In this document: positions 1 through 33,784 of the stretch, in pieces
Numbering within the stretch: the first letter of the stretch is position 1
How the letters are laid out: every line of letters starts with the position of its first letter
From: Halomarina oriensis
GTDB taxonomy: Archaea > Halobacteriota > Halobacteria > Halobacteriales > Haloarculaceae
Assembly (NCBI RefSeq): GCF_009791395.1
Contig: NZ_WSZK01000041.1
Location: forward strand, 1 to 33,784
Direction of reading: 5' to 3'
DNA: 33,784 nucleotides
Program-made: the position numbers and the translations under genes
The notes under the pieces: model-generated
The model's database searches: none
What the model saw: only the letters and a program-made list of their open reading frames with translations
What the model was told of the DNA's origin: nothing

Positions 1-602
1 AACACCCGTTCGGTCTCGTTGTTTCGTCTCTCCCCGTGTGTGTCGGTGGACAGTCCCCGTTCGACCCGTCCGGAACAGTACGGACAGTGGCCGTCGAGCA
101 TCGACCGCGTGTCGACGTGCGCTTTCAGCAGGCCGACGGTCACCAGTTCCTCGGCGTTCGAGACGTCGACCGCGTTGGGTGAGATGGGGTAGCGCTGGTA
201 GAGCGTCTCACAGGCCTCACAGCGGACGTAGAACACACCTCGCTCGTAGGAGACCGTCACGGGTTCCGCACAGACGTCGCACTCGTCGTCCAGATCGGTC
301 GGCGAGAGCGTCGGTCGCTCGTTTTCGAGGTAGCCCGAGCGGAGCGCCTGGTACACCCGAACGCCGGCGGCCGTCAGGCGGTAGCCGTCGTCGCACCGTT
401 CGACGAATCGCCCCCGGAGCTTTCGCAGGTGGTAGTTCAACCGACCTGCGTCCACGTCGCCGAGTGCGGCCCGGACCGCCGAGTACGAGCGGGTGGGGTA
501 CCCGCCTCCGTCCGCCGAGTCGCCGAGCGCCTCGACGACGCCCAGTCGTGTCTCGTTGGCCAGCAGCGAGAACGGATTCTCGGTCGTGTCCTGACCGCGC
601 AT
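1..602 (-). CDS. Winged-helix (ArsR-like) transcriptional regulator with Cys pairs, partial at left edge
   Basis: The reading frame starts with ATG at 602 and runs off the left edge, so 200 residues are visible and the C-terminus is missing. Residues ~8-85 look like an ArsR/HTH_20-type winged helix: an N-terminal segment with the FSLLANETRL motif, typical of archaeal regulators sensitive to one state, then a recognition region around GRLNYHLRKL. The second half has three CxxC pairs, at about residues 108/111, 128/131 and 173/176, suggesting a zinc-ribbon domain as in haloarchaeal wHTH proteins of unknown ligand. I see no convincing TATA box upstream. The role as a DNA-binding regulator is inferred from the fold; the ligand and targets are unknown. 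Confidence 0.8.
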   Translation of the reverse strand, partial: MRGQDTTENPFSLLANETRLGVVEALGDSADGGGYPTRSYSAVRAALGDVDAGRLNYHLRKLRGRFVERCDDGYRLTAAGVRVYQALRSGYLENERPTLSPTDLDDECDVCAEPVTVSYERGVFYVRCEACETLYQRYPISPNAVDVSNAEELVTVGLLKAHVDTRSMLDGHCPYCSGRVERGLSTDTHGERRNNETERV

Positions 603-868
603 GAGCGCCAGTTCGTGAGGAGTCGCATGTGAGTTTCGACCTCCGACGGGGCAACGAGAACGGGAGTGTCGTGGGGGCGGTGCGTCCACACCGCGTCAGC
701 GAGGGGGAGTGGAGGGAGTCGAGGACGGCCGTCGTGCCATCGTTCACCTGTGTGTCCCACCGTGACGGCCGGTGTCGACCTCCCGGATCGAGGTGCGGGG
801 GTCGCGGTGGTCGGTCTACTGGCTACACACGTAGCGGGAGGTCCGGTGTCGAGGCTATCCTCGTAGCG

Positions 869-1501
869 TCAGAAGCCGTCGAGTCGGGACTGTTCGGCCG
901 CCGCGAGTGCGTCCTCGCTCGTCTTCCACGACGCCCGTGCACACGAGGGGAGGACGCCGTGTTCCTCGACGTACTCGCCGAGGAACTGCCGCGTGGTGGG
1001 GTCGCTCGGGTAGCCGCTGCCCACGTCACCGAACCGAGCGGAGAGCGCCGCGAGTACCGCGTCGCGGTCGACCTTGGCGACGATGCTCGCGGCACCGACC
1101 AGCGGGTTCGTCGCGTCCGCACCGTGTTCTGCGGTCACCTCGACGGCGGCCGTCACCCGGTCTCCGACCCGTCGGGCGAAGCGGTCGGCGTCAGCATCAC
1201 AGGCGTCGAGCAGTCCACGGCCCGTCGCCTCGGCGTCCTCGATGGCTCGTGCGTGGGCGACGACGGTCAGCGTGTTCATGTCCTCGTCGCCGTCGATACG
1301 CTCGGGCGTGACGTGGGCGACACCGACGCCGAACTCCGGGTGGGCACCGAGCGCACTCGCTATCTCCTCGCGTCGGTCCGGGGCGACGCGTTTCGAGTCG
1401 TCGACGTCCGCCGGGAGCGCCGCGACTGGCCCCGCGACACACGCCGCGACCATCGGTCCCAGGACCGGCCCTCGCCCCGCTTCGTCGACGCCGAACTCCA
1501 T
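869..1501 (-). CDS. rnhB: Ribonuclease HII
   Basis: This is a 210-residue type 2 ribonuclease H, which cuts the RNA strand of RNA-DNA hybrids, including single ribonucleotides in DNA and leftover primers. The N-terminal FGVDEAGRGPVLGP carries the catalytic Asp-Glu pair. DSKRV, the NPLVGAASIVAKVDRD block and the GSGYPSDPTT motif follow in the usual order. Longer starts in the same frame exist at 1540 and 1552, but a TTTACG box at 1523-1528 lies 26 nt upstream of 1501. This fits a leaderless mRNA starting at the ATG of MEFGVDEAG, where the family normally begins. It is divergent from the HTH_10 gene to its right. Confidence 0.95.
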   Translation of the reverse strand: MEFGVDEAGRGPVLGPMVAACVAGPVAALPADVDDSKRVAPDRREEIASALGAHPEFGVGVAHVTPERIDGDEDMNTLTVVAHARAIEDAEATGRGLLDACDADADRFARRVGDRVTAAVEVTAEHGADATNPLVGAASIVAKVDRDAVLAALSARFGDVGSGYPSDPTTRQFLGEYVEEHGVLPSCARASWKTSEDALAAAEQSRLDGF

Positions 1502-1522
1502 ATCCGGCCCGCGGTGGCGAGG

Positions 1523-1530
1523 CGTAAAGT
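1523..1530 (-). promoter_or_regulatory. TATA-like promoter element of rnhB
   Basis: On the minus strand the sequence reads ACTTTACG, centred 26 nt before the ATG at 1501. That spacing is typical of leaderless haloarchaeal transcripts and supports 1501 over the two longer possible starts. Inferred from position and base composition only. Confidence 0.5.
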
Positions 1531-1684
1531 CGTTGCTCATGTGGTTCCGCACCGATGATAGGTGGCCGACAGGTAGATACGCCGGCGTCCACAGGAGTCG
1601 ACACAGGACGGGGACGCGTCCACGGTTCGCCGCGGGCGTCGGGTGCCCCGAACGGTCGCAGTGACCTCGTCAGTCCAGCCATCT

Positions 1685-2425
1685 ATGAGCCCAGACACAC
1701 CTGGGAAGCGACCCCACGGTACGGCGTCGCTTCCGACGACGCGCGAGGACGTGACCGACGGTCGAGTCCACTCGGACCCCACCGTCGCCGAACTTCGACT
1801 CCGGGCGGCCGCGTTCGCGCTCGCCCAGACGTTCGACCGTCGTCCGACGCTGAACGTCCGTGTCGAGCAGGTGGCGGCGAGTCGCCCGACCCGGCCGTTC
1901 ACCTCCGTCTGGCTCTCCGACACGGACGTCGATGCCGCGCTCGACGCGCTGGCGGACGACCCGAGCGTCGGCGTCGAGGCGGTGGTGACCCGACGGCAGG
2001 GGTCGGCCCTCTGTGAACTCGCCTTCCCGCGCCGGGTGTCGGTGGTCGTCGACGTCGTCACCAGTCGGGCGGGGACGGTGCTGTCCGCGACGGCGACCGG
2101 CGGGGCGTGGTCCCTCCGCATCCGCTATCCGACCCGCGAGGCGCTGTCGGAGACGGTCACGGCGCTCGACCGGTTCGGTGTCGACCCGACACTCTCCCGC
2201 GTCGGCTGTCGGAGCGGGTCACCGGTCGGCGACCTCACCGAGAAACAGCGCCAGACCGTCGCCACGGCCTTCGAGCGTGGCTACTTCGAGATTCCTCGGA
2301 AGGTGTCGCTGACGGAACTCGCCGCCGACCTCGACGTGACCCACCAGGCCCTCTCGGAACGGCTTCGCCGGGCCGAGCAGGCGCTGTTACGTGCCGAGTT
2401 CGGCGGTGCCTGCCCCGAAGCGTGA
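1685..2425 (+). CDS. Bat-type HTH_10 transcriptional regulator
   Basis: The product has 246 residues. The last ~60 residues (LTEKQRQTVATAFERGYFEIPRK, then SLTELAADLDVTHQALSERLRRAE) form the HTH_10 domain of the bacterio-opsin-activator family, including the TxQA recognition-helix pattern. The preceding ~150 residues resemble the associated region found between GAF/PAS sensors and HTH_10 in Bat proteins, but no GAF or PAS domain is recognisable, so this is a short, sensor-poor member. I chose the ATG at 1685 (MSPDTPGK); an in-frame ATG at 1643 would add 14 residues of low-quality sequence. Such proteins usually regulate transcription in response to small molecules, light or oxygen; the target here is unknown. 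Confidence 0.85.
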   Translation: MSPDTPGKRPHGTASLPTTREDVTDGRVHSDPTVAELRLRAAAFALAQTFDRRPTLNVRVEQVAASRPTRPFTSVWLSDTDVDAALDALADDPSVGVEAVVTRRQGSALCELAFPRRVSVVVDVVTSRAGTVLSATATGGAWSLRIRYPTREALSETVTALDRFGVDPTLSRVGCRSGSPVGDLTEKQRQTVATAFERGYFEIPRKVSLTELAADLDVTHQALSERLRRAEQALLRAEFGGACPEA

Positions 2426-2618
2426 CTGCGACGACGGGTCACTCCTCGCCGGTCGACCGGTCGTGGACGCCCCCTCACACGGGGTCGGCAGTCGTCGCCG
2501 AGACTCTCGCTACGGGGTCCGGCGGTCGGGGGAATCGACCGTACGTCGAACACCGCCGCCACACACCGCAGGAGAACAGAGGGGTCCCTCGTCCGGGACG
2601 CGGTCGAGTCGTCGCCGT

Positions 2619-2759
2619 TCAGTCGTCTGCCTGCCGAACGATACGGGTCGCCTCGCCGTCCACCCGGAGCGATCGGTCGTCGTCTTCTCGTTCGTCCGTC
2701 GTCTCGCGTTCGCCGAGCACGTAGTACGCGTACTCCTCGGTGGTGTTCCGGTGGCACAT
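2619..2759 (-). CDS. 46-residue acidic microprotein of unknown function
   Basis: A short frame begins MCHRNTTEEYAYYVLGERET and ends VRQADD before a TGA. It has typical haloarchaeal codon use (GAC, GAG, GTC), 16 acidic residues and an aromatic YAYYV stretch. It is preceded by a clear promoter: a CCTTATCTA box at 2795-2803 and a perfect 7-bp inverted repeat at 2774-2794 lying where transcription should start. The start codon is 40 nt from the TATA centre, giving an expected leader of roughly 14 nt. A well-formed promoter plus an open frame argues that this is a real gene. I recognise no domain; one Cys and one His near the N-terminus are not enough for a zinc site. Confidence 0.7.
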   Translation of the reverse strand: MCHRNTTEEYAYYVLGERETTDEREDDDRSLRVDGEATRIVRQADD

Positions 2760-2773
2760 TGTGGTACTACCTG

Positions 2774-2794
2774 TCACGGTGTTAGGAACCGTGA
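2774..2794. promoter_or_regulatory. Palindromic operator of the 46-residue gene
   Basis: TCACGGT (2774-2780) and ACCGTGA (2788-2794) form a perfect 7-bp inverted repeat with a 7-nt spacer, so the half-sites are 14 bp apart. It starts directly next to the TATA-like box (2795-2803, minus strand) and covers the expected transcription start. A protein bound here would block initiation, so a repressor site is the simplest reading. The cognate regulator is not identified. Confidence 0.55.
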
Positions 2795-2803
2795 TAGATA
2801 AGG
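2795..2803 (-). promoter_or_regulatory. TATA box of the 46-residue gene
   Basis: CCTTATCTA on the minus strand is the only A/T-rich element in the ~100 bp between Pus10 and this gene. It sits about 26 nt before the expected start inside the adjoining palindrome. Confidence 0.5.
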
Positions 2804-2867
2804 CTGACGGCCGTCTCCGGGAGGGGGAAGGTCCGTTCGGAAGTCCGCTCGTGTCGGTCGCGGTCGC

Positions 2868-4166
2868 TCAGTTCGCCGTCTCCCGGAAGAACTCGGGTCG
2901 CTCGAACGGTTCGTCCTCACCCTCGACGGACAGGACGTCCAGTGCCGTCACCACCGCACCGACGTCGAGCAGTCCGGCGAGCGACGGTTCGGTCCGGCCC
3001 TCGTCGCTGCTGACGAGTTCTTTGATGTAGAGGCCCCCTTCGCCGTGAACCTCGACGGTGGCGTGGTGGTCGTCTTCCAACTCGGCGGCGACGTCGTAGA
3101 CCGTCCGGGTACGGACGAGGTCCGCACGCCGGGCGTCGACGCGGTGTGGCGTGCGCTGTTCGACGGTCGTTCCACGCAACTCCTCGACGGCCGTCGCCAG
3201 CGCCGCCTCGTCGACCGGTGCGTCGAACTCGACCCGTGCCCGGTAGGTCTTCGAGGCGTCGAGTTTCTTCACCCGCTCGACCATCTCGTGGGTGGCGAGG
3301 CGAAGCCCCTCCACCTCCGCGCGGCCGTCGGCGAACGCGTTGACCTCGCGCTCCAGTTCTTCGACGTCCACGTCGCGCGTGCGTGGCTGCTTGACCTCGA
3401 TGACGAACGGCCGGCCCGGCCCGAGCATCAGGGCGTCGACGTCCTCGCGGCCCGCGCCGTGGAACGTCGCCTCGCTCCCGTCCATCGCCTCGACGACGGG
3501 CGGGGCGGTGAGCTGTTCGACGCTCGTCCCGTAGCGAAAGCCGGTGCCCATGCAGGCCTCGCACTCCTCGCCGCGTTTGATACCGGTCTGGTTGCAGTCG
3601 GTACACGGCCAGCGCGTCTGGGGGATGTCACGGTCGAGTTTCCGGTAGCGCCCGTAGACGAACGCGGAGTTCACCTGCACCTCCAGTTCGTCCGTCGAGA
3701 GGTCGATGAGCACGAGCACGTCCGGGCGTTCGAGGTCGACCTCGGTGCCCGTCGCCTCGCCGATACGCTTGCCCACCTCGCGGTTGAACTCGTTGTTCAG
3801 CGTCTCGACACGCTCGTCGCTCTCCTCCTCGACCCCCGCGTCCTCTCGGAGGAACTGCTCGTTCTCTTCGAGCAACGGCGAGACGCGCGTCCCGACCTGG
3901 TAGGTGTCGAACGCCCACGGTTCGAGCGCGGCGACGGCCCGGTCCGCGAACGTCCCGAATCGCTCGCACTCGCCCTCACAGACCCAGCACTGTTCGTCCG
4001 GTTCCTCGAACGGGTCGTCGACGGTCAGCGCGTGGGCCGTCCGCATCGCCCGGCCCCGTTCGGCGTTGGTGAGGCCGAACGAGCGGTCGGCGACGAGTCG
4101 CCCGAGACACGAATCACAGAGCGGCCCCGTCGCCAGCGCCCGCTCCGTCACCTCGATGAGGTCCAT
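2868..4166 (-). CDS. pus10: tRNA pseudouridine(54/55) synthase Pus10
   Basis: The 432-residue product converts U54 and U55 in the T-loop of archaeal tRNAs to pseudouridine. An N-terminal zinc module has Cys17/Cys20 (CDSCLGRL) and Cys60/Cys63 (CWVCEGEC), followed by a THUMP-like region. The family signature WPCTDCNQTG...CEACMGTGF precedes the catalytic domain. Its GREDVDALMLGPGRPFVIEV contains the catalytic Asp of pseudouridine synthases. I chose the ATG at 4166 (MDLIEVTERAL) because the upstream extension in frame is low-complexity and unlike the family. The gene is divergent from the DUF389 gene. TrmY, which methylates pseudouridine 54, is encoded later in this window. Confidence 0.95.
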   Translation of the reverse strand: MDLIEVTERALATGPLCDSCLGRLVADRSFGLTNAERGRAMRTAHALTVDDPFEEPDEQCWVCEGECERFGTFADRAVAALEPWAFDTYQVGTRVSPLLEENEQFLREDAGVEEESDERVETLNNEFNREVGKRIGEATGTEVDLERPDVLVLIDLSTDELEVQVNSAFVYGRYRKLDRDIPQTRWPCTDCNQTGIKRGEECEACMGTGFRYGTSVEQLTAPPVVEAMDGSEATFHGAGREDVDALMLGPGRPFVIEVKQPRTRDVDVEELEREVNAFADGRAEVEGLRLATHEMVERVKKLDASKTYRARVEFDAPVDEAALATAVEELRGTTVEQRTPHRVDARRADLVRTRTVYDVAAELEDDHHATVEVHGEGGLYIKELVSSDEGRTEPSLAGLLDVGAVVTALDVLSVEGEDEPFERPEFFRETAN

Positions 4167-4317
4167 GCCCTGGGAACGCCGTCGCGTCTCTTTGGCCTTC
4201 GGATTACGGGCGTGCGAGGACGCCTGTGTGGACCCGTCCCGCGCCGTGTCATACCGCGGTCGGGGACCGTTCTCCCGGCGACAACAGTTTTCCCGTCGGG
4301 ACGAGTCGGTTCCCGCG

Positions 4318-5676
4318 ATGCGACTCTTACAGGTACTGGTTCCGACGGCGAAGCGCGCCCAGGTCGAGGACGCGCTGACCGACCTCGGAGCCGAGTACCT
4401 CGTCGTCGACGAAGTCCGACGAACCGACGCCGTCGTGATGTACGTCCCCGCGCCGACCGGTGCCGTCGAGACCGTCCGCGAACGACTCCGCGAGGTCGGC
4501 CTCGGTGACGACACCTACATCGTCGTCACCGACGCACAGTCCGTCTCCGGTGTCGACACCGGCGAACTCGAAGCACTCGTCGCCGGGCCGAAGGGCGAAC
4601 GTGGGGTCTCGCACGCACGACTGCGCGAACGCGCGGACGACCTCTGGCCGGACGGCCTGACCTACGTCGCCCTCGCCTTCCTGAGCGCGCTGGTCGCCGT
4701 CGCCGGCCTGCTCCTCGACTCGGCCATCGTCATCGTCGGCGCGATGGTCATCGCGCCGTTTGCCGGGTCGACGCTCTCGGCGAGCGCCGGAGCGGTCATC
4801 GGTGACCACGACATGGTCGTTCGGAGTGCTCGCGCCCAGATCGTCGGCCTCTTCGTCGGCCTGCTCGGTGCGCTCGCCGTCGCGTTCGGCATCCAGCAAA
4901 CCGGGTTCGTCCCCGAGTCCCTCGCCATCTCCCAGGCCCAGCAGGTCGGCTTCTTCCTCACGCCGAGTCTGCTCGCACTCGCCATCGCCATCTGTGCGGG
5001 AGCGGCCGGGGCGCTCGCGCTGGCGACGGACCTCCCGGTCGCTATCGCCGGGGTCGCCGTCGCCGCGGCCATCATCCCCGCGGTAGCGACGACGGCTATC
5101 GGCGTCGTCTGGGGCCTGCCGCTGATGGCCGTCGGGTCGGTGGTCCTGTTGTTGCTGAACATCGTCTTCCTCAACCTCACCGCTTACGTCGCGCTCGTCG
5201 CGCTGGGCTACCGTTCGTCGATGTTCCGCGACGCGCTCACGGAGTCCGGCCTCTCCGTCCGAACCGGCGGGTACGCGCTGCTCGTCGCCGTCTTCTTCCT
5301 CGTCGCCGTCGTCACCGTCGGCGCGAGCGCACAGCACATCGCCTTCGAACACGGCGCGGCGACCGCCGTCTCCGACACGCTCGGCGACGAGCAGTACGAC
5401 GCGCTCGAACTGCGGGACGTCGCCGTGAGCTACGACGACGCGGGGCTGTTCGGCGAACCCGAGACGGTGACGGTGACGCTGGGCCGGACCGACGGCGGGG
5501 ACTACACCGGCCTCGCCCGCTCGCTCCAGTCGACCATCGCCGACCGGACGGACAACCCCGTCACGGTCAGGATCCAGTTCGTCGACTACGAGACGGCCGA
5601 AGCGAGCGCCTCCGGTGACGTCGTATCCTCGCAAAAATATGACGTGCGTGAGCACGTCTCGTTCGCTGTGGCCTGA
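4318..5676 (+). CDS. TIGR00341/DUF389 family membrane protein
   Basis: The product has 452 residues. About 110 N-terminal residues are soluble and ferredoxin-like (MRLLQVLVPTAKR...LGAEYLVVDE). Several hydrophobic helices follow between roughly residues 120 and 345, including the family's AIVIVGAMVIAPFAGSTLSASAGA and IAGVAVAAAIIPAVATTAIGV segments. The last ~105 residues are a soluble, acidic domain. The family is widespread in bacteria and archaea but its transported substrate or role is not established. The start is the ATG at 4318, 151 nt from the divergent Pus10 start. It ends inside the loop of a strong hairpin shared with the convergent DUF1328 gene. Confidence 0.88.
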   Translation: MRLLQVLVPTAKRAQVEDALTDLGAEYLVVDEVRRTDAVVMYVPAPTGAVETVRERLREVGLGDDTYIVVTDAQSVSGVDTGELEALVAGPKGERGVSHARLRERADDLWPDGLTYVALAFLSALVAVAGLLLDSAIVIVGAMVIAPFAGSTLSASAGAVIGDHDMVVRSARAQIVGLFVGLLGALAVAFGIQQTGFVPESLAISQAQQVGFFLTPSLLALAIAICAGAAGALALATDLPVAIAGVAVAAAIIPAVATTAIGVVWGLPLMAVGSVVLLLLNIVFLNLTAYVALVALGYRSSMFRDALTESGLSVRTGGYALLVAVFFLVAVVTVGASAQHIAFEHGAATAVSDTLGDEQYDALELRDVAVSYDDAGLFGEPETVTVTLGRTDGGDYTGLARSLQSTIADRTDNPVTVRIQFVDYETAEASASGDVVSSQKYDVREHVSFAVA

Positions 5677-5686
5677 CCGGCCACAG
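5666..5686. terminator. Bidirectional hairpin between convergent genes
   Basis: CTGTGGCC (5666-5673), loop TGACC and GGCCACAG (5679-5686) form a perfect 8-bp stem. The TGA stop codon of the DUF389 gene is the first part of the loop, and the DUF1328 gene ends 7 nt beyond the hairpin on the other strand. No long T-run follows, so termination is an inference from the stem and its position between convergent genes. Confidence 0.5.
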
Positions 5687-5692
5687 GCACGG

Positions 5693-5887
5693 TCACACCA
5701 GTACGGAGATGACCGCCAAGACGATGAAGACGAGCACGAGCAGACGTGCGGCCCCCATGGTGAGACCCGCAATCCCTCTGAACCCGGCCAGTCCCGCGAC
5801 GATGGCCAGGACGATGAACACGACCGCGAGCCACAGCAACCCACCGCCCTGTAGCGGGAGTGCCGAGACGGCTGCGAGCGCGTTCAT
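5693..5887 (-). CDS. DUF1328 small membrane protein
   Basis: A 64-residue protein, almost entirely two transmembrane helices: LLWLAVVFIVLAIVAGLAGF and ARLLVLVFIVLAVISVLV, joined by RGIAGLTMGA. This matches DUF1328 (YtjA-like) proteins, whose function is unknown. ATG at 5887 is chosen over an in-frame GTG at 5893 because a textbook Shine-Dalgarno sequence, GGAGGTGA, sits 6 nt before the ATG but abuts the GTG. It lies downstream of the carotenoid oxygenase on the same strand, 224 nt apart, and is probably transcribed separately. Confidence 0.88.
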   Translation of the reverse strand: MNALAAVSALPLQGGGLLWLAVVFIVLAIVAGLAGFRGIAGLTMGAARLLVLVFIVLAVISVLV

Positions 5888-5893
5888 GCACAC

Positions 5894-5901
5894 TCACCTC
5901 C
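5894..5901 (-). promoter_or_regulatory. Strong ribosome binding site of the DUF1328 gene
   Basis: GGAGGTGA on the minus strand is fully complementary to the archaeal 16S 3' end and is 6 nt from the ATG. It decides the start codon and shows that this mRNA has a leader, unlike several neighbours. Confidence 0.7.
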
Positions 5902-6111
5902 GAGTGTCGAATAACCATGACGACCGTTGAATTGGCACATGGTACTCCCTCGAAACGTCGGATTACCGGATAACCGTTGGGCCTGCAAGGACACGATGTT
6001 CGGAACGTCTCGGCCGAACCACACGTCCGTAATCGACGTTCGTGGCGGCCGAGGACGCCAGACACCGCCGACTGGAACCTCCGGCGTCCGGAGCGCGAGG
6101 CCGCCCAGTCG
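5902..6111. other. Non-coding gap between DUF1328 gene and carotenoid oxygenase
   Basis: No convincing gene is visible. The left part should hold the DUF1328 promoter, but no clear TATA box stands out. GAACGTC (6003-6009) and GACGTTC (6035-6041) form a spaced inverted repeat of unknown meaning. Confidence 0.4.
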
Positions 6112-7617
6112 CTACAGCTCCGGGAAGTACCGCCCGTGGAAGTCGAACGGGATGGCGTGCGGGACGGCCGCCCGCGCTCGCTCCTCGAAGGACTCGCCGT
6201 CCAGCACGACGAGCCACGAGTGCCCCGCCGCTTCGTCGAGTTCGACCGCCAGCACGAGGCCGTCGTCCTCGGGTGCGTCGAGCGGCGGCGACCCGACGTC
6301 GCGTGGGTCGTTCGGTTCGGTCCGCGGGACGAACACCGGTTCGCCGACGTGACCGTCGTGAGCCCGGTGAGTCCAGGACTCGCCCGTCTCGACGTCCACC
6401 TTCACGAGTCGCGTGGGCCACTCGGTCACCGGCTGGTCGGTCTCCTGTGCGTAGGCGTAGCGGTAGGGCCGACAGCGTCGGGCCGGGGACGCGGTCGGCA
6501 GCGAGGTGCCGTCGTGGAGTCGCTCGTGGTCGACCGTCGCACCGTCCGCCCGGAGCGACAGGACGAACCGGTCGAGCGACCCGCCGAACACGCCGAGGTC
6601 ACCCGACCGGAGGCGCTCCAACGAGAGCGCGGCTAGCGACTCGGCGTCGGGGACCGTCTCCACGTCGACGACGAGTTCCGAACCGGGACGGGGGCGTTCG
6701 TCGGTGTCGTCGTCAGCGACCGTGGCGGGGTCGCCCGCCGGTGCGGGTCGCCCCTGTACGTCACGCTCGTAGGCGTCGACGTGGTGGAACCCGAAGAACG
6801 CCTCCGTCGTCGTCGTGGCGACGACGCCGCCCGACCGTCGGTCGAGGACGACGAACCGGGTTCCGCGTTCGGGCGTCCAGCGGAAGGCGTCGACGAACGC
6901 GCCCGCCGAGGTGAGCATCTCCAGCGGGTCGACGACGAACGGGAACTCCGTCAGCACGACGTAGTTCGGGGTCAGCGCGAAACTGTGCATGTACGCCGGT
7001 TCGTCGACGGGGACCGACCCGACGTGTCGTCGACTCGTGGCGTCGTCCGTCTCGAAGACGTGGTACCGTGACGGACGCCCGAACTCCGTCTCGAAGCTGA
7101 CGAACCGACCCGTCCACGGGTCACGCTGGAGGTGGGCACAGGCCAGTTGGCCGTGCGGTTCGTCGCGGTCGTACCGGACGTGGCCGAGCGTGTCGAGCGT
7201 CTCGGGGTCGAACGCGACGGCACGGGGCGTCTCGGTGAGGGCGAGATACCGGTCGCCGAACCGTTCGGCGACGATGTTCGTGTTGTCGTAGGGGGCGTCG
7301 ACGAGTAGCGACTTCAGTTTGCGCGCGACGGAGGCGTTCCCCGTTGCGAAGCCGTCCAGTCCCTCGCCGCCGCGGGCGCGTTCGTAGCTCTCCGTCCGGA
7401 GGAACCGGTTCCGATAGCGGACGCGCCCGTCGTCGAACGAGAACCGGTGGAGCATGGCGAGTCCGTCGAACCAGTGGTCGACGCCGGTGCCGGCGGCCTC
7501 GAACAGCGCGGGGCCGTTGCGAATCAGCGACCCGTCGAGCCACGTCGGGAGGTTCCCCTCGACGGGCAACTCGGCGTCGGCCTCGGTGTCGAGCGTGTGG
7601 AAACCCAGCGTACCCAT
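6112..7617 (-). CDS. Carotenoid oxygenase family protein (non-haem iron)
   Basis: This 501-residue protein is the full length of the RPE65/carotenoid cleavage dioxygenase family, which cuts carotenoid or related polyene double bonds with a four-His iron centre in a seven-bladed propeller. The four ligands are visible: His162 in AHLQRDP, His211 in YMHSFALTPNYVVLTE, His278/279 in FGFHHVDAYE and His494 in PFDFHGRYF. The N-terminal GSLIRNGPALFE and HWFDGLAML blocks also match. A GGTTTTG-like box about 26 nt upstream of the ATG at 7617 suggests a leaderless mRNA. A retinal-forming role is possible, since haloarchaea use retinal in rhodopsins, but substrate and cleavage site cannot be read from sequence. 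Confidence 0.9.
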   Translation of the reverse strand: MGTLGFHTLDTEADAELPVEGNLPTWLDGSLIRNGPALFEAAGTGVDHWFDGLAMLHRFSFDDGRVRYRNRFLRTESYERARGGEGLDGFATGNASVARKLKSLLVDAPYDNTNIVAERFGDRYLALTETPRAVAFDPETLDTLGHVRYDRDEPHGQLACAHLQRDPWTGRFVSFETEFGRPSRYHVFETDDATSRRHVGSVPVDEPAYMHSFALTPNYVVLTEFPFVVDPLEMLTSAGAFVDAFRWTPERGTRFVVLDRRSGGVVATTTTEAFFGFHHVDAYERDVQGRPAPAGDPATVADDDTDERPRPGSELVVDVETVPDAESLAALSLERLRSGDLGVFGGSLDRFVLSLRADGATVDHERLHDGTSLPTASPARRCRPYRYAYAQETDQPVTEWPTRLVKVDVETGESWTHRAHDGHVGEPVFVPRTEPNDPRDVGSPPLDAPEDDGLVLAVELDEAAGHSWLVVLDGESFEERARAAVPHAIPFDFHGRYFPEL

Positions 7618-7702
7618 GTCGGCCGGACGACCGGTAGCCTCAAAACCCGCCGGGTCGCGTCAATCCGCTCTGCGACCGGACGGCGTGCGCTCTCGCACCG
7701 AA

Positions 7703-7819
7703 TCAGACGACGGCGTCGTGTTCCTCCCGGGCGTGCTCCCGGAGTGCCTCGGCGTCCTCGAACGTCGCACCGCAAGAACAGCGATGGACGTACTCGCTCT
7801 CGGCGTTCTCTGTTGCCAT
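7703..7819 (-). CDS. 38-residue Cys/His microprotein
   Basis: The frame reads MATENAESEYVHRCSCGATF and continues EDAEALREHAREEHDAVV before TGA. The pattern CSCGATFED...LREHAREEH resembles a single compact zinc-finger-like module: two Cys at positions 14 and 16, two His at 29 and 34. Haloarchaea encode many such tiny C/H proteins. A GTATAAC box centred 27 nt before the ATG (7843-7849) gives a leaderless transcript, which strongly supports the gene. Right after the stop, GTGCG-CTCT-CGCAC (7685-7698) can form a short hairpin. Function unknown; zinc binding is inferred. Confidence 0.8.
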   Translation of the reverse strand: MATENAESEYVHRCSCGATFEDAEALREHAREEHDAVV

Positions 7820-7842
7820 ACGGGCGGTTCGCGCGGCTCTGT

Positions 7843-7849
7843 GTTATAC
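7843..7849 (-). promoter_or_regulatory. TATA box of the 38-residue gene
   Basis: GTATAAC on the minus strand, centred 27 nt upstream of the ATG at 7819. It is the clearest TATA element on this side of the window and implies a leaderless transcript. Confidence 0.65.
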
Positions 7850-7915
7850 GTTGTGTAGGACACGCACGAGTTCGTGAGCGTCGGTTCCGCTCGCTCCGGG
7901 ACGCGGGCGGCCCCG

Positions 7916-8641
7916 TCAGCCCATGGCGCGATGGAGCGGGTCGCGCCACGGTTCGGTCTGGTCGTGGGTCGCCAGCGTCTCGCTGACACGCTCGCCGAGC
8001 AGGGCTTCGGCGAACTCGTCGCGTACGCTCGCAGCGTCGAGTTGCCCCAGCGCGTCGGTGAGTTCGCGGCCGTCCTCGATAGCGTCGCTCGCGCCGTCGT
8101 GGGTCGGGGCGGGGACGTACGGTACGCTCGCGGCGAGCATCTGGGCGTCGTCCCTGAACCCCTCGCGCTCGATGATGTCGAACACGCTGTCGAAGCGCGA
8201 AGCGGGGCGGTTGACGAACCACTCGACCGCCGAGTCCGGGTAGCCGAGCGCCTCGCCGTACTCCGCTTCCGTCCGGTGGTTCGGGTGGGTCCCCGTTCGA
8301 CTGAGGAACGTCGGGAGCGTCTCGCCGTCGCTCCCGAGCAGTAGTTCGTACCAGGTGAACGCCCGGCCGTCCTCGTGGACCGTCTCGACGGGCGTGAACG
8401 TCCACTGGAACCCGGCGTCGTCCAACCGTGCCCCCAGCGAAGAACGGGGGAGCGAGGGGTCGGTCTCGACGGCGTCCCACGCTGGAGCGCCGCTCTCGGT
8501 GTAACACGCGGCCAGTCCGGCCATCGGCTTGACGCCGACACCGACCGCGAGCATGTCGATGACGTCGCCCGAGGGCGCGGCAGTCCCGAGGTCCGCCCCG
8601 AGCGACAGCAACCGATCCGCGAGGGGACGGTCGACGGTCAT
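7916..8641 (-). CDS. Unknown 241-residue haloarchaeal protein
   Basis: A soluble acidic protein without signal peptide or membrane helices. Recognisable stretches include DVIDMLAVGVGVKPMAGL near the N-terminus, a FTWYELLLGSDGETLPTFLSRTG segment in the middle and a helical C-terminal half (DSVFDIIEREGFRDDAQM, EFAEALLGERVSETL). I cannot assign a family. Its ATG overlaps the stop of a 25-residue upstream ORF (ATGA), so it is probably translated by coupling from a two-gene mRNA. Many charged helices and conserved-looking aromatic residues argue for a folded cytoplasmic protein. Confidence 0.8.
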   Translation of the reverse strand: MTVDRPLADRLLSLGADLGTAAPSGDVIDMLAVGVGVKPMAGLAACYTESGAPAWDAVETDPSLPRSSLGARLDDAGFQWTFTPVETVHEDGRAFTWYELLLGSDGETLPTFLSRTGTHPNHRTEAEYGEALGYPDSAVEWFVNRPASRFDSVFDIIEREGFRDDAQMLAASVPYVPAPTHDGASDAIEDGRELTDALGQLDAASVRDEFAEALLGERVSETLATHDQTEPWRDPLHRAMG

Positions 8642-8715
8642 CCGGGTGGCCCCTCACCCGTGTCCGGGTGCGATTCAGTCTGGTCGTTCGGAGCGAGAGC
8701 GCCGTTGTCCGTCAT
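8638..8715 (-). CDS. 25-residue leaderless upstream ORF
   Basis: The frame starts MTDNGALAPNDQTESHPDTG and ends EGPPG, with its stop overlapping the next ATG as ATGA. A TTCAAA box (8740-8745) is centred 27 nt before its ATG, so a leaderless transcript would begin at this ORF and not at the 241-residue gene. It is Asp/Glu/Pro-rich and probably disordered. It may serve mainly to deliver ribosomes to the downstream gene, or be a free peptide. Confidence 0.5.
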   Translation of the reverse strand: MTDNGALAPNDQTESHPDTGEGPPG

Positions 8716-8739
8716 AGCTAAACCCCAGGACTCTCCACG

Positions 8740-8745
8740 TTTGAA
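8740..8745 (-). promoter_or_regulatory. TATA-like box of the 25-residue/241-residue transcript
   Basis: TTCAAA on the minus strand, centred 27 nt before the ATG at 8715. The remaining ~255 bp up to the GlmU-like gene at 9004 contain no gene I can support and no clear second promoter. Confidence 0.45.
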
Positions 8746-9003
8746 TGTGCTGCCTGTTCTGTACGGCGGCGGTCCCGGCGAGCGACCGCTCGGTCCCGCT
8801 CGCGGGTTCGCCCGTCTCGACGACCGTAGCTCCCTCTCGCACCACTCCACCGGTCTCCGGACGGCCGACGGCCAGCGGGTCCCGACCGGCGTGTGCCTGC
8901 CGCCGGCGTGTTCGGCACCTCGCCGTGCTTGCAGGTTCACTCGACCGGCCGCAACCGTCGGCCGTAGCAGAACGTTGACGTGCCGGCGGGCGTACCGGTA
9001 GGT

Positions 9004-10191
9004 ATGACAATCGACACCGCCGTCGTCCTCGCGGCGGGTGAGGGCAATCGACTCCGCCCGTTGACCCACAACAGACCGAAGCCGATGCTCCCGGCGGCGA
9101 ACCGTCCCATCCTGGAGTACGTCCTCGACGCGCTCGTCGACGCCGGTGTCGAGTGCCTCTGTCTGGTCGTCGGCTACAAGCGCGACCGGGTACAGGACCA
9201 CTTCGGCCCGACCTACCGCGGCGTCCCCATCGACTACGTCGTCCAGAAGAAACAGCTGGGCAGTGGCCACGCCCTCCAGCAGGCCGCGGGCGCGGTCGAC
9301 GACTCGTTCGTCGTCGTCAACGGCGACCGGGTCATCCAGGCGAAGATGGTCTCGGCGGTCATCGACGCCCACGAGGACGCCCCGGCGGCCCTCGCGGTGC
9401 TCGAACACGGCAACGCCCAGCGCTACGGTGCGGTCGACGTCGAGAACGGGCAGATCACCGCGCTCGTCGAGAAACCCGACCGTCGGGAGTTCCGCCTCAT
9501 CAACGCCGGCGTCTACGCCTTCGACCGCAGCATCTTCGAGGTGCTCGCCCGCACCGAGCGCATCGACGGCACTCTCCCGCTGACGGCGGCCGTCGAGTCG
9601 CTCGTCGACGAGCGGAAGGTCCAGGCGGTTCGCACCAACGGCCTGTGGGTCGACGCGACCTACCCGTGGGACCTGCTGGAGGTCGCCCGCGAGGTCCTAC
9701 GTCACGGCCTCGTCGAAGCGCCCGAACGCGACGCGGACGTGTGGGTCGCCGACAGCGCCCGCATCGACGACGACGCGACCCTCCAGGGACCGGTCGTCGT
9801 CGGCCCCGACAGCGAGGTCGCGGCCGGTGCGGTCGTCGGCCCGAACGTCGCCCTCGGTCGGAACGCGACGGTCGGCGCGAACGCCACCGTCGAGGGGTCG
9901 GTGCTGGACACCGACGCCCGCGTGGGGGCCGCGAGCGTCCTCATCGACTGCGTGACGGGCCACGACGTCCACCTCGGACCGGCGACGGTCGCTCCGGGCG
10001 GCCCCGCCGACGTGCAGGTCGGCGACGCCATCCACCGCGGCGAACGACTCGGTGCCGTCTTCGGCGACCGAGTCCGTGCGGAGGGCGGCGTCAACTGTGC
10101 ACCCGGCGCACTCGTCGGGACGAACGCGAACCTTCGGACCGGCGTCGTCGTCTCCGGGCAGGTGCGGGCCGACAGCGAGGTGATCCGCTGA
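9004..10191 (+). CDS. GlmU-like bifunctional sugar-1-phosphate nucleotidylyltransferase/acetyltransferase
   Basis: This is a 395-residue two-domain enzyme. Residues ~1-235 are a nucleotidyltransferase with the VVLAAGEGNRLRPLTHNRPKPM signature, FVVVNGDRV as the metal-binding motif and VEKPD. Residues ~245-395 form a left-handed beta-helix of hexapeptide repeats (VVVGPDSEVAAGAVVGPNVA...) as in acyltransferases. Archaeal relatives make UDP-GlcNAc or UDP-GalNAc from the amino-sugar phosphate, or dTDP/UDP-glucose. The direct overlap with glmS favours UDP-GlcNAc. ATG 9004 is preferred to an in-frame GTG at 8980, which would add only eight residues. The stop TGA overlaps the glmS ATG. Confidence 0.88.
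   Translation: MTIDTAVVLAAGEGNRLRPLTHNRPKPMLPAANRPILEYVLDALVDAGVECLCLVVGYKRDRVQDHFGPTYRGVPIDYVVQKKQLGSGHALQQAAGAVDDSFVVVNGDRVIQAKMVSAVIDAHEDAPAALAVLEHGNAQRYGAVDVENGQITALVEKPDRREFRLINAGVYAFDRSIFEVLARTERIDGTLPLTAAVESLVDERKVQAVRTNGLWVDATYPWDLLEVAREVLRHGLVEAPERDADVWVADSARIDDDATLQGPVVVGPDSEVAAGAVVGPNVALGRNATVGANATVEGSVLDTDARVGAASVLIDCVTGHDVHLGPATVAPGGPADVQVGDAIHRGERLGAVFGDRVRAEGGVNCAPGALVGTNANLRTGVVVSGQVRADSEVIR
10177..10185 (+). promoter_or_regulatory. Internal ribosome binding site for glmS
   Basis: GAGGTGATC inside the end of the GlmU-like gene matches the 16S 3' end and lies 5 nt before the glmS ATG at 10191. It supports coupled translation of the two enzymes. Confidence 0.6.
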
Positions 10192-11969
10192 TGTGTGGCA
10201 TCGTCGGCTGTGTCGGTCGCCGCGACGAGACGCTCTCGACACTGGTCCACGGCCTCTCGAAACTGGAGTACCGCGGCTACGACTCGGCGGGCGTCGCACT
10301 CGTCGACGACGACCTGGACGTGGTGAAACGTGCGGGAGAACTCGACGACCTGCGGGCCGCCCTCGACGGCCGGTCCGTCGCCGGTCGGGTCGGCATCGGC
10401 CACACGCGCTGGTCGACCCACGGGCCGCCGACCGACGCGAACGCGCACCCCCACCGCGACTGCTCCGAACGCGTCGCCGTCGTCCACAACGGCATCATCG
10501 AGAACTACGAGGAACTCCGTGCGGAACTCACCGAGGCGGGCCACGAGTTCCGCTCGGACACCGACTCCGAAGTCGTCCCCCACCTCGTGGAGGACTACCT
10601 CGCGGCGGGCGAGGAGACGGAGGCCGCGTTCCGTCGTGCCGTCTCACGGCTGGAGGGCAGTTACGCCATCGCCGCCGTCGTCGCCGGCGACGACCGGGTG
10701 TTCGCCGCCCGCGAGGACTCGCCGCTCGTCCTCGGTCTGGACGACGACGCCTACTACCTCGCCAGCGACGTCCCCGCGTTCCGGGAGTTCACCGACCGCG
10801 TCGTCTACCTCGAAGACGGCGAGTTCGCCGTCGTCTCGGCCGACGAGTGGCGCGTCACCGACGCCGACGGGCAGGTCCGGGACAAGGCGGTCGACACCGT
10901 CGAGTGGTCGCCCGAGGAGACCGGCAAGTCCGGCTACGACCACTTCATGCTCAAGGAGATTCACGAACAGCCACGCTCCCTGCGCCAGTGTCTCCGCGAG
11001 CGCGTCTCGGAACTCGGCGGGACGGTCGACCTCGACGTGGACGTAGCTCCCGACGGCGTCCAGTTCGTCGCCTGTGGCACCTCGTATCACGCCGCGTTCT
11101 GTGGGGTCAGCCTGTTCCACGAGGCGGGCATCCCCGCACAGGCGTTCCTCGCCAGCGAGTACGCCACCTCGCCGCCGCCGGTCGACGGCGACCTCGTCGT
11201 CGGCGTCACGCAGTCGGGCGAGACCGCGGACACGCTGAACGCGCTCCGGGAGGCCGAGCGACGCGGCGCGGAGACGCTCGCGGTGACGAACGTCGTCGGG
11301 TCGACGGTCTCTCGTGAGTGCGACCAGACGCTCTACATCCGTGCCGGCCCCGAGATCGGTGTCGCCGCGACCAAGACGTTCTCCTCGCAGGTGCTCGCGC
11401 TGGCGCTGCTCGTGCTCTCACAGACCGGCGCGAGCAGACAGGACGTGGCCGCCCTCCGGGACCTGCCGGGGAACGTCCAGCAGGTGCTCGACGAGTCCAA
11501 CGCCGAGGAGATCGCACAGGCGTACCACGGCTCCGACGCGTACTTCTTCATCGGACGCGGGTTGCACTACCCCGTCTCGCTGGAGGGGGCGCTGAAGTTC
11601 AAGGAGATCAGCTACGAGCACGCCGAAGGGTTCGCCGCCGGCGAGTTGAAACACGGGCCGCTCGCGCTCGTCACCGAGAACACGCCCGTCTTCGCCGCGG
11701 TGACCGGCGACGGCGAACTCGCACGCAAGACCATCGGGAACGTCAAGGAGGTCGAAGCGCGCGGTGCGCCCGTCGTCGTCGTCACCGACGGCCGGAACGA
11801 CGCGGCCCGGTACGCCGACCACGTGCTGGAGGTGCCCACGAGCGACGAACGGACGGCCGCTATCCTCGCCAACGTCCAGCTCCAGCTCGTGGCGTACCAC
11901 GCCGCCGACCTGCTCGACCGTTCCATCGACAAGCCCCGGAACCTCGCCAAGTCCGTCACCGTCGAGTAG
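10191..11969 (+). CDS. glmS: Glutamine--fructose-6-phosphate aminotransferase (isomerizing)
   Basis: The 592-residue product makes glucosamine-6-phosphate from fructose-6-phosphate and glutamine, the first step to UDP-GlcNAc. Cys2 of MCGIVGCVG is the glutaminase nucleophile, and the RWSTHG and HNGIIENYEEL blocks of the N-terminal amidotransferase follow. Two SIS domains come next, with CGTSYHAA, TQSGETADTL and EGALKFKEISYEHAEGF. The end, LAKSVTVE, is the usual family C-terminus. It overlaps the GlmU-like gene as TGATG and has a strong internal ribosome site. No phosphoglucosamine mutase is present in the window. Confidence 0.97.
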   Translation: MCGIVGCVGRRDETLSTLVHGLSKLEYRGYDSAGVALVDDDLDVVKRAGELDDLRAALDGRSVAGRVGIGHTRWSTHGPPTDANAHPHRDCSERVAVVHNGIIENYEELRAELTEAGHEFRSDTDSEVVPHLVEDYLAAGEETEAAFRRAVSRLEGSYAIAAVVAGDDRVFAAREDSPLVLGLDDDAYYLASDVPAFREFTDRVVYLEDGEFAVVSADEWRVTDADGQVRDKAVDTVEWSPEETGKSGYDHFMLKEIHEQPRSLRQCLRERVSELGGTVDLDVDVAPDGVQFVACGTSYHAAFCGVSLFHEAGIPAQAFLASEYATSPPPVDGDLVVGVTQSGETADTLNALREAERRGAETLAVTNVVGSTVSRECDQTLYIRAGPEIGVAATKTFSSQVLALALLVLSQTGASRQDVAALRDLPGNVQQVLDESNAEEIAQAYHGSDAYFFIGRGLHYPVSLEGALKFKEISYEHAEGFAAGELKHGPLALVTENTPVFAAVTGDGELARKTIGNVKEVEARGAPVVVVTDGRNDAARYADHVLEVPTSDERTAAILANVQLQLVAYHAADLLDRSIDKPRNLAKSVTVE

Positions 11970-12008
11970 CGCGGTTCGGCACGACCCGCACACGGCCGCG
12001 CGACACAC

Positions 12009-12015
12009 CTTTTGA
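12009..12015 (+). promoter_or_regulatory. TATA-like box of the VOC gene
   Basis: CTTTTGA centred 26 nt before the ATG at 12038, in a 68-bp gap after glmS. Weak consensus, good spacing. Confidence 0.4.
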
Positions 12016-12037
12016 CTCGCCGACGAGTAGTCGCCCT

Positions 12038-12871
12038 ATGCCGACCAGCCTCCCCGCCGAGAGCCGTATCGGCCGCGTCGCACTTCGCGTCGCCGACCTC
12101 GACCGCGTCGCGGCGTTCTACGAGTCCGTCGTCGGTCTGGCCCGACTCGACGAGTCGCCCGACCACGTGTCCCTGGGCGCGGGCGGAGCGCGGCTCCTCG
12201 AACTCCACGCTCGGCCCGACCTGCCCGAACGCGGCCCCGACGAGACTGGCCTGTTCCACACCGCGTTCCTCCTTCCCGACAGGGCGAGCCTCGGTGACGC
12301 GCTCTCGCGGGTCGAGGGACGCTCGCGGCTCACCGGTGCGTCGGACCACCGCGTCAGCGAGGCACTCTACCTCGACGACCCCGAGGGCAACGGCGTCGAA
12401 CTGTACCGCGACCGGCCGCGCGACGAGTGGCCGACCGTCGACGGCCGCGTCCGGATGGACACGCTCCCGCTGGACCTCGACGCACTCCGGACCGAGGCCG
12501 CGGGGGAGAACGACGCGCCTCCCGAGACGACCGTCGGGCACGTCCACCTCGAAGTCTCCTCGATTCCCGACGCACGGGCGTTCTACGTCGACACGCTCGG
12601 GGCGAACCTCCGACAGGAGTGGAACGGGGCGGCGTTCGCCGCCGCCGGCGAGTACCACCACCACGTCGGCCTGAACACCTGGAACGGTCGAGAGAGGCCG
12701 GGGACCGGCCGTGGGCTGGATCGGTTCGAGCTACTGGTCCCCGGCGACGGTGCGCTGTCGGCGCTTCACGACCGGTTCGACGCCGACGCCGTGGCCGTCG
12801 AGTCGAGCGACGAGGGACTGACGGTACGCGACCCGGACGGCATCACGCTCCGCGTTCGCGTCGACGACTGA
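12038..12871 (+). CDS. Two-domain VOC family dioxygenase/glyoxalase (CatE-like)
   Basis: A 277-residue protein with two vicinal-oxygen-chelate modules: residues ~8-125 (IGRVALRVADLDRVAAFYES...) and ~165-277 (GHVHLEVSSIPDARAFYVDTLG). Candidate metal ligands are the His of FHTAFLLP and GHVHLEV and the Glu of GVELYRDRP. The order and length match catechol-2,3-dioxygenase (CatE/YfiE)-like proteins, but haloarchaeal members have no proven substrate. A CTTTTGA box at 12009-12015, 26 nt upstream, suggests a leaderless mRNA separate from glmS. It converges on the M50 peptidase gene 12 bp away. Confidence 0.87.
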   Translation: MPTSLPAESRIGRVALRVADLDRVAAFYESVVGLARLDESPDHVSLGAGGARLLELHARPDLPERGPDETGLFHTAFLLPDRASLGDALSRVEGRSRLTGASDHRVSEALYLDDPEGNGVELYRDRPRDEWPTVDGRVRMDTLPLDLDALRTEAAGENDAPPETTVGHVHLEVSSIPDARAFYVDTLGANLRQEWNGAAFAAAGEYHHHVGLNTWNGRERPGTGRGLDRFELLVPGDGALSALHDRFDADAVAVESSDEGLTVRDPDGITLRVRVDD

Positions 12872-12883
12872 CCGGCGGCCGAC

Positions 12884-14614
12884 TCACAGCATCGGGCCGA
12901 CGAGCATCGCCGTCACCGCACCGAGCATCACGAGGGTCGCGAGGCCGGCGACCACGGACGCGGTCCGGTCGGGCGCGCCGACGCGCTCGCCCAGTGCACC
13001 CGCGCTCGTGTGGAGCAGTTTCCCCCCGTCGAGCGGGAACGCTGGGATGGCGTTGAACAGCGCGAGCTGGAGGTTCACCCACCCGGTCCAGAACAGGACG
13101 TTGGCGAGGACGAACACGCCGCCGTCGAGCGGCGCGGGGAGGGCGGGGACGGTGTAGAAGTTCGCCACCGACCCTTCGATGCCGGGGAAGTCGTACGGCG
13201 CGAACCCGACCGTCGCGGCCATCGGGAGGAGGACGACGACGAGCAGCAGGCTCGCCGGGCCGAACCCGAACGGGTCTTCGCCCTGCCCGCGGAACAGCGA
13301 GAGCATCTCGTCGGCGGGGTAGGTCCCGACACCGGCGTCGACGAGCGTGTACCCGCCGACGCCACGCTGGGGGACGACGCCGAGGTACGCCGCCCCGTCA
13401 CCGTCGCTCCCGAGCGTGACCGCGTACGTCCTCGGGTCGCTCCCCCCGTCCGGGTACGCCACCACCTCGACGGTCTCGCCCGGCGACCGGTCGTCGAGAG
13501 CGGCGAGCAACGCGTCGGTCGAGTGGACCCGTTCGCCGTCGACGCGGACCACGGTGAACGGCTTCGAGGGCGCACCGGCCGACGAGAGCGGCCCGCCGGC
13601 GGTCGGTGTCGCGCGCGCACCGACGACGAGTTCGTGGGCCGCTCCGCCGTCGGTCCTCACGGTCACCCGGTCGTCGTCGCCGACGGCAGCTTCGAACCCC
13701 GTGAGCGTGCAGACCGCCTCGCCGTCGACGCTCGTGAGTCGCGTCCCGCGCTGGAACGTGGCGGTCGAGTCGGCGACGGTCACCGCACGCCGGAGCGTCA
13801 CGTCGCGGTTCCCGTTCAGTTCGACGGGGACCGCACAGGTCCCGTCGGCGAGCGCCGCGTCGAGGTCCGCGGGGTCGGTGACCGACTCGCCAGCGACGGC
13901 GGTGATGCGGTCGCCGGTCTCGATACCCGCGTCCGCGGCCGGCGACCCGTCGACGACGCCGCCGACGGCCGCACCCGGCGCGACGGCGATAGCGCCGCCG
14001 ACCGGCCCGAACAGCAGCCCGAACGCGACGGCCGCGACGACGAGGTTGGTGAGGATGCCCGCGGCGAACATCCGGTCGAGGACGGCCGGCGAGGCGGCGT
14101 CGGCCGTCGCGTCGTCGGGGTCGACGAACGCGCCGGTGGGAATCGGACCGAGGAGGAAGACGCCGACCGACTCCACCTCGATACCGCCGACACGACAGAG
14201 CACGCCGTGTGCGCCCTCGTGGACGGCCAGTGCGAGGAGCAAGCCGACGAGCAGTTCGGGGGCCACCGAGAGCGGGAGGAAGTCGTTGACGCCGGGGACG
14301 ACGAGCGTGTTCCGGGGCCGGGCGACGGCGGTGTCGCCGGCCCCGGAGAGCGCCGCTCGGGCGGCGACGAGGACGACGCCCGCCAGGAGGGCCATCAGGA
14401 GGAAGGCGACGGCGACGGCGAGCGTGCCGAACCCCCGCCAGAACCGGTCGTGGCGGGCGAGGCGGTTCAACAAGCGTCGCCCCCGCCTGGTGTGAACCGT
14501 CGTGATAGGGCCGCTGACCTCGACCCAGTCGGGGAGGTGGCCGCGGCGCTGTGCGAGCATCGCCGCGACGACGTAACAGCCGCTGCCGACCAACACCCAG
14601 GCGAGGGGACCCAT
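12884..14614 (-). CDS. Site-2-protease-like M50 membrane metalloprotease with PDZ-like domains
   Basis: The product has 576 residues. The zinc motif HEGAH is at 132-136 in a hydrophobic helix, and the second metal motif PAFPLDGGKLL has its Asp near 529. Both are hallmarks of intramembrane site-2 proteases. Between them lies a long soluble part with two PDZ-like stretches (GSPAADAGIETGDRITAVAGESV and PFTVVRVDGERVHSTDALLAAL). About six membrane helices flank these. Such enzymes cut transmembrane segments of regulators or signal peptides; the substrate here is unknown. ATG 14614 (MGPLAWVLV) starts the first helix; an ATG ten codons upstream is less likely. Confidence 0.9.
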   Translation of the reverse strand: MGPLAWVLVGSGCYVVAAMLAQRRGHLPDWVEVSGPITTVHTRRGRRLLNRLARHDRFWRGFGTLAVAVAFLLMALLAGVVLVAARAALSGAGDTAVARPRNTLVVPGVNDFLPLSVAPELLVGLLLALAVHEGAHGVLCRVGGIEVESVGVFLLGPIPTGAFVDPDDATADAASPAVLDRMFAAGILTNLVVAAVAFGLLFGPVGGAIAVAPGAAVGGVVDGSPAADAGIETGDRITAVAGESVTDPADLDAALADGTCAVPVELNGNRDVTLRRAVTVADSTATFQRGTRLTSVDGEAVCTLTGFEAAVGDDDRVTVRTDGGAAHELVVGARATPTAGGPLSSAGAPSKPFTVVRVDGERVHSTDALLAALDDRSPGETVEVVAYPDGGSDPRTYAVTLGSDGDGAAYLGVVPQRGVGGYTLVDAGVGTYPADEMLSLFRGQGEDPFGFGPASLLLVVVLLPMAATVGFAPYDFPGIEGSVANFYTVPALPAPLDGGVFVLANVLFWTGWVNLQLALFNAIPAFPLDGGKLLHTSAGALGERVGAPDRTASVVAGLATLVMLGAVTAMLVGPML

Positions 14615-14870
14615 TCTGATACGCGATTGGACAGGTCCGAACAAAACACTGTCGGCGACGGCGAGTGGAGCGAGCGTTCTCTCGACGGCCGGACTCCCGC
14701 CGTCGTGGAGAACGACAGCGAGGACACGGCCGACACGCCACCCGAAGTAGACTCTCGGGCCGTGTCGTGGTCGTCACCGGCGCGAGTCGTGGCGACGGGG
14801 AGGGTCCGTCGTTCGAACTACCCGACGAGAGTAGTTGGGGATTTGATAAGAGCTACCGAGAACGGAAACG
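14615..14870. other. Divergent regulatory gap between M50 peptidase and binding protein
   Basis: About 255 bp without a supported gene. AACTAC (14816-14821) and GTAGTT (14831-14836) form a perfect 6-bp inverted repeat with a 9-nt spacer, about 40 bp upstream of the TATA box of the binding-protein gene, where an activator could sit. A second A/T-rich stretch, ATTTGATAAG (14841-14850), could be another promoter. Confidence 0.4.
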
Positions 14871-14878
14871 GTTATACT
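14871..14878 (+). promoter_or_regulatory. TATA box of the iron-type binding protein
   Basis: GTTATACT, preceded by a purine/A-rich GGAAACG like a BRE element. Its centre is about 26 nt before the ATG at 14900, giving a leaderless transcript. Confidence 0.65.
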
Positions 14879-14879
14879 G

Positions 14880-14897
14880 TTTTAGGGTGGCCTAAAA
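14880..14897. promoter_or_regulatory. Iron-box-like operator (DtxR/SirR type)
   Basis: TTTTAGG-GTGG-CCTAAAA is a perfect 7-bp inverted repeat that matches the core TTAGGnnnnCCTAA of DtxR-family metal repressor sites, known in haloarchaea as Idr/SirR boxes. It lies between the TATA box and the ATG at 14900, so a bound repressor would cover the transcription start. Iron repression of the downstream gene is the expected outcome. Confidence 0.7.
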
Positions 14898-14899
14898 AC

Positions 14900-16159
14900 A
14901 TGCACGAGTCGAGGGACGACCCGACGGGGCCGACCAGACGACAGTACCTCCTCGGCGGCACGGCCGCGTTGAGCGGCCTGCTCGCCGGTTGTGCGTCGGG
15001 TGGGTCGGGGAGTGTGGGGAACGAGACGACCGGCCAGCAGCCGACCGAGTCCGACACGGCGACGGCGACGGACGCCACTGCGACGGAGGCGACGACCGAA
15101 CCGAGCGGTCCGTACAGTGCGACGCTCGCTCCCGCGGGGGAAGTCACCTTCGACGGCGTCCCGGAGTCGGTGTTCACCGTCTTCAGCCAGTACCCGGACA
15201 TGCTCGTCGCGCTGGGCCACGGCGACGCGGTGAACGCGATGTACGTCCCCGAGATGGCCGGAACGACGATGAACAACTACTACGAACGTCTCGACGGGGT
15301 GTCGTTCGACTGGGAGGATTTGCCGGACCCGCTGGCGAACGGTCTGGCCAAGGAACTGCTCTACGACCTCGACAGCGACGTCCACCTCGCGGACCCGGCG
15401 TGGGCGTCGACACAGCAGAACTGGGCCAGCGCCGACGTCGACGAGATAACCGAGTCCGTCGGCCCGTGGTTCGGCAACTTCTACAGCGGGACGAACGCCG
15501 AAGCTCCCGAGGGGTACGCCGACGCCTACCGGTACTACACGCTCTGGGACCTGTTCGGGCACGTCGCGGACGTCTTTCAGGAACGCGACCGCTACGAGGC
15601 GCTGAACGCGGTCCACGAGAACCTGCTGGCGACCATCGAAGAGGGTCTGCCGCCGCAGTCCGAGCGTCCGACGGCCGTCCGCGTCACGTTCACGGGCGAC
15701 CAGTTCTACACCTACCACCTGAACGACCCCGGCTACTGGCTGGCCGACACCCGACCGCTCGGCGCGAACGACGCGTTCGCCGAGCGGGACTGGCAGCAGT
15801 TGTGGGGCACCGTCGGGATGGAGGCGATGGCGGAGGCCGACCCGGACGTCGTCCTCCACCTCTGGGGCATGACACCGAACTACGACATGGCGGAGGTCCG
15901 GCAGTCGCTCGCGGCCCACCCCATCGGCGGTGACCTCTCGGCGGTCCAGAACGACCGCGTCTACGCACAGGGGATGCGCTATCAGGGGCCGCTGATGAAC
16001 CTGTTCCAGCTGGAAGCCACCGCGAAACAGCTCTACCCCGAGCGGTTCGGTGCGTGGCCGGGCTACGAGGCCGGCGACCCGTACCCCGAAATCCCCGAGG
16101 GCGAGCAGTTGTTCGACCGCGAGCAGGTGGCGAGCGTCGTCCGCGGCGACGGCCGGTAA
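14900..16159 (+). CDS. Tat lipoprotein ABC-type iron/siderophore (or cobalamin) binding protein
   Basis: The 419-residue protein starts with a Tat lipoprotein signal: the RRQYLLGG twin-arginine motif at residues 13-20 and lipobox LLAGC with Cys31. A Ser/Thr/Gly/Glu-rich linker (~32-67) tethers it to the membrane. The rest is a TroA/BtuF/FepB-type fold, with an opening FTVFSQYPDMLVALGHGDAV and a closing VYAQGMRYQGPLMNLFQLEATAKQLYP. An iron-box operator directly upstream points to iron or siderophore uptake. No permease or ATPase gene is adjacent, so it must use transport partners encoded elsewhere. Confidence 0.9.
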   Translation: MHESRDDPTGPTRRQYLLGGTAALSGLLAGCASGGSGSVGNETTGQQPTESDTATATDATATEATTEPSGPYSATLAPAGEVTFDGVPESVFTVFSQYPDMLVALGHGDAVNAMYVPEMAGTTMNNYYERLDGVSFDWEDLPDPLANGLAKELLYDLDSDVHLADPAWASTQQNWASADVDEITESVGPWFGNFYSGTNAEAPEGYADAYRYYTLWDLFGHVADVFQERDRYEALNAVHENLLATIEEGLPPQSERPTAVRVTFTGDQFYTYHLNDPGYWLADTRPLGANDAFAERDWQQLWGTVGMEAMAEADPDVVLHLWGMTPNYDMAEVRQSLAAHPIGGDLSAVQNDRVYAQGMRYQGPLMNLFQLEATAKQLYPERFGAWPGYEAGDPYPEIPEGEQLFDREQVASVVRGDGR

Positions 16160-16254
16160 GGCGCGTCGAGTCGCGCGGGGAGGTCGACCGCTCGAACCAC
16201 CTCACGACGCCGCAGTCCGTGGGTTGAAGTGCGTCGACACCCCCTCTCACCAGT

Positions 16255-18954
16255 ATGGAGGCGACGGGGCCGCCGGCGAAGATGGTCGAGCGCCGCGAGG
16301 AGCTGACGCCGATGCTCTCGCAGTACTTCGACCTCACGCGGGAGTACGACGACGCGCTGGTGCTGTTTCAGGTCGGGGACTTCTACGAGACGTTCTGTGA
16401 GGCAGCCGAGGCCGCGGCCCGGACGCTCGAAATCACGCTGACACAACGCGAGGACTCGACGGGGACCTACCCGATGGCGGGCGTCCCCATCGACAACGTC
16501 GCGCCGTACGTCGAGACGCTGCTGGACGCGGGCTATCGCGTCGCCATCGCCGACCAGGTGCAGGACCCCTCGGAGGCGTCGGGTGTCGTCGACCGGGCGG
16601 TCACCCGCGTCGTCACGCCCGGCACCGTCGTCGACGAGGAACTGCTCGGAGCGGGCAACACCTACACCGCCGCGCTGGTACCGTGCGAGGCCGAGCGACG
16701 CGAGGACGCGCCCGACCACCGCGACCGGTTCGCCGTCGCGTTCGTCGACGTCTCGACGGGGGAGTTCCGCGTCACCTCGGGCCCACGCGACGTGGTACAG
16801 GACGAACTCGACCGACTCGCGCCCGCAGAGGTGGTCACCGCTCGGCAGCCGACGAACGCGAACGCGGACGGGGAGACGGAGTCGGACGGTGACACTGCTC
16901 CACACGAGTTCGCCGTCCGCGGGATGCACACGCCGTTCCGCGAGTCGGCGTTCGAGACCGACACCGCCCGCGAGACGCTCTCGGGGTACGTCCCGACCCC
17001 CGAGGCGCTGTTCGAGACGGACGCGGAACTCCGGGTCGCCGGTGGCCTGCTCGCGTACGCCGAGTACACGCAGGGCGTCGACGCGGGTGGACTGGAGTAC
17101 ATCTCGCGGGTCCGGCGCTACGACCCCCGCGAGGGGATGCGCGTCGACGCCACCGCCCTGCGTTCGCTGGAGGTGTTCGAGAACCGTGAGGGCGGCGACG
17201 AACACACCCTGCTGGGCGTGCTCGACACCACCTCGTGTGCGCTGGGGCGGCGCGAACTCACCCACTGGCTCAGACGGCCGCTGCTGGACCGCGAGCGCAT
17301 CGAAGCGCGACAGGACGCCGTCGCGGAACTCGCCGACCGCGCGTTCGTCCGCGAGGAGGCCCGTGACCTGCTCCGGGACGTCTACGACATCGAACGACTC
17401 GTCACGCGCGTGGCTCGCGGGCGGGCGAACGCCCGTGACCTCCGGGCGCTCAAGAGCACGCTCGACGTGGTGCCCGAGTTGAAGGCCGTGCTCGCCGACT
17501 GCGAGGCCGCGTCGGTCCGCGAGCGCCGCGCGGCACTCGACGACCTGGCGGACGTGCGCGGACTGATCGGACGAGCCATCGTCGAGGAGCCACCCATCGA
17601 GATAACGGAGGGTGGCGTCGTCGCCGACGGCCACGACGACGACCTGGACGAACTGCGAGCGACCGAACGCGAGGGCCGCGAGTGGGTCGCCGACCTCGAA
17701 GCCAGCGAGCGCGAACGGACCGGTATCGACTCGCTCAAGGTGGGCTACAACGAGGTCCACGGCTACTACATCGAGGTGACGAACCCGAATCTGGAGAAGG
17801 TTCCCGACGACTACACCCGTCGCCAGACGCTGAAGAACTCCGAGCGGTTCTACACGCCCGAACTGAAACGGCGCGAGGACGAGATTCTGGGGGCGAGCGA
17901 ACGCGCCGACACCCGCGAGTACCAGCTGTTCACCGACGTCCGCGCGGAGGTCGGAGGGGAGGCGGAGCGCATCCAGCGGGTCGCGTCGGTCCTCGCGGAA
18001 CTCGACGTGCTCTGTACCCTCGCGGACGTGGCCGTCGAACGCGACTACACCCGACCCGAACTCGACGGCGACGGCATCCACGTCGAAGGTGGCCGCCACC
18101 CCGTCGTGGAGACGACCGAACCCCGGTTCGTCCCGAACGACGCCGACCTGCGCGAGCGCAACGTCGCGGTCATCACCGGACCGAACATGAGCGGCAAGTC
18201 GACGTACATGCGACAGGTCGCCCTGATTCAACTGCTCGCACAGGTCGGCAGTTTCGTCCCCGCGAAGTCGGCCCGCCTGCCCGTCGTCGACCGAGTGTTC
18301 ACCCGGGTGGGTGCGAGCGACGACATCGCGGGCGGCGCGTCGACGTTCATGCGCGAGATGCGCGAACTCACGAGCATCCTCCACGACGCCACTGCGGACT
18401 CGCTCGTCCTGCTCGACGAGGTCGGTCGCGGGACCAGCACCGCCGACGGCCGGGCCATCGCCTGGGCGGTCACGGAGTTCCTCCACGACGAGGTGGGCGC
18501 GACGACCCTCTTTGCGACCCACTACCACGAGCTGACGCGGGTCGCCGACTCCCGCGAGCGCGTCCAGAACCTCCACTTCACCATCGACCGCTCGGGTGAT
18601 GCGGTGACGTTCCTCCACTCGGTCGTCGAAGGGGCGAGCGAGGCGTCCTACGGCGTCGAGGTGGCGAAACTCGCGGGCGTGCCGGGGACGGTCATCGACC
18701 GGTCACGTGGCCTGCTCGACGACGGCCTGCCCGGTGGTGGGGAACGGGGGCACGCACCGACACCCACGCCGGAGACGCGTCCGGAACCACGGACGAACGG
18801 CCACGAGGAGTCGACGGAGGTGACGCCACCGGCGGAGGACACGTCGAGCGACGACCCCCTCGAAGCCGCGCTCCGCGACCTGAACATCGCGTCGATGACG
18901 CCCATCGAGGCGTTGACGTGGCTCCACGAGCGCCAACAGGAGGTCGAGCGGTGA
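16255..18954 (+). CDS. mutS: DNA mismatch repair protein MutS
   Basis: The 899-residue MutS recognises mismatches and small loops. The N-terminal domain has the GDFYETF motif, in which F43-Y44-E45 is the Phe-X-Glu that wedges into mismatches. The connector, lever and clamp domains follow. The ATPase has Walker [10 protein letters not shown] near residue 642, Walker [14 protein letters not shown] and FATHYHEL. A Ser/Thr/Glu-rich linker (~820-865) precedes a C-terminal [16 protein letters not shown] segment used for dimerisation. GTTGAAG about 28 nt upstream may be the TATA element. The TGA stop overlaps the mutL GTG start. Confidence 0.97.
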
Positions 18955-20606
18955 GCGATTCCGACGCGGCCGTCGAGTCGACGGTCCGCCGACTCGACGA
19001 GGAGACGGTCGCACGCATCGCGGCGGGGGAAGTCGTCACGCGTCCGGCCGACGCGGTGCGCGAACTGGTCGAGAACGCACTCGACGCCGACGCCTCGGCC
19101 GTCCGTGTCGCGGTCGAAGACGGTGGGCTGTCGATGATTCGCGTCGTCGACGACGGGTCGGGAATGTCCCGTGTGGACGCCGAACGTGCGGTCGAACGCC
19201 ACGCCACCTCGAAGATACGCGACGCCACCGACCTCGCCGCGACGGGGACGCTCGGGTTCCGTGGGGAGGCCCTGCCCAGTATCGCCGAGGTCGGGCGGTT
19301 CGACTGCTACACGAGCACCGCGTCGGGGACGGGGACGCACGTCGCGGTGCGCGGCGACGACGTCTCGGTCGAGGCGACCGGCCACGGCGTCGGCACGACC
19401 GTCGAGGTCCGCGACCTGTTCGCCGAACTCCCCGCTCGCCGCGAGTCGCTCGCCGGCCCGAGACGGGAGTTCGCTCACGTCAGCGACGTGCTGACGGGCT
19501 ACGCGCTCGCGCGACCCGACGTCCGGTTCCGCCTCGCCCACGACGGCCGACAGGTGCTCTCGACGCCGGGCAGCGGTGACGCGACCGACGCCCTGCTCGC
19601 CGTCTTCGACCGCGACGTGGCCGGGCAGAGCACGGCCGTCCGCGGAGCGAGCGAGGACGGTGCCGTGTCGCTCTCCGGCGTCGTCTGTTACCCCTCGGTG
19701 ACGCGGGCGACGGCGAGTCACGTCCACGTCGCGGTCAACGGCCGACCGGTGGGGAACACGGCCCTCCGAACCGCCGTGGAGTCGGGGTACGGAACGCTCC
19801 TCCCCGAGTCCCGTCACCCGGTCGTCGCGCTCTCCGTCGAGGTGCCGCCGAACGCCGTCGACCAGAACGTCCACCCCGCGAAACGCGAGGTCCGGTTCAC
19901 CGACCTCGACACGGTGACCGGGACGGTCGAACGGGTGGTCCGCGAGGCGCTCTCGACGGCGGACCTCTCGCGGGTCGCGGCCGTGTCGTTCGACACCGAC
20001 GAGGCGCTGTCGAGCGTCGAGTCACGGTTCGAGGAGTTGCGCGTCATCGGCCAGTTCCGCGAGTTGTACCTGCTGTGTGAGAGCGACGACGACCTGCTGG
20101 TCGTCGACCAGCACGCGGCCCACGAACGGGTCAACTTCGAGCGGTTGCAGGCAGCGGCCGGCGACACCGAGTCCGTCCCACTCGACCCGCCCCCGACGCT
20201 CGCGCTGTCCACACGGGAGGCCGCGACGCTCGCGGCCCACCGCGAGGACCTGGCCACGCTCGGTTTCCGTGTCGAGTCGTTCGGCGGCGACACGTATCGC
20301 GTGACGGCGGTGCCCGCACCGGTCGGTCGGGTGGCGACCGCCGACGCCGTGCGCGACGTGCTCGACGCGTTCCTCGCCGGGGACGCGCCCGACGACCCAC
20401 GGCGTGGTCTGCTGGCGGACCTCGCGTGTCACCCCTCGCTGAAGGCCGGCGACACGCTCGCGCCCGACGCGGCGAGCGACCTGCTGTCGCGGTTGGGCGA
20501 GTGCGACCGCCCCTACACCTGTCCCCACGGCCGGCCCACCGTCCTGCGAATCGACGAAGCGACGCTGGCGAAGGGGTTCGGCCGGTCGAACGTCGGCGTG
20601 CGGTAG
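18951..20606 (+). CDS. mutL: DNA mismatch repair protein MutL (endonuclease type)
   Basis: The 551-residue partner of MutS starts with GTG at 18951, overlapping the mutS stop as GTGA. A GGAGGT sequence ends 6 nt before it, supporting this start. The GHKL ATPase has [27 protein letters not shown] and [12 protein letters not shown]. The C-terminal domain keeps the nuclease motif [12 protein letters not shown] (DQHAxxExxxxE), [11 protein letters not shown] and CPHGRPT, so the protein should nick DNA itself, as expected without MutH. The linker between domains is short. A hairpin follows the stop codon. Confidence 0.96.
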
Positions 20607-20607
20607 C

Positions 20608-20622
20608 GCTCGTCGAGCGAGC
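20608..20622. terminator. Small hairpin between convergent mutL and Excalibur gene
   Basis: GCTCG-TCGAG-CGAGC gives a 5-bp stem immediately after the mutL stop, followed by AAAG. The 50-bp gap separates two convergent genes. Short and GC-rich, so termination is a tentative call. Confidence 0.35.
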
Positions 20623-20656
20623 AAAGAAGGAGTGGCCGTCTTCGTTCGGTCGTCGC

Positions 20657-21793
20657 TCAGTTCTCGGCCGACTCGTCGTCGCCGTCGAGGTCGATGACGA
20701 CGGTACCGGAGTCACCGGCGTCGAGCGTCACCGTCTCGTAGGCGAGGAGTTCCTGGTCGTCGGCGTTGGCGCGGACGAACGTCGTGTCGTCGCCGGGCAG
20801 TTCGTAGCCCGCAAGCGTGAGCGTGACGCTCTCACAGTCGGCGTCGTCGTCGACGCTGACCGTCAGAGTGACGTCGCCGCTCTCGTCGTCGTAGCTGACG
20901 GGCGTGTAGCTGACGTGACAGCCCGCGAGGGACTTCGTCACGTTCTCACCGGGCACCATGTGGCTCCCAGTGACCGTGCCGTCCGCGAGGACGGTCTGGG
21001 CCTGGAGCAGGCGACCCTGCGTGCCGTAGAAGTCGGGCGCGTCGTCCTCGTCGTCGCCGTCGACGCCGAGCGTCTCGATGACGTCACCGGCCGCGACGTC
21101 GATCTGGTAGGCCGGCATCTCGGTCGACGCTCCGTCGTCACCGGTGCTGGACTCGTCGGAGTCGTCCGTGCCGCTCTGGTCGGACTCGTTCTCGTCGTTC
21201 GACTCCGACTCCTCGTCCGTCGTCTCGGAGTCGTCGGTGTCCGTCGAGTCGTCGCTCTCCTCGCCGTCCGACTCGTCGCTGTCGGTCGAGTCCTCGGACC
21301 CGTCGTTCTCGGTCTCGTCTCCGGACCCGTCGCCCGACTCGAAGGAGTCCTCGCAGGCGACCCCGTCGTCGTCACGGTCGAGGTCGTTCGGGTCGCTCGG
21401 GTCCTCGTCGTAGGTCGTCTGTGCCTCCTCCTGGGTCTCGAAGTCCTCGCAGTTCAGATCGTCCGACGGGTCGGTATCCTCGGAGTCCTCCGAGGAGTCG
21501 TCGGTCGAATCGTCGCCCTCGCTACTGTCCCCGTCGTCACTGCTTCCCTCGTCGCCCGACGGGAGACTCTCACACGCCTCACCGTCGTCGTCCCCGTCGA
21601 GGCCGTTCGGGTCGCTCGGGTCCTCTTCGAGGACGGCCTGCGCTTCTTCCTGTGTCTCGAAGTCCTCACAGTTCAGGTCGTCTCCGTCCTGTGCGAACGT
21701 CGCGCCGGGCGTCACCGCAGTCCCGACGCTGACCGCCCCGACGAGCAGGGCGAACGATACCAGCACCGCCATCGATCTACGAACTCCTGTCAT
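20657..21793 (-). CDS. Secreted acidic protein with two Excalibur calcium-binding domains
   Basis: The product has 378 residues. An N-terminal Sec signal ([20 protein letters not shown]) ends around TFA-QDGDD. Two Excalibur domains follow (~39-75 and ~112-147), each with [12 protein letters not shown] and the calcium loop [15 protein letters not shown] or [15 protein letters not shown], with paired Cys. An extremely Asp/Glu/Ser-rich linker (~148-227) leads to a C-terminal beta-rich domain (~228-378) with two or three further Cys. No lipobox or membrane anchor is seen, so the protein is probably released or held in the cell surface layer. Excalibur domains bind Ca2+; the role in haloarchaea is unknown. 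Confidence 0.87.
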
Positions 21794-21801
21794 ATTTCCG
21801 T

Positions 21802-21819
21802 CCGGGAGCGCGCTCCCGG
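21802..21819. repeat. Perfect 18-bp palindrome before the Excalibur gene
   Basis: CCGGGAGCGCGCTCCCGG ends 8 nt before the ATG at 21793 (reading on the minus strand). It could be a protein-binding site or, in the mRNA, a hairpin in the short leader. Confidence 0.6.
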
Positions 21820-21973
21820 TAGTCCGTCACGAGAACCGGTCTTGGTTACCCGCCGACAGTTTGTGGTTGTCCCGCCGACATATCTCGTCGGCCGACTGTT
21901 TCTCGGTGGGTGGGCACACCGGTCGTCCCCCTCCGAAACTCCACTCAACCGTCGAATTCCATCTGTTATGAGT

Positions 21974-22013
21974 GACTGTCGCCGTGGAACGTACGATGTC
22001 GTGAGCGACAGTC
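21974..22013. promoter_or_regulatory. Spaced 9-bp inverted repeat upstream of the sulfoquinovose operon
   Basis: GACTGTCGC (21974-21982) and GCGACAGTC (22005-22013) are perfect inverted copies with 22 nt between them. It lies 23-62 bp upstream of the TATA-like box at 22036, a position suited to an activator dimer. Confidence 0.45.
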
Positions 22014-22035
22014 CTCGCCGTCGACGGAGGACAAG

Positions 22036-22042
22036 CTATTTA
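22036..22042 (+). promoter_or_regulatory. TATA box of the sulfoquinovose operon
   Basis: CTATTTA, centred 36 nt before the ATG at 22075, predicting a leader of about 10 nt. Confidence 0.5.
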
Positions 22043-22052
22043 CTCGTCTGGG

Positions 22053-22073
22053 GTTACTCGGCAAGTGAGTAAC
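22053..22073. promoter_or_regulatory. Operator-like palindrome at the start of the sulfoquinovose operon
   Basis: GTTACTC (22053-22059) and GAGTAAC (22067-22073) form a perfect 7-bp inverted repeat with a 7-nt spacer, the same geometry as the site at 2774-2794 but a different sequence. TTTACTCG at 22040 repeats the half-site. It covers the predicted transcription start and ends one base before the ATG, as expected for a repressor site. Confidence 0.55.
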
Positions 22074-22074
22074 T

Positions 22075-23244
22075 ATGAGCATCCTCGTCACCGGCGGAGA
22101 CGGCTACATCGGGTGGCCGACCGCACTGCGGATCGCATCGCGCACGGACGACCGTGTCGTCCTCGTCGACAACTTCGGTCGTCGAGAGTGGGTCTCCTCG
22201 GTCGGTTCGAAGAGCGCGACCCCCATCGCGGATATGGACGAGCGCATCGACGCCGCCAGCGAGGTCCACGGCCTCGACAACCTCTCGTTCGTCGAGGGCG
22301 ACCTCGTCGACCGGGCGGTCGTCGACCGCATCCTGCAGGTCCACGAACCCCACACCGTCGTCCACACGGCCGCTCAGCCGAGCGCGCCGTACTCACAGAT
22401 CAACGGCGAGCGTGCGAACTTCACGCAGCACAACAACCTGCAGGCGACGCGCAACCTCGTCTGGGGGCTGAAGGAGAACGACATGACCGACACGCACCTC
22501 GTCGAGACGACCACCACGGGCGTCTACGGTGCGCCGTCGTTCCCCATCCCCGAGGGTGACGCGACGATGGAGAACATGGGGGAGAGCGACACGGTCCCGT
22601 ATCCGGCGATGGCCGGTAGCTGGTACCACCTCACCAAGAGCCACGACGCGGCGAACCTGCGTCTGGCGCACAAGCAGTTCGACATCCCCGTCTCGGACGT
22701 CCGGACGGCCATCGTCTACGGCACCGAGACCGAGGAGACACGCGAGGACGACCGCCTGAAGACACGCTTCGACTTCGACTACTACTTCGGCGTCGTCGCC
22801 CACCGCTTCGCGGCACAGGCGGTCGCCGGCTACCCGCTCACCGTCTACGGGAAGGGCGAGCAGCGCAAACCGTTCGTCTCGCTCGAAGACACCGTCGAGG
22901 GTCTCGCGCGGCTCGCCCTCGCCGACCCCGACGAACGCGAACACGACCACGAGGTCTATAACCAGGTCACCGACCCCATCAGCATCGTCGGCATGGCCGA
23001 GACTATCGCCGAGGTGGCCCGCGAGTTCGACTACGACGGCGAGGTCATGCACGTCGAGAACCCACGCGACGAGGACGAGACCCACCAGATGGAGATCGTC
23101 AACGACCGCTACATGAGCCTCATCGGCGAGCAGCGCACGACGTTCGAGGAGGGGATCCGCGACGTCTTCGAGACGCTGAGCCAGTACGAGAACACCATCG
23201 TCACCCACGAGGACCGCTTCCTCCCCAGCGTGCTGGAGGAGTAG
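22075..23244 (+). CDS. UDP-sulfoquinovose synthase-like SDR (SQD1/Agl3)
   Basis: The 389-residue enzyme is of SQD1 length. It has the NAD-binding GGDGYIGWPTAL loop, a long N-terminal insertion characteristic of SQD1, AAQPSAPYS, TTTTGVYGAP and the catalytic YHLTK. The C-terminal half has GKGEQRKPFVSLEDTVE. SQD1 makes UDP-sulfoquinovose from UDP-glucose and sulfite; the archaeal homologue Agl3 of Sulfolobus serves N-glycan synthesis. First gene of a three-gene operon, touching the next gene. The haloarchaeal end product (glycolipid, N-glycan or other) is not known from sequence. Confidence 0.88.
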   Translation: MSILVTGGDGYIGWPTALRIASRTDDRVVLVDNFGRREWVSSVGSKSATPIADMDERIDAASEVHGLDNLSFVEGDLVDRAVVDRILQVHEPHTVVHTAAQPSAPYSQINGERANFTQHNNLQATRNLVWGLKENDMTDTHLVETTTTGVYGAPSFPIPEGDATMENMGESDTVPYPAMAGSWYHLTKSHDAANLRLAHKQFDIPVSDVRTAIVYGTETEETREDDRLKTRFDFDYYFGVVAHRFAAQAVAGYPLTVYGKGEQRKPFVSLEDTVEGLARLALADPDEREHDHEVYNQVTDPISIVGMAETIAEVAREFDYDGEVMHVENPRDEDETHQMEIVNDRYMSLIGEQRTTFEEGIRDVFETLSQYENTIVTHEDRFLPSVLEE

Positions 23245-24192
23245 ATGGACGTCCTCGTCACCGGCGGTCTGGGCTACATCGGCAGCGTCCTGCTGCCGTT
23301 GCTGGACGGCGACGAGCGTGTCGACCGGGTCGCCGTCGTCGACAACCTCTCGCTCGGCTCGCCGCGCTCGCTGAAGGGGTCGCTGACCGACAGCATCGAC
23401 TTCCGTCGCGGCGACGTGCGCGAGTACGGCGACGTCGAGAACGCGATGCGCGACTGCGATACGGTCGTGCACCTCGCGGCCATCACGGGCGCATCGAGCA
23501 CCCACGACCGCCGCGAGGAGACGTTCGCCGTCAACTACGACGGCACCGAGAACGTGCTGACGGCGGCCGGGAAACTCGGCGTCGAGAACGTCGTCCTCGC
23601 GTCGTCGTGTAACCTCTACGGCCGCGCGGCGTCGATGGACCTCGACGAGACGGTCGAGGCCGACCCCATCAACCCCTACGCCGAGACGAAACTCCAGTCG
23701 GAGGACCTGCTCCGGGAGGCGATGGAGGAGTTCGGGATGGACGGCACCGCCCTGCGGATGGCGACGAACTACGGCGACTCTCCAGGGGTTCGGTTCAACC
23801 TCGTCGTCAACACGTTCGTCTTCCGGGCGCTCACCGACCGTGCGCTCACCGTCTACGGCGACGGCACGAACTGGCGGCCGTTCATCCACGTCCGGGACGC
23901 CGCTCGCGCCTACGCCCACGCCGCCCTCGAACCGGACGCGTGGGACGACGTCGTCTACAACGTCGGGTCGAACGAGGGTAACTTCCGGATATCCGACATC
24001 GCCGAGACCGTCAGCGAGGAGGTCGCTCCCGTCGACGTGACCTACCTCGAAGACGAACACCCCGGCCCGTCGTACCACGTGAACTTCGACCGTATCGCCG
24101 AGACCGGCTACGAGACCGAGTGGACGCTCCGCGAGGGAATTCACGACCTCGCGGACGCGTTCAGACCCGCAGACACTACCGCGACCCAATGA
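23245..24192 (+). CDS. NAD-dependent nucleotide-sugar epimerase/dehydratase (SDR)
   Basis: A 315-residue extended short-chain dehydrogenase. Its GGLGYIGS loop binds NAD, VVHLAAITGAS is the family motif, SSCNLYG holds the Ser position and YAETK the Tyr-Lys pair. GDGTNWRPFIHVRDAA is typical of nucleotide-sugar epimerases. The ATG follows the previous TAG without a gap, with GGAGG 5 nt upstream, so translation is coupled. It ends overlapping the third gene as ATGA. Substrate unknown; it probably works on the same UDP-sugar pool as its neighbours. Confidence 0.88.
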   Translation: MDVLVTGGLGYIGSVLLPLLDGDERVDRVAVVDNLSLGSPRSLKGSLTDSIDFRRGDVREYGDVENAMRDCDTVVHLAAITGASSTHDRREETFAVNYDGTENVLTAAGKLGVENVVLASSCNLYGRAASMDLDETVEADPINPYAETKLQSEDLLREAMEEFGMDGTALRMATNYGDSPGVRFNLVVNTFVFRALTDRALTVYGDGTNWRPFIHVRDAARAYAHAALEPDAWDDVVYNVGSNEGNFRISDIAETVSEEVAPVDVTYLEDEHPGPSYHVNFDRIAETGYETEWTLREGIHDLADAFRPADTTATQ

Positions 24193-25190
24193 GCGACACC
24201 GACCCCGCAGCAGACGCCAGCACCGCATCCGACTCCCCACACGTCGCCGTCACCGGCGCGGCGGGCTACATCGGCAGTCGCCTCGTCGCCGACCTCCAGC
24301 GCGAACACCCCGACTGGGAGGTGACCGCACTCGACAACTTCTATCTCGGGCAGGTCCGCTCCATCGGCGACAGCGACATCGAACACGTCGACATCCGTCA
24401 CCGCGAGGAGTTGGAAGCCGCACTCGACGGCGTCGACGCCGTCGTCCACCTCGCCGCACTCAGCGGCGTCCCCGACTGCGATGAGAACCCGGACCGCGCC
24501 TACGAGGTGAACGTGCAGGGCACCGAGAACGTCGCGTGGTTCTGCCGGAAGACGGGCGCGGCGCTCGCGTTCCCGTTCTCGATGGCGGTCATCGGCGACC
24601 CCGACGAGTTCCCCATCACGACCGACCTCGAACGCGACCCGCTGAACTGGTACGGGCGGACGAAGGTGCTCAACGAGACGGCCATCGAGTGGTACGCCGA
24701 CGGCGCGTTCCCCGCGAACATGTTCATGGTCGCCAACCTCTACGGCGAACACGAACTCGACGGAGCCACCGTCTCGAAGGGGACGGTCATCAACTTCTTC
24801 GTCAACCGTGCACTGGCGGGCGAGACGCTCACCGTCTACGAACCCGGCACGCAGTCCCGGAACTTCGTCCACGTCAAGGACGTCGCCCGCGCGTTCCGGC
24901 AGAGCACCGAACGCCTGCTCGACCAGCGTGCGGCGGGCGAGACGGGCGTCGAGAAGTACGAGGTCGCCACCGACGAGGACCCCAGCGTCGAGGCCATCGC
25001 CGAGACGGTCCAGCGCATCGCCCGCGAGGAGCGCGACGTCGACGTCGACATCGAACCCGTCGAGAACCCACGGAGCGGCGAGACGCTGGTGGACTCCTTC
25101 GAGGTCGACTGGTCGGCCGCCCGCGACCGTCTCGGGTGGGAGCCACGGGAGAGCGTCGAGGAGTCGATTCGCGGCCTGCTACGGGAGTAG
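24189..25190 (+). CDS. NAD-dependent nucleotide-sugar epimerase/dehydratase (SDR)
   Basis: The 333-residue third SDR of the operon starts at the ATG that overlaps the previous stop. A ~17-residue acidic/Ser-rich N-terminal extension precedes GAAGYIGSRL. VVHLAALSGVPDCDENP, FPFSMAVIGDP and YGRTK supply the family and catalytic motifs, and TQSRNFVHVKDVARAF matches sugar epimerases. It is paralogous to, but clearly diverged from, the second gene. Reaction unknown. The downstream neighbour is convergent, so the operon probably ends here. Confidence 0.87.
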   Translation: MSDTDPAADASTASDSPHVAVTGAAGYIGSRLVADLQREHPDWEVTALDNFYLGQVRSIGDSDIEHVDIRHREELEAALDGVDAVVHLAALSGVPDCDENPDRAYEVNVQGTENVAWFCRKTGAALAFPFSMAVIGDPDEFPITTDLERDPLNWYGRTKVLNETAIEWYADGAFPANMFMVANLYGEHELDGATVSKGTVINFFVNRALAGETLTVYEPGTQSRNFVHVKDVARAFRQSTERLLDQRAAGETGVEKYEVATDEDPSVEAIAETVQRIAREERDVDVDIEPVENPRSGETLVDSFEVDWSAARDRLGWEPRESVEESIRGLLRE

Positions 25191-25196
25191 CCGTCG

Positions 25197-25484
25197 TCAG
25201 TTCTCGCCGTCTCCGTCCACGACAGTCGCCGCGATAGCGAGCAGTTCGTTCTTCGTCAACCCACCACTGCCGCCCTCGGGGTCGTCGTCGTCGCGCTCAC
25301 CGATTCGCCAGCGGATGCCGGCGCGCATCTGCGCCTTCGAGGGCCGCGCCGCCGACTCGGAGAGATAGCCGAGGGCCACGGCGATGGCCTCCAACTCCTC
25401 TTTCGTGAACCCGACGTTCTCGATGCGTTCGTGCCGACCGACGGCCGTGCGAATGTCGTTGCGGAGTTCGTGGACGGTAGCCAT
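25197..25484 (-). CDS. 95-residue unknown haloarchaeal protein with duplicated motif
   Basis: A small acidic soluble protein. GFTKEELEAIAVAL (residues 25-38) and GLTKNELLAIAATV (75-88) repeat the pattern GxTKxELxAIA exactly 50 residues apart. They flank RPSKAQMRAGIRWRIGE and a Asp/Gly-rich stretch. This looks like two helix-start motifs of one repeated fold. No named family is recognised. It is convergent with the SDR operon, with a 6-bp gap, and lies between it and the aglF-like gene. Confidence 0.75.
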   Translation of the reverse strand: MATVHELRNDIRTAVGRHERIENVGFTKEELEAIAVALGYLSESAARPSKAQMRAGIRWRIGERDDDDPEGGSGGLTKNELLAIAATVVDGDGEN

Positions 25485-25564
25485 GGCGTCACTACTGCGA
25501 GTCGGGTGATGGAGCTTTGGAGTCGCGGACGGCGGAGCACGGGCCGTCGCCTCGTTGCCCGGTC

Positions 25565-26389
25565 TCAGGCGTCGTCGGCTTCGACCGATAGCTCCTCGTC
25601 GCCGTCCTCACCGTCGTTACCGTCCTTCTCGGCCTCTTCGGCCTCTTCGGCTTCCTTCGCGGCCGCTCGCGCTTCGCGTTCCTCGCGGAGACGGTTCTCG
25701 GCGCGGTCACGGTCCTCGGGGTAGCCCACGTCCGCTCGCCAGCCGTCCATCCGGATGGCGTCGATGGTCCGCCCGGACTGGAGCAGGAGGTTGATGGCGT
25801 CGGAGAGTTCGTACTCGTCGCGGTTCGACGGCTGGACGAGGTGACAGGCGTGGAAGATGGAGGGCGTGAACGTGTAGAACCCCGTCATCACGAGGTTCGT
25901 CGGCGGGTCCTCGGGTTTCTCCATCACCTCGACGATCTCGCCGTAGTCGTTGGTGTCACAGACGCCGTAGCGACCCGCTTCCTCCCACGGCACCTCCTCG
26001 ACGAGGAAGGCGGCGTCGGCGCGGTCTTCCTGCTGGCGGTTGACGACGTCCGCGAGGTTCGCGCTGAAGATGTTGTCCCCGAGGATGAGCATGAAGTCGT
26101 CGTCGATGTGCTCCTCGACGGTCAGCAGGGCGTGGGCCAGTCCCAGCGCCTCGCGCTGGTGGGAGTACGTGATGGGGATGCCCTCGTACTCGTCGCCGTA
26201 GTAGCTGATGATCTTCTCTTTCATGTAGCCGACGACGACGAGGAGTTCGTCCGCGCCGAGGTCGACGAGGTGGTCGAAACAGTGCGTGAGGATGGGCTTG
26301 CCGTCGACTTCGACCATCGCTTTCGGCTTGTCCTCGGTCAACGGACGGAGGCGAGTCCCTTCGCCCGCGGCGAGTACGACTGCTTTCAT
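25565..26389 (-). CDS. aglF: Glucose-1-phosphate nucleotidylyltransferase (AglF-like)
   Basis: The 274-residue protein has the sugar nucleotidyltransferase signature AVVLAAGEGTRLRPLTEDKPKAM, FMLILGDNIF (metal Asp), GRYGVCDTNDYGEIVEVMEKPEDP and DGWRADVGYPED. The nearest known function is Haloferax AglF, glucose-1-phosphate uridylyltransferase of N-glycan synthesis. The catalytic core ends near 235 and is followed by a charged Glu/Ala/Lys/Asp tail of about 40 residues that is probably disordered. A TTTTTACC box 28 nt upstream indicates a leaderless mRNA. Divergent from the aglM-like gene with a 161-bp shared control region. The gene symbol is by homology. Confidence 0.87.
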   Translation of the reverse strand: MKAVVLAAGEGTRLRPLTEDKPKAMVEVDGKPILTHCFDHLVDLGADELLVVVGYMKEKIISYYGDEYEGIPITYSHQREALGLAHALLTVEEHIDDDFMLILGDNIFSANLADVVNRQQEDRADAAFLVEEVPWEEAGRYGVCDTNDYGEIVEVMEKPEDPPTNLVMTGFYTFTPSIFHACHLVQPSNRDEYELSDAINLLLQSGRTIDAIRMDGWRADVGYPEDRDRAENRLREEREARAAAKEAEEAEEAEKDGNDGEDGDEELSVEADDA

Positions 26390-26412
26390 TACCTAGCGCG
26401 AAACGGCCCGCA

Positions 26413-26420
26413 GGTAAAAA
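26413..26420 (-). promoter_or_regulatory. TATA box of the aglF-like gene
   Basis: TTTTTACC on the minus strand, centred 28 nt before the ATG at 26389. Confidence 0.6.
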
Positions 26421-26516
26421 GATTCGACTCGGTTCACGACAGTCGGCGAACCGTTTCTCGGGGTAGTCGGTGGCTGACTCGGCGTACTGTGGCTCCTGGC
26501 GAACGATAACCACCTC

Positions 26517-26525
26517 CTTACTAAC
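26517..26525 (+). promoter_or_regulatory. TATA-like box of the aglM-like gene
   Basis: CTTACTAAC centred 30 nt before the ATG at 26551. Leader of a few nt expected. It supports 26551 and rejects an in-frame start 27 codons upstream. Confidence 0.5.
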
Positions 26526-26550
26526 CCGCCCGGTCTACTCGAACCCACCA

Positions 26551-27855
26551 ATGAACGTCTCCGTCGTCGGGAGCGGCTACGTCGGTACGAGCGTCGCCGC
26601 CTGTCTCGCTGACCTCGGCCACGACGTGGTCGCCATCGACATCGACGCCGACATCGTCGAGCGCATCAACGCCGGCGAGTCGCCCATCCACGAACCCGGC
26701 CTCCCCGAACGCATCGAGGAACACGCCGGGGGCCGCCTCCGCGCGACCACCGACCACGCCGCACTGCTCGACACCGACCTCACCTTCGTCGCCATGCAGA
26801 CGCCCTCCCGCGATGACGGCTCTATCGACCTCTCGGTCGTCGAAGCCGGCATGCGCGACGTCGGCGAGACGCTCGCCGAGAAGGAGGGCTACCACCTCGT
26901 CGTCGTCAAGTCGACGGTCCTCCCCGGTATGACCGAAGAACGGCTGATCCCCATCCTGGAGGAGGCCTCCGGGAAGACCGCCGGCGAGGAGTTCGGCGTC
27001 GCCGTCAACCCCGAGTTCCAGAGTCAGGGAACTGCGGTGGACGACTTCATGAACCCCGACAAACTCGTGTTCGGCACCGACGGGGACGCGCGGGCGCTCT
27101 CGTTGCTGAACGACCTCTACGACCCACTGGTCGAGCAGGCCGACGCACGAGCAGAAATCGTCGAGACGGGCCTCCGAGAGGGAGCGATGATAAAGTACGC
27201 CAACAACGTCTTCCTCGCGGCCAAGCTCTCGACCATCAACGAGATAGCGAACGTCTGCAAGGAGTACGGTGTCGACTCCTACGAGGTGAGCGAGGCTATC
27301 GGCCTCGACGAGCGCATCGGCGCGCCGTTCCTCCGCTCCGGTGCGGGGTGGGGTGGCTCCTGTTTCCCGAAGGACACCGACGCGCTCCGGGCCGCCGCCC
27401 GCGAGAAGGAGTACGACCCGGTCCTCCTCGACGCCGTCGTGACGGTCAACGACCGCCAACCCGTCAGGATGGTCGACTTCCTCGAACGCCACACCGACGT
27501 CGCGGGCAAGCGCATCGCGGTCCTCGGTCTGGCGTTCAAGCCTCAGACCGACGACATCCGTGGGTCGCGCTCGAAACTCGCCATCGAGGCGCTCGAAGCG
27601 CGCGGCGCACAGGTGGTCGCCTTCGACCCGACCGAAGCGGCCGACCACATGGCCGAGCAGTACCCCGACGTGGAGTACGTCGACAGCGCCGCCGCGGCCC
27701 TCGACGGTGCTCACGGCGCACTCGTCATGACCGACTGGCCGGAGTTCGCCGCCCTCGACGCCGAGTTCGACGCGATGGCCGACCCCGTCGTCGTCGACGG
27801 CCGCCGCATCGTCGAGCGCCGTGAGGGCATCGTCTACGACGGGTTGACCTGGTAA
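26551..27855 (+). CDS. aglM: UDP-glucose 6-dehydrogenase (AglM-like)
   Basis: The 434-residue enzyme oxidises UDP-glucose to UDP-glucuronate with two NAD. MNVSVVGSGYVG binds NAD, KSTVLPG and VNPEFQSQG are family motifs, MIKYANN carries the conserved Lys-Asn, and Cys271 of GWGGSCFPKD is the catalytic thiol. The C-terminal UDP-binding domain has LGLAFKPQTDDIRGS. It pairs functionally with the divergent aglF-like gene, as AglF and AglM do in Haloferax N-glycosylation. The product could supply hexuronic acid to surface glycans. The symbol is by homology. Confidence 0.92.
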   Translation: MNVSVVGSGYVGTSVAACLADLGHDVVAIDIDADIVERINAGESPIHEPGLPERIEEHAGGRLRATTDHAALLDTDLTFVAMQTPSRDDGSIDLSVVEAGMRDVGETLAEKEGYHLVVVKSTVLPGMTEERLIPILEEASGKTAGEEFGVAVNPEFQSQGTAVDDFMNPDKLVFGTDGDARALSLLNDLYDPLVEQADARAEIVETGLREGAMIKYANNVFLAAKLSTINEIANVCKEYGVDSYEVSEAIGLDERIGAPFLRSGAGWGGSCFPKDTDALRAAAREKEYDPVLLDAVVTVNDRQPVRMVDFLERHTDVAGKRIAVLGLAFKPQTDDIRGSRSKLAIEALEARGAQVVAFDPTEAADHMAEQYPDVEYVDSAAAALDGAHGALVMTDWPEFAALDAEFDAMADPVVVDGRRIVERREGIVYDGLTW

Positions 27856-27910
27856 TCCGGGAGCGACGGCCGATTCGGCAGCCCACGGGGTGAGGCAGCG
27901 CGGGGGCTTT

Positions 27911-27922
27911 CGAGATATCTCG
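27911..27922. repeat. 12-bp palindrome upstream of the TIM-barrel gene
   Basis: CGAGATATCTCG is a perfect palindrome in the 144-bp gap between aglM-like and the TIM-barrel gene. The rest of that gap shows no gene and no clear TATA box. Confidence 0.5.
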
Positions 27923-27999
27923 CCGTCTTCGTCAGCGCTTCTGTCTTCGCCTGCTAGCCGACCCTCTCGCTGAAGTACCCGGCCCGTGACGAACGCTCT

Positions 28000-28788
28000 A
28001 TGAACCCCCGCGTCGGCTTCGTCACGCAACTCGGGATGGACCCGCTCGTCGCCATCGAGCGAGCGGGCGCACTGGGCTTCGACTACGTCGAACTGATGCT
28101 GGACGGCGAGACGGCACCCCACCGGGTCGCCGACCGGCGCGACGAGTTCGCCGACGCCCTCGACGACGCCGGTCTCGACCTGCTGGTCCACCTCCCGTTC
28201 GGTGGCATCGACGTCGCATCACCGTTCGAGGGCCTCCGCGAGGGGTCGGTCCGGGCCATCGAGGACGCCATCGACGTGGCGGCGGCCCTCGGCGCGGAGA
28301 AGGGCGTCCTCCACGCCCAGACCGGCGCGTGGCGACCGGCGTGGGACGCCGAGGAACTGCGCCCCCACCTCGTCGAGTCGGTGGGGCACCTCTCGGAGTA
28401 CGGTGCGGAACGCGAGTTCGAGGTCTGTGTCGAGAACATCCCGCGGGGTCTGTTCTCGACGACGGACGTCCCCGACGTGCTCGCCGAGGCCGACGCGTCG
28501 ATGACGCTCGACACCGGTCACGCCCGCATCGATGGCTACGACGCCGACGGGATGGCGAACCTCGTCACCGACTCCGGGCGGGTCGACCACGTCCACCTCA
28601 ACGACACCCGCCGCGCGCGTGACGAACACCTCGCGTTCGGGTCGGGCACCATCGACTTCGGAACCATCCTCGACGCGTTCGACGACGACTGGGCCGGCAC
28701 GCTCTCGCTGGAGGTGTTCACCCACGACTACGACTACCTCGCGGTGAGCAAAGAGCGACTCGGCGCACTCCTCGACGAACGACGCTGA
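28000..28788 (+). CDS. Sugar phosphate isomerase/epimerase-like TIM barrel
   Basis: A 262-residue xylose-isomerase-like (AP endonuclease 2 fold) protein. Candidate metal ligands appear in order: LVHLPFG, VLHAQTG, CVENIPRG (Glu), LDTGHA (Asp/His), HVHLND (His) and LSLEVFTHD (Glu). It could isomerise a sugar phosphate, epimerise a related compound, or act as a nuclease-like family member; the sequence does not decide. Its position after the sugar-nucleotide genes favours carbohydrate metabolism. It converges on the MMPL gene. Confidence 0.82.
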   Translation: MNPRVGFVTQLGMDPLVAIERAGALGFDYVELMLDGETAPHRVADRRDEFADALDDAGLDLLVHLPFGGIDVASPFEGLREGSVRAIEDAIDVAAALGAEKGVLHAQTGAWRPAWDAEELRPHLVESVGHLSEYGAEREFEVCVENIPRGLFSTTDVPDVLAEADASMTLDTGHARIDGYDADGMANLVTDSGRVDHVHLNDTRRARDEHLAFGSGTIDFGTILDAFDDDWAGTLSLEVFTHDYDYLAVSKERLGALLDERR

Positions 28789-28825
28789 ATCGCCGCCGGA
28801 ACGAACGGACGAATCGCGGCCCGCT

Positions 28826-31549
28826 TCAGTCGTCCGTCGGCACCTGCTCGGTTCCGGTCGACTCCGGGGACTCGTCGGACCCTCTCGACCCCGACCGGTC
28901 CCACAGCACGAGCAGACTCGGGAGGACGACGACGCTGGCGACGAACGCGTAGACGATGGCGCTGCCCGTCACCAGTCCGAACCGCCGCAGCGACGGGACG
29001 AGCGCGAACGTCAGGACGCCGAACCCGCCCGCCGTCGTGACGGCGCTGGCGAGCACCGCACCGCCCGTGCCGCTGACGGTCCGGTCGAGGGCGTCGAACG
29101 CCGACCCCGCTTTCGCCCGTTCCTCGACGAACCGTTCGCTGATGTGGATGGCGTAGTCGACGCCGATACCGATGGCGACACTGGCGATGATGACCGTCTC
29201 GGTGTTGAACGGGATGCCGACGAGGTACATCGTCCCGAGAATCCAACTGAGCGCGAAGACGACGGGCACCATCGTCACCGCGCCGAGCGTGAGCGTCCCG
29301 TACCGCCGGTAGAAGATGGCCGTCAGGAACGCGAGGATAATGCCGAGCGTAATCAGGAACGTCTCGACGAGCGTGCGCAACAGCGACTGCTGGACGAGTT
29401 CGGTGACGACGGGCGACCCCGTCGCGGTGACGGTCAGCGCCGACCCCTCTTCGACGGTGGTGGCGACACCGCGCATCTCTTCGGTCACCTCGCCGGTGTC
29501 CGCGCCGCCGACGGTGGTGACGCTCATCCGCAACGCCGTATAGCTGGCGGCCTCGCCGCTCCCGCTCCGGGCGACGACGCTCGCGGCCCGGTCGGGGGCG
29601 GCGGCGAACAGGCCCTCGTACACCGCGTCGAGGTTCCGGTCGGGGATTGCGTTCCCGTCGGTGTCGGCGGCGGTGAACGTGGCGTCGAACGTCTCGTTGG
29701 TCGCGGCCACGTCGCGCATCACCGAGAGCGGGTCGTCGACGCTCGGTTCGCCGTTCGCCAGTTCGATGGCCGTCTCGGTGTCCGCGAGGGCCGCCTCGCC
29801 CTCGGCGACCCGTTCGAGCGTGTCGTCGTCGGTGACCGGCCCTTCTAGCAGTATCTCGACGCGCGACCCCGCGTTCGACTGGACGAAGTTGTCGTTGAGG
29901 AACAGGGCGTTCTCCCGCAGGTCGTAGTCGCTGGGCTGGAAGGGGCCGGGCAGCGAGTTCATCCACTCCGGTGCGTCACGAGGCAGGAACTCGACGCGGT
30001 CCAGCGAGGTGTCGATGTCCGTCGCGGCGTAGCCACCGCCGGCGCTGACGACCAGTGCGACGACGACCACCACGAGGGGGATGCGTCGCGCCGCCCCGGT
30101 CCCGACGCTCAGCAGGCGATACGTGAGGCCACCGGTCCCGAACGCGCTCTTCTCGCGCGGGCGGCCGACCCGTTCGAGCAGACCCTCCAGTTCGAGTTTC
30201 ACCGCCGGGAGCAGGACGACGAAGACGAGGAACGTCGCCACGATACCGACGCCGGCGACGAGACCGAACTCCCGGATGGAGCCGATGTCGCTGGCGAGGT
30301 TCGAGAAGAACCCGATGCTCGTCGTGAACGTCGTCGCCGCGAGCGCCGCGGTGACGCCGGCGAGACCGACACCCATCGCGGCACGCGGCGAGTCCGCGTC
30401 GGGACGGGCCTCCCGGTAGCGCATCACCACGTGGAGCGCGTAGTCGATGGAGAGGCCGATGAGCAGGAACGGGACGGCGATGAGGATCTGGGTCACCCCG
30501 ATACCGGCCCACCCCATGAACCCGCCCATCCAGACCAGCACGAGGACGACACCGAGCAGGGCGAGGAGGACGTCCAGCGGGTCGCGGTAGGCGATGACGA
30601 GGACGAGCAGGACGAACGCCAGCGCGATGGGCGAGATGATGGCGAAACTCTCGCCGGTCGCCTGCCCGGACTCCTCGTCGACGATACCCTGCCCGAAGAC
30701 GAAGCCGCGCTCCCCGAACGTCGACTCGACCTCCTCTTGAATGGCGAGCTGTGCGGTGACGGTCCCCTCGGAGAGCGCGTCGCTCTCGGGGTCGGTCTGC
30801 TGGAAGGCGAAGAGGATACGGGCGTCCGCGGTCGCGGTGCCCGGTTCGTACTCCGTCGAGACGAGCGTGAACGGGTCGACGCCACCGGGACGCTCCGAAT
30901 CGGGCGAGAGCACCCGTTCGACTACCTCGGCGACCTCCCCGTCGCTCATCGACTCCAACTGGTCTCTCTGGGCGTCGAGCGACGGCACCACGGGCGGTCC
31001 GCCTGCGCTCGTGGCCGTTCCGGTGGTCGTCGTGTTCGACGACACGTTCGTCGCGCTCCCCGCCTCACTCGGTGGGCCGCCACTCGCGTTCGCCCCACTC
31101 GTCCCGTTTACCGTTCCGTCCCCACCCGGTGGCGGGCCGCCGGCTCCACCGCCAGCCCGTGCGGCCTCCGCCCGTATCGCGGCGATGGCGACGACGTTCG
31201 AGAGGCCGACGGTCGGTTGGTCCTCCGCGAGCGTCGCGTTGATGGATTCGTTCGCACGTAACCGCTGTTGGAGTTCCAGCGTCTCGACGAGCGACGCCCT
31301 CGTGAGGACGTTCTCGCCGGTGACGACGATCTGGACTGCCGTCGTGTTCTCGCCCTCGACCGAGAAGTTCGACTCGACGGCGTCGAGTTTCTGGGCCTCG
31401 ACGGAGTCGCTCTCGAAACTGGCGATGGTCAGTCCGCCCTCGATGCCGGGCGCGCCCGCCCCGACGACGACGGTGGCGACGAGCATCGCCACCGCGAACA
31501 CCCGACTGTACCGCGTCAGAACGACGGCGTATCTCTCGACGAGTCCCAT
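28826..31549 (-). CDS. MMPL/RND superfamily transporter
   Basis: The 907-residue protein has the two-halves RND plan: helix 1 at ~17-40, a large external loop (~45-325), five helices, a second external loop and five more helices. Each membrane half has the family motif, GLSIDYALHVVMRYRE in the first and GIGVDYAIHISERFVEE in the second. The first loop has a Gly/Pro/Ser/Thr/Asn-rich stretch (~132-190) and eight N-x-S/T sequons. Such proteins export hydrophobic or amphiphilic compounds (lipids, drugs) using ion gradients. ATG 31549 is chosen, with ACTATATC 33 nt upstream. Divergent from the TrmB-family regulator. Confidence 0.92.
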   Translation of the reverse strand: MGLVERYAVVLTRYSRVFAVAMLVATVVVGAGAPGIEGGLTIASFESDSVEAQKLDAVESNFSVEGENTTAVQIVVTGENVLTRASLVETLELQQRLRANESINATLAEDQPTVGLSNVVAIAAIRAEAARAGGGAGGPPPGGDGTVNGTSGANASGGPPSEAGSATNVSSNTTTTGTATSAGGPPVVPSLDAQRDQLESMSDGEVAEVVERVLSPDSERPGGVDPFTLVSTEYEPGTATADARILFAFQQTDPESDALSEGTVTAQLAIQEEVESTFGERGFVFGQGIVDEESGQATGESFAIISPIALAFVLLVLVIAYRDPLDVLLALLGVVLVLVWMGGFMGWAGIGVTQILIAVPFLLIGLSIDYALHVVMRYREARPDADSPRAAMGVGLAGVTAALAATTFTTSIGFFSNLASDIGSIREFGLVAGVGIVATFLVFVVLLPAVKLELEGLLERVGRPREKSAFGTGGLTYRLLSVGTGAARRIPLVVVVVALVVSAGGGYAATDIDTSLDRVEFLPRDAPEWMNSLPGPFQPSDYDLRENALFLNDNFVQSNAGSRVEILLEGPVTDDDTLERVAEGEAALADTETAIELANGEPSVDDPLSVMRDVAATNETFDATFTAADTDGNAIPDRNLDAVYEGLFAAAPDRAASVVARSGSGEAASYTALRMSVTTVGGADTGEVTEEMRGVATTVEEGSALTVTATGSPVVTELVQQSLLRTLVETFLITLGIILAFLTAIFYRRYGTLTLGAVTMVPVVFALSWILGTMYLVGIPFNTETVIIASVAIGIGVDYAIHISERFVEERAKAGSAFDALDRTVSGTGGAVLASAVTTAGGFGVLTFALVPSLRRFGLVTGSAIVYAFVASVVVLPSLLVLWDRSGSRGSDESPESTGTEQVPTDD

Positions 31550-31578
31550 CACGTACCACCACGGAGGGCGGGGGGCAC

Positions 31579-31602
31579 GATATAGTTGTAGGATTCTACT
31601 AT
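31579..31602. promoter_or_regulatory. MMPL promoter with nested dyad operator
   Basis: On the minus strand ACTATATC (31579-31586) is a TATA-like box 33 nt before the MMPL ATG. Overlapping it are two nested inverted repeats: ATAGT/ACTAT (31582-31586, 31598-31602) and GTAG/CTAC (31588-31591, 31596-31599). The neighbouring TrmB-family gene encodes the obvious candidate regulator. Confidence 0.5.
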
Positions 31603-31654
31603 CACTCGCTCGCCGTCGGCGGAGGGGGTCGTGGTCGACCGCCGGACGGAAACG

Positions 31655-31663
31655 GCTTATGTG
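31655..31663 (+). promoter_or_regulatory. TATA box of the TrmB-family gene
   Basis: GCTTATGTG after GGAAAC (BRE-like), centred 31 nt before the ATG at 31690. Confidence 0.5.
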
Positions 31664-31689
31664 CTGGCTGGCGGACTGTCGACGAAGCG

Positions 31690-32481
31690 ATGAGCGCACA
31701 CGAGGCCGTCGAGGGGTTGAAGCGACTCGGACTGTCGAGCTACGAGGCCGGCGTCTTCGTCGCGCTCCAGCGTCTCGCCACCGGGTCCGCGAGCGAGGTG
31801 AGTCGCGCGTCGGAGGTGCCACGCTCGCAGGTGTACGGCGCGGCCGAGTCGCTGGCCGAGCGCGGTCTCATCGAGGTGGTCGAGGGGTCGCCGAAACGCT
31901 ACCGACCGGTGAGTCTCGACACCGCCCGCCGACAGCTACGCGAGCGCATCGACCGCGAGGAGGCCCGAGCCTTCGAGAGTCTGGCGAACCTCCAGGGGAC
32001 GGACGCCGACACGAGCGACGACGGGGTGGCGACGGTGAAGGGACGACACGCGCTCGACGACCGCATCGCGTCGCTCGTCGGGACCGCCACCGACCGAGTG
32101 ATGCTGGTCGCGTGGTCCGTCGACCACCTCCCGCCGGCCGTCGAGGAGGCACTCCGCGAGCGCGCCACGGCGGGCGTCACGACGGTCCTCGTCACCGAGG
32201 CGTCGTCGCTCGGTGCGCGCCTCGACGACAGCGCAGTGCGGGTCATCGTCGCGCCGTCGAAGCCCACCGGCGGCGTCTCCGGTCGGACGTTACTGGTCGA
32301 CGAGGACACCGTCTTGCTCTCCGTCGAGTCGGCCGACGAGGACGCCCCGGCCGAGACGGGCCTGTGGACGGCGCACAGCGACATCGGCCACATCCTCGCG
32401 CAGTTCGTCCACGCCGGGATGATGTACGGCGTCGAGTCCGAAGGCGGGTGGGCCGCCTCCGACACGACGTTCGACTTCTGA
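31690..32481 (+). CDS. TrmB-family transcriptional regulator
   Basis: The 263-residue protein has the TrmB winged helix at residues ~5-75 (LKRLGLSSYEAGVFVALQRL, then EVSRASEVPRSQVYGAAESLAERGLIEVVEGSPKRY). A helical linker leads to a C-terminal domain (~115-263) with the phospholipase D-like fold common in haloarchaeal TrmB paralogues (LVAWSVDHLP, GRTLLVDEDTVLLS). It lacks the long sugar-binding C-terminus of the founding TrmB, so the ligand is probably not a maltose-type sugar. Divergent from the MMPL transporter with a dyad in between; it likely controls that gene and itself. Confidence 0.88.
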   Translation: MSAHEAVEGLKRLGLSSYEAGVFVALQRLATGSASEVSRASEVPRSQVYGAAESLAERGLIEVVEGSPKRYRPVSLDTARRQLRERIDREEARAFESLANLQGTDADTSDDGVATVKGRHALDDRIASLVGTATDRVMLVAWSVDHLPPAVEEALRERATAGVTTVLVTEASSLGARLDDSAVRVIVAPSKPTGGVSGRTLLVDEDTVLLSVESADEDAPAETGLWTAHSDIGHILAQFVHAGMMYGVESEGGWAASDTTFDF

Positions 32482-32525
32482 GGGTCGGGCCGGGTCGACG
32501 GGTCGACGCCCCGCCGAACGACGGA

Positions 32526-32534
32526 GGTAAACCC
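32526..32534 (+). promoter_or_regulatory. TATA box of trmY
   Basis: GGTAAACCC centred 25 nt before the ATG at 32555, suggesting a leaderless mRNA. Confidence 0.5.
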
Positions 32535-32554
32535 GCAGCGTCACCGTCTTCGAT

Positions 32555-33148
32555 ATGCGCCAGTTCATCGTCTCGGGTCACGACGTGCCCACCGACGGCG
32601 ACTTCTCGCTCGACGACCTGCCGGGTGCGGGCCGCCTCGACGTGCTCTGCCGGTGTGTCAACGCCGCGTTCTTCCTCTCTCACGACATCCGCGAGGAGAC
32701 ACGCTGTCTGCTCGTCCTCGACGACGAGTTCACGGTCCGGTTCGAGGGGTCGGAACTGCGACGGCTCAACCCCGACGAACGCTCGACGGCGGCCCTGATT
32801 CGAAACGCGCTCGACCAGCGCGAGGAGGCCATCGGGCACGTGGAAGCCGAGACGTCACCCGGCGTCTCCATCTCCCGGCGTGACTTCGAGACGACGCTCG
32901 ACTACGCCGAACACGAGGGGACCATCGTCCAACTCCACGAAAACGGCGACCCGCTGGCCGACGTCGACCCCCCCGAACACCCGGTGTACGTCCTCTCGGA
33001 CCACGGCGCGTTCACGGACCACGAGGCCGACCTGCTCGCCGACCGTGCCGACCGTCGCGTGCGCGTCGGCCCCGAGGTGCTCCACGCGAACCACACCATC
33101 GTCGTCGCCCACCACCACCTCGACACCGCTGGCTACACGACGTTCTGA
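32555..33148 (+). CDS. trmY: tRNA (pseudouridine(54)-N(1))-methyltransferase TrmY
   Basis: The 197-residue SPOUT-fold protein (formerly DUF358) methylates N1 of pseudouridine 54, giving m1-psi54, which replaces ribothymidine in most archaeal tRNAs. The sequence shows [35 protein letters not shown], a VSISRRDFE segment, YVLSDHGAF and the SAM-binding end ([20 protein letters not shown]). Length and motif order match the family. Its substrate is produced by Pus10, also in this window. Confidence 0.93.
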
Positions 33149-33224
33149 GCGAGACTCCCCGACGAGGTGGTGAGGACGCGGTCGAATCCGCGCACGTATC
33201 CGTTGCTGTACCCCTGTTCGGTGT

Positions 33225-33644
33225 ATGCAACGGTATCTCCTCTGGGCGGCGCTCGCGCTGGTCGGCTACTCGCTGTTCACCCCGTTGGCGAAACTCGCCA
33301 CCGAGAACGCGCCGAGTACGGTCGTCGCACTGGTCGCCAACAGCATGCTCGCGCTGTCGGCGCTCGCCGTCGTCGTCGCCACGGGCGAACAGCCGACGAG
33401 GTACCTCACCGGCGACACGCTCTACTACGTCCTCGGCGCGGGCGTCTTCCTCACTATCGGCATCCTCGCGTACTACCAGGCGCTCTCGCTCGGCCCCGCC
33501 AGCACCGTCATCCCTATCTTCGGGATGTTCATCGTCGGTTCGTCGGTGCTGAGCTTCCTCTTTCTCGGCGACGAGTTCACCGCGCGGAAGGGGGCGGGTA
33601 TCCTCCTGGCGGGCGTCGCCGTCTACCTGACCGTCACCGGGTGA
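33225..33644 (+). CDS. EamA-domain (DMT) small transporter
   Basis: A 139-residue protein with one EamA repeat and about five membrane helices: YLLWAALALVGYSLFTPLAKL, VVALVANSMLALSALAVVVA, LYYVLGAGVFLTIGILAYYQAL, TVIPIFGMFIVGSSVLSFLFLG and AGILLAGVAVYLTV. It is half the length of classical ten-helix DMT carriers and would have to dimerise. SLGPASTVIPI and FLGDEFTARKGAGILL are standard EamA motifs. Substrate unknown. Confidence 0.88.
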   Translation: MQRYLLWAALALVGYSLFTPLAKLATENAPSTVVALVANSMLALSALAVVVATGEQPTRYLTGDTLYYVLGAGVFLTIGILAYYQALSLGPASTVIPIFGMFIVGSSVLSFLFLGDEFTARKGAGILLAGVAVYLTVTG

Positions 33645-33668
33645 CTGGGGACGGGGGAACAACGGAAG

Positions 33669-33680
33669 GGTTAACTTTTC
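33669..33680 (+). promoter_or_regulatory. tRNA-Pro promoter
   Basis: GGTTAACTTTTC centred 29 nt upstream of the tRNA, with a purine-rich BRE-like GGAAG before it. Confidence 0.55.
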
Positions 33681-33702
33681 GGTGGCACCATCTGGTGAAT
33701 GC

Positions 33703-33775
33703 GGGCCGGTGGGGTAGCCTGGTATCCTTCGGCCTTCGGGTGGCCGTAACCGCAGTTCGAATCTGCGCCGGCCCA
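33703..33775 (+). tRNA. tRNA-Pro (anticodon CGG)
   Basis: A 73-nt cloverleaf. The 7-bp acceptor stem GGGCCGG/CCGGCCC is followed by discriminator A73; CCA is not encoded. The anticodon stem is CGGCC/GGCCG with loop TTCGGGT, giving anticodon CGG at 34-36 and G37. The T-arm is CGCAG-TTCGAAT-CTGCG. The D-arm has GGG/CCT pairing and the invariant GG. CGG reads the proline codon CCG. No intron is present. Confidence 0.95.
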
Positions 33776-33784
33776 TAGGATACT

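Follow-up and report, generated by a model that had tools for sequence, protein, structure and literature searches.

A conserved haloarchaeal operon of an SQD1-like gene and two SDR genes, linked to hexosamine genes: a candidate UDP-sulfoquinovosamine module

An SQD1-like gene and two SDR genes form a conserved operon that is found in about a third of haloarchaea, far above chance, and the evidence supports its being a nucleotide-sugar operon tied to surface glycans. The operon was studied in a window of 33,784 nucleotides (the whole stretch of DNA that was analysed) from Halomarina oriensis, and it is best read as an ancient type of nucleotide-sugar module of the Halobacteriota. Judged by the residues of the first protein, the label of UDP-sulfoquinovose synthase on members of the haloarchaeal clade is unsafe. 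Our preferred explanation, held with a little less than even confidence, is that the operon encodes a UDP-hexosamine module whose product is most likely a donor of the UDP-sulfoquinovosamine type.

Operon layout and genome neighbourhood

The SQD1-like gene (P0001; 22075-23244, plus strand; 389 aa) is the first gene of the operon and encodes an extended SDR with the SQD1 fold, which belongs to the haloarchaeal clade marked by QPSAPYS and TTTGVYG. SDR2 (P0002; 23245-24192, plus strand; 315 aa) is a GalE-like extended SDR with a Ser-Cys-Asn and Tyr-x3-Lys active site. SDR3 (P0003; 24189-25190, plus strand; 333 aa) is also a GalE-like extended SDR and has a C-terminal NPRxxET motif in common with the SQD1-like protein. 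The gap between the first two genes is 0 nt and that between SDR2 and SDR3 is -4 nt, with an ATGA overlap, all on the plus strand, so the coupling of the three genes proposed in the preliminary description stands.

An AglF/AglM pair adjoins the operon, as had also been described, and its role as supplier of UDP-Glc and UDP-GlcA is supported. Both proteins score above their NCBIfam cut-offs. AglF, a UTP--glucose-1-phosphate uridylyltransferase (25565-26389, minus strand), scored 433.3 bits with NF041313 (cut-off 400), and AglM, a UDP-glucose 6-dehydrogenase (26551-27855, plus strand), scored 716.3 bits with NF041297 (cut-off 670). Pfam scans (10 further ORFs) agreed with the earlier statement that the window holds no glycosyltransferase, flippase or oligosaccharyltransferase. 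A glmU-glmS pair for hexosamine synthesis (9004-11969) had been missed, though it lies within the window. The first of these genes encodes a GlmU-type sugar-1-phosphate nucleotidylyltransferase/acetyltransferase (9004-10191, plus strand) that scored 287.2 bits with TIGR03992, slightly under the cut-off of 292.1, and the second encodes GlmS, glutamine--fructose-6-phosphate transaminase (10191-11969, plus strand; TIGR01135, 722.5 bits against a cut-off of 418). No second, genuine SQD1-type gene was found elsewhere in the genome of the window.

A lack of conserved co-occurrence had been named as the result that would refute the proposal, and co-occurrence was found. The SQD1-like, SDR2 and SDR3 genes are present in 53, 51 and 55 of 145 haloarchaeal genomes, respectively, which are nearly the same genomes, and the genes are mostly adjacent. 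The tight order of the three is kept in most of 80 named loci, and several other Halobacteriota have the same order adjoining a TrmB-type regulator. The hexosamine genes are recurrent neighbours. For example, glmS lies about 10 kb from the operon in the window and 0.1-11 kb from it in many relatives, and at least 29 of the 53 operon genomes have it no more than 12 kb away, where about 0.7 would be expected by chance (a figure not corrected for shared ancestry). The GlmU-type gene is likewise a recurrent partner in the neighbour counts of other genomes, and one locus (L191) is a single run of SQD-SDR2-SDR3-glmU-glmU-glmS. Also, three genomes (G012, G095 and G126) have SDR3 with no match to the SQD1-like protein, yet glmS lies within 2.5 kb of SDR3 in each.

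Residues and relatives of the three proteins

The best solved relatives of the SQD1-like protein are SQD1 structures (1qrr, E 2e-73), with homology over the full length, and its modelled fold gave a Foldseek TM of 0.90 to SQD1 and 0.64 to the next-best fold. The earlier label of sulfoquinovose synthase is thus sound as to fold. It is weakened in other respects, since the protein scored 348.8 bits with the UDP-sulfoquinovose synthase equivalog NF041015 against a cut-off of 575 (a narrow cut-off, passed among 14 controls by Sulfolobus only), lies outside the clade of sulfoquinovose synthases and differs from them at two positions. In an unrooted tree with long branches flagged, it falls in a clade of its own with 100/99 support and a branch of 1.48.

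Residues were counted in all 62 full-length haloarchaeal clade members. His97, Thr147, Tyr151, Tyr184, His185 and Lys188 are kept in the clade, and Thr147, Tyr184, Lys188 and His97 are invariant in the 62 members, which gives the Thr/Tyr-x3-Lys triad and the histidine tested as His95. The position of Arg101 in Agl3 is Pro102 in 62 of 62 haloarchaeal members and is also Pro in non-haloarchaeal members. The position of Met145 is Thr148 in all 62, so the [ST]MG fingerprint of UDP-sulfoquinovose synthases (PMC8987622) is absent; one non-haloarchaeal member (L190/L154) has Met there. In Agl3, R101A and M145A each abolish activity (PMC4388408). The Arg is kept in eight SQD1/SqdB/Agl3-like rows of the tree, and the Met145 position is Leu or Ile in some plasmid SqdB-like rows. 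Glu147, which aids dehydration in Agl3, is Val, Ile or Leu in the clade. This change was dropped as proof against sulfoquinovose synthesis because the S. meliloti SqdB homologue has Val too.

Neither SDR2 (113.7 bits) nor SDR3 (101.4 bits) reaches the GalE cut-off of TIGR01179 (262.3 bits). A specific function could not be drawn from the fold search for SDR2 or from the sequence profile for SDR3, as each returned many equally distant epimerases and dehydratases. The acid/base pair of 4,6-dehydratases, [ST]DE or [ST]DK, is absent from all three proteins, which have TTG (SQD1-like), SCN (SDR2) and SMA (SDR3).

Haloarcula hispanica and the proposed pathway

The operon copy of H. hispanica (G084) is its only SQD1-like gene, and glmS lies 9.5 kb from it. 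The S-layer N-glycan of this organism contains 6-sulfo-QuiN and its membranes contain DolP-QuiNS (PMC9943897). No gene assignment for this sugar was found in the open literature that was searched. H. volcanii, used as a control, has no NF041015 match at E <= 1e-40; thus the sulfoquinovose reported there (PMC4343526) does not come from the SQD1-like family. PAPS reductase was considered as a marker of sulfite supply, but it is absent from all 53 operon genomes, H. hispanica included (PF01507, E <= 1e-15), and so neither supports nor excludes sulfonation.

In the pathway we propose, GlmS and GlmU would supply UDP-hexosamine to the SQD1-fold enzyme, SDR2 and SDR3, and the changes of Arg to Pro and Met to Thr would reflect a remodelled substrate pocket. 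Because the recurrent partners are the hexosamine genes glmS and glmU, the substrate is more plausibly UDP-GlcNAc or UDP-GlcN than UDP-Glc or UDP-GlcA. The route would be the SQD1/Agl3 scheme transferred to an amino sugar: NAD-dependent oxidation of C4, elimination of the hydroxyl on C6 to give a 5,6-ene, addition of sulfite onto C6 and reduction at C4. The product would most likely be UDP-activated 6-sulfo-quinovosamine (sulfoquinovosamine), N-acetylated or not, while SDR2 and SDR3 may catalyse a neighbouring step, for instance epimerising C4 or processing a keto or ene intermediate. The sugar could then pass onto dolichol phosphate and into S-layer N-glycans or polysaccharides. The substrate, the sulfonation, the division of labour and the acceptor are what we infer here. 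It is possible, and we propose it somewhat more tentatively than the module itself, that a UDP-sulfoquinovosamine synthase pathway, with an SQD1-derived enzyme acting on UDP-hexosamine and two dedicated SDR partners, is the missing enzymology of the archaeal S-layer sulfonated amino sugar.

The UDP-hexosamine reading is favoured by the conserved co-occurrence and gene order, the glmS linkage, the sulfonated amino sugar of H. hispanica and the retained SQD1 fold and residues, and such chemistry is known from the UDP-GlcNAc 5,6-dehydratases TunA and Pen (PMC8987622). Several points count against it: no assayed enzyme from the SQD1-like clade was found in the literature, no PAPS reductase match points to a sulfite source in the operon genomes (although H. 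hispanica lacks one too), and the QuiN of H. hispanica is reported as a free amine. Also, the missing active-site Arg is just as compatible with an enzyme that uses no sulfite, and GlmS and GlmU could be general nucleotide-sugar neighbours, since AglF and AglM are recurrent too. Activity of the clade on UDP-hexosamines would mean that an annotation widely used in archaea is mistaken. It would also provide candidate genes for the sulfonated amino sugar of the S-layer in H. hispanica, a species in which genetic tools make deletions feasible, and would bring a new substrate class within the reach of SQD1-type sulfonation chemistry.

Alternative explanations and known systems

A UDP-hexosamine module that does not sulfonate, in which an SQD1-fold epimerase or oxidoreductase and the other two SDRs make another UDP-amino sugar, such as a C4-epimer or keto derivative, is unlikely but is the strongest alternative. 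It shares the glmS linkage and would agree with the missing dehydratase pair in all three proteins, the loss of an Arg that would be expected close to the group being added, the lack of PAPS reductase in operon genomes and the resemblance of the SDR2 model to UDP-GlcNAc 4-epimerases. However, absence of the acid/base pair does not exclude dehydration, because genuine SQD1/SqdB enzymes lack it as well (PMC8987622), and 6-sulfo-QuiN of H. hispanica would be left with no candidate enzyme.

It is rather improbable that the first gene, in line with its annotation since 2006, encodes a plain UDP-sulfoquinovose synthase using UDP-Glc and sulfite and is accompanied by two functionally related epimerases. 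The retained fold and catalytic Thr/Tyr/Lys would suit it, as would the UDP-Glc made by the neighbouring AglF. In addition, haloarchaeal homologues were earlier grouped as UDP-sulfoquinovose synthases of cluster IV (PMC4388408), and the operon was called sulfolipid genes in an earlier report (PMC1544339). This reading is doubted for several reasons. First, the Agl3-essential Arg and Met are Pro and Thr throughout the haloarchaeal members, whereas the Arg is retained in the SQD1/SqdB/Agl3-like rows. Secondly, the operon is linked to hexosamine genes. Lastly, the known sulfonated sugar of H. hispanica is QuiN and not Qui. Very improbable is the alternative of the preliminary description, that SDR2 and SDR3 remodel AglM-made UDP-glucuronate, for example as a UDP-GlcA 4-epimerase or decarboxylase. 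In its favour, AglM and AglF adjoin the operon in the window and, among 80 relatives, in about a dozen, and the many equally distant structural relatives of the two SDRs include UDP-GlcA 4-epimerase and UDP-xylose synthase. Most operon loci, however, lack an aglM in the vicinity, and the stretches examined outside haloarchaea showed the operon beside glmS and glmU and contained no aglM.

Among known systems, Agl3 (the Sulfolobus acidocaldarius UDP-sulfoquinovose synthase) and plant and bacterial SQD1/SqdB share with the SQD1-like protein the fold, length, NAD-binding motif, catalytic residues and conserved His. They differ from it in clade and in the Arg101 and Met145 positions, and the SQD1-like gene is also coupled to two more SDR genes and linked to glmS/glmU. 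TunA and Pen, with Pal, resemble the proposed pathway in that SDRs act on UDP-GlcNAc by way of a 5,6-ene and in that Pen is followed by a second SDR, but they have the motifs TCE and TDK, lie outside the SQD1 clade and involve no sulfite step. The earlier claim of a new pathway was too strong, since an operon of SqdB and two GalE homologues, apparently the same one, was reported from Haloquadratum walsbyi in 2006 (Bolhuis; PMC1544339), and the SQD1 homologues were seen as a distant clade in 2015. The 2006 report read the operon as sulfolipid genes, and its passage on them gives no residue, linkage or glycan evidence. New in the present analysis are the Pro/Thr residue signature, the linkage to hexosamine genes, the occurrence of the operon outside haloarchaea and its connection with the sulfonated sugar of H. 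hispanica. In Haloquadratum J07HQW1 (locus L112), the first protein of the operon is 75% identical.

The operon in the window and its spread

The SQD1-like first gene (22075-23244, +) is followed by two GalE-like extended SDR genes, SDR2 (23245-24192, +) and SDR3 (24189-25190, +), with gaps of 0 and -4 nt. This tight same-strand spacing bears out the coupled three-gene set of the preliminary description. The adjacent AglF (25565-26389, -) and AglM (26551-27855, +), also described there, both exceed the curated NCBIfam cut-offs, and the scan of further window ORFs turned up no glycosyltransferase, flippase or oligosaccharyltransferase, as had been stated. The window also contains a glmU-glmS pair (9004-11969), which that description did not mention and which recurs as a neighbour of the operon elsewhere. 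A 95-aa small ORF (25197-25484, -) lies between SDR3 and aglF. Directly upstream of the operon, a divergent gene (20657-21793, -) encodes a protein that is very acidic, carries Excalibur calcium-binding domains and is predicted to be secreted, and a homologue of the RPE65-family carotenoid oxygenases (Pfam PF03055, 372 bits) is located at 6112-7617 (-).

The three genes co-occur across haloarchaea, the point that the preliminary description had proposed to check by a conserved-neighbourhood search. Of 145 haloarchaeal genomes, 53 (from 26 of 59 genera) carry the first gene, 51 carry SDR2 and 55 carry SDR3; the sets of genomes are nearly identical and the coordinates mostly adjacent. The order SQD-SDR2-SDR3 is kept in the majority of 80 named loci, where as a rule only a few nucleotides separate the genes; the maps of these loci were made with a custom gene caller that missed some genes in low-GC loci. 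In five other Halobacteriota loci from beyond the haloarchaea (L188-L192) the SQD gene is likewise followed by a same-strand pair of SDR genes, and a TrmB-type gene lies upstream in divergent orientation; in L191 the run extends into glmU-glmU-glmS. Bolhuis 2006 (PMC1544339) had already described the operon in H. walsbyi, as SqdB and two GalE homologues, and suspected a role in sulfolipids.

Several genomes carry additional first-gene copies. The Natrinema zhouii chromosome has three, in differing neighbourhoods (L087, L088, L130), and Halobaculum saliterrae (L068, L069) and Halocatena pleomorpha (L089, L109) have two each. Genome G096 has an intact copy and a broken one (C55:56097-57253; in-frame TAG, split matches), beside which the SDR2 copy likewise holds a stop.

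The first protein and UDP-sulfoquinovose synthases

The first protein has the SQD1 fold, by sequence and by model, in line with the SQD1/Agl3 likeness proposed for it. It cannot safely be counted among the UDP-sulfoquinovose synthases. Agl3, the Sulfolobus acidocaldarius enzyme, lost its activity when His95, Arg101, Met145, Tyr182 or Lys186 was replaced by alanine (PMC4388408). All 62 full-length haloarchaeal members have invariant His, Tyr and Lys at the corresponding positions, but in the same 62 the Arg101 position is Pro and the Met145 position is Thr. The Pro is common to the non-haloarchaeal operon members too, one of which (L190) has Met at the Met145 position, whereas the Arg is kept in 8 of 8 SQD1/SqdB/Agl3-like rows of the tree. 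In this unrooted tree the operon clade is split from those rows with 100/99 support on a branch of 1.48 changes per column. The UDP-sulfoquinovose synthase fingerprint was reviewed as [ST]MG...Yx3K (PMC8987622), whereas the haloarchaeal clade has TTG in place of [ST]MG. The Glu147 position was set aside as evidence because the S. meliloti SqdB homologue lacks Glu too. In the 2015 Agl3 paper the haloarchaeal proteins formed a distant cluster IV, and its authors were undecided on whether the clusters represent different mechanisms (PMC4388408), a question which the present findings make concrete.

An SQD1-like protein from a non-haloarchaeal genome (L183, 9459-10979) has an intermediate signature, with Met present, neither Arg nor Pro, and the motifs EISSAPYS and TMGEMG. 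Its gene adjoins glmU-glmS-glmU and a TrmB-type gene. The protein may mark a third subtype, and its placement in the tree, on a long branch, is unsure.

Hexosamine genes and the Haloarcula N-glycan

Since glmS occurs in 130 of the 145 haloarchaeal genomes, its presence is uninformative and its position informative. No more than 12 kb separate glmS from the first gene in at least 29 of 53 operon genomes, compared with about 0.7 expected under random placement, kinship ignored. Its arrangement varies among lineages (upstream, downstream, either strand), which argues against a single frozen ancestral order. In addition, glmS is at most 2.5 kb away from SDR3 in three genomes that have SDR3 and no SQD1-like match.

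Haloarcula hispanica ATCC 33960 is present in the set as G084 (pHH400 bases 1000-4000 match exactly, at the same coordinates). Its operon gene is its sole SQD1-like match, and all 28 good Haloarcula genomes have such a match. The H. hispanica operon adjoins aglM-aglF, as in the window, with glmS 9.5 kb from the first gene. The S-layer N-glycan of this species is 6-sulfo-QuiN-(1,6)-[Glc-(1,2)]-Gal, and DolP-QuiNS is present in its membranes (PMC9943897). No paper naming the genes for this 6-sulfo-QuiN was found among the open-access papers searched. H. volcanii, a control genome, gave no SQD1-type match at E <= 1e-40.

Proposed activity and acceptor

UDP-hexosamine is the most likely substrate, on which the module would act. 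The 6-sulfo-QuiN of H. hispanica argues for sulfonation by the module, but the lost Arg and the lack of PAPS reductase in operon genomes call for caution; matches to this family occur in only 7 of the 145 haloarchaeal genomes, and all 7 lack the operon. SDR2 and SDR3 score under the GalE cut-offs. They keep the Ser and Tyr-x3-Lys and lack the dehydratase acid/base pair, and from these residues are catalytically plausible as active SDRs. Structure comparison of SDR2 returned only general epimerase/dehydratase kin, including UDP-GlcNAc 4-epimerases, Cj1427 and Pal.

The acceptor is likely an S-layer glycan in Haloarcula and a polysaccharide in Natrinema versiforme and Haladaptatus. The latter is indicated by the neighbourhoods: on a Natrinema versiforme plasmid the three genes are grouped with those for glycosyltransferases, a flippase, a nucleotide-sugar dehydrogenase and WecB, and their neighbours in Haladaptatus encode polysaccharide deacetylase and proteins of the alkaline phosphatase family.
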